Source of the DNA: Meghimatium bilineatum
Taxonomy: Eukaryota > Mollusca > Gastropoda > Stylommatophora > Philomycidae
Assembly: GCA_034231615.1 (NCBI GenBank)
Contig: CM067298.1
Span: forward strand, 55,022,883 to 55,086,882
Length of the DNA stretch: 64,000 nucleotides
Direction of reading: 5' to 3'
Part shown: positions 1-64,000 of the stretch, in pieces
Layout: the number at the start of each line of letters is the position of its first letter
Position numbering within the stretch: position 1 is the first letter of the stretch
Made by a program: the position numbers and the translations under genes
Notes under the pieces: generated by a model
The model's input: only the letters and a program-made list of their open reading frames with translations
Told to the model about the DNA's origin: nothing
The model's database searches: none

Positions 1-155
1 ACAGTCAGTGCACATTATTTTTAGTTAATTAGCTAGTTGTCTTCCATTTTTTATGTGGGATTCTCATTGGATGATGCATGCAAGTAAATTACATTGAGTG
101 CTAAGTCAATTAGCAATGATGTGTATGCTCTGATCCAATTTTTGTTAACCCCTTA

Positions 156-356
156 GCTGCGGAGGTATTATTAAGGATACGATAAGGGGTTGCTGCCATT
201 TTGCCGAGATCTTCTTCTTAGTTTCTCAAAGAAATGATTCATCTGGATGCTTTATTATAAGCATCCAGACAGATTTTTTTCCTGGGAAGCTAAGAAGAAG
301 AGGATCTCCGCAAATTGGCTGTGACTTCATCATATCCTTAAGAATGTCTCCGCAGC
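156..356. repeat. 201-bp foldback (long imperfect hairpin)
   Basis: Two arms of about 97 bases face each other around a 6-base loop (TATTAT at 253-258). The inner stem is perfect (CTGGATGCTT at 243-252 with AAGCATCCAG at 259-268) and the outer ends match as GCTGCGGAG. Overall arm identity is about 75% by eye, with small bulges. It lies in what should be an attractin intron. It could be a MITE of foldback type or the template of a hairpin RNA; no coding potential is visible. Confidence 0.85.
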
Positions 357-734
357 AATACAGAAATCCATAGCCAACACTTGTTAGTCTATGGATCATA
401 TGCTATGACTGATGGTAAGGTTTTTAAATGGTATTTGTGTACAAGAAGGGTAAACAAACATCTTAGATGAGTATCATAGCTGTCAAATGAATGTGATGAT
501 AGCAGCTCAATAACGGAAACTAACTGAAAAAAGTTCAGGGCAGATAAAACACCATCGAAAGAGATAATCCCATGTCAAAACTGTCCAAGGACCTCTGTGG
601 CCACAGATTATCAGTTACCTATGTATTTATGGTCAAGGACATACTTCTAACTAACTTTCAGAAAGTGGATATAACAAGTTGTCATCATCATGTGATGGAC
701 AAATGTCTTAAGTACCTCATGTTTCCATTGTTTT
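357..734. other. Intronic sequence, nothing recognised
   Basis: AT-rich sequence between the foldback and the first minisatellite. I see no exon, repeat or RNA gene. It should be intronic to attractin, because the last upstream exon of that gene is not found before 7278. Confidence 0.5.
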
Positions 735-1125
735 TCTGATTGTTTATTATTCTCTAGCTGATTATCATTCTCTAGTTATTTATTATTTTGTAGCTGATTA
801 TCATTCTCTAGTTGTTGTTTATCATTCTCTAGTTGTTTATCATTCTTTAGTTGTTCTTTATCATTCTCTAGTTGTTCTTTATCATTCTCTAGTTGTTGTT
901 TATCATTCTCTAGTTGTTGTTTATCATTCTTTAGTTGTTCTTTATCATTCTTTTATTGATTATCATTCTCTAGCTATTTTTATCATTTGTTTTTAGTTGA
1001 TTATCATTCTCTAGTTTTTATTTATCATTCTGTAGCTGATTATATTAGCTTTCTAAATTGAGCATTCTGTAGCTGTTATAATTCTGTAGCTATCATTCTC
1101 TAGCTGTTATCATTCTCTAGCTATT
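735..1125. repeat. Minisatellite, 18-21 base unit
   Basis: Around twenty variable copies of TTATCATTCTCTAGTTGTT. The copies differ in length by the TTGTT/TTCTT part and decay towards the right. No coding role is seen. Confidence 0.9.
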
Positions 1126-1324
1126 GTTGCCTAAAAAATGCATACATATAAAATAATGAAACATGCCTTCTACATACACACAAAGAACCCTCCCATTACA
1201 TATGGAAACAAAACTTCATAGCTCATAATAATGTGGCAGACACAATCAAATATACTGTTTCCAGAAGTGGAAACTATTTATAACTATGTATTAATAGAGA
1301 AGGGAAGTATTCACTGATATCTAT

Positions 1325-1450
1325 CTATAAACCCATAATCCATCGTAGGGGTGCCACATTGGAAGCTTCAGCACACAGAGTCATCCAGCAATTTTTATCT
1401 TCAACGGAGTGGATGAGGGAGGAAAATAATCACTAATATGTTTCACTAGA
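1325..1450 (-). mobile_element. LINE 3'-end fragment (family with CCTGAYRGGTTATGGG tail)
   Basis: The segment starts with the reverse complement of a tail seen eight times in the window: a stop, the motif GGTTATGGGTTTAT and short GATA repeats. Inside the element this follows the LINE C-terminus. It is too short for a protein call by itself; the assignment rests on the matching copies at 48085-48310 and 52335-52580. Confidence 0.55.
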
Positions 1451-1597
1451 CCTGTTGTTAATTTTCTCTGTGCCACAAGATAAAATTGTGAAGCATCTTA
1501 CATGCATATATTCCCTTCAGAGCCAACTCATTTTTCATTGAAGTGATCCACAATATTCTCATTCTATAAATCCTGACCACAGGAAATTATTTATTCT

Positions 1598-1845
1598 CTT
1601 GTTCTTCTGAATTTGCTCTCAAATTCCACAGATAAGCAGGAAATAGTCCAGAGAACAGAATGCATTATGTCATGGTTTACACCCTAACTGCAATATCTTT
1701 TGGCCTGACACATCTTGCTCTAACATGGCTTCTTGGTCATTTTGACCCTACTTGGAATGAGACGGCCAACTCCACCCCCAAAACCTCCTTAATCTCCTAT
1801 GACATGCATGAAAAGTAAATAGTGTAGCTATTCTTTACTCTTCTT
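1598..1845 (-). repeat. SINE-like repeat, variant A
   Basis: A copy of a repeat of about 250 bp found at least seven times here. In its own direction it runs from an AAAGAATAGCAACACTG-like start, through GTCGTAAGAGGCGACTAA and GGATGTGTCAGGCC, to a 3' module reading GGAGTTTGAGAATGAATGC followed by GAA repeats. This copy points to the left and is CpG-depleted, so it is old. Confidence 0.7.
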
Positions 1846-1859
1846 TCAGATCTCAGGAA

Positions 1860-2740
1860 ACATGTATTCAGACCCTTTTTGTAATCTTATCTGCTGTTCA
1901 TTAATCTCATATATTTGTATATGTGCCACAGAGAAGCATGGATACAAGTATATAAATGGACCAGCAACCAGAGCAATGAAGAATGGAGGTGTTGGAGTTT
2001 ACATAAAATATCCAGAAAAAGAAAATGAATACACTTGTTCACAAACTGGAATCTTCTGCTCCATCTACTCTGCTTAAGTACAGACCCTAAACATTGCTGC
2101 AGAAAAAATTAAAAACACAAGCCAATGTCAACAGGTGGTGTTTTTACTAATGCAATGTCTATCCTACAAGCCATTGACAGTGATAAACTGCCAGACCTGA
2201 AGGAAGCCAAACAAGAAGTGAGCATCCAAAGAAGGGTAGTACTAGAGTGGAAACCATCCCACTGTAGCATGAAATGAAGAGGCAGATATGCTGGCAAAAG
2301 ATGGAACAACACAGAAGCGAAAAGACAAAGAAATCATCTACCAAGAAAAGAGGACACTCATCAAAGCTATTAGGAATGTCGTCCACCCAAAAGACCACTA
2401 TCATTTTGACAGGAGTTTATTAGCTGAGCAGGTTATTATCTTCTGTATCAGGACAGGACAACAGACTAAAGAGCCACTTAAATAGATTAAGACTGGACTC
2501 ATCACCATGTGGGTAGCACAGACCATGGAACATATCCTGCATATCCTAACTAAACCAGTTAAAGGAGAAACACTGGCTCACAGAGATGAATATCCACAGA
2601 AAGCTGTATAGGAACACTTTGGAGCTTTCAAATGCAGCAGAATTTATTAAGAAAACCAAACTTGCTGTGAAGACATTGTTAAACTGCAAACAAGATCTTT
2701 TCATAAATCATTAGCACAAATTAAAACAGTAAATTAATAC
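1860..2740 (+). mobile_element. LINE fragment, RNase H domain, decayed
   Basis: Translation gives pieces of an RNase H domain: RAMKNGGVGVYIKYPEK near 1975-2020, then a region matching the connection after the domain (RTLIKAIRNVVHPKDHYH at about 2345-2410), and a C-terminus near 2510-2640. Frame changes lie between the pieces. It is the same family as the better copy on the - strand at 55837-56929, which shows the expected acidic residues. Confidence 0.75.
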
Positions 2741-3084
2741 ACTACTCCTGTCAATTTTTCTGAAATCCCCAACATGGATGCTTAAACCACTATCTTTGAA
2801 GACTAACAAGTTATCATTTATGAAATTATCTCTGCTATCAATATTTACTATCTTGTAGCTTTCACCTGTATATCTACCCATAAATCATTGAAGGATCATT
2901 GAACCACACATTGAGAAATACTACTTTAGATTCATTTTAGGAATAGAAAACACGGGGAAAACATTGTTTCATATCCTATAAATAGCAATGTATATATATA
3001 TATTTTAAGATATAATCTTAAAGAATTTCATACTTAACATTGTTAGTTTTATTTTGGCTACAGGAATCGTTATTATATTTAATA
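2741..3084. other. AT-rich intronic sequence, nothing recognised
   Basis: No repeat family member or exon is visible. A short TA run occurs near 2990-3002. Confidence 0.4.
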
Positions 3085-3270
3085 TTTAGTTCTTCTTCAG
3101 CATTCATTTTCAAACTCCCGCTGGATCCCTCTTTTAGCATGATCATTGTCCTACTAGATTTCCAGCAGGATGTAATCCAGAGAATGGAAATGTGTTGTGT
3201 TGCCATTTTATTTGTACCAATGGCCCAACACATCCGTCTTCGGTGGAAATATTTAGTTATTTGGCAGATC
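3085..3270 (-). repeat. SINE-like repeat, variant B
   Basis: Reads leftwards: GGATGTGTTGGGCC, ATTGGTACAAATAAAATGGC, CTGGATTACATCCTGCTGGAAA, then the shared 3' module GGGAGTTTGAAAATGAATGC and GAAGAA. Variant B shares its start motif and 3' module with variant A but differs between them. Confidence 0.7.
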
Positions 3271-5250
3271 ATTATCATGGCAGTCTGGACAAGTCCATAG
3301 GTACTCCGATATGCAGTATGCCCTTCAGCCTTGGGCAATGGACTGTTCCGGTTCTGTATTGGTTCATAACTCTTCTTTTGTTCCTATATTCTGCATGCAA
3401 CACCACACTTCACTTCCAAGTCCTACATTCTAGTCATAGACGCAGAAGAAATAAATCACATTTTCTAACTGGTCTAGCTCCTCTATTTCGTTCAAAATAA
3501 CAGCCATATAACTACCACAGTTACTGTGCTCACACGAACCAGTCTGTCTACTTTGTCATTTCTCATAACACCTGTTATATGAAGTAACTCTATTATTTTT
3601 AATATTTTTTGTTTCGTGTTTCTCATAAGTATAGTTCTCATTGATCAGGGAATAGCAATCTTGAATCAAAAATGTCTAGATAACATGCCATTGCTATAGC
3701 TATTTCCACTTTCAATGTGACAAATGGAAGCAGTAGTTATTCAGACAAGTCTAGCTATAAGCAAGTTATGCGAGTCTGAAAACTGATGAGACTAAATTCT
3801 AACACATAGTTAAAACAATACAAGCAAAAAGAAGAAGCAGAAGCAACTTTAGAAGTCCCTAAACTGATGTTAACTCAAGAGGTGGTCAACATTTTCGGGT
3901 TGGTGGACCAGTTAAGTCATAATTCACATGTGATTTAGTCAGCATGTTTTATTTGTTATTGATAGCATTTCGAAGGGACATTGGAGTGCTTGCAGCACAG
4001 AGAGTTTATTTGATGTTTTCTGAGGTGTGGTCAGTGAAAAGGACTTTAGGAACTGAATAGGACTGCATGCCAGTTAAATCTGAACAGATTCTCTGGCATG
4101 CACTATTTTCACACACATGTACCGATTCTATTGTCTCAAAAATGAGTTTATTCCTTATTTTTACTCATCAATCTCCTGATCACTAATAATAATTTCACTC
4201 TGAAATTGCCAAGCATAAGTGCACTTCACACATCCCATCTGTGCGGTATATATTTTTTGTTGTCAATAAATGGGCAGTACCATGGTAATTTGTTTTTGTA
4301 GGATAAGAAAATAAATCAACACAGAGGAAAGTCATTGGGCAAAATAATTTATAGAATATTGAGAATGTGTGAGTTGGGAGTGAAGATAATCATGGCCTGT
4401 AGAGAACACCTAACAAAGATTTCAAAAAGAGCACTGAATCAAAATAGAATCAGAGCCATCAGCCGTTATGCCATGATAGATTTACTGAAATGGAGATCTG
4501 AGCACCTATAGGCAAGCATAGGTGTCAACTTCCCGTAACTAGCCGTATTTTAATGGTTTTTTTCCAAGATTTACGGCTGTATGGGTGTACATTGTCATTT
4601 ACGGGTTTTTACGTGAATTTCTGCAGTTCTGTACGTTTTGTTTTTTTACTAAATTTAGTGGAGACACTGATTTTTTTCATATATTTTAGTGGCAACAGTG
4701 ATTTGTGCGGTTTTTATTTATTATGTATGGAAATAGTGACATTTGAGGGGTTTAACATTTGATGCTGGTCTTGGGGTGTAGTATTGGTAGCAACATTGAC
4801 TTAAAACACATTTCCAGTACTTTAATTGTTCTCTGTGCTGGGGAATTGTCTTTATACCGAACTTTGGACATTTTTTCCCACGTACATTGACAGTGTATCT
4901 ACAGTACACATGTATTTTGTATCTAGGCCCATACATCATTTAATTTATATTGTAAGTTTTTGTTTGCCTCCTGATGGGCCTAAAGTTAAATAATAGAATA
5001 TGTAGGCCTAAATCTGATCTTTAGATTTATCTTTACATAATACTTTTATGATAATTTGTATGGCATAAAGTTGTAAATCTGCTGCTGGAAAATACAGAAC
5101 AACAAATACATCATTGTGTGTTTGTTCTTTCACATATGATGCTGGTAATAAAGCATTACGCTTTATCTATGGCATATAGAAATATTATATTTTTTATATA
5201 TTAGATCTGTAATAAACTATATATTTTCCTTTATTAAATAATAATATTAG
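3271..5250. other. Intronic sequence; possible old RNase H LINE piece at about 3300-3600 (-)
   Basis: Mostly unrecognised. The - strand at about 3500-3580 can be read as MRNDKVDRLVRVSTV, which resembles the last RNase H motif (GNEKADRLAR) of the LINEs in this window, but the similarity is weak. The rest, including the stretch around 4500-4960, shows no exon, tandem repeat or known element. Confidence 0.3.
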
Positions 5251-5325
5251 GTCTGGCTCTGTGAGAGCGTGGTACAGATCGTATCTGTGACGGCTGAGGT
5301 ACCGAGTTCGATCCCAGCAACAGGC
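5251..5325 (+). repeat. tRNA-derived SINE head
   Basis: An A-box-like TGGCTCTGTGAG (5254-5265) and a B-box GAGTTCGATCCC (5304-5315) stand at tRNA-like spacing, and GTCTG/CAGGC can pair as an acceptor stem. The anticodon arm is replaced by a self-complementary ACAGAT-CGT-ATCTGT hairpin, so this is a SINE head and not a working tRNA gene. It abuts a LINE 3' end. Confidence 0.6.
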
Positions 5326-5344
5326 AAACTATTGAACATATTTA

Positions 5345-5935
5345 GAATTGTCTAGAAAATAATAATAATCATCATCAAGTGCCGCCTCCGCAACGAAGAT
5401 CGGCTGCAACATCCCCTGCTTCTTGTTTTGGTGGTGCACTCTGATAGACTGTAACATGTCAAACTTGTGATGTTACTCTTCCACTTGTATCTCTGCCTAC
5501 CTTTTGCCAATCTTGTTCACTTCCCTTTGACTTTATCTTCAAGTAATGTCTTCAATAAGGTATCATGTCTTTTAATGTGTCCAAAATATTTTATTTGCCT
5601 GATCTTCATTTCTCGTAGTAATTCTTTCTTCATATTAAGTGTATTTAGAACCTCTTTGTTTTCTTCTCTTTCCATTATGTTCTCCCTATTCTTCTATATA
5701 CCCACATCTCAAAGACATCAATTCTGTCTTCCAATTGTTTATTTGTTGTCATTGTTGCGGAGCCATACATTAATATAGAATAGATTATCATTTTATACTT
5801 CTCATTTTTAACTTATTTGTAATTTGTTTAGATGTTACTATTTTTCTCATGTCATTGAAGGTACTTTTAGCCATTCCTATTCTCCTTTTAACTTCTGTTT
5901 CACATCTGCCGTCATTTGTGGCTATGTGTCTTTTT
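5345..5935 (-). mobile_element. LINE 3' fragment (RT C-terminal region)
   Basis: The - strand reads, across frame changes, RIGMAKSTFNDMRKI (about 5880), YGSATMTTNKQLEDRI and FEMWVYRRIGRT (about 5690-5750). This is the conserved region after the RT palm in endonuclease-RT LINEs (YGCE-WT-NK, EMWFYRRMLRI). The 3' end is at the left (GATGATGATT tail near 5365-5375). The same family is at 62740-62990 and 53040-53530. Confidence 0.75.
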
Positions 5936-6588
5936 TTGTAAAAGGTATGGGGTAATTTTTTTTTGTAAAAATGGCCAATGTAAATCACGAAATTTACACT
6001 TAAATAACTTATAATGAAATAACACTGAAACTTACCCTGCACAAATAACTAAACTTCCACAAACTAATGTGGATAATTGTACATTCCACAAAAATGTAAT
6101 AATAGGGTTTTATATATAATAAACTGCCTATTACGTCGAGCAACGCACCCTGATGGCAAGGTCATAGATAGGAGGGGGGATGTTCACACACCCTCCTAGC
6201 AAAACAGAATATAAATTTAAGCAGGTTACTGTTTATAAACACAGCCAAAATCGGTGGCACTAAATCGAAGGTACTAAATAAAAAAATCTACCTTTTTATT
6301 TTGTGTGTATGTGGAGGCCACCTTGACGTTGTGTATGGTTTTTCATGTTCAATTATGGTTTTTCATAACTTTTTGTATGGTTTTTAGTCCCAACTGGTTC
6401 ACACCTATGGGCATGTCTGGTGTGCAAAGAGTATAATAAACATATCTAATGCACACAATTATTATGAATACAGTATGGTTATAAAAATTTCTTAACAATA
6501 GAAAATATGGGTATCTGTGATCAAGTCAATAATAATCATATACATCAAATTACATTGACCATCACCACAAATTGGATGACTGAAAAGG
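5936..6588. other. AT-rich intronic sequence, nothing recognised
   Basis: No exon or repeat family recognised; a small GC-richer patch lies near 6130-6180. Confidence 0.4.
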
Positions 6589-6930
6589 TGCCTTCTACTG
6601 TGACACCGTAGGTTGTCTTTGCTTGTATATCTAGATGTTAACAAACACCTGCTTTATTTGACATCGCAGGTTGTCCTTGTATATCTAAATGTTAGCAAAC
6701 ACCTGCTACTGTGACACCGTAGGTTGTCCTTGCTTGTATATATCTAAATGTTAACAAACACCTGCTACTGTGACACCGTAGGTTGTCCTTGCTTGTATAT
6801 ATCTAAATGTTAACAAACACCTGCTACTGTGACACCGTAGGTTGTCCTTGCTTGTATATATCTAAATGTTAACAAACACCTGCTACTGTGACATCGTAAG
6901 TTGTCCTTGCTTGTATATCTAAATGCCAGT
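6589..6930. repeat. Minisatellite, about 60-base unit, six copies
   Basis: The unit contains CTACTGTGACACCGTAGG, TTGTCCTTGCTTGTATAT and CTAAATGTTAACAAACACCTG. The three central copies are nearly identical, which suggests recent expansion; the outer copies are diverged. Confidence 0.95.
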
Positions 6931-7017
6931 AGTTAAATACAATGTTTATTCTACCCCATGATGCCATGTCATTTTTCCCTCTTAAATACATTTTACTTAA
7001 ATACAAACAATAACAAT

Positions 7018-7075
7018 AAAACCCATAACTCATTAGGGTTCTAGAGGTGCCACATTAAAGACAACCACACAAAAA
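7018..7075 (-). mobile_element. LINE 3'-tail fragment
   Basis: Reverse complement of the tail motif (TAAAACCCATAACTCATTAG then GTGCCACATT). Same family as 20885-21790. Confidence 0.5.
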
Positions 7076-7277
7076 AGACTTAAATAGTAGTGTTTCAGTA
7101 GGCAGAATTTTATTTGGTGGTGCCAATCTCCCCTCCAATTTACAGGAAGTAATATCATTATCTATTAATAACATTAGTATAAAGTCTGCCATGTGACTGG
7201 TTTTGTCTGACAATGAGTGAAACAAGTTGTTGTTTCTTCCCTGAATATTCTCTTATTCATATCTATCTCTATTTCAG

Positions 7278-7356
7278 CTGTTTTCTGTCACTTTTACTGG
7301 TTGCTGCAGCTCTGTGGAAGATTAAACATAAATATGATGGCTATAGAAGAAGACAG
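7278..7356 (+). CDS. ATRN: Attractin, transmembrane exon
   Basis: This exon encodes 26 full codons starting CFLSLLLVAAALWKIKHKY and ending YRRRQ. In known attractins the transmembrane helix reads SCFLSLLLVAA-WKIK and is followed by RRRE/Q, so the match is direct. A pyrimidine tract and TTTCAG precede it (AG at 7276-7277) and GTAAGC follows (GT at 7357). The first base completes a codon from the previous exon, which I cannot find in 1-7277 and which probably lies outside the window. Attractins are large type I membrane glycoproteins (kelch, CUB and EGF domains outside the cell) linked in mammals to melanocortin signalling and myelination. Invertebrates usually have one gene for the ATRN/ATRNL1 pair, so the symbol stands for that ancestor. 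Confidence 0.93.
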
Positions 7357-7502
7357 GTAAGCCATTATAATTTGTTTGATGTTATAATTTCTTATTTTGC
7401 ATGAATAATTAATTTAAAATCTCGGCTTAAAACATGAATACGATGAGCACTGCTCACCATAGGTAATTCATAGCTGTCCAACAGAGATCTACAACATTTA
7501 CA

Positions 7503-7955
7503 GTATGCATTCATGTTGGGTCAATGTCACACAATCTCCCAATGGACTGTTACGGACCCATACAAAAATGACGGCTAGATAGTTTTTTAATTAACCTTCA
7601 TATTTGTCTTCTGGTGATCTGTTATTCTTTAACCTCTGCATTGGTAGGGCACGATACAAGATAACTTTACTGTGAAACCTCATATTTGTATGCATTCATG
7701 TTGGGTCAATGTCACACAATCTCCCAATGGACTGTTACGGACCCATACAAAAATGACGGCTAGATACTTTTTAAAATTAACCTTCATATTTGTCTTCTGG
7801 TGATCTGTTATTCTTTAACCTCTGCATTGGTAGGGCACGATACAAGATAACTTTACTGTGAAACCTCATATTTGTCTTCTGGTGATCTATTATTCTTTAA
7901 CCTCTGCATTGGTAAGGCACGATACAAGATAACTTTACTGTGAAACCTCATATAT
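7503..7955. repeat. Tandem duplication, about 187-base unit, 2.5 copies
   Basis: Copy one begins ATGCATTCATGTTGGGTCAA (about 7505), copy two about 187 bases later (about 7691), and a partial third copy runs from about 7863. Copies are nearly identical. It lies in the intron between attractin exons 7278-7356 and 8883-9017. Confidence 0.9.
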
Positions 7956-8439
7956 GGACAGGGAATATATTGTTGTTGTATGTATGTATGAACTTTGTCC
8001 CACATTAAGCAAAAATAAATTGTTAAATTACTGTATATTTCCATGTATACGCCAAGAGTTTTTGTATTTTTTTTTCTGCTATTGATGTAGGGAGTTCTGT
8101 TTATATATGGGTACAACAGTTTTGTTTTAAATTAGCTGTAAAAACACAAAAAATTTAAACACAGAATAATGTCAAATACAATTTAAAATACTTACCTGTA
8201 CTAATAAAAACAGTAATTAAAATCCTTCGAAGTTGAAATTCTGCTGGAAAAACAATATCAGTTAGACAAAATTTGTGCTGTCACATTTTGTAGGCCCATT
8301 CCTGTCAACCTATTGGGACAACAATCTGTACCACAAGCAAGTAACAATCTGTAAAATTCACTATAAATTTGTAAGCAAGAGGAAAAAAATACATAAATTT
8401 CTTCATTTAATCCAGAAAGAATGGTGGGAGGGAGTACTG
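7956..8439. other. Attractin intron, nothing recognised
   Basis: AT-rich; no element or exon seen. Confidence 0.4.
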
Positions 8440-8515
8440 GTCCTTTGGTGTAGCAGAGGTTCTAGCTCTGCGCCTTGTTCTAGTTTGCAATGGGTGGGTT
8501 AAATTCTCGCACCTC
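8440..8515 (+). repeat. tRNA-derived SINE head
   Basis: A-box-like TGGTGTAGCAGAGG (about 8454) and B-box-like GGGTTAAATTCTC (about 8494) with tRNA-like spacing. The sequence right after it matches a piece of the Penelope-like element at 27070-27125. Confidence 0.5.
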
Positions 8516-8590
8516 CCATGTGAACTTCCTGCACATATCCATCACTAACCAACCCTCCTTTCTCAATACACTACAAACCGACTGATACCG
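8505..8590 (+). mobile_element. Short Penelope-like element fragment
   Basis: CACCTCCCATGTGAACTTCC, then CATATCCATCACTA, repeats the sequence at about 27072-27110 in the larger Penelope-like copy (the RT segment ending in the FLDISI motif). Only about 80 bases remain. Confidence 0.6.
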
Positions 8591-8830
8591 ATATAGATGT
8601 GTTGTAGTCATGCAGTATCACTTGTATGATGTGCTTTAGATGTATGTTGAAAAGTATTAGAGACATTATGCATCCTTGCTGAACTCCCACATTTGTTTTA
8701 AAGAACTCTCTAATTGTATTGTTTGATATAACAGCACTATTTGCATTTTTGTACAGTGATTCAACATCATTGATTGTTAAATCTTTATAATAGAAGTTAA
8801 TAATTCTGTATTATTAACCTTGTATATTTG
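8591..8830 (-). mobile_element. LINE RT fragment (palm)
   Basis: The - strand reads VGVQQGCIMSLILFNIHLK (about 8640-8700), the RT motif G-RQGC-LSP-LFN, preceded by NANSAVISNNTIREFFKT. Both ends are cut. Confidence 0.8.
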
Positions 8831-8882
8831 CAACACATGAGATACATGCATGCATTACAATATTGTAAAAAAATATTCACAG

Positions 8883-9017
8883 CAAATGATAGTAGAGATG
8901 CAGCAAATGGCTAGTCGTCCATTCTCTACTATTGCTGTGGAGATTGACCGCAAGTTTGATCCCACAGTTTCAGACAAAAGAGATCATCTAGATTCTGTTC
9001 TGAGAAGAAGAAAGAAG
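8883..9017 (+). CDS. ATRN: Attractin, juxtamembrane cytoplasmic exon
   Basis: Exactly 45 codons, from QMIVEMQQMASRPFSTIAVE to VLRRRKK. MQQMASRPFA is the most conserved part of the attractin cytoplasmic tail. The acceptor is TTCACAG (AG at 8881-8882) and the donor AAG|GTATGT (GT at 9018). Both splice sites are phase 0 and fit the neighbouring exon. Confidence 0.95.
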
Positions 9018-9769
9018 GTATGTGAACTTCTGAAGAGATTAGTTCAAAAAATATCTAGACATTTTGATTTTTTAGAAATTATATGATAGGAAATTTGAAA
9101 GAATAACTTGATGGCAATCATTGATCCTAAATCAAACTTGATATTTACAGGTACTGTGTTTTGAATGTGTTCAATTCTATCAATGTCAGTTATAACTTGA
9201 TGTTTACAATTAGTGTGATTTGAAAGTATTTATTTTTTGCTAGGTTAGGTAATTATAACTGTTAAATATGTTTCTTGGACCAGCTTTTGATTGATGCATG
9301 GAAAATATTTCTGATAAAAATTGTGCAATCATTGTCCGCATGCGGAAGATCTGAAAGTCTTACCCATCAGACAAACCACCATGCAATAATAAACCCCTAG
9401 TTAAGTGATATGCATGTATGGTGAGGCTTTCCTCTTGTGGAAGCCATACAGTACTTCATTAATACAATTATGTTTTATCCTCTCTGAATCAGTCTTCTTG
9501 AAGAATTGCACACCACTAAGAGTTGGTGCCTCAGTGCTTCATTCTTCCGGGAATTAAACAAAGCTCAGTAGAAACCTCCCTATTGCACAAAAAGATACAA
9601 GAGTTGTATGGCTCATACTTCTTAGGGGTAAAAACAAACAAGCATGATATGCATTTCTAACTTAGGGGATCAGAAGGCTGTTTTTTTTTAGTTTGTTTAT
9701 AGTTATGTGTATGAAGTGACCATCATATGCACTCATGCAAAACCCTTAAGTGCTCAGTCTTCCTCATAA
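9018..9769. other. Attractin intron, nothing recognised
   Basis: Unrecognised sequence; no clear family member. Confidence 0.4.
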
Positions 9770-10460
9770 GATTTTGAAGGGTATATATGCTTTTAGTTCC
9801 TGTAGCTACAGATTCAAATAGCAGCAAATCTGTCGAGCATACTTTTCTATGGTTAGCTTTAGTTCCTCTTTATTGTGTCCTGCAGACATCCAGTTCTGCT
9901 ACTGCCACACTTAATAACTTATTTTTCCAAAGCACAGCCTAGACATGTCATCAACAGCGGTGTCTACACTAAGCAGGCTCTGATGAAAACCTCAGCACAT
10001 CATCCTTATCCATTGTGAACTTCCTGTCCACTGATGTCTTGGATGCCAGCTTGTCTGCTCTCTCATTTGTATGCATGTCAGCATGCCCTGAGCACTAGAT
10101 CCATATAAAACCTTGAAATTTTGAAGAAGCTATAGATGCAATCCACTCACAATGACACATAAAATTAAGATTTTCTGAAGCATGAACTGGGAGTCGGACA
10201 CAATGACTGCCTTAGTAAATAGTCTCAGAAGAGACAAAATTTCAGATATAGACACATTCCAAGCAAGGAAGAGAAAGGAGAGTCTCAGAGAGCCATTTGA
10301 GGGCTGCCTTGACTTTCATCTTTATAATGAATATATTGTTCTGTATGCTCCACTGTGCTTGATGATGAGATTAGCACTGGCTAAAAAGCCCTGACTGATT
10401 TTAGACTAATGAATAAAGACTGCTAATTCATGCTGTTACAGAGACCAAATATCTAGAGTA
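9770..10460 (-). mobile_element. LINE fragment, RNase H domain, decayed
   Basis: The - strand gives KAVIVSDSQFMLQKI (about 10150-10210) and, after a frame change, CSGHADMHTNERADKLASK (about 10040-10100), which match RNase H motifs (SDSQSMLRKI, PGHAGVRGNERAD). The acidic residues can still be recognised. It belongs to the same group as 18905-19750 and 31135-32215 and sits in an attractin intron against the gene's direction. Confidence 0.75.
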
Positions 10461-11430
10461 TCAGAAATAACCCAAGAAATAGAAAATATTCATGAGACAT
10501 TTTTGAACCAGTGTCTTCACATTATGTTAGATGTCTTCAACTGATAACAAGCGTAGAAGAGAACAAAAGCCATTACAGTGGTGGGAGATTGAAGATTGAA
10601 TAAAACCTAAAGTAACAAACTACATAACATGACCAGACATACCTTTGACTAGATTCACTTGAGAAAGGAAGATAAAAAGGGCTAGAGATGGTAGAGGTTA
10701 AGGCAAAAAGTCATGGCCAGAGCTGAAGATGACTCCCAAAATAGAGTTTTATGAAGAGCAACTTTGCACCCACTGGGAACAAGAAAAAATGTTAGTAACT
10801 GTAGCAGTATTCCATGCTCTGGTATCTGGAAGAAATAAAACCTTTACAGTATCAGAGTTTGAATCTATATTCTTAACATTGAGATATCAATATTTTAATC
10901 ACTTATCTTTCTGTTCTTCATAGGGTTATTTGTGTTTTCGACAACTGATTATGGTTTACAAAATGAATGACAGTTAAGCATTTGAGTTTAGACATCACAT
11001 CAAATTATAGCAATGTTTTCAGTGGTTGCACCAAGGAGTTCAAATAAATGGAATCCTATGTGTATAAAAGCACAACTGGTCATATTGTCATGTTGAATAA
11101 TCTCACAGATCCTGCCTTATACTTTTATAAATACCAGTAAAGGCTTTAATCCAATTATAATGAAATTTTCCATGAACATAAATCAATAGAATTGCCAAAA
11201 AAATCTTTGATTTAAGGGTTACATCACCTGAAATGGTTGAATTAGTCACACAAAATAATAAGCCCTACATATTGTCATTAGAAGCTTCAATTCTATTTAT
11301 AGAACATAGTATTTAGCCACTATTGATCTCACATAATTAATTTTTTTTATTTGGACTGTGTGTTGTCCAGCAAGTAGTTCTTTCTTGATAAATGTTCTTG
11401 CTAAATTGATTTCTTGTGATCAACTCACAG
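10461..11430. other. Attractin intron, nothing recognised
   Basis: Unrecognised; ends with the polypyrimidine tract and CTCACAG acceptor of the next exon. Confidence 0.4.
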
Positions 11431-11584
11431 ATGAATAATAAACCCTCTGCAATAGCTATTGAGCCCCTTGCAGATCACAAGGCAGCAATTTTAACACTTC
11501 TTATCCAGTTACCTAGTGGGGACTCAGAATATGCGCCTTGTGGACAGTCTGGACTGGCAGTTGGTAGTGCACTTGTGTCTATTG
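11431..11584 (+). CDS. ATRN: Attractin, cytoplasmic exon with GQSGLA motif
   Basis: 51 codons plus one base: MNNKPSAIAIEPLADHKAAI, then LPSG and CGQSGLAVGSALVSI. Vertebrate attractins have PKPIAIEP, RAAVLT, LPRG and PPGQSGLAIASALVDIS at this place. AG of the acceptor is at 11429-11430 and the donor is G|GTAATA (GT at 11585-11586). The exon ends in phase 1, which fits the GT that opens the last exon (joined codon GGT, Gly). Confidence 0.95.
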
Positions 11585-11699
11585 GTAATAATATATATTG
11601 TGATATTTTATTTATGCTGTTTTAGTGTGTTTGCCATTTTATTTTATTACTGACAGCTTCTTTTATTATGTTATATTTGTATTTTAAGAAATAATTTAT

Positions 11700-12130
11700 A
11701 TTACTTTTGATTTTTTTAACGTCTATATCTATTGTCATTTCCACTTGTGCTGTTAAACTCCACTTGTGCCGTTAAGCATCATGGGGGAACTTGGAGTTGT
11801 CTTTGGCCATATGAGTTGCATTGGCCATGGTCAGCCTGTGTCTGTTCAAGTTTTCTTTGATTGTCTCCACCCACCTAGTTCTTGGTCTTCCTTGTGCCAT
11901 ATAGACCAATCTTCTGCTGTTGTGTGCATGATTGGTTGCATTGATTCCATTGTCATGACATGGCCAAACATTGCCATCTATTGATGTAGTCTTAACTTGA
12001 GATGGTCTTTATTTAATATTTTCGTTTCCCTGTCGGTCTCTTCTGGTGATGTTTATAGCTGTCCTCAAACATCTTAATTCAAACATTGATCTTTTTTCGC
12101 TAGTGTCTTTTGTCAAAGGCCATGTTTACA
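11700..12130 (-). mobile_element. LINE C-terminal fragment
   Basis: The - strand reads ELRCLRTAINITRRDRETKI (about 12010-12090) then AMFGHVMTM (about 11960) and ELGGWRQSKKT, a degraded version of the LINE C-terminus (MRCLR-I--ITRRDR, WFGHV-RM, GRPRKRW). A similar, shorter piece is at 15320-15420. Confidence 0.7.
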
Positions 12131-12484
12131 ATGGTATCACAGTTTGCATAAAAGGTTCTTTCCTAGTACGTGGGTGCTAGTAATTTAATTAAACTGTGTG
12201 CACTTTTACGAAATGTGTAGCGAAATATAAGTCAAGTTTAAAACTGGTAACGGAAAACAGTTATAGCAGACAATGATTATGAGATTATGACTTCTGGCTG
12301 TGGAATGCGAGTAAATTATTACGAGTTAGGAGAGAGGTGGGAAGGGGTAGAGTTTGTTTCAGAGTGTGTGTTACATTCTGTTGGGAAGGAGGGCAAGTGT
12401 ATCATATTTTTGAACAGTATGTAAGAAATTTAGCAACTGTGTTGAATGACAACATATCAATCAATAAGACATGTTATAATATCA
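12131..12484. other. Attractin intron, nothing recognised
   Basis: No element recognised. Confidence 0.35.
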
Positions 12485-12770
12485 CTGATTTGCCTGTTTG
12501 TTGCCGGACCTGAAAGGGAACAAAGAATAACAACACTGTTTACCTTCCATGCATGTCATAAAAGGCAACTAAAGAGGTTATGGCGTGGAGTTTGTTGTCC
12601 CATCCCATATTTATGGTCAGTGACCCAATGCCATGCTGAAGTTGGATGTGTCAGGCCAAAAGGCTGAGATATCCCAGCAATGCTGTAAACCATGACACAA
12701 TGCAATCTGTTCTCTGGAATACACCCTGTTAATCTGCAGGAGTTGAGAATGAACACAGAAAAAAAAAATA
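12485..12770 (+). repeat. SINE-like repeat, variant A (longest copy)
   Basis: Runs from GGACCTGAAAGGGAACAAAG through CATGTCATAAAAGGCAACTA, CATGCTGAAGTTGGATGTGT and ACCATGACACAATGCA to GGAGTTGAGAATGAACACAG plus an A-run. It is the most complete A copy and shows the direction: the A/GAA-rich 3' end is at the right. Confidence 0.75.
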
Positions 12771-12964
12771 TCTGATTTGGTATTGAATAGGCAGGGGCTT
12801 TAGAAAGGACATTGGATGTCTTTTGCAATGTAATTAGAGATATATATAGCAGAAAAAATGTAATGCAAGCTTTACCGTGGTTAGCTTTGAGCAGAGTGAC
12901 CAGTGCGTAAGTACGAGAATAAGTTATTTCCCATGTCTGGTCTACTTCTAGCAATATGGTTTCA

Positions 12965-13165
12965 GACATTCAGTGGAAGTGGTAAAATCATTGAACGTAT
13001 TAGTTACCAACACCAAAGTTGGATGTGTCAGAACATTGACACAAATAAAATGGCAATATATTTCTGATCTCTGGACTAGACCTTGCTGGAAATCTAGCAG
13101 AAACATCTTGGTACCAGAGAGATCTGATGGGAGTTTGAGAACGAAAAAAAAGTGCTGAATGAAAA
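12965..13165 (+). repeat. SINE-like repeat, variant B
   Basis: Starts with TTCAGTGGAAGTGGTAAAAT and GTATTAGTTACCAAC, a 5' part also present in the copy at 46085-46300, then TTGGATGTGTCAGAACATTG, CTGGAAATCTAGCAG and the shared 3' module GGGAGTTTGAGAACGAA. Confidence 0.75.
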
Positions 13166-13297
13166 TTATTTTGCTAATTAGCTATAAAATTCATTAGTAG
13201 TGTTCTTACGTTTCACCATATTTGGTGACTGAGCATCAGGTGGGTTTGCTCATATGTGGATTGCTGGGTTTGTCCAGCTGAGCATTGTCTAGTTCTG

Positions 13298-13545
13298 CAT
13301 TTATTCTCAAACTCCAGCTGAATTAGTAGAATGTAATCCAGAGAGTGAAATGCATTGTATCATTATTTATAGCTTAGTTATGGTACATACACCGTTTGAC
13401 CTGACACATCCAATTTCAGCATGACTTTTGGGCCACTGTGCCCTATATGGAATGGGACAGTCAACTCCTCTCAAAACCACCTTAGTCGCCCTTTACAAAA
13501 TGCATGGTGTGTTACAGTCTCTATATTCTTTGCGCTCCTTCTGGG
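13298..13545 (-). repeat. SINE-like repeat, variant A
   Basis: Leftward copy beginning with TTTATTCTCAAACTCCAG and including GACCTGACACATCCAATTTC and CTTAGTCGCCCTTTAC. It is in the last attractin intron. Confidence 0.7.
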
Positions 13546-13734
13546 CCCAGACGCATTGGCAGCTGAGCATTAGTGAGTTTACACAGCTGAGCATAGAGGA
13601 TAGTCTAGCTGAGTTTTAGTGAGTGTACCCAACTAAATATCAAAAGTTTGTCAGGATACATTGCAGTTTATTGAGATGAACAATCTTTAAAAAATATTTT
13701 AAACATTCAACATTGTTTTCTTTTAATTTCCCAG

Positions 13735-13829
13735 GTTCAAACAGAAAACAAAGCCTAGAACATATTAAAGGAGACAAGCCAAAAATACGGAAGAATTTAA
13801 GTCATAGTCATCCAGATGCATGTGCCTGA
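13735..13829 (+). CDS. ATRN: Attractin, last coding exon
   Basis: After TTTCCCAG (AG at 13733-13734) the exon supplies GT to finish a Gly codon, then 30 codons SNRKQSLEHIKGDKPKI to DACA and TGA at 13827-13829. Vertebrate attractins also end with a basic RNRK segment and a C-terminal Cys two residues from the end. The four exons together give about 153 residues of transmembrane segment and tail with no break. Confidence 0.88.
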
Positions 13830-14176
13830 TTAATTCTTTAATTCTGGTTGTATTGTATCTCAAAGAATATTGTTATGTTTTACATGTTATGACCACTGAT
13901 TTCAACATTGTGATCTCATTTCATAACATCAGTGAAGTCTTCTTGATCTATACTAGCGGCAACACTGTGATAAGTTGTACAAATATAAATGATATAGTGT
14001 TCTTACACTGGTTCACATTTTATTTTAGAACTTAACAATATTTCTGACACTGATTTATCTCAATATAGCTTAAAAGAATACGTCTGTGGTTGAGCAAAGT
14101 GTATTCCACCATAAGAAGAACATACTGCTATGGAGCAATGGAACACATTTAAACTTAAGTAGATTGGCAATTCTGC

Positions 14177-14182
14177 AATAAA
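14177..14182 (+). terminator. Candidate attractin poly(A) signal
   Basis: AATAAA, about 350 bases after the attractin stop, first clear hexamer on this strand. The transcript end itself cannot be seen. Confidence 0.4.
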
Positions 14183-15319
14183 ATAAGTACAAAATATAAA
14201 TCACACGGCAAATCAATGTTGTGACCAATAGATTTGTATCAATACTTAATTTGTGTGACACAGGGTCACACAAAATAAGTAATGTATGAAGACAGTAGAA
14301 ATCATCAGTGAAAGGCATGATATGGATAAGATTACACCCACTGAATTATGCATGAAAATAATCTCAACAAGCAATAGTATAGAAGGGGAAAATGTATATT
14401 GTGGGTGTGACTATTTTATCCCTGTCTGTGTTCTTGTCCACGCCATATCATTTAGTTATGATTTTCAGGCAATGTCTAAAGGTAAAGGTAAGTAGAGTTG
14501 CTGTTCATCCATCACAAGTGATGATGGCCATTTGTTACATCCACTTGTCATGAGTTTGTAGGTGACTGATAAGCCCTATAGTGGTCCCATAGGTTTTTTG
14601 GCATGGGATGATGACTTTTTATGTTTGATCTGCCATTAACTTTCTAGCCAATCTCTACTATTGAGCTGCTGCATTTTTACTTTTTTCGCACAATGTAGCT
14701 CCTTTTTTATTGCAGAGTGCCAAGTAGCACTATTTTATGCAGCATTTTCTCATGTGCCATGGTTTATGTTAAAGGCTTTCATTGAAATCTGTAGTGCTGC
14801 TTTTGGCCACAGAGTTGTTATGAATTATCATCATAACACACTGGTTTTCTATAGGTGATCAGCTGCATATCCAGCTGTTGACCAGAAACCACCTTTCGTG
14901 TCACATTCAGCACTTACTCAGTAACGATGGTAACATTTCTTGACCTTCTTAGAGAATGTCACCTGGTACCTAGTTCCCGGTGGCTGAGTGGACGACATAA
15001 TTTATTTACTTTTTAAACCACAAGTGACACGTGAAATAGAGAGTTTGTTCGTCTGGTTCAAGGACGAGTGACCATGGCCATGAAATGCCTTAGGTACTTT
15101 GCCTCTTTTGTGCTGTCCTTGTGGTGCAGACCTATTGGTCAAAATTATGTGTCTGTTGTTTTAGTTCCAGTTTCTCTTAGCTTTCAATTGTACCACAGCT
15201 GAAATTTTGTCCCATTAATTTCCCTACCAAGACAAAGGTTTTCAGAATTCTTCTTTACAATATTAAGATCTATGAATTGATTTCATAGAAATGTAATGTT
15301 TAAACAGTTCTCTTTTAAT
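14183..15319. other. Intergenic, no recognised gene
   Basis: A stretch at about 14500-14950 is less AT-rich and could be an unknown interspersed repeat, but I find no second copy here and no protein motif. Confidence 0.35.
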
Positions 15320-15420
15320 AGTCTTTATCTATCTGTGGTAATTTCCACTTGTGTAGAGTCATGGGAAGACATTGGAGTTGTCTGTCTTTGGTCTTTTTAA
15401 TAGTGCTATCTAAAATTGCT
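15320..15420 (-). mobile_element. Short LINE C-terminal fragment
   Basis: GTCTTTATCTATCTGTGGTA, ATTTCCACTTGTG and GTCATGGGAAGACATTGGAG parallel the left part of the LINE piece at 11700-11800. No protein motif by itself. Confidence 0.45.
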
Positions 15421-15539
15421 TCATAGTATTTCTATACTGTCTGTGGTATTCTTAGAGCTTTGCCATATGAACTATATTTCTAACATGTGGGACACTGAAC
15501 TTGTTTTACCACTAAGCGCTTTCAAAGCATGCATTTCCG

Positions 15540-15700
15540 TCGAAGATGGATGTGTTGAGTCAGTGGTGCAAATAAAATGGCGACACATCGCATTTCTGTC
15601 CTCTAGACCACATCCTGCTGTAAATCTAGAAGGACCATTGTCCTTCTACAAGAAAGAATCAATGGGAGTTTGAGAATGTATACTGAAGAAGAAGAAAACA
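15540..15700 (+). repeat. SINE-like repeat, variant B
   Basis: AGATGGATGTGTTGAGTCAG, GCAAATAAAATGGCGACACA, CATCCTGCTGTAAATCTAG and the shared end GGGAGTTTGAGAATG plus GAAGAAGAAG. A variant A copy in the opposite direction follows about 70 bases later. Confidence 0.75.
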
Positions 15701-15769
15701 TGTTTGAACATTGAACTTATCTGACCATCAAGAGCTGTCATGGTATAGGTGACGGGATATTAACACTTC

Positions 15770-16030
15770 TTCTGCATTCGTTCTCAAACTCCTGCAGATC
15801 GGCAGGATGTAGTCCGGAGAACGGAATGCGTTGTGTCATGGTTTACAGCATTGTTGCGATATCTGCGCCTTTCAGCCTCATAATCCAACTTCAGCATATC
15901 TTTGGGTCACTGGCCCTATATGGGATGGGGAAGCCAACTCCATCCCATAACCTCCTTAGTCGCCTCGTACGACATGCATGGAAGGTAAACAGTGTTGCTA
16001 TTCTTTGGGCCCCTACAACACATAGGCGAT
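15770..16030 (-). repeat. SINE-like repeat, variant A (well kept)
   Basis: Leftward copy with most CpGs still present: ATTCGTTCTCAAACTCCTGC, GAACGGAATGCGTTGTGTCA, CCTTAGTCGCCTCGTACGAC. It is probably younger than the others. Confidence 0.8.
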
Positions 16031-18904
16031 TAATACTTATCTGACCATCTACAGCTGCTAAAAGCATACATGATGGGACATCCAAATTATTCTACCACCT
16101 GCAGTTGCTGAAGTATACATGATGGGACATTGAACATATTGTGTAGCCTTTATCTGTTACTTTACACATAATGGGACATTGTACTAAGACAATCTATAAT
16201 TATGGGTGTATCCAACGACTTATATTTCATGCAACCAGGCAAGAGAGTTTTGGAAGAACATATTTTGACAGTGCTAAGTTTTTTATTACTTGCATTCCTT
16301 AGTGACTGTGATAGCATGTTTAAGAGCATATTGAAAGTCATACATGACAATGACTTTGGATGCTTTTAATTCATAATAGTTTGCTAGTATATCACCTTGT
16401 TCTATTTGAATGCTGTTAAAAATGTTCTTATAAGTTTATTGCTGTGCAGTCATGTTGAGTCAATATTTGATTTTGGGGTTCATCTATGGTCTTTTATTTA
16501 GTTTCCTTTTGTTCTATAACAATTATTTTCAACATTCTATACTGACTTATATAAAGGCATATATTCTTGAATATAAGCTATTCACCAGTCATTAATAATT
16601 TATTTGGTTAAAAATAATTGACTCTTAACCCACTGACTGCCATAGCTAAAACAGTCCCAGATATCACTGATTTCTAGAGTGTACTAAAAATGTAATAATT
16701 TCACAAATATTTATCATAACATCAGAGTTTTTCATATTTGTGGATAAAAGTGAATGGAAAATCAAATCCATGTGTAAAAATTATGTATTATTGCTTCATG
16801 TTATCATCAATTTACTGTAAAGTGATCCCAGAAAGACAAAAACAAAATTTTTTTTATCTGATGCAATAGACTGTATAGGTTTACTGATTAATGGTATTTT
16901 ATATTTGGTGTGGGGTGAAAGTAACAGTGTAAAAACAAATCTATAACATGCAATTATTAGCTAGTGGATTTATTCAGAGATCTCAGTCTTGTTGCTGCCT
17001 CTGTTTTATTTTCTTTTTCTGTTGCACATCAGCTTTTTATTTTTTATTCCTGCTATTGACAGTCGTGATTGACTTCCACAACTCTTTATTATTTGGTTTG
17101 TTGGTTGCTGATCCAATGGTACATGGGATCATGCCCTTTAACCCAATGCCATTAAAATGGCATTATATTGCTCTGAAGTCAGTGGATATTCGGCCCACCC
17201 CGTGCTAGAGCCAGAGAAATAACTATCACGCCACCTGGAAGGTAGGTTTCAACCTATGCACTGCTCCAAGCCACTACATCCAAGATAGTGTTCACTCTGC
17301 TCATTCCTGCCACCAATTTACTACTGGCGAACTTCTGCTCCAGGCACGCAACCAAATGTTCAAGTCAAAAGGATTGTCATATCCTGAGTCTTTGTGCCTC
17401 TATGATGAGCCTCTGCCATAGAAAAAAACAGTGCTGTCGGTTGCCTCCTCCCCAGTGCTGCACAGTACATCTTTGGCTCCCTCCCAACCACAAAGGGTGA
17501 ATACAAATATTAAAACACATTGCAACAACAAAACAAAGCATGAGAAGCATAATTGTATATGTAATGTGCCATGAAGCTTCTATAAGAAGACAACCTCAAT
17601 ATAACGGCATGTCATCTACATGGGTCGTTTGTCTAGTGGGCCATTGGTGAGACCCACAGACGCAACCTCATGCATCTTTGTTATTTCAGCAAGTCAGTAT
17701 TTCAGAATAACAAATACAAAATACAATAAGGGTGCAATTCTGATTTGCATCCTTCACAAGCATTGTGTCATGTCACTCTGTAGTTCAAACTTTTAAGAAG
17801 TGTTAATAACTCAAGTTCATCATTACTCCATCCTCCTTTCTCTCCCAAACATACAACAGATAGTTTGCACTCAGAATTAGAGAATTTTCAACACATTATA
17901 ATGTCAGTCAATGCCTCAGGATAGATTTGAATAGGAACATTTCTGTTCTTTGTATATATGAAAAAAAAATATGTTGCGCCACTGTTTCAATTGCAAATAC
18001 ACATATTGTTTTGTTGTATTTATTACTTTTTCCTCTCACGACCAACTAAAACTTTGTATAGCTATTTTTTTAATTGCATTATTCTAGGACGTCATGTATT
18101 TTGGTTAGAATATTTGATGTAACTAATGTTTCTTCTAAGGAAACCTCATCATAAAGTACAGTGAAACAAATTTAATTCTCCATACACACAATTTAGACGA
18201 CGACAACAGAAAAGAGGCCCTGCACTTTCACTGCCTTGGACAACAAATTGTTGAAGTGCAAAATCCCTTTCACTGTTACACAAGATAACTTTTGTTATCT
18301 GTGACAATCGTTTTTCTGTAGGAAATTGACTTGATTACCAATGTGTAATGTGCCTACTTAACACCAATGTTATTATGTGAGGTACTGGCTGTCTATTAAA
18401 AAATATTTCCAATGTATCTGTGGCAGTGATTGGATTGATTTAGCGCAGATAATCTGAAATTTAATTATTTATTGCATTTTATTTTCAATGAACACTTAAA
18501 AATGTAGGATTTCATTGATGATGTTCAGGTCCAAAATGACTGAGATTTTGTTTTATTTAACAAGCTGTAGTGATAAAACAGAATTGAACTATAATTCAGG
18601 CGATGACACTCATAGATTTGTATGAGGTAGCTCTGCAAGGCTAGGAACAAGTAATGGATAAACACTTTGAAAATAGAGCATGGCACTGTTATTATAGAAA
18701 AATATAATTCATAAAATAAATGGAAATATAAAATTTTTGATAAATCTTTACATAAAACTTTTTTAAAACTCATTTTTTTTAAACATCTGAAAGTTTCGAG
18801 GTTCCAACTTTATTGTTTAACAATACACATTGGTTGATTTTTAATTTCTTAAAATTATCACCTATAATATGCATCATATCCAAAAAGTAGTGTGTCAGTG
18901 GACA
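16031..18904. other. Intergenic, nothing recognised
   Basis: 2.9 kb of AT-rich sequence. A less AT-rich piece at about 17100-17510 might be a degraded element, but its six-frame reading shows no motif I know. No tandem repeat. Confidence 0.4.
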
Positions 18905-19750
18905 AGAGTTGACTGAAAGTTTGTGAGCTGGAGGAAGTGGGAAGAGGGCATGAATGGGTGACATTTGGAAAAGAGAGAAAGTTATTGACAATAGTTATGA
19001 TACAGATGGATGTGCAGTGACTGGGCTGCACACAGAACAGAGGGAATGATCCAAGAATTCATACTGCTGCACTCGAAACCACATGATACAATAATTTACA
19101 CAGACGGCTCAGTAACACAAGAAACAAACAAGTGTGGTTGGGGTTTCATGGCTTACCAAAATGGCAAGAAATTAGCTGAGAAGTCAGCTGCGTACCTCAC
19201 TACAATATCAAGTATGATAATGGAAATAGCAGCAGTGACAGCATCTTTCACTTGGCTAGCAATGCAACCACCAACAGACTCAGTGATTCTATCGGACTCT
19301 CAAAGTATGCTGTGCAAGATAGAAAAGTGTAAGATCAGAATTGAATGGGTCACTGCTCAACAATGCACAGAGCATTACATGGATCTACTGTCCTGGTTAT
19401 GCTGGGGTCAGGGGGAAGGAAAGAGCTGATGTGTTGGCTCATAAAGCATTGGTGAATGGCACCGAGATAAGAAGAGACAGGATTGAATTGATTAGTATAG
19501 TCATGGATACCCTACGAGAAGACGAGGAGGAGGTCAAATGAGATAATGTACATATTCAGAAAATGGGAGTGACTAGAGGCGATGAGAGAAAATTCTTCCT
19601 CTCCAGAAAGAACAGAAGAACGTGTAATCAGCAACTTACTGGGACGCTGAGCTTATACACTTTTAGATGCTGACGGACCGGCAAGCAGAGCATATATGAG
19701 AATGCCCCTATTGCTGTGACACTTGTTCCTAATCAAAAATCAAGGTGTGG
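18905..19750 (+). mobile_element. LINE fragment, RNase H domain
   Basis: Reads DTIIYTDGSVTQETNKCGWG (about 19085-19140; first catalytic Asp in TDGS), IMEIAAVTAS (Glu), VILSDSQSMLCKIEK (Asp) and, after a frame change near 19350, CPGYAGVRGKERADVLAHKA. The domain is recognisable but has at least one frameshift. The C-terminus continues to about EHIWECPYCC near 19690-19720. A shorter copy of the same start is at 47262-47675. Confidence 0.85.
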
Positions 19751-20576
19751 CAGTGAATGTAAATACTATTTCAAGAGTGATTTGTACATGCAGATTTGGA
19801 ACTTCCTGAGCCGATGTGTGATCCATGCAAACAGAAAAAGTTAAGATAGAACATTGAATATAGCATATGTTTTTGTTTTTAATGTTTATTACTGTGTACT
19901 AATTTTTCTTAACAGGGCTGTTTGTCACAAAATGCTTTATAGCAGGACTGCTTATCATCATGTATTTTTAATAGCAGGGCTGTTTATCATAGAAGTCAAT
20001 AGAAGCATTTCAAAGTAAAAACATAAATATACATTATTGTAATACAAAAGATCAAGAGTGTACAGGTAATAATAAAATATGTACACATTAACATTATTCA
20101 TTATGCTTGTACAATTAATGATGTTTCGGACACAATGATGATTGAAATATTAAAATTACTATGGGACTGTGCAGTGTGCACCTTTTGTAATTCATAAATT
20201 CTTACAGACATTGTATGTCCATTATATAAAATGCATATGTTAGTTTAATACATGAACTAGAGATAAATAAAAATACAATTATACTTTAATAAAAGTGGCT
20301 AATAGTTACAGAAATTGTTATGAAAAATACATTTTTCATAGTTAACTATCATGCTATAACTATGTATGGTGATTAGAGTAGAGAGTAGTTCTACATCTTT
20401 GTTGGATGAATGTAATAACTATGAAAACCAATTGTTTTTAAAATAGTTGAATACTGTATATAAAAATTAATCTAGAAACATCTGGTATATCAGTTGTGTT
20501 GTCTAAAAATTAAGTTATAGTTATACTCAAATTCTGGAAGGATAAAAAGTTCTAAACAGCATAATGTAAACTAGTG
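19751..20576. other. Intergenic, AT-rich, nothing recognised
   Basis: Very AT-rich; a short repeat GGGCTGTTT/ATCATA occurs three times around 19915-19995. No gene seen. Confidence 0.4.
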
Positions 20577-20751
20577 CAGTGGAATCCCTTTATAGCGCAT
20601 TCTTTTATTACAAATTTCCCTATTTAACCAAATGTTTCAAAAAACTCCAATTCTAATTATTCTTTAGTGTTTATACTATATTTAGTGAATTTCTATTACT
20701 ACATACATATTTTGTCAGTCCTGACCAAGTTGTTATAATTGGATTTGACTG
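20577..20751. mobile_element. MITE, Tc1/mariner-like, copy 1
   Basis: Starts CAGTGGAATCCCTTTATA and ends TATAATTGGATTTGACTG, an inverted match. The body matches the 174-bp element at 45108-45281. No coding sequence. This copy is more degraded at its ends. Confidence 0.7.
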
Positions 20752-20884
20752 CTATGAACAGTAGAAATTTCAAAAAAGTTGGAAAAAATCGTTTTGCTTT
20801 CTAAAGTATATTAAAAATATATGTTTACTTAGATAGTCCATGCATTAAGATGGTAGAATATATTTTGATATCTTTATCATAAAC

Positions 20885-21790
20885 TCATGCATATAATATT
20901 AATAATAATAAAATCCCTAACCCGTCAGGGTTGTAGGGATGTCACATTGAGACATTTGATGCAGAAAAATCTCCATGCATCTCTATCCTCTACCATCCTG
21001 ATGAGTTTGGAAACTTCACACCCTTTCCAGTCTTTGATATTATCCAGCCATGTCTTCTTCAGGCCACATCTTCTTCCACCTCCACTGTACTTTGAAGAAC
21101 ATCTCTTGTCATTGAGGAAAGTCTCATCACATGTCGTTACCGCCAGTGTTTATGAAGTTTCAAAATTGTTAGCAGTGGTTCTTGTTGACCTGCTACTACA
21201 TTTATTCTATCAGGCATAAACACATTGGTCTTATGCTCTTAGTAACAGATATCAAACACATCTATAGCATTTGTTTTCAAATGTCTGTATCCTTGTCTCT
21301 AATTTCGCAGTTCAAAATCACAGCCATTTAGAAATATTGACAGAACCAAAGATTTATATAGTTTAATCTTAACATGGATGGTGATCCTGCTTTTCCAAAT
21401 GGTGGTTAATCTTGCCATGGTAGCCATGACCATTGTCAGTCTTTTCTTACCTTCAGCTGTTGATTCACCACAACCAATAATCTAGGCTTCCAGATAAATA
21501 AATGTCAAAACCTCCTCAAGCCCTTAATTGTTACGCTTTATTTCGTTAGGACTAAATTAGTACTCCTATTCACCAAAATTTTACTCGTGTCTGCATTGAC
21601 CTCCATGCCAAGTTTTTTGCAGATATTTCAAGTCTTGTTGTTAACTCGTGTAGTTTTGCCTGTGTTGTTGCCATCAGTGAAGCGGAGATTAGAAATCTAA
21701 CGACCTCAGATCGATGTTATTGAATGGAATTCCTTTCAACAGAATCCTCAATGTCTATTGTCTTTCCTCAGGTGAATGATGGTTGATAAT
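20885..21790 (-). mobile_element. LINE 3' part (RT palm/thumb to 3' end)
   Basis: The - strand reads, with frame changes, KLGMEVNADTSKILVN (about 21580-21625), YKSLVLSIFLYGC (about 21300-21350), WLDNIKDWKGCEVSKLI (about 21010-21060) and MVEDRDAWRF, then the 3' tail (CCCTGACGGGTTAGGGA) at the left end. This is the better copy of the family whose 3' tails recur through the window; the closely similar tail at 48085-48310 shares the CEVSKLIRMVEDRD segment. Confidence 0.85.
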
Positions 21791-22739
21791 TTCTTGATCT
21801 ACCTTTGGTTTTATATTCGGAAACTCTTTTTTTATAAGCTCTTATTATACTCTTATGTTATATGCTATATAATCCTCAATGTACCAACTGAAAATGTGGC
21901 AATTAATTTTGAGGAGTAATCAGAAACTACATATAGATGTATATCTTCTAAATGTCCAAAATTTGATACATTACACTGATCATATATTTATATATTTAAC
22001 ATTTTGCTGACCAGCATTCCAAAGCGTACTTATCTCCCTCCCACTACCAAGAGTGTTCATGAATTTCGTAGACATCGATATCGCCATCTTTAAAAATCTG
22101 TATAAAATCAAACTGATGTGAGAGAGCTTTGAAACTTTCTCAGTGCTGTAATGAGTGATTGCATTTTCTGAATGAATTTGAAAGCCCCAGAGTTAATTAA
22201 ATATTGAAATCCTACTTATTATAATGTTACACATGGATTTACATTACTTTCTATATATCACAAAATCTCACATTGGAATATCCGATTTCTTCATGACTAA
22301 TAATCATAAATATCTATAGACTATTTTCTGTTTCATGGATGCCAGCCATTTTTTTAATGTACTATTCCTGGTGAGCTATTTTTAGTAACACTCACTACAG
22401 GGGCCATATTTTTTAAGTACCATAATGATCGTAACTGGTCACCAAGGACTTGTAATGGAAATTCAATGAATGTCGAAATTGGTCAGTAAAGTGTCAAAGG
22501 GATGTTTTAATAATTTTGTATTTGGTATCTCTGACTAAAACTTTCTGAACATTGAGTAGGACAATAGTTTACTCAGGGTTTTCCTAAGACCACATCAATT
22601 GCTTTTATCAAATCATACAAACTGTTTTTTGTTTTTTTAGTAGTTTTCTGGGTCACTCACACGTCAGGGAATAAGTTATTCTTATTAGCCAAAACTGGAA
22701 GGCACTGCCAGAAACAACAGGTAGAAAAACCCATATCAT
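21791..22739. other. Intergenic, nothing recognised
   Basis: AT-rich; no motif or repeat recognised. Confidence 0.4.
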
Positions 22740-23120
22740 CTCCAGAAATGAAGTTAAATCATCAAAAGTTCTATAGACATGAAATATAACTTAGTACATC
22801 TATGCAGCCACATAGATGAGAACATGTACAAGCTTGGAAGAAAGAAACAATCATTTATAGATTGAGAACAGGCCAAAATGGACTCAAAGAACATAGGCGG
22901 TCTGAGGTTAGCGACACTGATGTGCCCCTGTGGCTGCAACACTCTGCAGAAAATGTGAAACTATTCTGTAGAACTGCCCAACATGCCACACAAGAAGAAG
23001 AAAGATGTAACCATTTGAAACAGCTCTGATGGACAAGCTCTTTTGCCCCACCCAGGGGGCTGGTGACCACAGTACATTGAATAAGCCCACATCAGCATAT
23101 AACCCTGACAGGAGAATGAG
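22740..23120 (+). mobile_element. LINE C-terminal fragment (RNase H family)
   Basis: MCPCGCNTLQKM near 22920 and PNMPHKKKKDV near 22980 fit the CPCG---QT-EHIL--CP end of the LINE at 55837-56929. A related stretch is at 38035-38215. Frames are broken. Confidence 0.5.
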
Positions 23121-23974
23121 GAAGAAGAAATTTAGCAGTTCATTATTTCTCCCTTATTATTTGTGATCTTATATCATATCAAGGTAAATGATCCCATGTT
23201 CCTTACTACTTAGTTCTTTGAACTCTACAAACACAGCTGGTTTCATTACTGTTTTGTAACTACATGTAATGTCCACAATTTTTGTTCATGTGGTCCCAGT
23301 GTTTTAAGATATTTCTGTCTTTTTTTTTTGGTTATGAATATGGTTATGTGTGACATATTTTGCTATATGTTGTTAACATTTTATTGTTGAATACAAATGT
23401 ATATAAAATATATTGTGTACATTTATCAAGGTGTACATACATGTGTACATATAAAAATATATATTTCCAGAAAAATATGTATAAATAAATGTGTACCTAA
23501 CACTGTACAGATGTAGTTAAGAGGATGAATATTGTAAATTCTTATGTATGAAAGCTGTAGTTATGAAACTGTAGATTTGTTGGCTGTGACCTGCAGAGAG
23601 TGACTTTCATGTATGTAAAAACAAGTAAATCAAGACATCCTAGAAATTCAGTTTTAGTACCGTAAGTACTTATTGTGACAGGGTCAAGTAAACAAGATCG
23701 CTGGAATTTCAAGCACTGAGCAATACTAGAAAACTGCCAAGAATCAATATTTCTGCATTCTCATTCCCTTTGTGACTGAAATAATGGTTTACATATATGA
23801 AACCAACGCAGAAAAAATAGGATTATTAATATTTGATAATAAAATTCACACTAGCATACTCATTCATGTTTAAAATAAATCCATCATTGACATCACTCAA
23901 ATAAGCCAGGAGCATGATTTGAGATGAGCATCAACTCATACCCCCCCATACTCATACACACTAAAAAGGATCCA
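23121..23974. other. Intergenic, AT-rich, nothing recognised
   Basis: No element or gene recognised. Confidence 0.4.
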
Positions 23975-24140
23975 CCATCCATAAACCTATAACTCTTCAA
24001 ACTTGTAGGGGTACTACATTGGATGCATCAACATACAGTCCTACAATTCTATACATACTAGAGATTTCTAACCTCAGCGATGAGAATGAGTGAAAAAATC
24101 TTGATCTGTCCAGTCTATGATATTGTCTGCCTATGATTTT
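23975..24140 (-). mobile_element. LINE 3'-end fragment
   Basis: CATAAACCTATAACTC, then GTAGGGGTACTACATTGGAT and a degraded C-terminus, as in 43430-43650 and 1325-1450. Confidence 0.6.
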
Positions 24141-24159
24141 CTTTTTGTTCCTTCAACTA

Positions 24160-24500
24160 TATATAACCAAAATATTGGAGGATGTCTGACAAAATGGAAA
24201 GTGCCACAGTAACCAGACAAATAAAAGGTAAATCCTAAATAAAGTAAACAGGTTACTGGGAATACCTAACTATCGATATAAAACAATAAAACATAGAACA
24301 AGCACAATTGTCAACATATCTGTCCTATTGGGACCTTTGTCAAGAAACAAATAACGTGTAAGAAAACACAACCGTAAAATAAATAAACCAAGATGACAGG
24401 GACAATGGTTTCCTCACCAGTTCCTTCAACTGTAGCCTGCAATATAAAAAGTATACAGTCATGATTAAAAAAACCAATGTGAAAGAAATTCATTTTAATT
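24160..24500 (-). mobile_element. Penelope-type terminal repeat with hammerhead-like core
   Basis: About 260 bases match 53560-53830 (AATATYGGAGGATGT, GTGCCRCAGTAACCAGAC, AATAGGTTACTG, GTCAACRTRTC). On the - strand it contains CTTGACAAAGGTCCCAA then TAGGACAGA: a small stem flanked by the TGA-AA and GA-A strings seen at the ends of many Penelope-like elements, where they belong to hammerhead ribozyme cores. This copy is degraded in the core, so activity is unlikely. Confidence 0.5.
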
Positions 24501-24714
24501 TATTTTAGTTATACAAATACAATAGACTCGCTAATCTGGCACATATCGGACCAAAGCTATACTGGATTGCTGAAATCACCAGATTATTAGAAGGTGTTTC
24601 AAGAAAAGTTTTATCTAAATAACATGATTTATATTTACTATACTTTTATTACAAAACAACATTAAAAAATTAAGAAAACAACTTAAAATATGAAAATACC
24701 ACTGCAGTATAATG

Positions 24715-24850
24715 TGTCGGTACATTGGTTAAAAAAATGCTGTGACACAACACACTTTCAGTTTCTAGGCTACATCCTGCTGGAAAACTAGGAGGACCAT
24801 TGTTCTACTACCAGAGATCCAGTGGGAGTTTGAGAACAAACGTTTAAAAA
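24715..24850 (+). repeat. SINE-like repeat, variant B
   Basis: GTCGGTACATTGGTTAAAAA, CTGGAAAACTAGGAGGACCA, GATCCAGTGGGAGTTTGAGA and a short A-rich end. Confidence 0.65.
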
Positions 24851-25715
24851 AAGTATGAATATGGTTGTATTTAAAAACTTTGATGAAATAAAATTTAACT
24901 ATATATTCGCACATTTAGTAAAAATTAAAATACGCAAACAGGTAGAAGCCATTTCTACTTTGCTTTGGGTGTCTTGGATAATTTATCCTTCATCACTCAC
25001 TGTTCTCTTTTAGACAAAGAGGATGGAAAACATAAAAAGACATTGTTTTACTCTGTGCTTAGAGATATATTCCCCTTTCATGCTTGCAAGAAACCTTCCT
25101 GAACGTCACTGGTCACCACGATGATCATACATTTCAATGCTGCTGATCATTGGGGTACCTGTGACATTCAGGTCACTGCAATGAACTCTTGTACCACAGA
25201 CGATACAGCTAGACACACTCTTGAAAATTGCTATATATTGAAGTTTGGTACCCTTAAGCCATTTGGGCTATATATATCATTCATTTATTTATATTTGGGT
25301 GGGGGGGGGGGCCTTTGTTGTATTTTATTCAAGTTGTTTTCAGGCATAGTAGTTTCATTTTGTTTTCATTTCGTCAATATTTTTTAATGCGCATCTCTAT
25401 GACAATACTTGTATATACATATGCCATTGTTACCTTGGATGTCTCTGCTGTTAAACGTCTGTCGTCTAATGCACTTGTGATAGTGCCTTTATTGTTACTG
25501 TTTGTCTTGTATTAACTTGAAAAAAACCTATTTAACTTACAGTTGAAACTGTCTTGTATATTGTTATCTGTATGTTTTAATATCTGTATCCAACTGTCTG
25601 ATAGTCTGTGCGTTCATTGTAAAGATGAATTTTTTTTTTTTTTCTTAAGTTCTATTGTTTTACAGCATTCTCACATATTAGTAAATTCAAGTAGGAAGCA
25701 TGAGGATAAATTAAA
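24851..25715. other. Intergenic, nothing recognised
   Basis: Contains a G-run near 25302-25312; no gene or family recognised. Confidence 0.35.
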
Positions 25716-25885
25716 AATTCTTGAGACTAACAGGAATTGAACCGCCTTGAAAGTTGAGTAAATGGGTTTTTCCACATTTAATAGTTGTGGTTGGCTAAGT
25801 GCTGAAAAATCTGTTTACTTCAGTTGCAACGTTATTCGGTGCCAATAGAACGGACCTGGTTCAATTCCTGTCAGTCTCAATAATT
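25716..25885. repeat. Inverted repeat (28-bp arms) with tRNA-like promoter boxes
   Basis: AATTCTTGAGACTAACAGG... at 25716-25743 pairs with 25858-25885 at 26 of 28 positions. Between and within the arms are an A-box-like TGGCTAAGTGC (25792-25802) and B-box GGTTCAATTCC (25858-25868). It may be a tRNA-derived SINE head whose T-arm was duplicated in reverse. Confidence 0.55.
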
Positions 25886-26289
25886 CTCATATATTAATTC
25901 CTTTTGGGTCAAAGATTGGACATAGGGCAGTAGTAATTTCTTTCCATGTTGAGCACTTTGTTGAAAGTTGCTGTTGGTAATGTTAATTATTTATTGGTTA
26001 TTATCTATCAGTGCACTTTAGGCAAACTCAAGTGTTCAGTTCCCCCCATTTATTGTTGAAGGCTATGCACGCTGATAGTTCCTGTATATCACTGTAATAA
26101 AACTTATATATGTCAGATACAAATGAGTTTGTCTCTTAATGCAAGTTCTTTATACAGTGCTTATTTTTCCCTGATATACTGGTGTTATGTTGTCTTTTTT
26201 TGATGTTTCAATTATTTTTTTTTGCTGTTAACTATTACTAGCTGTTCAGGAAAACTTAAAGCTTAATTTCCAGGGAAAGGAAAATAACT

Positions 26290-28230
26290 CCGCAAAAATG
26301 AGTTATGAGTTAAAAGAAAAGATAGACAGGGCATGGTTAGTATCTTTCAGGAATGTAGGGAGTTGCTCCACTGTGATTGGAAGACACTATCCAGGAAGTC
26401 ATAAATGTGTTCAATAGGGCAGGAACGCGCAGATACAATGGGTCTGCCTGGGTTGAAAGGCTTGTGGATTTTGGGCAGCATATAGAATGCAGTCCTACCC
26501 ACACTGCTTACTTTGAGGCATAGAGCGGCAGCTGAAGTGGACAGGAGTTTGTCAGCTATTAAAATCTTAATAATGGTAGAGACTATTGTTGTGTGCAACA
26601 ATCAGGTCTCCAACCATTAGTAGAGCAACTTCCTACATTCCTGAAAGATTAACCATGCCCTGTCCATCTTTGCCTCTATTTCAATGTTCCCTGTTCACAT
26701 CTATCATCTCTTTCTGAAGGATATCTGCTCCCTTTACAGCTCTATACCACACTCAGATGTTCTCAAGGCCGTGAAGTTCTTCCTCGACCAGCACCTTCAC
26801 CCCTCTGTGTCTACCTCTACCCTCATCTGTCTTGCAGAACTCGTGCTCACTCTCTATTCCTTTGACTTTGATGGGCACTTATACCTGCATGTTCATGGGC
26901 TACCTTGAGCACCAGGTATGGGAATCCTATGGGGGGGCCCTTCCCATCGGTGTTCCATGGGTATAACGATGATGGGATCAGCATCACTGACATGTCTGAG
27001 GTTGACCTGGAATGCTTCATACAATTCATTGACAATTTTCACTTGGTCATCAAGTTCAAATTGGAGATCTCCACCTCCCATGTGAACTTCCTGGACATAT
27101 CCATCACTATCCAAACCAACTGATGCCCATAACTTTCTTCTGTACACCTCTTCTCATCCTTCTGCCTGTCTGGATTCCCTTCTATTCTCCCAACTTCTTC
27201 GTCTCTGGCGCTTGTGTAGTTGCAAGAACAACTTCCTCGAGAAAGCCTACAAGATGACAGATGTTTTTCCGATTTTGCCTATACCCGAGAGAGTCCTCAG
27301 GTCTGCCCTGCTTCGAGTGTGCAGTCTCTACCATCAGGACACCCATTTGAACACTCGTAAGTCTTCCTCTTCTGACAAGGTCAAGCTTGTTCTCACTTTC
27401 CACCCCCATAGCACTGCAGTTCGGCATGTCCTGCTTCATCACCTTCCTCTTCTCCAGTCTGATCCAGAGACACAGTAAGTGTACTGTGATCCCTTTCGTG
27501 TTGTTTTTAGATGTGACAAGAACCTCAGGGATCTACTGGTCTGAAGTCACCTCCAGCCTGACATTCTTAATCGTTTCAGCACCATTAGCTTCAAACGCAA
27601 ATGCTAAACCTGTGCCTATGTCACCCAGACAGAACCGGTCTGTCATATCCCCTAAAGCCATGTTCACCATTGAGGAGAGCTTCACGTGTGTCCCGCAAAG
27701 TCATCTATACCATCATATGCAAGCGTTGCGCCAAGACATATAGATGAAACTGGAAGGAGGCTAACAGACCAATTCTGTGAACATCTCTATAGCATAAAAA
27801 AAACTATTTGGGTTAACCTGTAGACATCCACTTCAATGGCACAGGGCATCTGGGTGCCCAGGACTTCAGGTTACAGCCATTAAGTTGTGCTTATCTGACG
27901 ACCGAAGCCATCTTGCACTTGAGAACCGCTACATTTACCAATATGGCAGTCTTAAACCCAAACGACATCAATGAGCGCCTGTCTCATGTATGATTCTAGT
28001 TTTTCCATAGTTTGTTTGTTTTGTGTCACATGTATGTAGTCATTTTTGTATATTCCTTGTCCGGTGTTGTTTCACCTCTTCTGGTCAATCTATATTACAC
28101 ATGCCAATGTAAACATCCATATCCTTACTGTTGGTTTTCTTTTGTATGTTTTAATTTTGCTTTAATTTTTGTCTTGGTAAAGGCCATTTCGTTGAAATGT
28201 CAATTTGTGTGTGTTATTATGTATCTTTAG
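26290..28230 (+). mobile_element. Penelope-like element with inverted 5' part
   Basis: The right portion (from about 26615) is on the + strand and shows RT pieces typical of Penelope-like elements (DICSLYSSIPHSDVLKAV at about 26710-26760; FLDISI at about 27095), then a GIY-YIG-type piece (DETGRRLTDQFCEHLYSI at about 27740-27790; ENRYIYQYGSLKPN) and, near 28170-28200, a terminal-repeat-like motif. The left portion (26290-26601) is on the - strand and carries the preceding RT part (YMLPKIHKPFNPGRPIVSA). A segment of about 46 bases is present in both, in opposite directions, at the junction. The element has several breaks and is inactive. Confidence 0.85.
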
Positions 28231-28309
28231 TGATTAGCAAAACATCATTGCCCTATTCCAGGATTTACCTGTTGGATTTTAGTTTTGTGCTGTAAGCACA
28301 TATTGTTAA

Positions 28310-28590
28310 AAAGAAAGATCCTACGAATATCATGGACAGAGAAAAAAGGAGAACATTGAAGTTTTGAAATTACTGAAACTGAAAGAAGGGTGGCTTCTAA
28401 ATACTATCATAAGAAGGAAGCTACAGTATTTTAGACACTTAAAGTGACATGATTGTATCGAGAGGCTGATTCTGGAGTGCAGAGTGCCAGGTGAGAGAAG
28501 AGAAAGACCAAGAAGACGATGGACCATCAAAATCAAATGAATGTATATACGTCTCTGGCCAATGCAGGCCTCTTTACCAGGGACAGAGAG
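28310..28590 (+). mobile_element. LINE C-terminal fragment
   Basis: Read across frames: KRKILRISWTEKK, RRKLQYFRHLK and ECRVPGERRERPRRRWTI (about 28475-28535). This is the usual LINE C-terminus (RRMLRISW, FGH, GRPRRRW). Confidence 0.8.
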
Positions 28591-28856
28591 ACGTTCAGTA
28601 TCCACGACAAAGACAATGTTCTGAATAAAATATGTCGACATATATTTTGATGAAAGAAACTTATTTGTGGATAACAGAAATATTGTAGTTTCTTCCTTTT
28701 TTCTTTGTGTTTCACAATTTCGAAATTTTATATTTGTTCTTGTGAAAGGTTTACAGTAATTCAAATGTTAGCCTACAACACACAGCTCAACTATAAGGCC
28801 TCAAATAAACTTACTTAGAATCAAATAATAATATCTGCATATTAAAAGTGATATAT

Positions 28857-28857
<1 letters not shown>
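28591..28857. other. Intergenic, nothing recognised
   Basis: Short unrecognised interval before a TA microsatellite. Confidence 0.4.

Positions 28858-28953
<96 letters not shown>
28858..28953. repeat. (TA)n microsatellite, about 95 bases
   Basis: Pure TA dinucleotide run, able to extrude as a cruciform. Confidence 0.98.
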
Positions 28954-28955
<2 letters not shown>

Positions 28956-29044
28956 CAAATATATATTTATATATTTGATTTGCATATTCAGATGCCAACA
29001 GAATCAATGATGACACTACACTTCTAGTCTTGTGTATAGGCTTA

Positions 29045-29210
29045 CCCCACAGAATACGGATGTGTCGGACCATTGGTGCAAATAAAACGGCAACACAATG
29101 CATTTCCATTCTCTGGAATACATCCTGCTGGAAATCTAGTAGGACCGTGATCCAGCTGTAAGGGAGATCTAGCTGGAGTTTGAGAATGAACGCTGAAGAA
29201 AAAAAAGAAG
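29045..29210 (+). repeat. SINE-like repeat, variant B
   Basis: ATACGGATGTGTCGGACCAT, GCAAATAAAACGGCAACACA, CCTGCTGGAAATCTAGTAGG, CTGGAGTTTGAGAATGAACG plus GAAGAA. Several CpGs are kept. Confidence 0.8.
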
Positions 29211-29959
29211 TATAGGCTTACCAGTAATGCTCAGAGGGGCATGTAACTGTTTAAAGTTTAATTATTAAAAGTCAGCCATTAAACACTATTAAAAATAAAT
29301 CATTAAACTGTAGGCCGCTATCTTAACATTCCATATTTGTTTACTATTAATTTGTATTCACCTGCGTCTGCAACCAACTACTATGCATCCAGTCTGATAT
29401 TGGTCATGTATAGAGAATTCTATTTTCTGTCATTGTAGATTCCCCATAACTTATTTTGCAGAGATGCTCCTGTGGACCAGATTGTAATTTTTATGGAGCA
29501 TCTTTCCTTTGCGAGTTCCTCAGTTTACGAGGAGCACTGATTATTATACACCACAATGGTTGGTGCCGCTCTGACTTCAATGAACTGCTTTCTGTTTGGG
29601 TGTCCTACCTATAGATAAAATGCTTTATTAGGCTAGTGTTCTATCTACATTTTGCCTCTACCACCCAAATTGTCTGCTGTCCTATTTTTTCTTGGTTTGC
29701 AGTTTTAATACATGTATCCACTGTGTCCCATTAGTATGCAATCCCTGCTGACTAGCTGTTTAGTGGGTCCTGTTATCATCTTGAATCATTGGAATTGTCA
29801 AATCATGCAAACCAGTGTTACCACAGTGGTGGACAATTTGATAGATCTACCAACTAGGCCAGATGCAGACTGGTCCAAGTTATTGTGATCATGCGGGCAG
29901 TGTCGTCTGTTCTAGGAATAAGATGTTTAGTTGCAGCTCTTTTAGATTTCTAGAGCTTG
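29211..29959. other. Intergenic, nothing recognised
   Basis: No coding or repeat call possible. Confidence 0.35.
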
Positions 29960-30800
29960 CTTTATATTTCTGTTTGTACATCTGGTTGCAGAGGTTTTTC
30001 AGATTTTGGTACTCTTGTAGTATATGGTGAGGTGTCTGTGTGTTCTCTTGGCAGGGAACTTGGTGATTTGCCCATCTTGTACGTGTGGGTTTTAGGATAA
30101 TGGCTCTCTACAGCTCTATCACCAGTATTATGTATAAGGATCGTTGCTACTCCCCTGCCAAGCCAAGTTGTTAAAATGTCTAATATTTTCTCATGTTGCT
30201 GCCTTCTATCTCTGCTACCTTCAATTTTGCCTGTTGTGACTATATTTTCCAAACGTCCTTGTCTCATAATGTGGCCAAAAAATGAAGATTGTCTTATATT
30301 ATTGATCGTTAAGCTCCATCTCGCATTTGACTCTTTCAACAACTCCACATTAGTTTTTCTGGCAGTCCACGGTATTCTCACCATTCTTCTGTAGAACCAC
30401 ATCTCCACTGCCTCGAATTTCCTACTTTCCTGTTTGTTTATTGTCAAAGCCTTGCATCCGTAGGGAATATGGGGATGGAATAGCACTGCAGAATTCCCTT
30501 CCTCACTGTGACAAGGTCATATTACACAATATATTTTTCATTTTTCTTAATTTGTTTTTCCTGCCCTATCTGCTTCTTATTTCTGTTGAACTTCTTCCAT
30601 CTGCTGTTGTACCTAAATACTTGAATTGGTGGACCTGTTTTAATACTATATCATTCACTTTGATCTTTCAAGCTAGCTGTGGTATTTTGAAATAACCATT
30701 ACTTCTGTTTTCTTGATATTTAGGAAGTGTCATTTCTCTTTACTTTCTGTCACTACTACATGAATTAATTCTTTAAGGTCTTCCTCGTGTTCTAAGCCTA
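29960..30800 (-). mobile_element. LINE 3' part (RT thumb and C-terminus)
   Basis: A 174-codon - strand frame starting at 30486 reads YGCKALTINKQESRKFEAVE, MWFYRRMVRIPWTARKTNVE, FFGHIMRQGRLENIVTTGKI and IEGSRDRRQQHEKILDILTT. Upstream, across a frame change, are KVNDIVLKQVHQFKYLG-like pieces (about 30560-30690). The same family runs off the right end of the window (63260-64000). Confidence 0.88.
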
Positions 30801-31134
30801 AAGATGGTTATCTCATCTTTTCTGCTTTGTTTGTTTATTGCATCTTTTGTATGGATGTGTTCATTGTGGTCCTGTTGCCATTTGTTTTTCTGTATTTTCT
30901 GTTGTCATGTTTGTTGAAATGTTCTGTATTGTTGCTATTGAGTCTGTGAAGATAGCATAGTGTTCATTGGGATACAGTTTTATGTTTTAGTTCAATCTTT
31001 ATGATAATCAGTTCAACCTCGCAGAATTTGCCTATAAATATAATTAATAAATATATATATAAATTAATAAATATAAAGATTTTCATTAATCATCGACGAG
31101 GCGATAACAATCAGTCAGAATATCAATGTGAAAT
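30801..31134. other. Intergenic, AT-rich
   Basis: Unrecognised, with an ATAAATATA-rich stretch at 31030-31080. Confidence 0.4.
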
Positions 31135-32215
31135 GAGGCAATGCGAATCATTTTGGGGGTGTACGAGGGATACGTCAGCTCGGGCTATGCGATACCTACT
31201 TGATTGCCCAACTGCGGAGCAAAGAATACAAATGTGCAGGGTGCGGGACTACCTAAAAATCACTGCTGATAAAGAGTTCCCTCTACACCCAGAAATTATC
31301 AAAGTGAAAGGCAGTCGACTAAAGAGAGGAAAGTCTTGGATGAAACGCGCAGAGGACGTTATACAGAGTGTGTGCAGATTGGAGGATGTACTACCTGGTA
31401 CCGAATGGAGTCTGGCGCCCTCGGATTATCCAACAGCCTTTGAAGGATTAATAACACTCAATAGAGAGTGCAGGGAATGGTGTCCGACAGTGGTCGATTC
31501 AGAGGTGCTTGCTCTGATCAGTCAGAATTCTAGGGAAGGTGATATAATTATATATACAGATGGGTCGGTTGAGAGACACATCAGGAGTTCCTGGGCTTTC
31601 ACAGCTCAAAGGTGGGGGGGGGGAGACTATCAGAGAGGAAAGTGGTGCATTCGCTCAGACGACAAGCAGCATGACAATGGAGATTCTGGCAGTGACCAAA
31701 GCTTTGTAATGGGTCTGCTCACAGACTGTCTGCGAGCATGCCTGTATACTCAGTGACTCCATGAACATGATTGCGAAAGTTCAGGCGGGGTACGTTCGAG
31801 AACAGTGGCTGGATGCAGTGAATAATTCCTGTGTGCGTACAGTGACTTTTATTTTTGTGCCGGGACACGCGGGAGTCCGGGGTAATGAGAGAGCAGATAG
31901 GTTGGCCGCCCACGCTGCTACTACGGCTGTTGGTGGAGCAATGGATCGGGCAGACATTTTGAATGCCCTACGGGAAAACGCACGAACAAATGACTGTACA
32001 AGGGACGATGACTCTTGTTCTATGATTAGAGTGTGATGTCGCTAGGAAGGAGAGTTTTCGTGGGCGAAAAAGAATGATGGTCAATCAACGACGTACTGAG
32101 ACTGTCAGTCAACGTGTAATGGCGGATACACTCAAGGAGAGATCTGAGCACATATGGACTTGCCCGGAGTGCAATGACGATGATCCAATGACTAACTAAC
32201 TAACTAACTAACATC
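31135..32215 (+). mobile_element. LINE 3' part with RNase H domain, young-looking
   Basis: Starts inside the polyprotein (SARAMRYLLDCPTAEQRIQM) and contains IIIYTDGSVERHIRSSWAF (catalytic Asp in TDGS), then, after a frameshift in a G-run near 31612-31622, LSDSMNMIAKVQAGYVREQ and VPGHAGVRGNERADRLAAHA. It ends in a TAAC tandem tail (about 32192-32213). CpG dinucleotides are frequent, unlike most repeats here, so the insertion is fairly recent. It ends directly next to a hAT relic. Confidence 0.88.
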
Positions 32216-32224
32216 TACATTATT

Positions 32225-33170
32225 TTGTGTGTTCGTGCAATAATTTCAGGTTGTGAAATGATCAGACTAGTTAATTTATTTATTGACTTAGCTGAACTAG
32301 AAGATGTACCATCGGCCAGAATCTTCTCCGCTTTGATTAGATGTCTTCATTCTATTGGATTGACAGAGGAGTGCCCGAATGAAGGTTTAATTTCTGTTGC
32401 TTGTGATGATGCAGCAATAATGTTGGGTTCTCGTAGTAAAAAAAAGTTACTGAAAGATAAATTTCCATCATTAATTGTTTGATACTGTGCTAATCATAAT
32501 CTGGAATTATTTGTCCACAATGCTGATAATAACGTTTCTGGAATTAATAGATTGAAATAATTTATTGACAAGTTATACTATTTTTATCATGCATCGACCA
32601 AAGAATAATCGCGAACTCCATGTAGGCCCTATGTGCCAGTTCACTGGAAGCGCAGTTGTTGAAAATTAGACGAATATTAAGCATTAGTTAGGTCCAGCTT
32701 TCGCTCAGTATCTGCATTTTGGTTGGATCTTAAAGTAGTTTATCATTTTAGAATGCTTAATATAATAATTCCAGATATTTAAAAAATAAAAAAAATAGGT
32801 GCACATATAAGGGATTCATGAAGAAGATTACTATTGTGGAGTTTATTTTAGACTTAGAATTAATGTGTGATGCACTTCAAGAGCTTTCTGAACTGAGCCT
32901 GATATCGCAAGAACGAAACATAAATTCAAATGGTGCCAATAAAGCAAGTAAGCGCACTATACATTTGTTTGTAGATATGCGATCATATCCCGGGCAGTAC
33001 TGCCAAAAAGCTGTACAAGTTGCCAAGTCTCTAATTTTCCAAGGAATTCCTATTTACAATAGAGATAGAAAAGATCATAAACTAATATGTCCTGTTTCCT
33101 TTAATGACAGCTTGGAGTCTTCACTAAAACAACAACGGCTTTTTGGGCACCAGGCAGCAACAGATTAAAA
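32225..33170 (+). mobile_element. hAT-type transposase relic (KIAA1586/ZNF862-like)
   Basis: Reads CLHSIGLTEECPNEGLISVA, CDDAAIMLGSRSKKKLLKDK, then YCANHNLELFVHNADN and RLKxFIDKLYYFYHAS, then (from 32818) DLELMCDALQELSELSLISQ and SKRTIHLFVDMRS. This order is that of hAT-family transposases also known as ZNF862-like or KIAA1586-like proteins (V-CDGAAVM-G--SG, CANHRLEL, L-DLG-M-DVL-ELS--SL). Several stops and frame changes are present; the N- and C-terminal ends are missing. The left edge abuts the LINE tail at 32215, so that LINE may have entered the hAT copy. Confidence 0.8.
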
Positions 33171-33319
33171 TATAAAGGAAAGAAATATAAATATTGAACT
33201 TTATAAAGGCATGGACAAATTATCGCTTTTATTATAAACCTGGTTAAAGTAAGCATTATATTAGTGCATGTATGTCGGTATGTATGTATGTGTGTCTGTA
33301 TATCTGTATGTATGTCTGT
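33171..33319. other. Intergenic, TGTATG-rich
   Basis: Short imperfect TATG repeats at about 33265-33325; nothing else. Confidence 0.4.
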
Positions 33320-33480
33320 ATGGGTGGAGGTTGTGAGGCCCATATATATGGAAAGGTTTGAGTGGTTCTTTTTGTTGCTAGTTCTCATACTCAACACTAA
33401 CCTCATACCTATTAGTAGTCTCTTATGACATGCATTGCAGATCAGAATGTTAATATTATTTGCTTCTCCTTCTGACACTG
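33320..33480 (-). repeat. Degenerate SINE-like repeat, variant A
   Basis: CTATTAGTAGTCTCTTATGA then CATGCATTGCAG resembles the 5' half of variant A in reverse. Weak. Confidence 0.35.
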
Positions 33481-33829
33481 TCAACACACGAAATGATTGA
33501 ACCCTCCCTCGTTAGATAACGTAACATCATAATTAACGCTACGGAGAATACACAACAAACCACACCGCCGCCTGTTTTTTTAATATGATAGTAGAACTAT
33601 AAGAAAACTATTCGATTACTTAAAATGTTTCATACGTAAGTGTGTTTTTTTTCCCTTCAAAACCCCCTATGTGCAAAGTATTGCGGCAATATGGGGGGGG
33701 GGGGAGAAGGAGAGGTGGTGATCAGTCATGTTAAAGTATTGACCATCCACTTCTGTAAACGCCGTATACCCACCTTTTTCCTAGAAAACAAACACTGTAT
33801 GCATGTATATATATATATATATATATATA
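33481..33829. other. Intergenic with G-run and TA microsatellite
   Basis: G-run at about 33692-33702 and (TA) run at about 33806-33830. No gene. Confidence 0.6.
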
Positions 33830-34030
33830 TATGGCGCTCTACAGTAAAAAAAAGAGCGCATCATCTTGTGAAAAGAGGAGAAATGTTGCAGCCAAACAGC
33901 GGAGAATAGATAGAAAGTCACGGATAGATCAAAATCCGCCTACGGTGGTCATTACATGCCCGAACTGCCCAAGAACATTTACAGCTCGAATAGTGCTCAT
34001 TAAACTTCTACGAACATGGTCATAATTCTA
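33830..34030 (+). mobile_element. LINE C-terminal fragment with zinc-finger end
   Basis: Reads KKKSASSCEKRRNVAAKQRR then TCPNCPRTFTARIVLI. Many endonuclease-RT LINEs end with C--C-R-FRARIGL--H-R. Only the end of the ORF remains. A GA microsatellite follows at 34097-34142. Confidence 0.65.
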
Positions 34031-34093
34031 ACTGAATTTTCATAAGTGAATGTAAAAATACACATCGTCACTTGTGATGAACGAACATACACG

Positions 34094-34096
<3 letters not shown>

Positions 34097-34138
<42 letters not shown>

Positions 34139-34142
34139 GATG
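34097..34142. repeat. (GA)n microsatellite
   Basis: About 45 bases of GA with one GGG interruption. Confidence 0.95.
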
Positions 34143-34391
34143 TATTCATTATTACATGATGGTAATAAATTTAAGATGTCCCTTGTGTAAACGTAGATTT
34201 ATGTGTGCGTCATCAAGGAATAATTTTGATTACAATATGTTTATGTAATAATTCTCTGTTTTGTCATCCTCATGTTTCGTTATTACCTAACCCTTGTTTG
34301 TACCACAAACTATAGTATTATTATAATTAATTTTATTTAAGGTAACCTTATGGTGAGGCGCGCTTCTTTCAAACGCGGACATGGTCCAATT

Positions 34392-34640
34392 TCTCTCCTC
34401 TTCTTCTGCGTTCGTTGTCAAACTCCTGAATATTAGCATTATGTAGTTCGTAGAACGAAGTGCATTGTGTCATAGCTTAGGCCTATATATTAGCTGCGAT
34501 AGCTGCGCTTTTCGGTCTGACACATCCTACTACTTTGACCTTTTTGGGGATGAGATAACCAACACGAGCCCAAGACCTGCTTAGTCGCCTCTTACAACAT
34601 AATTGGCAGGTAATAATGTTGCAATTCTTTACCGCCCCCT
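34392..34640 (-). repeat. SINE-like repeat, variant A
   Basis: Leftward copy: TTCTTCTGCGTTCGTTGTCA, TTCGGTCTGACACATCC, GCTTAGTCGCCTCTTACAAC. Moderately diverged. Confidence 0.75.
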
Positions 34641-35304
34641 TTCTGTCCTCTGGCAACATACGGGCGCCAATTTGATTATATTGTAGTTTTTTTAATCATA
34701 AAATAATAATAGAGTTCTGGTAATCCAGCCACCACGAGTTCGAGAGTAGACCTATGTATTTAAGGGAGTGGTGCAGAACCATAACCGAGTTATATATTTA
34801 ATACGTCTTTGTCATCACAATGTTAATATTGGTATAATAGTTACTGGATTATCTGTAACAGTAAACCCCCCCCCCTTTTGTGGCTGAAAGGCGCATACCT
34901 CGCCATGAGATACGTTCTTTATTATTTTATAAGAAAAACTGAAGAAGGGTGATTATTTCGGTAAGCTGTGAATATACTATATACTCACAAATATATTTAT
35001 AACTTTCGTATTGTAGGAATAGTAAAGAAACTAACAATATATATGGTGTCACTATAAGCTACAGTTTACTCAATCTGTGTACTTTTAATCGCAGGTGCTT
35101 AACATGACTAGCATACCACCTAAGGACAAAGATGGTGACATAGACCTTACACTCTAACATCCACGCTTCCTTTTCTCACTTACTGTCTTTGGAATAAATG
35201 AAAGTGATAATTTGTCATGTGTATCACGTTACAGAAAACCCAAACTTATCATCCATTACTCAATAAATTACAGCGACCCTTATACATAATAATACTAGAC
35301 AACA
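34641..35304. other. Intergenic, nothing recognised
   Basis: C-run near 34867-34875; no gene. Confidence 0.35.
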
Positions 35305-35485
35305 CACTGTTAAATGATATTCCTTATAACTCTCCCACCTGTGTTAAACTGATATTCCTTATAACTCTCCCACCTGTGTTAAACTGATATTCATTATAAC
35401 TCTCCCACCTGTGTTAAACTGATATTCCTTACAACTCCCCCACCTGTGTTACAATGATATTCCTTACAACTCTCCCACCTACAAC
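35305..35485. repeat. Minisatellite, about 37-base unit, five copies
   Basis: Unit TGATATTCCTTATAACTCTC followed by CCACCTGTGTTAAAC; the last copy is degraded. Confidence 0.95.
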
Positions 35486-35989
35486 TCTCAGTGTTAAAAT
35501 GAATAAATAGTAGAAGTTTCTCTGGCAAAGAACGCCGCAATAAAAGCGAGCACAGTGTTCAAAAGAAACAATAGATTAATGTTTTTCATATTGTTGAATA
35601 GTCCAATGTCAGGTGAATAACTTCTAAAACCATAAATGTGATCCATAAATGTCCAGTGAATCCACGGGGGAGAAAGTGAACAATGCTAAACCCAAGTATG
35701 TAATTATTCGGCACTGTGAACATTCTGCAGTTATGTTGAATGGTATACATGATTTTTGATTTATTTAAGATCAAAACTTGCAAAATGAAATGTCTGAAGA
35801 AGGCCATTGGAATCACCAGACTCAACCAAAATGCGCAATGAGAACATCAGAAAGATAATGGATAAAACACCATGCATAGAATATATAAAGAAGCAACATA
35901 TAAAATAATTTGGACAATGGAGGGGGGGGGGTTTAAATTTAGTAATTATTACTACTACGGAAGTTTTTATAAGAACTGTCTATTGTCAT
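35486..35989. other. Intergenic, nothing recognised
   Basis: Unrecognised sequence with a G-run at about 35921-35930. Confidence 0.35.
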
Positions 35990-36450
35990 AACGTCCACAC
36001 TTGCAGCTGAGCGTAGAGGTTTGTATAGAAGATGTAGTCTGTGTTCCAGAGCCAGGTGTGTTGCTATGGTTGTAGTGCAGTCATGTTTATTCAGGATGGT
36101 CTTGATGTTGTCTATCTATCTTTTCCTAAGTCTGCCCTTGGCTTTGTATCATTATTTAAATCTTGCTATACGCTCTTATGGGACCGTTCATCCTCATAAG
36201 ACGTCCAAACAATTTTATCTGTTGTTTCTCTATATACTTGATGCACTATGTTATATTTAGCATCCGTCTGATGTTCTAATTGCACACCTTGTCGAATCTG
36301 GTGACTCAAATAGCCTAACTTAGACATTTCGCGAGTTTCGATCTTTCTCTTATGTGTAGGTGTTAGTTGCCAAGTCTGGCATTAGTAGCATAGTGTTGGC
36401 ACAAAGATGATCTTATTCATGTGTAGGTGTTAGTTGCCAAGTCTGACATT
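35990..36450 (-). mobile_element. LINE C-terminal fragment
   Basis: The - strand reads IIFVPTLCYQCQTWQLTPTH (about 36360-36420), then a degraded REMSKLGYLSHQIRQG (about 36270-36330) and ADLGKDR (about 36130). This matches the FVPTLCYQCQTWTL--- / RCLRK-V--TRRDR region of LINEs. Its start has been multiplied into the tandem repeat at 36355-36560. Confidence 0.7.
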
Positions 36451-36560
36451 GGTAGCATAGTCTTGGCACAAAGATGATCTTACTCAAGTGTAGGTGTTAG
36501 TTGTCAACTCTGGCATTGGTAGCATAGTGTTGGCACAAAGATGCTCTTACTTATGTGTTT
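36355..36560. repeat. Three tandem copies (about 66 bases) of LINE coding sequence
   Basis: The unit GTGTAGGTGTTAGTTGCCAA, then TCTGGCATT, GTAGCATAG and TTGGCACAAAGATGATCTTA, repeats three times. It is the LINE segment that encodes VPTLCYQCQTWQLT on the - strand. Confidence 0.9.
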
Positions 36561-36749
36561 CTTTACTTCCGTGTTGTTTTTGGGTGCTATAGCAAAAGTG
36601 CATCTGGTATATCACAATATTTCCATTTTGACATCTAACCCTATTTTTTTTTTTTAAATTTTTATTCATCATCTTCCAGCATAACATAAGCATGGTGATA
36701 TATATTGTGGAGTGAGGTGATGCCCGTGAAGTGAAAGAATGAGAGGTGG

Positions 36750-37015
36750 GCGTTACAAAATTAGCACCTCAGACATTCCATATGGTGTACATATAAATAT
36801 ACATTATAATGGTGAGGCATGGTTGAAAAATATTTGGAATTTAAATAGAAAGTATAGAACAGTCATGATATATCACACCTCAGGCATTCCATATGGTGTA
36901 CATGGATAAAAAATATTATAATGACATGTTTAGAAACATTTGAAATAAAGGTACAAAAACCAGAGGGTCATGGTATATTAACACCTCAGGAATTCCATAT
37001 GGTGAACATACATGA
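36750..37015. repeat. Tandem repeat, about 105-110-base unit, three copies
   Basis: ACACCTCAGGCATTCCATAT followed by GGTGTACAT recurs at about 36764, 36877 and 36981; the sequence between is diverged. Confidence 0.85.
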
Positions 37016-37724
37016 TAGAACAAAGGGATTCCATTCAAATTTCTCGTTTCTGTATATAGGAAACACTTAGTGTGTCAGCCTACGTGTGAGAGTTTCATAA
37101 TAATTTTAAAAAATATTTTAGACAGATGCATACAGTTAAAAAATGAACACACTAATCGGTAAATGCAATTTTAAAGTGAAAGTACATCAGGAGTAGATTT
37201 CTTAACTTTTTTTTTGACACAATAATTAATTAAAACAAATCTTTTGACAACTGTGTATATTATTTCCCCTTCATTGCAAACGTAAAACCACCTTCTATAA
37301 AGTGGACTACTATAAAGTGGGAAGTTCTCTGTTTACTGTGACTAAATTATATTTTATTAATGAAGCATTATGTTTAGTCAGTGTGACTATCTAAGACACA
37401 ATAGTCAAGTTTTCTTCCAGTAAACAGAGCCCTATTTCTATCTCGTGAGCACAGTTCATGAAAGTAAGATTGCTCTTAAGATGTCAACATTAGGACTAGT
37501 AAGAAAAAACAAAACACAAACAGTGCGTGATGTGGACTGTACTATGTGGTTTAGATCAGTGAATGTGGTTTAGATCAGTGGTGCCAATGTGATGTGGAAA
37601 ATCAAGCAAAGTTAGTGGTACTGTTATTGTTGCCTATCATGCACATCGTAAAATGTGACTAAGAAGGGTTTTTTTGGGGTTGAGTTGGCTTTTCTATTCA
37701 ATAGAGGATCATGTTATCCAGAAG
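37016..37724. other. Intergenic, nothing recognised
   Basis: Contains a short doubled GTGGTTTAGATCAGTG near 37547-37582. Confidence 0.4.
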
Positions 37725-37868
37725 TCATGCTGAAGTTGGGTGTGTCCGATCGAAAGGCGCAGATATTGCAACTACGATGTAAATCATGACATACCACATT
37801 CCATTCTCCGGATTACATCCTGATAACATACAGCAGTTTGAGGACGAACGCATAAAAAGAAGAAGCAG
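37725..37868 (+). repeat. SINE-like repeat, variant A, 5'-truncated
   Basis: CATGCTGAAGTTGGGTGTGT, GAAAGGCGCAGATATTGC, GACATACCACATTCCATTC and the end CAGTTTGAGGACGAACGC plus GAAGAAG. Confidence 0.8.
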
Positions 37869-37989
37869 ATAAAGATCAGTGGTTCTCAAAATGTAATTAG
37901 GTCCACGTTTGGGGCTATATATTTGAAGGGAGGAGGATACTTGCACCCAAAAAATGAAACTATGACGCAGATTCTTCCAGATCCGCGAC

Positions 37990-38215
37990 ATAAAAATCAG
38001 TTTGTGAATGCTGGTATTATTTTAAAAAACTGCCCACTATATCACAGCACAAGGGGGAAACGATGGCTATCTGAAACAGCTCTGACGGAAAGCTCTACTG
38101 CACTGTCTAACGACTGCACTGGAGCTGCTAACTACAGAACAGTTCTTTTATGGAATCCATATCAGCATCTGACCTGCTGGAAAACGAGGAAGAAGGAGAA
38201 AAGAATTATGCGACG
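37990..38215 (+). mobile_element. Possible LINE C-terminal fragment (RNase H family)
   Basis: KNCPLYHSTRGKRWLSETAL resembles the CPLY---R---WP-ETAL end of RNase H LINEs, and the DNA shares CTGAAACAGCTCTGACGGA-like blocks with 22980-23050. Low confidence because the preceding motifs are not seen. Confidence 0.4.
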
Positions 38216-38677
38216 CATAAGATATACGATAGTAATAATCCTTGAGGAAAGATGACAAGCTTTTTTCTGGTCTATAGGAATTAATCTCTAGTTCCGGGAA
38301 CAACATATCGGCTGGAAATACGATGGCTGAAGCAACACAGTGCAATATAAGGAAAAACGGATTTAGATACAAATGTTGTCAATATGTATATACACGACAT
38401 ACTAGCGAATAGACGCAAAGACATACGACGTTTTGAATAAGAAACCATCATCAGGACAAACGACAGCTGACTAACAATGACTAGAAACACACATATGACG
38501 GAATGGGAGACAAGAGATGATGAAAGTGGGAGAGAAAGAAGTGAAGCACAAGTGGATATTAAGGGAGAGATATTACGGACGATGTGATCAACCCTAGTAA
38601 CAGGAGATAAAAAGGACATTGAGATCTGGTCAACAAGACATAGATGCTTTCCATCTTAGTTCTCACTCTGGATAATT
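38216..38677. other. Intergenic, nothing recognised
   Basis: Purine-rich sequence, no element recognised. Confidence 0.35.
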
Positions 38678-38925
38678 GAGTTTCTGCGTTTTTTCTCAAA
38701 CTTCTGCAGATTAGCAGGATGTAGATCATACTGCATTTTGTCATGGTTCACAACATTGATGCGAGATCTTCGCTTTTGACCTAACACATCCGACTTTAGA
38801 ATGGCACTGGATCATTTTGACCTTATATAGGACGGGACAGCCAACTCCACCATATAACCTTCTTAGTCGCTTCTTAAAATGTACATGGAAGGCAAACAGT
38901 ATTGCTATTCTTTGTTCCCCTCTCG
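38678..38925 (-). repeat. SINE-like repeat, variant A
   Basis: Leftward copy: TTCTGCGTTTTTTCTCAAAC, GACCTAACACATCCGAC, CTTAGTCGCTTCTTAAAATG, TGCTATTCTTTGTTCCCCTC. Confidence 0.8.
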
Positions 38926-41427
38926 AGGATTTAAAAAAAACAACTAATGGTTTGTGACTTTTTAAAAACAATGATAGTAGTCTAGTGCTTTTGACGGAAC
39001 GAGTTGGTAGCACTTGCCTAAACACAATACGTATTAAAAGATGGTTATTTTGCGCATCAATCATTCAGGGCAATATACTACTAATTTTCCCAATCAACTT
39101 GCATATCATATATTAATAAAAGAAAAGTGTGAAAACCAGAATACTGGTTTCATTAGTTATTATAAAGATAAAGAATGCAACAGATCGCATGAAACCCCTG
39201 TATGCTGTACGACACAGTACAAATAGAAATGACCGGAATATACCGGTGTGGTATCAAAAATTCCCCATTACACATTGTTTACTACACTGTATAATCGTGT
39301 CTCTCAATTAGTTGTGTGGACTATTTGAAAATAATCCATCTGAAGTCACATTATTTAACCATTACAGTGATTTTAATTGGTCACTTTTGTATACATTGTG
39401 TCGACAACCAATGACAAATCAACGTCAAGTAAAGTCATTTAGAAGAATGGGTTCACGTGACTGTATTTGACGAGAGACACGGTACAGTAAGTCGATATGA
39501 CCTAGCAAAAGACACCTTACAAAACATTTACAAACAGTCATGATTGAATGATTGTCCAAACAAATGTCAAGTGTTTTGTTTTTGCGAAAACTAATTGTAC
39601 TTGAATTAAACTCACAACATAAAAACATGACTCTTTTTGGAACTTGACGTTTTAAAAAAGATAAAAACGTGATTGCAATGCAAAAATAGGATAAAAACTG
39701 AGGCTCTGTATGGAAAAATAATTTTGTGACATATATTTTGAGGCTCTGCCTAGGATAGCAGGGCTATAGAGAGTGGACATTTCCATTATTCATTAAGGGT
39801 CATAACCCCGCAGATACTATCAGATAAGGGGATGTAATACATGTGAAATGTATTAATATGTGCAAATGTATTAATAAATCATAAGAACACAAATATTTTG
39901 ATCTGATCATGTGGTAATGTAATTTAAATAAACTCTCATTTATTTTGAGTGATTCTATGTAACTCTTCCCCGTTCTACTATTTATAAAAACGTTTTTTTT
40001 GAAAGCAATATGCACGACATTCTTCCCTAACTGTTGACATGGTGAACAAAAGTGTGGCACATAAACTTTTGGATGTTAAGGGATAATGTCCGTATAAGGT
40101 TCAAGTTCCCCGCGGAACTTTACATACAAAAGTTGGCTCTTGACTTTGTATGGGAACTAGTGTCAGTAGTCCGTTCACATGTCTTAGACTCCACCGCGGG
40201 GTCAAGGTTCAGCCAGTGTCGAGTCAGCTCGCTCGTCACAGTACCGCTTGGGATCTAGGCTGGTTCCTCCCCATATGACATGTTAAGACAGGACGAAGTC
40301 ACCGGGGTGAAGTTTTCGGTCGTACGGAATGTTAACAGCATAAACGTGCTCAGCTGAGTGGTGAGCTATACTCAGCGTCCGAGTGGCTTTCGATGTCGGC
40401 GCCTGCTATGTCATACCGCCTCGAGAGAGGATTACGGGGGTATAGGAGAGCTGCTTAGAAAGTGCTTCACTCGACTTTTTTGTCATGAAATAACTTTGGA
40501 ATTACTTAAATTTTAGTATTATTTGTATTTACACGGTTACCTCCCTTACACTTAAACGTATTTTTGATTTAACATTTGGATACTGTTATTTATTGGATAG
40601 AATAAATAAAGTATTTTGATAAAAAGTAGTAATATAGTCTTACGGTTTTTATGGCCATAATTCGTAATTTAAAAGATCGTAATTATCTAATTATAATTTC
40701 GTTAACAAAAGAAAATAAATTTAGTATTCACGAGGAAAAAAATGGGATTGCAATTTGTGAGTTTTAAAACGCTTTATTTTTTAGAGAAAATTTACTTTAA
40801 AAAATAACGCAATTTCACAATATAACGACATAAACCTGTCTCAGCTGAGGTTTAAAAAAATGTAAGCTCAAAATATTTTGACTTGATACATTTCTTACTC
40901 AAATTGCGGAAATATACATTTGCTTATGTTAATGGCACATATGTATTGTAATTGTATGTATTGGGTGCAAAGATGTGTCCAGGTCTCACCGAGATTGTCT
41001 TGGTTTTATAACACTGGCTTATATCTCGCCCTGTTGTGCCTATTTCCCAGTTTCTATAACAGTTTACAAATACAACGAATGTGTTACGTGTTCAAATCAA
41101 CACACTTGGTCTCGCTTCGTTTAAGCGAATAAACACGCTTGATAACCCTAAATGCGGTCGAGCGTGAAGACTTTGATTTATTTATACATAGATCAGTGGT
41201 CATAAGGTATTTTCTGTAGACGTATTAATTAATTCACAGTATTATGTGATTGCCATGTGTCTTCTGTCGCGGAGATCATCCAAGAAATAAATTAAATTTC
41301 CAACACTGCTGACCCGTGTTCTTTGTTATAATTAAAAAGATAGAATCTCTTCAAGAATCTGTTTCTAGTAAACACAACTCTGAACGCAGTGATAGTTAGA
41401 TAAACTTAATTTCCAAAAGAAATCGTC
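38926..41427. other. Repeat-poor, CpG-containing intergenic block
   Basis: About 2.5 kb without a recognised mobile element. CpG is most frequent at about 40080-40480. In that part CCCCGCGG (about 40109) and CCGCGGGG (about 40193) are exact complements and enclose a hairpin (CATACAAA with TTTGTATG, about 40123-40157). At 41118-41160 two more short hairpins occur (TCGCTT/AAGCGA; CACGCTTGA/TCGAGCGTG). I find no convincing ORF; it may be a promoter, an unannotated non-coding RNA or a first exon. Confidence 0.4.
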
Positions 41428-41950
41428 CTTGGTTGGCGGATCTGAAAGGGGAGCATGGGAAGCAAAACTGTTACCTGTCAAGCATATCGTAAGCAGCAAC
41501 TAAGAGGAATTTAAGGTGGAGTTTGTTGTCCCATAAATGCCCGTAGATAAGGAGGTTGTAGGGTTGAGATATTCAACTTCCCGTCCTTTAGCAAATCAGA
41601 ATATGTCTATGCCTTTTAGCATTAGAAATTTGGCCAAAATGCGGGTAAAAAGCCACCCCCCCCCCTCACGTAGAGATTTTCACAAAAGGAACATCACAAT
41701 TCACATGAAGAAGATCTGATACACGAAAACACACGAAGGACTTTTTTAAAGGGAATTACTCTTCCCCCCCCCCCTCCACGTACTTTATAACATATTTATA
41801 GCACTGGTCTCACTCCACAGTGTCAAATTGACCTAGAGGCTATGCTGAAGTTCGATTTGTCAGTTAAGCTGTCAATTATGGCACGACCTTTATCTGGACT
41901 ATATCCTGCTGATCTGCAGGAGCTTGAGAATGGATACAGAAGATGAAACA
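41428..41950 (+). repeat. SINE-like repeat, variant A, split by an insertion
   Basis: The 5' half (GTTGGCGGATCTGAAAGGGG to GGAGTTTGTTGTCCCATA) is at 41428-41537 and the 3' half (GAGGCTATGCTGAAGTTC to CAGGAGCTTGAGAATG) at about 41826-41950. The 290 bases between (with C-runs at about 41657 and 41766) are not part of the family. Confidence 0.65.
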
Positions 41951-42299
41951 AGAAGTTGAAAAGATGTTTACACCAGAAGGCATCGATCTTGGTGAATAAT
42001 GGATTATCTTTTAAAGACTATCTTTGCAATCACTAGAGAGTTCATTTATAAACATATGAATGAATGCTGTGTTCACGGAGTTCCTCTCCGAACATTTTCA
42101 TGACACGGATGTTGTGAGACACAGAAGATCAAAATAATCCACAATCAGTGGTTCGCATGGACTTTTACAACCAGATCACGCGGAAGAACAGTTCGCGAAG
42201 CCAGTGGAGCCTTCACCAAACAACAAGCAGCCTAACGATGTGTGTGTTTGCTGTAACGCAAGTACCATTGCTAGAAATTGAAGTCTATTTCCGCTAAGA
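41951..42299. other. Intergenic, nothing recognised
   Basis: No element or gene recognised. Confidence 0.35.
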
Positions 42300-42630
42300 C
42301 GATATCAACATCATCATCAGGCGCCATGCCGGCTGGCGTAGGCGATCATGACTCTCCACAGCTCTCTGTCTCCAGTATTATGTATCGAGTTCGCTATTGT
42401 TTACCTGCCATTCCAGGTTGTCAAACTGCCTGTTTTCTCACATTGTCGCCCTCTGTCTCTGTTGCCTTCAATCTTGCCTGTTGTGACTATGTTCTTCAAA
42501 CTTCCTTGTCGCATGAAGTGGCCAAAAATATGAAGATTGTCTTTTTCTTATATTGTTGATTAAAGTCCGTTTCGCATTTGACTCTTTCAACACTTCCACG
42601 TTAGTTTTTCTGGCAGTCCATGATATCAAC
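42300..42630 (-). mobile_element. LINE 3' end fragment
   Basis: The - strand reads HIFGHFMRQGSLKNIVTTGK (about 42475-42535), IEGNRDRGRQCEKT and NTGDRELWRVMIAYAGRHGA followed by a stop (about 42320-42380), then a CATCATCATC 3' tail in reverse. Same family as 29960-30800. Confidence 0.85.
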
Positions 42631-43429
42631 ATATCTTAACCAAAAGGTTTTAATCCCTTACCGACCAATCATCAACTAAGGAGACATTTATTCATGCACT
42701 GTAAATGTCACGTGAATGTGTCTCCTGTGTACATCGTTATTACACGTTTTTGAGTATTCCTGTATTTCTAGGTTGTTGGTTTTTGTTTTTGGTGTCTTGT
42801 GTTGTTTTGGGAGGGGGGGGGGTGGGGGTTTACCGCGAGGATAAAATGAGAAGATTGAACAGGCCTAAGTCTGACCTATTTATTCGAGATTCTTAATCAG
42901 GGTTGTCACGTACTTTAAAAAAAAATAAAGTTACATTTCCCCATAAATATGACAGAAGTTTAACATTACAATAGGCTATTCATTTAAGATGAGGAACCGT
43001 CTTCGCACGAAAGGTCAGCAATAGTCCCCATTTACCTCATGTTCCTTTCCCTGCTATCACACCATATTACAAGCTTATAACCCGGTATGTGGTGCATGCC
43101 CCACAGGTGGAAAAGGGGGGGGGGATTTAATTGTTTAGGGGGACATTTCGAAAAAAAAATTTTTACTTGAAATTTAGTTGTCTATTATATGTTTTGAAAA
43201 TTTAGCCTACTTAACTGTTTTTTTCTTCTTCTAATTTCCTAAAACCTAAGTCTTGTGTCCTGAACAAGTTATAATTAGGTTTCATTTATGGAATAAGTCA
43301 ATTTTTGAATAGACCTATACAAAATAGAGGGCCCCTTTATGTTCACATGGGGGGGGGGGGGAGAGACATCAGAATTTTTGAACGATTGAGGTGGGGAAAG
43401 GTTTAAAGAAAAGGTTGGGTAACACTGCT
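42631..43429. other. Intergenic with several G-runs
   Basis: G-runs near 42811, 43116 and 43350; no gene or element recognised. Confidence 0.4.
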
Positions 43430-43650
43430 ATAACCTGCCAGGTTCACAGGAGTACCACATTGGATGAAATAACACACAGAGTTCTCCAGCAAATTCTATC
43501 TTTAGCAACGCAGATGAGTGTGAAAATACCTTGACCTATCCAGCCCTTGATGCTGCCTGTCCATGATTTTCTTAGTCTTCGTCTGCTTCTTCCAATCTCG
43601 ACTGTTCCCTGTAGTATAGTTTATGACGAATAATCATAGCATCACACGTC
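43430..43650 (-). mobile_element. LINE 3'-end fragment
   Basis: TATAACCTGCCAGGTTCACA then GGAGTACCACATTGGATG, matching the tail plus C-terminus at 23975-24140. Confidence 0.6.
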
Positions 43651-43764
43651 CAAAAAAACCATCAGGGCCGTAGACATGTTTTCATTGAGGAAGGGGGTTT
43701 ACCTATAAAATAATGTGAAAAAAGGCATTCCTCCATTTTTGTATGTAATTCCCTCTTATTGATG

Positions 43765-43985
43765 AGAAAGGTGATGACATTTTTGATGTGAAAGCCGATA
43801 ACTTTTTGGATGAGAAAGCTGATGACTTTTTTGATGCGAAAGCTGATGACTTTTTTGATGCGAAAGCTGATGACTTTTTTGATGTGAAAGCCGATGGCTT
43901 TTTTGATAAGAAAGCTGATGACTTTTTTTATGAGAAAGGTAATGACTTTTTGTAATGAGAAAGATTACCTTTTTGTGAAAAATCG
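43765..43985. repeat. Minisatellite, 24-base unit, about eight copies
   Basis: Unit GAAAGCTGATGACTTTTTTG plus ATGC. The unit length is a multiple of three, so the - strand frame stays open (HQKSHQLS repeated); no sign that it is expressed. Confidence 0.9.
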
Positions 43986-44224
43986 TGCATGTAGTGGTTT
44001 CACCCACCGTTTGACTAAATTCCTAGCAATAAAAAACATGTTATGATTTCCTAAGGGTTGAACACCCACCACCCTTAACAACAGACCTATAAACCATGCA
44101 AGTAGGTATATTTGTTGCTTTACTATTGGCAGTAATGATTCTTATAGAACTGTAGGAATCTATTTTATTTCTAACGTACACATTTGTCGCTAGATGGACT
44201 AGTATTGTGGCTTGGTAAAAGCTC

Positions 44225-44310
44225 ACCAACCAAGCTTATTGACAACATGAGAGGCAGAGAGTCGTGGAGAAACACGATCGCCTATGCCATTCGGCATGGT
44301 ACTTGATTGA
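44225..44310 (+). mobile_element. LINE 3' end fragment
   Basis: Reads RESWRNTIAYAIRHGT then stop, matching WRTTIAYA-RHGT, the C-terminus of the family at 42300-42630. A GATT(GATTGA) tail follows. Confidence 0.75.
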
Positions 44311-44463
44311 TTGACACATTTGTCTCATGCTCTCTATAGGAGATGCGCAGAATTCATCTGAAACATTTGTATTCGAAGGTTTGTAACCTCTCTCCATGAC
44401 TGCAGTGAGTGTTCATCTTTCACATCAACACAACACAATAGACAACATAAGTGAGTTTCAAAG

Positions 44464-44800
44464 TTAGTTTTTCACACTAACACTGATTTTGCTTTTCCAC
44501 ATTAAAGTTAACCTTGACATATCCGCTACATCCATCTCCAGCCTTAGGGACCAATTTCTGACTGTTTTGCGCTTTCCATCGATGCATAGGCCTATGCAAG
44601 ATCCGAGGTATTTGAAAATATTCACGTCCTCAAATTTATTCCCATTTATCATGTTGTTGGTTTGTGCTTCTGTACCTTTGCTGTTAACCATGATCGTATT
44701 TTATTCAGCATTTATTTTGGTCTCCTTGCTAGCACAATGTGAAAACTATAAATGTTTCGTGTTTCACAATATGGTACATTATTACTTGATGCTACCTGAG
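44464..44800 (-). mobile_element. LINE RT thumb fragment
   Basis: The - strand frame from 44691 reads MVNSKGTEAQTN, FEDVNIFKYLGSCIGLCIDG and TLMWKSKISVSVKN, matching the ---V--FKYLGS-I----- and L--IWK-K-IS---K region after the RT palm. Confidence 0.8.
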
Positions 44801-44811
44801 CATTTTGTTTA

Positions 44812-44945
44812 AATGTAACTGTAGGGAGAAAGTCCAAGATGACTGGTTAAATGTAACTATAGGGAGAAAGACCAAGATGACTGGTTAAATGTAACTGTAT
44901 GGAGAAAGTCCAAGATGACTGATTAAATGTAACTGTAGGGAGTAA
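44812..44945. repeat. Tandem repeat, about 40-base unit, 3.5 copies
   Basis: Unit TTAAATGTAACTGTAGGGAG, then AAAGTCCAAGATGACTGG. Confidence 0.95.
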
Positions 44946-45107
44946 TGCTAGGATCTGAGAAGTCTTTTACTTTAGAGAGATCTTTACTCTGACCATCCTG
45001 CATTTTTGAGACAAACTGTTAGGTAAAAAAGGTTGATTCCCTACCAGAAGTTCAGGCATGATTTCTTCCCAGAAGTCATTGCAGAAAAAAAATCATGAGG
45101 ATTGGTA

Positions 45108-45281
45108 TAGTGGAATTCCTCTACAGAGAATCCTCTTATAACAAATTTTCCTATATAGCAACACATTTAAAAATCCCCAATTATATTTATTCTTTATTGT
45201 TTGTACTGTACATGGTAAATGTCTGTTATTACATAAATATTTTGTTGATCTGGACCAAGTTGTTATAATGGGATTCCACTA
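45108..45281. mobile_element. MITE, Tc1/mariner-like, copy 2 (174 bp)
   Basis: TAGTGGAATTCCTCTA at the left and TATAATGGGATTCCACTA at the right are inverted. TA dinucleotides flank both ends (45106-45107 and 45282-45283) as expected for the TA target site of Tc1/mariner and pogo-type elements. No ORF; it must have moved with a transposase from elsewhere. Confidence 0.8.
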
Positions 45282-45489
45282 TAATAAACTCTACACTTTC
45301 TTAATTGCCTCTGAAAACATACATGGCAGATTGTACTATTATTAGTTTTTGCTCTACCATTGAATCACTGTAACACGAGCAGCTAATTTTCCATATAAAA
45401 ATATAGCATAACTTTCTGTAATATTTTGAATGGACTGAATGGCTCTTTGCGTCTTACAGACAATCATTAAGAAAACAAACAAAAACAAG

Positions 45490-46080
45490 CCAATGAGCCT
45501 TTTCTCTCAGGAATGGAAGACTTTCTAAGTGATCATGTTGTTAAAGCAACAGAAGATATTTGTTTTCATCTTTCCCTTTTATCTTCCATATCTTTTATTA
45601 TATTGTTCCTAAACAACATCGCCCCAGCCAGCACGCAGATTGTTCCTCCAGATAGCTCAAGTTTTGGCCATGTTTGCCAGATAATGGAGAAATCTTTCAT
45701 TGAGGACTTACAAATGTCTTTGTACCTTAGCATTGGACTACCAAAGGCCTTCAGAAGCATCTCTGAATAGTACTTATTGTGGAATACGACAATTTGGCAT
45801 TCTGTGGACATGGTCCAGCCCCCGCAATCTATTTTTTATTAAGTGTTTCCATGGCAGATAGCTGAGTGTGGCGTAAAAGTTCTATATTGGTGATTTTATT
45901 GTGCCATTTAATGTAAGATTTTGCAGAGACATCTTAGCTGAAAGGTGTTTAGTCTCCTCTCATGCCTTGTGTAGGTTGTCCATGTTTCAGATCCATAATA
46001 TAGTTTGGATTACCTTGTTGTGAAGCAGATATTAGTCATTTCAGCAATGTTCTCTTGTATGACTGGTCGATTATACTATC
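45490..46080 (-). mobile_element. LINE C-terminal fragment
   Basis: The - strand shows GHVHRMPNCRIPQ (about 45800-45830), FSEMLLKAFGSPMLRYKDIC (about 45715-45775) and KSSMKDFSIIWQTWPKLEL. This is the LINE C-terminus GHV-RM-D-RIPK, GRP-LRYKDTCK-SMK. The part from 45830 to 46080 is more degraded. Confidence 0.8.
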
Positions 46081-46084
46081 GATA

Positions 46085-46300
46085 TAATCACAGATGTACA
46101 CTGTTCAGTAGATGTGGTAAAAACATTGAATGTATTAGTTACCAAAGCCAAAGGTGTCAGGCCATTGGTGCAAATAAATGGCAACACAACACATTTCCGT
46201 TGTGTGAACTACATTCTGTTGGAAATCTTGTAGGATCAAAGACTTTGCTACTATAAGAGAGATCCATGGGAGTTTGAGAACAAACAGAATAAAAAAAGAA
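46085..46300 (+). repeat. SINE-like repeat, variant B, long copy
   Basis: TTCAGTAGATGTGGTAAAAA, GTATTAGTTACCAAAGCCAA, GGTGTCAGGCCATTGGTGCA, then CTGTTGGAAATCTTGTAGGA and TGGGAGTTTGAGAACAAAC. Shares its 5' part with 12965-13165. Confidence 0.8.
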
Positions 46301-46579
46301 AACATAGTGTATAAACAGAAAACAAACATTGCATTTTGTGGTTCAAAATGTATTTAGATTTGCCCACTAACTTTTCTCACACAAAATCCTTTCTATCCTC
46401 ACACACTAACATTTCTTTCCTCACACTAACATTTCTTTCCTCACACACTAACTTTCCTTTCCTCATGTACTATATCATTGTGAATGTTTATGTAGTTGAT
46501 GCATTTGTTATTATTATGGTGAAACCAATTCCATTCTTGATTTTTGTTCACATAAAACATTCAAGTAATAACTGTTTCT

Positions 46580-47050
46580 CATTGATGGTACCAAGACTTG
46601 TCTAGTTTCTCCTTGATGGTACCAAGACTTTTCTAGTTTCTCCTTGATGGTACCAAGACTCTTGTTTAGTTTCTCATTGATGATACCAAGACTCTTGTTT
46701 AGTTTCTCATTGATGATACCAAGAATCTTGTCTAGTTTCTCCTTGATGGTACCAAGACTCTTGTCTAGTTTCTCCTTGATGGTACCAAGACTTGTCTAGT
46801 TTCTCCTTGATGGTACCAAGACTTGTCTAGTTTCTCTTTGATGGTACCAAGACTTGTCTAGTTTCTCCTCGATGGTACCAAGACTCTTGTCTAGTTTCTC
46901 CTTGATGGTACCAAGACTTGTCTAGTTTATCCTTGATGGTACCAAGACTTGTCTAGTTTATCCTTGATGGTACCAAGACTCCTGTATAGTTTCTCATTGA
47001 TAGTACCAAGACTCTTGTCTAGTTTATACTTGATGGTACCAAGAAACTTA
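46580..47050. repeat. Minisatellite, 31-34-base unit, about fourteen copies
   Basis: Unit TTGATGGTACCAAGACTTGT plus CTAGTTTCTCC; copies with or without an extra CTC and with G-to-A changes form sub-blocks. Confidence 0.95.
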
Positions 47051-47261
47051 AAATCTAGTTTCTCAGAGTGTTTCTTCATCAATATTTTTGTTTTGGTAGT
47101 GTATTCTATTCAGGACATAGCATCAACCCAGCATTTTTTAGCTTTATTTATTTTCTATGCAATATAAATACATTCAGTAGTTTGTCATCTCTCTGAACAG
47201 TATGAATATACAATTGTCTGTGGTGAGATTTGAACCCAGTACTTTGGCCATCACAGACTCA

Positions 47262-47675
47262 AGAGTTTGTGAGCTGGAGGAAGTGGGAAGGGGCTATGAA
47301 TGGGTAGCATTTAGCAAAGATATAAAGTTATTGACAACAGCTGTGATTCACTGGGAAGAGAGTGCAGTGACTGGGTTCCCAAAGAAACTGAGAGATGATC
47401 CAAGAACTCATTCTGCAGCAATTGAAGTCACATATAATTTACACAGATGGCTCAGTAACACAAGAAACACACATCAGTGGTTGGGGTTTCGAAGCCTGCC
47501 AAAATAGCAGGAAATTAGCTAAGAAGTGAGCTGCATATCCCACTATAACATCAAGTACGAGAATGGAAATAGATGTAGTAACAGCTCTCACTTGGCTGGC
47601 AATCACCAACAGACTCAGTGATTTTATTGAACTCTCAAAGTATGCTGTGGAAGATAGAAAAAAGTTATAACTAAT
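47262..47675 (+). mobile_element. LINE fragment, RNase H domain start, decayed
   Basis: ELEEVGRGYEWVAFSKDIK and the DNA around TTTACACAGATGGCTCAGTA (TDGS) align with 18905-19330. Frames are broken. Confidence 0.8.
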
Positions 47676-47689
47676 TATACTGTACGCCT

Positions 47690-47775
47690 AAAGAAATACT
47701 ACAAAGGAGGTGCATCTAATGTAGTACCGTAATGACCCTGACAGATTATGGGTTTATGAATAGATGATTTATTTG
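47690..47775 (+). mobile_element. LINE 3'-tail fragment
   Basis: Ends CCCTGACAGATTATGGGTTT plus ATGAATAGATGA. Family of 48085-48310. Confidence 0.6.
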
Positions 47776-48084
47776 TCATGTCAGAGGTGTTAAGTCTAAG
47801 GCATATGGTTCTTGCATTCCATGTACCCAGTCTGAGTATTACTGATTGCTTGTTTTGTCTAGGTACTATACATTATTAAAATCAGTTTTCCCATGTTTCA
47901 TCTATTTCAATGTGTCCAATGAGACAGGCAAAAATAATGGGCAACACCTACTAGCAGTGCAGATTATGCCAGGTGTTAGCTGACCAGTACAACTAAATTG
48001 CTGCTTTCACTGAAATGAGTGACTCATAGTGAACTTCCACCAATTTAAGAGAAATTGAAACTTGTAAACTGTCCCTTTCCGTGT

Positions 48085-48310
48085 TGTGTCCATTGACAAG
48101 AGGTGTTCTTCAAGGTATGGTGGAGGTTGAAAGAAGACTAGGAGGGCAGAAGAAGATATGGCTAGATAATATTGATGACTGGGCAGGGTGTGAAGTTTCA
48201 AAACTCATCAGGATGGTAGAGGATAGAGATGTGTGAAAATCTTTCTGTACCAAATTTATCAATGTGACACTCCTACGACCCTGACAGACTATGGGTTTTA
48301 TTATTATATC
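48085..48310 (+). mobile_element. LINE 3' end fragment
   Basis: Reads VERRLGGQKKIWLDNIDDWA, GCEVSKLIRMVEDRD, then the 3' tail CCCTGACAGACTATGGGTTT and TATTATTAT. The same C-terminus is encoded at 20885-21060 on the other strand. Confidence 0.85.
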
Positions 48311-48394
48311 AGTATCTTTTGCCCACCTCATCTTCTCCTACAATTGCCATTTAACTATGATCAAATTTTATGACGCAACTAATGCATGCAATGA

Positions 48395-48545
48395 TATCAC
48401 CAGTGCAATGTGAATGATTGGCTTTCATCCAATCATATCACCAGTACAATGTGAATGATTGGGTTTCAAACCACAAGCTAATTCAACCAAGTTGGGTCTG
48501 TGAAGTGAACCAAATAACCCCTCTACCACCGAGCCAACATATGGA
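48395..48545 (-). repeat. tRNA-derived SINE
   Basis: On the - strand TTGGCTCGGTGGTAGAG (about 48517-48535, A-box) and GGTTTGAAACCC (about 48463-48474, B-box) stand at tRNA-like spacing, followed by an ATTCACATTGTACTGGTGAT tail, part of which is doubled. A second copy of the tail is at 52808-52890. Confidence 0.65.
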
Positions 48546-48909
48546 GAAAATGTGTGTTTTCAAACAGTGTTCAGAACAGAATAGACTTCTGGTGATAGTG
48601 CCCACTGCAAACGAATGATGTTCAACAATGAAACAAAAAATGTGACTTTCAAGGCAGAAAGTCTCCTGATTTTAAAACATTTCAGGCAGTTGGTGAAAAC
48701 TGTGACTTCATTGGCACTTCATAGAACTAAAAGGTTTAGCATGATGTGCAATTTTATATTTAGCTAGCTGACAAAATTAGGTTTGCCTCTTCTGCTCTAG
48801 ATGTAAAATTGGTTACCAAATAATGTAGCAAATGTTTGTAGTGCTTAGGTGGCAGGAGTAAGTTCAGCCTACAACTACAACTTACAGCTGTATATTTCCA
48901 TGTGACAAG
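48546..48909. other. Intergenic, nothing recognised
   Basis: No element or gene recognised. Confidence 0.35.
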
Positions 48910-49350
48910 ACTAAAAAAACCTTGGCGGAGACATCCACAGAACTGTAAGTCAATAAATCTGCCATTCTTACAGTGAGTTATAAATATGATAATACTTAAA
49001 AAATCATGGCGGAGACACTCACAGAACTGTAAGTCAATAAATCTTCCATTCTTATAGTAAGTTCTAAATATGACAGGTCTGAAAAAATCTAGGCAGAGAC
49101 ATCCACAGAACTGTAAGTTAATAAATCTTCAATTCTTACAGTGAGTTCTAAATATGAAAGGTCTGAAAAAATCTTGGCGGAGACATCCACAGAACTGTAA
49201 GTCATTAAATCTTCCATTCTTACAGTGAGTTCTAAATATGACAATACTTAAAAAATCTTAGCGGAGACACTCACAGAACTGTGTGTCAATAAATCTTCCA
49301 TTCTTACAATGAGTTCTAAATATAACAAGACTTTTTCTTAAAAAAACCTT
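48910..49350. repeat. Tandem repeat, about 88-base unit, five copies
   Basis: Unit CTTGGCGGAGACATCCACAG, AACTGTAAGTCAATAAATCT, TCCATTCTTACAGTGAGTTC and a diverged A-rich part. It ends about 20 bases before the FOXRED1 stop codon, so on the - strand it probably lies in the FOXRED1 3' untranslated region. Confidence 0.95.
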
Positions 49351-49371
49351 GGCAGAGATACAGAATTAAAA

Positions 49372-49639
49372 CTATCTGCTATAATGAAGATTCATCTCCT
49401 CTTTTAATGGATCCCCTGATATAAATCTGTTAAAATGAAACCTCTCCAAATCAATTGTTACATAATTTCTGTCAAAAATAAACTCTGTGATTGCACGACC
49501 GATGCCAATAGCATGTTGCAATCCATGTCCACCCAATCCATTGGCAAATATGAAGTTTTTCAGGTTAGGATGAGGTCCAACCACCAGGTTCTTGTCAAAG
49601 AAATTGTAGTCGTTGTAGCCAGTCCAAGCAGTTTTTTTT
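49372..49639 (-). CDS. FOXRED1: FOXRED1, last coding exon
   Basis: The exon encodes 88 residues and a TAG stop (49372-49374): TAWTGYNDYNFFDKNLVVGP, HPNLKNFIFANGLGGHGLQH, AIGIGRAITEFIF, then TIDLERFHFNRFISGD. Vertebrate FOXRED1 ends with [40 protein letters not shown] and TIDLSPFLFTRFYLGE, a clear match including the G--GHGLQ-A FAD/substrate motif of D-amino-acid-oxidase-like flavoproteins. The acceptor on the - strand is CTCTTTTCAG (AG at 49641-49640) and the exon starts in phase 1. FOXRED1 is a mitochondrial flavoprotein needed for assembly of respiratory complex I. Earlier exons (to the right) are not found in the window. Confidence 0.95.
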
Positions 49640-49867
49640 CTGAAAAGAGGGATACAAGGTAAGAGAAATTATGAAACAAAAACCAAAATATTGGTTTGTA
49701 AATTCAGTATGCAGACAGATAAGGTCATAGCAAGACAACTATATACACTAAAATTCAAAATACTATATCATTAATTTAACAAAGATAGGCAGGGAAGTGT
49801 CACCTTTACAAACAAAATAAATATCTGATAATAATAATTCAAATATATTCTGTAAATAATTCAAATA

Positions 49868-50035
49868 TTTAGTGTGCTGTCAATCATTTCTTCTTATGGT
49901 CCATGCCATGTGACATTGTTTAGTATGTCTCTGTATGGCTTTCTATTTATTGTGCTGTCAATCATTTTTCTTATGGTCCATGCCATGTGACATTGGGTAT
50001 GTTTATCAACAGCCTTCTGTTTCATGTGCAGTCAA
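49868..50035. repeat. Two to three diverged tandem copies
   Basis: GTGCTGTCAATCATTT then TCTTATGGTCCATGCCATGT, GACATTG occurs twice with a partial third copy. Confidence 0.8.
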
Positions 50036-50039
50036 TAAT

Positions 50040-50500
50040 TTCCAATTCGGATGTTCTCCCATGCCACAATTCTAGGTTGTCCAGCATCTTCTCTCTTTGT
50101 CTTCCTCTACCCTTCTAATTTATTAAAGAATTGAAATCAACAGGCATAAATGCACAAGTCCTGCAATCCCTAGCAATTGACCGACAGGCATGGAGAACTA
50201 TGACATCCGTCCTATGTGCCAAACTTGGCAAAAGAGGAACTGACTGACTGAACCTTCTTGCTTCTCAATTTGTCTGTTGTCATGGTGTGTTCCCTCTTTC
50301 CTGTTCTCAAATGTCCAAAAAATGTGTACTCTCTCTTTCTGATGCGGGTGAGCAGCTTTTTAAAAAAAAAAAATTTCTTTCAAGCCATCTTCATTACATT
50401 CTTTTATATGTCCATGGTGTTCTTAACACTCTTCTATAAAACCACATCTCTGCTGCCTCAATATAATTTTTCACTATTCTGTGCATTGTCTGTTCTTTTC
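50040..50500 (-). mobile_element. LINE fragment interrupted by a second LINE fragment
   Basis: The - strand gives AAEMWFYRRVLRTPWTYK (about 50405-50460) and REYTFFGHLRTGKREHTMTT (about 50265-50325), the LINE post-RT region, and resumes near 50060-50110. Between, at 50125-50250 on the + strand, is LKSTGINAQVLQSLAIDRQA then WRTMTSVLCAK, the extreme C-terminus of another LINE. Confidence 0.7.
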
Positions 50501-50524
50501 AACTATTCTGAAATATTTAGGTAC

Positions 50525-50775
50525 CACCAATGCATTCAATTGTACCACCAATACATCCAACTGTAACATCAATGCATCCAATTGTACCACCAATGCATTC
50601 AATTGTACCACCAATACATCCAATTATACACCAATACATCTAATTATATCACCAATACATCCAATTATATCACCAATACATCCAATTGTACCACCAATGC
50701 ATTCAATTATACCACCATACATTCAATTGTATCACCAATACATTCAATTGTACCACCAATACATTCAATTGTACC
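50525..50775. repeat. Minisatellite, about 21-base unit, twelve copies
   Basis: Unit ACCACCAATGCATTCAATTG plus T. Because the unit is a multiple of three, all three + frames stay open (YHQYIQL repeats). The same unit occurs once in the SINE tail at 52814-52834. Confidence 0.95.
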
Positions 50776-50939
50776 AGTGTTACTTATACAGCGATGGATG
50801 AACATACACTAACACAGAAATCAAAGATTAGACTTGAAATAGGCTCGGCTGCAATGTTAAGATTAAAATACCAAGTGGAAGAACAGAATAAGTGCAATAG
50901 TGAAGATAAACCTATATAAATCTCTAATATAAACCTATA

Positions 50940-51150
50940 TGAATAACTATCTCACTGAATGATTTCTTTTTGAATGAATAACTTTCTCATTGAATGAATA
51001 ACCATCCTACTGAATTAATGAATTACATGACTATCTCACTGAATGTAAAACATATCTCACTGAATGGAAAACATATCTCACTAAATGAAAAATTGTCTCA
51101 GTGAATGAAAAACTATCTCAGTGAATGAAAAACTATCTCAGTGAATGAAT
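50940..51150. repeat. Short tandem repeats (CTCACTGAATGAA type)
   Basis: About eight variable copies of TATCTCACTGAATGAAAAAC of 18-25 bases. They end just upstream of the TATA box of the next gene. Confidence 0.85.
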
Positions 51151-51174
51151 GCATTACGTATCTATATCAAAAGA

Positions 51175-51183
51175 TATAAAATA
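51175..51183 (+). promoter_or_regulatory. TATA box of the 207-aa gene
   Basis: TATAAAATA, close to the optimal TATA element. It is 117 bases before the favoured ATG; a start of transcription about 30 bases downstream would fall near TGTCACAAAT (51197-51206). A short inverted pair, GTCACA/TGTGAC, is at about 51198 and 51219. Confidence 0.55.
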
Positions 51184-51291
51184 AAGTCATGTTGTCTGTC
51201 ACAAATAATTCCTGTCCTCTGTGACATCCGATAAATGTATCATTATTATTTGGGTTCGTGTATTTGATTGGCCCCAATGAAGGATATCATC

Positions 51292-51915
51292 ATGGGGAAC
51301 TGTTTGAAATCGACGACTGGCGTTAACAAAAAGGAGGCATCTAAATGCAGATATCGTGAATTTATAAATACACGTCCATATATTAGAATGGACGGGTACT
51401 TCACGAGAGCAGCAGAGACGAAGTCCGATACAGGCGTGATGTACCGCGTAAAATACGCACACACGTGCTGTATCTCTACACCACTCTGCTTCATTTTCAT
51501 TGAGTATGCTTCACATGTCACTCTATCTATGAAGGACGAGTGTTTAGTCATCAACGGATATAAAATGTCGAAGCCGTATATAACCCTCCTAGGAGACTCT
51601 AAAAGATTCGACAACCCGATCGGCAATCGTATAGTTGTAGCCGTGGTGCGGGTTCCGACCACAGATCACGTTAAGACTGTGGTTGAGAATAGCGTCACGG
51701 CTCCGATGAGCGTCGACGTGTTGAGATCATCTGTACCAGGAGGAGGAGAAGGAGCAGGAGAAGAAAAGATGTCATCGCAAGAAGAACATCACATCGTCTT
51801 GCTCGAAGACGTGTCTGAATCATCACTAGAAAATGATGAGGACACGTACCTTGAGATGAAGCCTGCGTTCCCCCAAATGTTATTGATAAAACAATTTGGG
51901 GAACGCAGTGAGTAA
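51292..51915 (+). CDS. Intronless gene of unknown family, 207 aa
   Basis: I do not recognise the protein. The ATG at 51292 has a strong context (A at -3, G at +4); an in-frame ATG at 51277 has a weak one. The N-terminus is MGNCLKS, the same seven residues that start RNF11, whose N-terminus is fatty-acylated; Gly2 and Cys4 are the sites expected for myristoyl and palmitoyl groups. No RING or PPxY follows. Residues about 25-125 look compact and mixed (GYFTRAAETKSDTGVMYRV, CISTPLCFIFIEYASHVTLS, KPYITLLGDSKRFDNPIG, IVVAVVRVP). Residues 148-190 are Gly/Glu/Ser-rich and acidic, with a YLEM (YxxM) motif near 187-190. The ORF is CpG-rich and less AT-rich than its surroundings and has no break. It lies within the presumed last FOXRED1 intron, on the other strand. 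It could be a host gene, a retrocopy or a gene from a mobile element. Confidence 0.65.
   Translation: MGNCLKSTTGVNKKEASKCRYREFINTRPYIRMDGYFTRAAETKSDTGVMYRVKYAHTCCISTPLCFIFIEYASHVTLSMKDECLVINGYKMSKPYITLLGDSKRFDNPIGNRIVVAVVRVPTTDHVKTVVENSVTAPMSVDVLRSSVPGGGEGAGEEKMSSQEEHHIVLLEDVSESSLENDEDTYLEMKPAFPQMLLIKQFGERSE
51863..51907 (+). promoter_or_regulatory. Strong hairpin at the end of the 207-aa ORF
   Basis: CTGCGTTCCCCCAAATGTT (51863-51881) pairs with AACAATTTGGGGAACGCAG (51889-51907): 18 base pairs with two one-base bulges and a loop of about 7 bases. The arms are coding (last 15 codons), yet the pairing is nearly perfect. Confidence 0.8.
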
Positions 51916-52011
51916 CACTACAAGCGAAGGGATCGACGAGCTTTGACTACGATAACGTTAATTAACGTCGTCAGGATTCAGGTTATCCTTTTATTTAAAC
52001 TTATATTTTAA

Positions 52012-52027
52012 GGTCCTTTTTAGGACC
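52012..52027 (+). promoter_or_regulatory. Histone-type 3' stem-loop
   Basis: GGTCCTTTTTAGGACC forms a 6-bp stem (GGTCCT/AGGACC) with a 4-base T loop. It fits the metazoan histone mRNA 3' consensus GGYYYUUHUNARRRCC at every position; AA precedes and A follows, as is usual. It starts 97 bases after the stop of the 207-aa ORF, on the same strand, a distance within the range of histone genes. No clear purine-rich histone downstream element is seen (GGTAAAGTA at about 52056 is the nearest). In known cases this element is bound by SLBP and yields non-polyadenylated, S-phase mRNA. Confidence 0.65.
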
Positions 52028-52104
52028 ATAAATTTTACTACTTCTCTATTAATTTGGTAAAGTATGTTTTGCATAAATAATTATAATGTAGTAACAGTAC
52101 GGCT

Positions 52105-52335
52105 GTGAAAGACACTGACTTCGGACATGGAGAGACGAAAACATGAATGGACACTGACTTCGGACATGGAGAGACGAAAACTAGAATGGACGCTGACTTC
52201 GGACATGGAGAGACGAAAACAAGAATGGACACTGAGTTCGGACATGGAGAGACGAAAACAAGAATGTATATTGACTTCGGACATGGAGAGACGAAAACAA
52301 GAATGGACACTGACTTCGGACATGGGGAGATGATA
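52105..52335. repeat. Minisatellite, 39-base unit, six copies
   Basis: Unit GACACTGACTTCGGACATGG then AGAGACGAAAACAAGAATG. A 39-base unit keeps frames open on both strands (13-residue repeats), which explains the repetitive reading frames. The copies keep their CpGs, so expansion is recent. Confidence 0.95.
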
Positions 52336-52580
52336 CCAAGTATGCGGACGGGATTCTTTGTCAAAACAATACTCCAGGAATCCGTCGAAGGTGGAAGAAG
52401 CAGAGGAGAACAAATAAAAGTATAGACTTATAAGATCAAGGACTGGACAAGACACGATTTTTGCTCACTCGTCCATAATTGTTGAAGATAGAAATCGACG
52501 GGAGACTGTGTGCTGATGCATCCATTGTGGTACCCATACGACCCTGACGGGTTACGGGTTTATAGATAGATAGATATCGA
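52336..52580 (+). mobile_element. LINE 3' end fragment, young-looking
   Basis: Reads KTILQESVEGGRSRGEQIKV then IKDWTRHDFCSLVHN, the LINE C-terminus (K-ILQGTVEGGRRRGRQRKSW, DNIKDWTG), followed by the 3' tail CCCTGACGGGTTACGGGTTT and GATAGATAGATA. CpGs are intact. Confidence 0.85.
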
Positions 52581-52624
52581 AGGTAATGTAGCAACTATCT
52601 ATGTGACCTGTCCTTTGCAAAACG

Positions 52625-52805
52625 TTGTCCTCACTGTCTCTCTCTAAGCCTCTTCCAGCCTCACTCTCTCTCTAAGCCTCTTCCAGTCTCACTCTCTCTA
52701 AGCCTCTTCCAGCCTAACTGTCTCTCTCTAAGCCTCTCCAGCCTCACTGTCTCTCTAAGCCTCTTCCAGTCTTATTCTCTCTAAGCCTCTTCCAGCCTAA
52801 ATGTC
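52625..52805. repeat. Minisatellite, about 26-base unit, seven copies
   Basis: Unit CTCTCTCTAAGCCTCTTCCA plus GCCTCACTGT. Confidence 0.95.
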
Positions 52806-52807
52806 TC

Positions 52808-52890
52808 TATCTACCACCAATGCATTCAATTGTATCAACAGTACAATGTTCATGATCAGGTTTTGAACTCCGAACGAGTTTGACAGATTT
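52808..52890 (-). repeat. tRNA-derived SINE, 3' part
   Basis: On the - strand: GGAGTTCAAAACCTGATCAT (degraded B-box and following), GAACATTGTACTGTTGATAC, AATTGAATGCATTGGTGGT. Matches the tail of 48395-48460. Confidence 0.55.
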
Positions 52891-53039
52891 GTATTTGTTA
52901 GATGGGTTCAATAATGATTCAGCTAACAAGTTGATGAATTACATTATAGTATAGATAAGAATTCTCTGTTTTGACTTTTAACACATTGGCTATCACAGCC
53001 AAAAAGATATGTGAAACAGAAGTTAAAAGGAGAATCATA

Positions 53040-53530
53040 TCTCTCCATGTACATCGATCCCCATACATGTCATCATCTCTGTTGGTGTCATCAATTGAAG
53101 CCATTTAGTCAAACTGTACATCTTTTCTCTAGGTCTTCCTCTTGGTTTTTCCCCTCTATCATTCGTATTGTCACTATATTTTCAATGCCTCCACTTCTCA
53201 TTATGTGCCTAATAAATGTTGATTGTCTTTTTCTTATATTATCAATAATGCATATTTTCACATCCGTCCTTCTAAGACATTCTTCATTAGTAATCCTTGC
53301 CGTCCAAGGAATGTGTAATGTTCATCGAATAAATCACATTTTCGCTGCCTACAATAATTTTTTGTGATATCTTATTTATTGTCCATTCTTCACTTCCATA
53401 GAGTAGCACTGGTTCAATGTAGCATCTGAGGACATGTTTTCTAGTATCCACCGATATGGACTTGTTGTATAGGATTTGTTGCAAAAGGAGAATAGGAATA
53501 GCTAAAAATACTTTTAATGATATGAGGAAA
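53040..53530 (-). mobile_element. LINE fragment (post-RT region)
   Basis: The - strand frame from 53484 reads LYNKSISVDTRKHVLRCYIE, PVLLYGSEEWTINKI, followed across a frame change by WTARITNEECLRRTD and STFIRHIMRSGGIENIVT. Same family as 5345-5935 and 62740-62990. Confidence 0.85.
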
Positions 53531-53559
53531 ATATTAATATCTAAATAAATTACAAATAT

Positions 53560-53830
53560 AAATAACCCAAATATCGGAGGATGTTAAACAAAAAGGAAGT
53601 GCCGCAGTAACCAGACAAATAGAGGTAAATGCAAATAAGGTAAATAGGTTACTGAAGAAAACTGTCAATATAAAATATTAAAATATAGAAAATAACAATA
53701 CAACAAAGAACAAATACAATTGTCAACGTGTCGGTCCAATTGGGACCTTTATCAAGACAATAAAAACAGTTAAGAAAACAAAACCATAAGGAATTTAACC
53801 AAAATAGCTGGGAGAATGATTTCTCTCACC
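53560..53830 (-). mobile_element. Penelope-type terminal repeat with hammerhead-like core
   Basis: Second copy of the repeat at 24160-24500. On the - strand it has CTTGATAAAGGTCCCAATTG then GACCGACACG: a perfect GGTCC/GGACC stem between TGATAAA and GACA. This is close to the CTGATGA / helix II / GAAA arrangement of minimal hammerhead ribozymes in Penelope-like terminal repeats, with changes at core positions. Confidence 0.55.
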
Positions 53831-54466
53831 AGGACATCATCACCCAGTGACAAACAAATCCAGCGCAACACAATATTAATAAGTGCATATTAATGCGTTC
53901 AATATGTATAAATTATGAAATATTAAAAAATTAAATATGCAAAACTAAAGAAAGGGGACACCAAAAAGCATTGCCAAGGATGGGGGGGGGTGTTAGTGAG
54001 GGACGGGAGATAAAAGGGGAAAGGATAGAAAAAGATAGTATGCGCAAGGGCGGGGGGTGGGGCTACAAATAGAGGGAACATAGAAATGTGTAAAGAAGAA
54101 TAATATTTGATACAAATATCTAGACATATAAAAGTATATACTGATATCACAGCATACATAGGAATACAGACACATACATGTATATAGGTAACTGCACACA
54201 CAACAACATGTGGATATATAAATATATACACATGCATAAGCATAACAATATATATACAAACATACATACAAATAAAAGTATACTATAGTAAACACACACA
54301 AGGATATATCTAACATGATCAATACATAGATATAACAAAGATACCCACACAACATGCACAAGCATGTAAATGTATCCAAACACAAGCAATAGCTCAAACA
54401 AGAATATGTGTGCATAATGACACAAAATAAGCAGCAACATAATATATATACATGTATTCACAGAAA
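53831..54466. repeat. Low-complexity AT/CA-rich sequence with G-runs
   Basis: Imperfect ATACATA/CACACA stretches at about 54100-54460. Long - strand open frames rich in Tyr, Cys and Ile here come from this composition. Confidence 0.7.
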
Positions 54467-55114
54467 CATTTTCTCACATGAATACATATAACATGAACAT
54501 TTGCACACATAGAGATATATACATGTATTTTTATACCCATTTGCTCACATGAAGATATTCACATGTATTACTCTAACGCAAGAATATGCACGTGTGACCC
54601 AAAGCAGCTGTATGGATACACAAAACCATGTAAAATAATATGCATATACAAATTCATACATATGTGCGTATGGGTACCCTTCTGTATAAAAAAAAAATAT
54701 GGTTTAAAATGAGGTAATACAATTACACAAAAATAGGGTACAATCATAGAATTGACAGATTGAAATACGATATAAACAACAGAAACAACAAAAATAAATT
54801 ACAAATACACTGAAATATAACAAAAACAGAGCTAATTGCTGATGAGCGTGCACAGAAAGAAACAATTACAAGGTACAGAGGAATATGGCTACACAATAAA
54901 TAGGAGTATAATATAATAAGAATAGGGGGTAGAGGCTGTTAAAATGTAGTGGGTAAATCAAACAAAATGGTGATTAATGTTAATACCATGGGGTTATTCT
55001 TGTGTTAGAGTAATACATTTGAATATCTTCATGTGAAAAAATGGGTATAAAAATACATGTATATATCTCTATGAGTGCGAATGTTCATGTTATATGTATT
55101 CATGTGAGAAAATG
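54467..55114. repeat. Inverted repeat, two 120-bp arms, about 95% identical
   Basis: Arm 1 is 54467-54586 (starts CATTTTCTCACATGAATACA) and arm 2 is 54995-55114 (ends TGTATTCATGTGAGAAAATG). They align without gaps with about six mismatches. The 408-base spacer is AT-rich and has no recognised gene. The right end meets a LINE RT fragment exactly. No target duplication is evident. Confidence 0.9.
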
Positions 55115-55410
55115 TCGCCAGGGGTTTGTCCTATCCCCTCTACTTTTTATAACATATATCGACCACATCTGTAAACTAACAAGTACCAACGAAGATAACA
55201 TAAAAGACAAATTGAACAAACTACTCTTTGCAGACGATCAAGCATAATAGCGACATCAGAAGAACAATTGCAAGACCATATGAACAGACTCCACACAACA
55301 TGTAAAAAATTCAACATGAAGATGAGTATTGAAAAGGCCGAAATAATGGCAATAGCAAAGAATGAAAGACATATTACTATCTCCATCGATGATAAACACC
55401 TGATAATTTT
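55115..55410 (+). mobile_element. LINE RT fragment
   Basis: Reads CRQGFVLSPLLFITYIDHIC (motif G-RQGC-LSPLLF) then KLNKLLFADDQA (YADD-box equivalent) and, across a stop, EEQLQDHMNRLHTTCKKFNM and SIEKAEIMAIAKN. At least one nonsense codon. Cut at both ends: left by the inverted repeat, right near 55410. Confidence 0.88.
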
Positions 55411-55812
55411 TTTTATTTCTGTTTTTGTTAGTCTTTCTGCTCCTCCAATTCTTGTATATATTCTGCCATTTTCTATAAATGATGTGTTCCTTATAACTGA
55501 AACTTTATCTAAGAGTCTTGTGGCAATAGACTTGTGAACATGGTCTCATCATTCTAGTTTTCTTATTAATTTACCCAAAAACCAGCAACCATGGAAACTC
55601 TAAAAATTAATTTAAAATACTTCCAGATGGATGATTACAACTGGACATGTATCATTGTTTGCACAAATGATTACTCTTTCAAATGGATCAAAAAACTAAA
55701 ATGATCAAATTTGAAAGTAAAATACTACTATTGGGGGTTTAACCTAACCTTAAACAGGAATATAGATAAACCACAGAAGAAAGAAATAATAATAACAATT
55801 TACTCTGGTTAT
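55411..55812. other. AT-rich sequence, possible reversed LINE piece at about 55415-55560
   Basis: The - strand can be read GRIYTRIGGAERLTKTEIKK, a repetitive-element-like piece that I cannot place with confidence. The rest is unrecognised. Confidence 0.3.
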
Positions 55813-55836
55813 TTAACTCATTGGAGACCGACCATT

Positions 55837-56929
55837 CTTCTTCTTCTTCTTTCGTTCACTTGAAACATGTCTATATCTGTAATTCTGTCTCCTTAATAAA
55901 ACTCACTGTCTTTTGTAGTACATACAGTGTCCCAAAGAGCTTTGATTCCAGTGTTGTTTCCTCTGGCCAATATGTCTGCCTCAGCGTTTCATGCTCAGAA
56001 CACTCTTGAAGTATATATTTGGCACTCTGTGCTGCCTGTCCACATGTACACATGGCCAATCTTGAACTTTGTATACATGTGACTGCGGAGTCGGTTGTGA
56101 CCTGTTCTGAGATGTAGAATTATAACTTGTTCTGATCTTTTTATGTGATAGTCATCTTGTGTTGGTGTTTGTGGCTTTCTTATTGACTTGATCATCTGTT
56201 TTTTCTGATGGTAGGTGATTGGTATATCTGGTTGGTCTTCGGCAGCACCTTCCTTAGCCAGTTGGTCTGCTTTTTCATTTCCTGGTATTCCACTGTGAGA
56301 GGGTATCCACTGCATGGTTACCCTATACTGGTAAGACAATTCGCTAAGTAGTTTTTTTCAAGTCTGTTAGTTTTCCAGACTGGAGAGCTTGAAGCACTGA
56401 CCTTGCATCTGTCAGGAATACCACAGGCTGTAGGCCAGAGTTGGAGTTCAGCAGTTTTTTAGCTGCCACATTAACTGCCTGGATTTCTGCATCATAATTA
56501 TTGCAGAACTTTCCTGTCTGTGTTCTGATTGTATCTCTAGGCTTGTATGGATATTCTATATATACACCTGCACCTCCATTCCTCACTGCATTCTGTGCTG
56601 ACCCATCTGTGTATACTCTGACCCATATATCTTATGGATATTCCTCATCCAGGAAACTGAGGGTGACTGTCCTTCGCTGCACACTGTTCTGTTCGTCCTC
56701 ACTTAGTATTCCTTTCAGACCGATCCATGATATATCATCTCTATATATTGGGTCTACAGGACCTTTCACCACTTTAACAGCTTTGATTTTAGATCGATCA
56801 TATATTGATCAGTTATATTTCGTTTTGCGCAATTCAAGTTTTTATGTTAGCCTCTGAACATCCGGGAAACTTCACTTCCTTTAGAAAACTGAAGACGACT
56901 CGCGTGGCTGTAAAAGAAACAATTTCTTT
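55837..56929 (-). mobile_element. LINE, 5'-truncated, with nearly whole RNase H domain
   Basis: The - strand shows RVYTDGSAQNAVRNGGAGVY (Asp), NNYDAEIQAVNVAAKKLL (Glu), VVFLTDARSVLQALQSG (Asp) and, after a frame change near 56340, MQWIPSHSGIPGNEKADQLA (last Asp), then CGQAAQSAKYILQECSEHET and ESKLFGTLYVLQKTVSFIKE. The 3' tail is GAAGAAGAAGAA at the left. GACCGACCAT (55826-55835) and GACCGCCAT (56930-56938) may be its target duplication, which would place it in the 5' untranslated part of the piggyBac. Confidence 0.85.
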
Positions 56930-56943
56930 GACCGCCATACGCT

Positions 56944-57679
56944 GTGTTTGTTATTTCTGAAATTCTGGAGATAATGGCAGCGCCCACTTCTTCTAGATAC
57001 AGTGCAGAACAAGCTATGGTTATGTTTCAGAGCTTGCTAATTAGTGAATCGGATAATGATGATTCCGATAGTGATTATAGGCCTAGTGATGACTTGCAGA
57101 AAAGTAAGAAACCAAAGCAAACCGGTGTAGGTTTTATTAAACATTTAGCAACTGATTGCATCAGATCAAGGAATGTTAGTTCCTCTGAAGAAGCATCTAA
57201 TAGTAGTGATAAATCTACTGATTCAGAGGATTTAGCTGGTACTTTAGGCCTACTAATGTTACAAGTAGGCCTGCATCAAACTTCCACAAATCAACAAGGT
57301 AGGCCTAGAACTGATGCTGTGTGGCGTGAAGTCCTAGAAGAAGAGATTATAGGAGTGTCTCACTTCAGACAGATACATTCTGGCAGCAAACTTGGCCTTC
57401 CTGACAATGCCTCACCTCTCCAATATTTGCTATCCTTGATGACAGAACCAATAATTGACAATCTAATAGCCAATGTAAATTCTTATGCCCAGCAGAAATT
57501 GAAAATGAATACACCTCCAAGGAAATATTCTACTTATTCGAAATAGATTCCGCTCGACCGAAATATTTTTATGAAGTTTCTCGCCACCCTGATAAACATG
57601 GGTTTGGACCCCAAACATTCTATAAATGATTTTTGGTCCACAAAAACACACAGAAGTAGCCCCTGGTTTGGATCAATTT
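56944..57679 (+). pseudogene. piggyBac transposase, N-terminal part
   Basis: From MAAPTSSRYSAEQAMVMFQS (ATG at 56974; an upstream in-frame ATG at 56944 is less likely) through an acidic Ser/Asp-rich stretch (ESDNDDSDSDY) typical of piggyBac N-termini, to GVSHFRQIHSGSKLGLPDN and MKFLATLINMGLDPKHSIND then FWSTKTHRSSPWFGSI. One in-frame stop (TAG, 57544-57546) occurs after TYSK. The frame is then cut by the inserted transposon at 57680. Confidence 0.88.
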
Positions 57680-60060
57680 CACAAGGCAACACACAAAAAT
57701 CATCACAGATAATTTTATATGGGTTTTGTAGTATTTGGTTAGCTGATTTCAAATCTGTCTTTAGTTTTTTTCTACCACGTAACATTTTTTTGTAATAGCT
57801 AATTATAATATCTTTCAACAGTGGTTATGACCACAAATCGAGTACAATGTTTTATTTAGATTGGTATCGATACTTTATTACTGGCTGTTACAATTTTGTT
57901 CAGTTTCGGGTCACGTGATTTAGTATCGATGCTACCATTTTTGTGTATTCGATAGGATAGTAAATCCATTTATACACGTGTGGTGTTTGCTTAAAGTAAT
58001 TACGACAAGTATATTATGAGATTTCGTTGTTTTGTACTTTCTTTTATTTTAAAGGTTGCAAAAACCTTGCATTTGTGTACTTGATAACTTATTTTGTGTA
58101 CTTATTAACTTATTATCATGCCTAGAAGATGCATCAATCATCCAAACTGTTTCTGTTTTGTGTGTGGTTCATTTGTGACGAAATCACAGCGGCACACAAT
58201 TTCAGATGATCTAAAGAAGATATACATATTGTATTTTGGCTGTCCACTGGGTGATCAGGATAAATCTTGGGCTCCACATATCATATGTACCAGTTGTTCA
58301 AGCGGACTACGTGACTGGCTAAATGGCCGCAAGGCAGCTATGCCATTTGCAATTCCAATGTTATGGAGGGAACCGCGAGACCATGTCAATGATTGCTACT
58401 TTTGTCTGGTGAACACAAATGGATTCTCTGCTAAAAATAAGCAGAACATTGTATATCCTAGCTTAGATTCTGCCATCAGGCCTGTTCCACATGACGATTC
58501 ATTGCCTATTCCTTTACCTCCTTCTGGTGGACTCGTATCTATGCAAGATGGGGAGGAATGCAGTGAAAACACAGCTGTTCACAATGCAGACTCAACTGAT
58601 CCAGATTATACTGTTGATGAATGTTTAGAACCTAAGACTTTTACACAGACAGAGCTGAATGATCTTATTCGTGATCTAAATCTGTCTAAAGATAAAGCAG
58701 AACTTCTTGCTTCAAGGCTTAAGCAAAAGCATTTGCTTGCAAGGGACGTTAACATAACTTATTATAGAAAACGAAATCTCAACATGACGACGTTCTTCAA
58801 TGTTGACGGCTCATTGAGTTATTGTCAGGACATCGATGGTCTCTTCAACAGTTTATCACAAGTGCATGATCCATCAGAATGGCGTCTCTTCATTGATTCC
58901 TCGCGAAGAAGCTTAAAGGCAGTTCTTTTGCACAATGGAAATTTAAAACCAAGCATACCAGTTGCACATTCTGTTTATCTGAAAGAATCTTATTACAACA
59001 TGAACAGTTTGCTTGAAGTTATCCATTATAAAACACACCAGTGGAACATCTGTGGTGATCTAAAGGTCATTGGCATGTTGATGGGCATGCAAGGAGGATT
59101 CACTAAATACTGCTGTTTCCTATGCTTATGGGATAGTCGAGCAACAGCGGAACATTATGTCAAACGTGTCTGGGAGCCCAGGCATATCTATACGCCAGGA
59201 GCAAGCAGTGTCCAAAATATGCCCCTTGTTGATCCACAGAAAATATTTCTGCCACCTCTCCATATTAAGCTAGGACTGATGAAAACCCTTGTGAAGACCA
59301 TGGGTAAGACAAACTCAGAAGGTTTTCAGTACCTTGTTAATAAATTCCCAAACATCACTGCTGCAAAAATGAAGGAAGGGATATTTATAGGTCCACAAAT
59401 CAGATCTGTTTTACAAGATGAAGGTTTCAAACAGTCTCTGTCAGGAGCTGAGCTAGAAGCCTGGGAGGCATTCAAGTGGGTCTGTGAAAACTTTCTTGGT
59501 AATCATAAGTCCCCTACGTACAGGGAAGGAGTTCAGCGTCTAATAGATTCTTACCAGAACCTTGGCTGTCGCATGTCATTAAAAGTGCACTTCTTGCACT
59601 CCCATGTAGATTTCTTCCCAGAAAATCTTGGTATGGTGAGTGAAGAGCAAGGAGAACGTTTTCACCAGGACATTCAGTTAATGGAGCGCCGTTATCAAGG
59701 TTTGTGGAATGAGAGTATGATGGCCGACTTCTGCTGGATGCTATTCCGTGATAATCCAGGCGAAGAATATAACAGAAAATCAAATTCCAAGCATTTTTGA
59801 AGAAACATTCTACATATCTATGCTGTGATGTGAGTATATTTGATTTAGTCTAGAAGATGTGAATCATTTGCTTAATTGATGTTTGCGATTCTCGAAAAAA
59901 TACAGCCAAGTTCAGTGAAAACTAACATCACTCATAACTTTAAAACTTGACGTGATAGAAAAAAACTGATACCAGATCTGAAATCAGCGCCAAAAAATCC
60001 TTTAGCAAAGTGTATTTTGGTTTCAGATGATTAAAAAAAGTTTTATTTTGTTGCCTTGTG
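57680..60060 (+). mobile_element. Complete CMC-group (Chapaev3-like) DNA transposon, 2381 bp
   Basis: Both ends carry the same 12 bases in inverted order (CACAAGGCAACA at 57680-57691; TGTTGCCTTGTG at 60049-60060), and subterminal AATCATC is also shared. TTT flanks both sides (57677-57679 and 60061-60063). Removing the element and one TTT joins GSI to FSRTKFLMIYQSMLHA in frame, which is how uninterrupted piggyBac transposases read, so the ends are exact. A 3-bp duplication and CAC termini are known for CACTA and Chapaev3. It encodes one unbroken protein (58118-59800). It looks recent and may be autonomous. Confidence 0.85.
58118..59800 (+). CDS. Transposase of the Chapaev3-like element, 560 aa
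   Basis: Single exon; the ATG has A at -3. An N-terminal zinc-binding module is suggested by C13-FV-C16 and C57-TS-C60 (with C5, C11, C93-YF-C96 near). A linker rich in Asp/Glu spans about 140-190. The catalytic core is inferred as D260 (EWRLFIDSSRRSL), D314 (NICGDLKVIGML), a C333-FL-C336 pair just after it (YCCFLCLWDSR), H382 (LPPLHIKLGLMK) and a Glu near 509-510 (MVSEEQGERFHQD). A D/D/E core with a C-x2-C between the second Asp and a conserved His is described for CMC transposases. Proteins with this plan (opening MPR-C-NHP-, MPFAIPM-WREP-DHV-DCYFC) occur in many arthropods and cnidarians, usually left as uncharacterised. No stop, frameshift or missing core residue is seen. No AATAAA is obvious before 60060. 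Confidence 0.8.
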   Translation: MPRRCINHPNCFCFVCGSFVTKSQRHTISDDLKKIYILYFGCPLGDQDKSWAPHIICTSCSSGLRDWLNGRKAAMPFAIPMLWREPRDHVNDCYFCLVNTNGFSAKNKQNIVYPSLDSAIRPVPHDDSLPIPLPPSGGLVSMQDGEECSENTAVHNADSTDPDYTVDECLEPKTFTQTELNDLIRDLNLSKDKAELLASRLKQKHLLARDVNITYYRKRNLNMTTFFNVDGSLSYCQDIDGLFNSLSQVHDPSEWRLFIDSSRRSLKAVLLHNGNLKPSIPVAHSVYLKESYYNMNSLLEVIHYKTHQWNICGDLKVIGMLMGMQGGFTKYCCFLCLWDSRATAEHYVKRVWEPRHIYTPGASSVQNMPLVDPQKIFLPPLHIKLGLMKTLVKTMGKTNSEGFQYLVNKFPNITAAKMKEGIFIGPQIRSVLQDEGFKQSLSGAELEAWEAFKWVCENFLGNHKSPTYREGVQRLIDSYQNLGCRMSLKVHFLHSHVDFFPENLGMVSEEQGERFHQDIQLMERRYQGLWNESMMADFCWMLFRDNPGEEYNRKSNSKHF

Positions 60061-61185
60061 TTTTCAGCAGGACCAAATTCTTAATGATTTACCAATCAAT
60101 GCTTCATGCGGCTGGAGCTTACGCACAGGGTGAATGTAAAATAGAGCCGTTCATAAATGAAGTAGTTGTGAGCTTTCAGAATGCATTCTATTCTTCTAAA
60201 AACATATGTACAGATGAGATGGTTATAGGTCACAAGGGAAGATTTAGACACAAGTACTATAATGCAAGCAAGCCAAAAAAATACCATATAAAGTCATACG
60301 GACTCTGCGATTCCATCACCGGATATGTTTTCAACCTACTGGTATATTTTGGTGTGGACAAAACATACAGGCTGGAAACTGACACAAAGTCTACCCATGC
60401 TGTCAAAATCTTTGACAAACTATTAGAAGGCATCACAGGACATCACCATTTGTTTGCTGACATGTATTATTCTTCCTTACCTCTTGTCCAGTTTCTGCGG
60501 CAGAGAAATCACCATTATACTGGAACTGTCAATGTGAACAGATGAGGGTTTCCACCAGAAATCAAAAATAAGAAAATAGCTGTCAATCAACCAAAATGGT
60601 TCATAAATGAGGAAGATCAAGTTATGTGTGTCAGCTGGAGAGATAAAAAAATTGAAGAAACCTTGCCAACTGGTAACAACATGTGGAAGCGCAACATGTG
60701 AAATTAGAATTGAGGGTAGAAGTGAAGTCCGGAAACCATCACTCATTCATATTTACAATATGTCAATGAATGGATGTGATAGAGTGGATCAGATGATTTC
60801 ATATTATGGAAACCACACAAGAAAAACAGTAAAGTGGTGGAAAAAAGTATTTATGTGAGTGTTGGAGATAACACAACTCAACGCCTACATTTTATACACA
60901 CTGAGTCGCCCTCACACCGAGAAGCCTATGCCCCTTTCAAACTTCAAGGACATATTGGTAGAGGAACTCTGTAGTTTATTTGAATTAGAGGCACCTAATA
61001 ACATTGATGCTGCTTTATTGTCCAAGCCAGGAAGAAAGCCAGTAAATACAGAGCTTGAGAGGTATCAGGGGACCATCCATCTCATTGACTTCAATGGAAA
61101 AGACAATGTGCTCACTGTGCTACTAAGCAAATACGAAAGCGAAGTAGCTACTACTGCATATGATGTTCACATAATCCACATCTGA
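60061..61185 (+). pseudogene. piggyBac transposase, catalytic and C-terminal part
   Basis: Continues FSRTKFLMIYQSMLHAAGAY, then KNICTDEMVIGHKGRFRHKY (first catalytic Asp), GLCDSITGYVFNLLVYFG, GHHHLFADMYYSSLPLVQFL (second Asp), GTVNVNR, and after breaks MNGCDRVDQMISYYGNHTRK (third Asp) and KWWKKVFM, EITQLNAYILYTLSR. Breaks: TGA at 60543-60545, a frameshift near 60640-60660, TGA at 60856-60858. The Cys-rich end typical of piggyBac is not recognisable. All three DDD residues are still present. It cannot make a full protein. Confidence 0.9.
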
Positions 61186-61267
61186 ATCATGCTATAGGGA
61201 ATACCAAACAAGATGATCTCATTTGTAACAAATAAAAACTTGTAAATAATAAAGCTATGACTGGATG

Positions 61268-62304
61268 TAAATATTTTCATATTTTTATTGCTTCTGGTGT
61301 CATTCAGAAAAATCATGCCGAAATCGGATGTGCTAGGCCTACAAGGCACATAACGGTGGCACAACGTAATCACGCTCCCGGCGGAAATCGCACGGATATC
61401 CGTGATGATTACAATGGAGCGAACGAAAAACAAACAAACAATTCAGAAAAATATACATAACTTTAACATTTATTGATATAAATTCATTAAATAAACTGCA
61501 TAATGAAGAGAATTGGATATACCTGTGTAAACATTCTTGAAAAATGGATTTAAACAATGACAAGTATGGATACATTTGGATAAGTCAAAATATTTATACT
61601 AATAAATTAACATTTTCATTTTCTTGTTTTGTGTTTTACTAACTCTAACCTTGTGAAGTAATCAAATATCATCAATGTACTTATATATTCATATTCTGTA
61701 TCCATTCCCCTTTCCAATGATATATTACACATACACTATTTATCAATATTAGTATGTCAAGTGATACAATGAAAAACACATGTAGGGACATTATTCTACC
61801 CCTGAAATATTTTCATATTTTTTATTGCTCCTCGTGTCAATCAGAAAAATGTACATAACTATGACATTTATTGACATAAATTCATCAAATAAAATGCATA
61901 ATGAAGAGAATTGGATATACTTGTGTAAACATTCTTGAAAATGGATATCATCAATGACAAGTATGGATACATTTGGGTAAGTCACAATATTTATACTAAT
62001 AATTTAACATGGGTAAGTCACAATATTTATACTAATAATTTAACATGGGTAAGTCACAATATTTATACTAATAATTTAACATGGGTAAGTCACAATATTT
62101 AAACTAATAATTTAACATTTTCTTGTTTTGTGTTTTACTAACTCTAACCTTGTGAAGTAATCAAATATCATCAATGTACTTATATATTCATATTCTGTAT
62201 CAATTCCCCTTTCCAATGATATATTACACATACACTATTTATCAATATTAGTATGCCAAGTGATACAATGAAAAACACATGTAAGGAAATTTTTCTACTC
62301 CTGA
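61268..62304. repeat. Tandem duplication of the piggyBac 3' region (about 395-bp unit)
   Basis: Unit 1 (61268-61803) and unit 2 (61804-62304) both run from AATATTTTCATATTTTT to AACACATGTA-GGA. Unit 1 is longer by a SINE insertion of 127 bases. Unit 2 is longer by extra copies of a 36-base repeat (CATGGGTAAGTCACAATATT type) at 61970-62115. Confidence 0.92.
61314..61440 (+). repeat. SINE-like repeat, variant C, with 12-bp target duplication
   Basis: ATTCAGAAAAAT at 61302-61313 and 61441-61452 flanks 127 bases that begin CATGCCGAAATCGGATGTGC and contain AACGGTGGCACAACG, GGCGGAAATCGCACGG and a tail ACAAACAAACA. It shares the GGATGTG-AGGCC start with variants A and B. CpG-rich, so young. The tandem copy at about 61846-61857 shows the empty site. 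Confidence 0.8.
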
Positions 62305-62353
62305 AAATTAATTTGGTCCAAACCTAAAAATAATCAAGTCCTGAAAGAGTTAA

Positions 62354-62739
62354 TTAGAAGCACCGGCACAAAGATTTAGTAGAACACGATCTGGAAGCAA
62401 TAGCCAAAGATAGGAGAAATTGGAAGAGGTTAGTTGATGATATAGACTTATGCTTTGCAGGGACATAAAAAGCTGTATAGATAAAAACAAATATTTGTAG
62501 AAAACAGAAGTTCAAGTAGAACCTCTTGCGTCTCGGATTGGCATGATGCCGCAGTCTGGCTTTGAAAAACACTTATATAGAAAATGCGCCAAATTCGTCT
62601 GTAACAATTCCCATTTGAGTCCAATTTGATTATATTAAAGCTTTTTGACCATATAAATAGGATTAATGGAGATCATGGTACAGGTAATCCTGGCATAATG
62701 ATTTTAAAATATATAATATTTATTTTCATGAGGAAAATA
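62354..62739. other. Nothing recognised
   Basis: Unrecognised sequence right of the piggyBac end. Confidence 0.35.
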
Positions 62740-62990
62740 TTAACATCTAAACAAGCTAAAAATAAGAATTATAAAATGCTACATCTAGTTGACCTATTCT
62801 ATATTAATTAGAAACATGGACAACATACAATTAGAAGACAGAATTGATGCTTTTGAGATGTGGATATATAAAAGAATAGGCAGAATATCATGGGAAGAGA
62901 AGAAAGTAAATAAAGCGGTTCTAATAACACTTAATATGAAGAAAGAATTATTAAAGATATAAGATCAGGCGAAATTTTTTTTTATTTTGG
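62740..62990 (+). mobile_element. LINE fragment (post-RT region)
   Basis: MRKILTSKQAKNKNYKMLHL (about 62730-62785), and across a frame change QLEDRIDAFEMWIYKRIGRI (about 62830-62885). Same family as 5345-5935, which has MRKIVTSKQITNKLKMRSIK. Confidence 0.8.
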
Positions 62991-63259
62991 ACATTAAAAT
63001 AGATGGCACCTTGTTGAAGACCTTACTGGCAGAGCCGTCTTTACACCATTTTTGGCCCCTGGGCAAAGAAAGAGTGCTGCCCCCCTCCCCCTCACAGGAA
63101 TAAAAAATAAATGGTTGATAATATTAAAAATAATGTTTTTTAAATTTTATTGTCACTATACTAATTTAAAAAAAAAATTGTTGTTAAAACATGCTGTACA
63201 GCTGCAACTATAATCAACAGTAAACATGAAAAAAAAAGGAGATTATATTTACATGTTTT
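62991..63259. other. Nothing recognised
   Basis: Includes GTCTTTACACCATTTTTGGC near 63032, which looks like part of an old repeat, but no second copy is in the window. Confidence 0.3.
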
Positions 63260-64000
63260 ATAGTATTACATAAAACAGGGACCACTGAATGTGAAGAACA
63301 CCGTACAATCAGCCTCATGAGCCAAAATACTTCTCAGAATCATCATGAAGAGAGTGAGAAACAAAATAAAATCAGAAATAAGTCCAGAACAATGTGGCTT
63401 TGTAGAAGGCAAAGGTACCAACAATGCTATTTATATATTGAGAACACTAATAGAGAGGTCTATAGAGGTAAAAACAGATCTGTACCTTTGTTTTATAGAC
63501 TACACGGAAGCATTTGATAAAGTTAAACATAGCGAAATTATACACGTGCTAGAGAATTTGAACATTGATAGCAAGGATTTAAGAATAATCAAGAACATGT
63601 ACTGGCAACAAACAGCAGCAATAAGAGTAGGAAATCAATTTGGCCCTTTTCAACAAATGAAACAAGGAGTCGGACAGGGATGCGTGCTTTCACCAGACCT
63701 GTTCTCTTTATACAGTGAAAACATATTGCGTGCAATAGTAGATATCCCAGGAATATCAATGGGAGGACATAACATAAATAATTTGAGATATGCGGATGAC
63801 ATTGTTCTGATTGCAAAAAGTGAGGGAAACCTTCAAGATTTAATTAATGTAGTAGTTACAGAAAGTAAAAAGAAAGGTCTCTTCCTAAATATCAAGAAAA
63901 CAGAAGTAATGGTTATTTCAAAGAAACAAAATAACTCACCTTGCAAGATAAAAGTGAATGATATAGTATTAAAACATGTCCACCAATTCAAATATTTAGG
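63260..64000 (+). mobile_element. LINE RT domain, running off the right edge
   Basis: With a few frame changes in the first 200 bases, the + strand reads HRTISLMS, CGFVEGKGTNNAIYILRTLI, LCFIDYTEAFDKVKHSEIIH (first Asp), MKQGVGQGCVLSPDLFSLYS, NLRYADDIVLIAKSEGNLQD (YADD box) and CKIKVNDIVLKHVHQFKYLG at the window edge. From about 63480 on, one frame stays open. It matches the family of 29960-30800, which supplies the missing 3' half. Confidence 0.92.

Follow-up and report, generated by a model that had tools for sequence, protein, structure and literature searches.

A recently multiplied Chapaev3-type transposon of Meghimatium bilineatum, with insertion junctions that may record hairpin processing of the flanking DNA

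Background

A stretch of 64,000 nucleotides of the Meghimatium bilineatum genome (hereafter the window) contains a reading frame of 560 codons that lies between short inverted termini and interrupts the remnant of another transposon. This locus raises the questions of whether the interrupting segment is a mobile element, to which class it belongs, and what its insertion junctions across the genome can tell of the way in which its transposase cuts DNA.

The element and its host site

The element and the interrupted host frame comprise the following features (positions in the window):

57680..60060, + strand: complete Chapaev3-type DNA transposon of 2381 bp, delimited by exact ends and by the genome copies
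57680..57691, + strand: left terminal inverted repeat, 12 bp, CACAAGGCAACA
60049..60060, - strand: right terminal inverted repeat, 12 bp, TGTTGCCTTGTG on the + strand
57677..57679, strand not applicable: target site duplication TTT, left copy, in the context A-TTT (one TTT is absent from empty paralogues L129-L132)
60061..60063, strand not applicable: target site duplication TTT, right copy, in the context TTT-T (from the empty paralogues)
57742..57788, + strand: left subterminal inverted repeat, 47 bp, identical at 37 of 47 positions to the reversed 59942-59988
59942..59988, - strand: right subterminal inverted repeat, pairing with 57742..57788
57562..57679, + strand: host, 5' part of a decayed piggyBac-type transposase frame (the joined frame matches PF13843)
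60064..60545, + strand: host, continuation of the piggyBac-type frame

The termini form an exact inverted repeat running inward from 57680 on the left and ending at 60060 on the right. Together with the TTT on both sides and the single 560-aa frame, this confirms the base-exact borders given in a preliminary description of the locus. The subterminal repeat attains a score of 49, against a maximum of 31 over 500 shuffles, and its left copy is a possible binding site for the transposase.

Removal of the element and one TTT in silico makes the host frame continuous (...PWFGSIFSRTKFL...), and the rejoined frame matches positions 40-239 of the Pfam profile DDE_Tnp_1_7 (piggyBac-type) without a break (E 1.2e-33), although this host copy is itself decayed, with stops at about 57546 and 60545. 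A search with the rejoined flank gave 298 first-look candidates and 40 scored paralogous empty sites of 94-97% identity, 34 of which are equal in length to the matched part of the query. All four empty paralogues that were read at the window site (L129-L132) contain exactly one TTT fewer, and for this reason we regard TTT as the target duplication of the window copy. The continuity of the host frame, as previously proposed, is hence supported by both the Pfam match and the empty paralogues. Elsewhere in the window, a frame on the - strand (55995-56315) was seen by eye to contain an RNase H-like sequence, HSGIPGNEKADQLAKEGA, and is probably a LINE fragment.

The transposase and its classification

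The following features were delineated in the protein and its reading frame, all of them on the + strand:

58118..59800, + strand: transposase reading frame, 560 aa plus stop, single exon (open reading frame)
58118..58405, + strand: N-terminal Cys/His-rich region with C5, H8, C13, C16, C57, C60, C93 and C96 (residues read from the protein)
58895..58897, + strand: D260, proposed first catalytic residue (predicted from sequence)
59057..59059, + strand: D314, proposed second catalytic residue (predicted from sequence)
59114..59125, + strand: C(2)C motif, C333-C336 (by eye)
59258..59263, + strand: LH motif, L381-H382 (by eye)
59588..59605, + strand: H(4)H motif, H491-H496 (by eye)
59654..59656, + strand: E513, proposed third catalytic residue (predicted from sequence)

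The three acidic residues are proposed on the basis of the order D..D..C(2)C..LH..H(4)H..E. A Pfam search with the 560-aa protein recovered no family above the cut-off, only zf-AD at E 0.29, and a sequence search of the PDB matched no chain. An AlphaFold2 model built without an alignment (pLDDT 39.6) was too poor for fold comparison. Among the viral and prokaryotic contigs scanned no relative of the protein was confirmed, motif scans of these contigs yielding 19 loci, none with a tblastn match below E 0.1. The one other relative detected in the same genome is a decayed fragment (L060, positions 7398-7811) that is 41% identical to the transposase over 145 N-terminal residues, implying that the genome houses at least one further family, of greater age. 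The N-terminal Cys/His-rich region is perhaps equivalent to the Chapa zinc-finger domain of Chapaevs, which is described in the available part of PMC4411706.

The element fits Chapaev3 of the CMC superfamily by its CAC ends, its A-TWA-T-like target, its length and three protein motifs, C(2)C, LH and H(4)H. This is in line with the earlier assignment, which rested on inverted ends starting with CAC and a 3-bp duplication. The same three motifs are named for Chapaev3 in the accessible text of PMC4079192, according to which most Chapaev3 elements are also single-exon, as is the window element. The further suggestion that this element may define the family was overstated: Chapaev3 with a transposase of similar length and the same features had been described earlier (PMC4079192), and reports of Chapaev (2007) and Chapaev3 (2008) are cited in PMC4411706.

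Copies in the genome and their age

Further copies were sought in the genome (1.61 Gb in 32 contigs). It contains 339 exact matches to the 29-nt left end and none to the reversed control. The DNA search gave 475 first-look candidates and, after scoring, one short fragment and 40 copies of 99-100% identity whose matches stop no more than 5 bp from either end; the protein search gave 78 scored matches, 67 of them without an internal stop. Combining both searches yielded 81 matched copies, and junctions were read in 80 of these. The copy left out, L069 (G000:C3:44945750-44949629), is interrupted near element position 294 by an insertion of about 1.5 kb that separates its left end, the exact left end lying further out. 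The search of the same genome that the preliminary description suggested thus returned both copies and empty sites, with flanks that differ between copies, and these observations, along with the numbers of matched copies and exact left ends, place the 560-aa protein in a mobile element.

The 80 sampled copies are those scoring best against the window copy, so that ages estimated from them are biased low. Sixty of them form a star, lying 0.21% from the majority sequence with a mean of 5.1 substitutions per copy, and 269 of the 287 distinct changes are singletons. This pattern indicates one recent burst, and recent multiplication from one source is well supported. The coding changes in the 60 copies amount to 115 nonsynonymous, 58 synonymous and 9 stops; the resulting N/S of 2.0, lowered from a neutral expectation of 3.3, perhaps reflects selection or the same bias of sampling by similarity. 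CpG transitions account for 30 of the 307 substitutions though the element has only 47 CpG sites, which suggests CpG methylation in this host. Partner ends sought at full-length distance (15 right and 5 left) were found in 3 and 2 cases respectively and absent in 15 of the 20, implying that internally deleted or truncated copies are probably common. Two individual copies have unusual surroundings: 1) full copy L035 (G000:C15:29083047-29086603) is followed, about 140 bp past its right end, by a 39-bp piece of the element's right end, perhaps what is left of a neighbour that was excised or deleted; 2) at the left flank of L003 the insertion adjoins CTAACCCTAACC, which resembles telomere repeat units.

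Insertion junctions and the target site

Reading both ends of the 80 copies gave 160 junctions. The match reaches both end bases in 66 copies, falls short at one end in 14 and at both ends in none. Exactly the left CAC is missing in six copies (L017, L028, L036, L081, L087 and L097/098), a loss that a one-strand cut 3 nt inside the end would explain. Among the 66 copies the flanks overlap by 3 bp in 18, 2 bp in 14, 1 bp in 15, 0 bp in 17, 4 bp in one and 6 bp in one. Shuffled pairs of flanks lead one to expect 5.8 exact 3-bp duplications, and none of 2000 shuffles reached 18. The window copy falls in this exact class; the 3-bp duplication claimed for it therefore stands, but it is not the rule of the family, being exact in only 18 of 66 copies.

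The exact duplications display an A before and a T after the triplet in 14 of 18 cases, and the triplet is TWA in 3 of the 18 and TTT in the window copy. In the 0-bp class A and T are both present in 4 of 17 copies and at least one of them in 16, which implies that the target signature is often preserved on one side only. Consistent with such a target, TTAT opens 15 and TAAT 10 of the 160 junctions, against 1.7 and 1.4 per interior position. These counts establish insertion at A-NNN-T, often A-TTA-T or A-TAA-T, with a 3-bp duplication. At many junctions flank bases have been lost, or extra palindromic ones are present.

The empty sites of individual sister copies display the same variety: 1) L086 has the target A-TTA-T and an exact duplication. 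2) L005 has A-TTA-T with one base lost on the left. 3) L071, with an empty paralogue identical at 159 of 161 positions, has A-TAA-T with one base lost on each side. 4) L127/128, for which there is one paralogue only, has A-TTA-T with two bases lost on the left. 5) L024, with paralogues of about 88% identity, would have lost four bases on the left and two on the right if its target was A-TAA-T. 6) L039 has an additional AA in front of TTATTG; the corresponding bases in four empty paralogues are CA, CA, CT and CC. 7) L081, which lacks the CAC, has a 7-bp duplication with AAG microhomology, and L028, lacking it likewise, seems to carry filler. The junctions of L016, L037, L084 and L111 are ambiguous. 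Pooled empty-site searches were dominated by a few repeat families, and most of the copies pooled gave no paralogue.

Palindromic additions at the junctions

The extra bases follow a pattern. Read outward from the element, AATTAT opens 13 of the 160 junctions, against 0.26 per interior position. AA precedes TTAT in 13 of 14 junctions versus 16 of 113 interior sites; among the remaining 146 junctions, 28 begin with AA (Fisher 4.6e-8). Genome-wide, the two bases in this place are TT at 18 of 18 left ends and AA at 22 of 24 right ends; 10 of these 40 TT/AA ends are already in the 80-copy sample. If AA/TT were target bases, a full TAA duplication would not be expected on the opposite side. Among seven copies with ATAATT at the left and a readable right flank, the latter has TAAT in four (L087, L107, L154 and L157), AAT in one and AT in two, both AT cases being weak; hence TT comes on top of a TAA duplication in at least four copies. 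One copy, L026, enters two counts, since its left flank is ATAATT and its duplication can be read as an exact ATT. We read the two AA/TT bases as probable additions that form a palindrome of the flank end.

On the TAAT side five junctions parse as palindromes of 2-4 nt, with L095/096 really intact and L097/098 ambiguous; 4-nt palindromes on this side fit L012 and L115/116, and 2 nt on both sides fit L088. A strict parse, demanding a 3-bp duplication in the A..T context and a palindrome of at least 2 nt, is satisfied by 6 of 48 copies with a shuffle mean of 1.5, and 0 of 400 shuffles reach 6; the control with the plain complement is also raised in this test (4 vs 1.0), which speaks against the hairpin reading. 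A broader test that admits 1-nt additions and ignores the A/T context is not significant (7 vs 5.5 expected). Where one TWA-T side is intact (22 copies), the opposite side has likewise stayed intact in 3 copies, has lost one base in 4 and two bases in 4, carries a palindrome in 4 and differs in some other way in 7; the trimmed classes are about as frequent as expected by chance and prove nothing alone. L011, L030 and L166 do not fit the hairpin reading. Flank-side palindromic additions and nibbling next to intact element ends were found, with some controls weaker or contrary.

A proposed mechanism and its rivals

Palindromic additions without a spacer are the mark of hairpin ends that were opened off-centre, and combined with nibbling they produce the coding joints of V(D)J recombination. 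P-addition, nibbling and open-and-shut joints are named in PMC3906580. As the additions lie on the flank, and the element end is intact and still joined, we infer hairpins on the flank and aborted cuts. We consider it reasonably probable that the element is a recently multiplied, likely autonomous Chapaev3 (CMC) cut-and-paste transposon whose transposase forms flank hairpins and frequently aborts its cuts. The predicted course is as follows: 1) the 560-aa DDE transposase would bind the ends and cut just outside the CAC; 2) as in cleavage by RAG and Transib, the flanks would end in hairpins after the cut; 3) excision would often be aborted, and the flank hairpin opened about 2 nt off-centre and sometimes nibbled; 4) the opened flank would be rejoined by end joining to the element end still present, producing an open-and-shut joint. 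The proposed signature is seen in sister copies, the window copy having an intact duplication. On balance we lean slightly towards the view that natural open-and-shut joints made by a Chapaev3 transposase are preserved in large number across this genome. Copies with exact duplications are not younger than the rest (means of 5.9 vs 4.9 substitutions, p 0.23), which speaks against steady later re-cutting, and the joints may accordingly form during or soon after insertion.

That raggedness does not rise with copy age speaks for the main rival, imprecise integration, in which the 3-nt gap at one end is broken after strand transfer and repaired by end joining, with neither hairpin nor re-cutting. 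Trimming of such a gap fits the losses of 1-3 bases, and the left end of L081 looks templated and joined by microhomology. Nonetheless, this process leaves unexplained the palindromic additions, in both the 13 of 14 junctions and the 40 of 42 ends genome-wide, as well as losses on two sides of one copy (L071, L024), and we consider it unlikely.

The AA/TT bases could alternatively belong to the target, with a preferred palindromic ATAATTAT site and a frequent 4-bp AATT duplication. AATT is indeed the commonest junction tetramer (19 of 160), the overlap is 4 bp in L013 and 6 bp in L021, and AA may stand naturally in the target of L013, L021, L034 and L089/090. What makes this explanation improbable is that no copy read at both ends pairs ATAATT on the left with AATTAT on the right, that TAAT stands opposite ATAATT in the four of seven readable cases given above, that the empty paralogues of L039 lack the AA, and that overlaps of 4 bp are not enriched (1 vs 2.3 expected) while those of 3 bp are (18 vs 5.8).

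Hundreds of near-identical copies could recombine, and recombination or alternative transposition between copies would then leave unmatched left and right duplications; yet both flanks come from one site wherever an empty paralogue spans it (L001, L005, L024, L039, L071, L086 and L127/128), making such flank shuffling very improbable. Random small deletions after insertion would account for some junction losses of 1-3 bp but are scarcely credible when an exact 3-bp duplication is missing from 48 of 66 copies and the 61 fully read copies show 0-2 gap openings each over the element.

Implications and comparison with known systems

While the class of the element is already known, the junction record appears to be new among the literature matches listed. 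Among the open-access matches listed, none describes the way in which a Chapaev3 transposase cuts its substrate; two of those listed contain both "Chapaev" and "hairpin", once each, and concern general transposable element classification and Repbase (PMC5718144, PMC4455052). Should the hairpin reading be true, the flank-hairpin chemistry of RAG and Transib would extend to the CMC superfamily, and an animal transposon would process its flanks in a manner like that of coding joints. Because the family is young, with many frames still intact, and its junctions seem to preserve traces of the chemistry, the cutting mechanism can be tested directly. For annotation, the lack of a clean duplication at a copy is not necessarily a sign of error.

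The other CMC groups CACTA and Mirage also have CAC ends and a short duplication, but the A-TWA-T-like target and the length of the present element fit Chapaev3 better. The RAG signal likewise begins with CAC; RAG and Transib make 5-bp duplications, unlike the 3 bp seen here. The window transposase has no sequence match to any solved structure, and the likeness lies in how the systems would work: ends beginning with CAC, and palindromic additions together with nibbling on the side of the flank (P-addition and nibbling are named in PMC3906580). The closest resemblance is to Chapaev3 itself (Garfield, Merrow, Conan; Repbase Chapaev3-1_PM etc.), with which the element shares CAC/GTG ends, the terminal inverted repeats beginning 5'-CAC, and a 3-bp duplication between A and T; Garfield_BM has 556 aa and 2289 bp, against 560 aa and 2381 bp in the window (PMC4079192, as far as the available text goes). 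For all Chapaev3 examined, that text reports TWA duplications between A and T, whereas here the triplet is TWA in 3 of the 18 exact cases and the majority of junctions are altered. In the available part of PMC4411706, the Transib superfamily is drawn with Chapaev3 among its clades and with RAG1 inside the TransibSU clade, and the junctions described here bear on the proposal that Chapaev, Transib and RAG share an origin.
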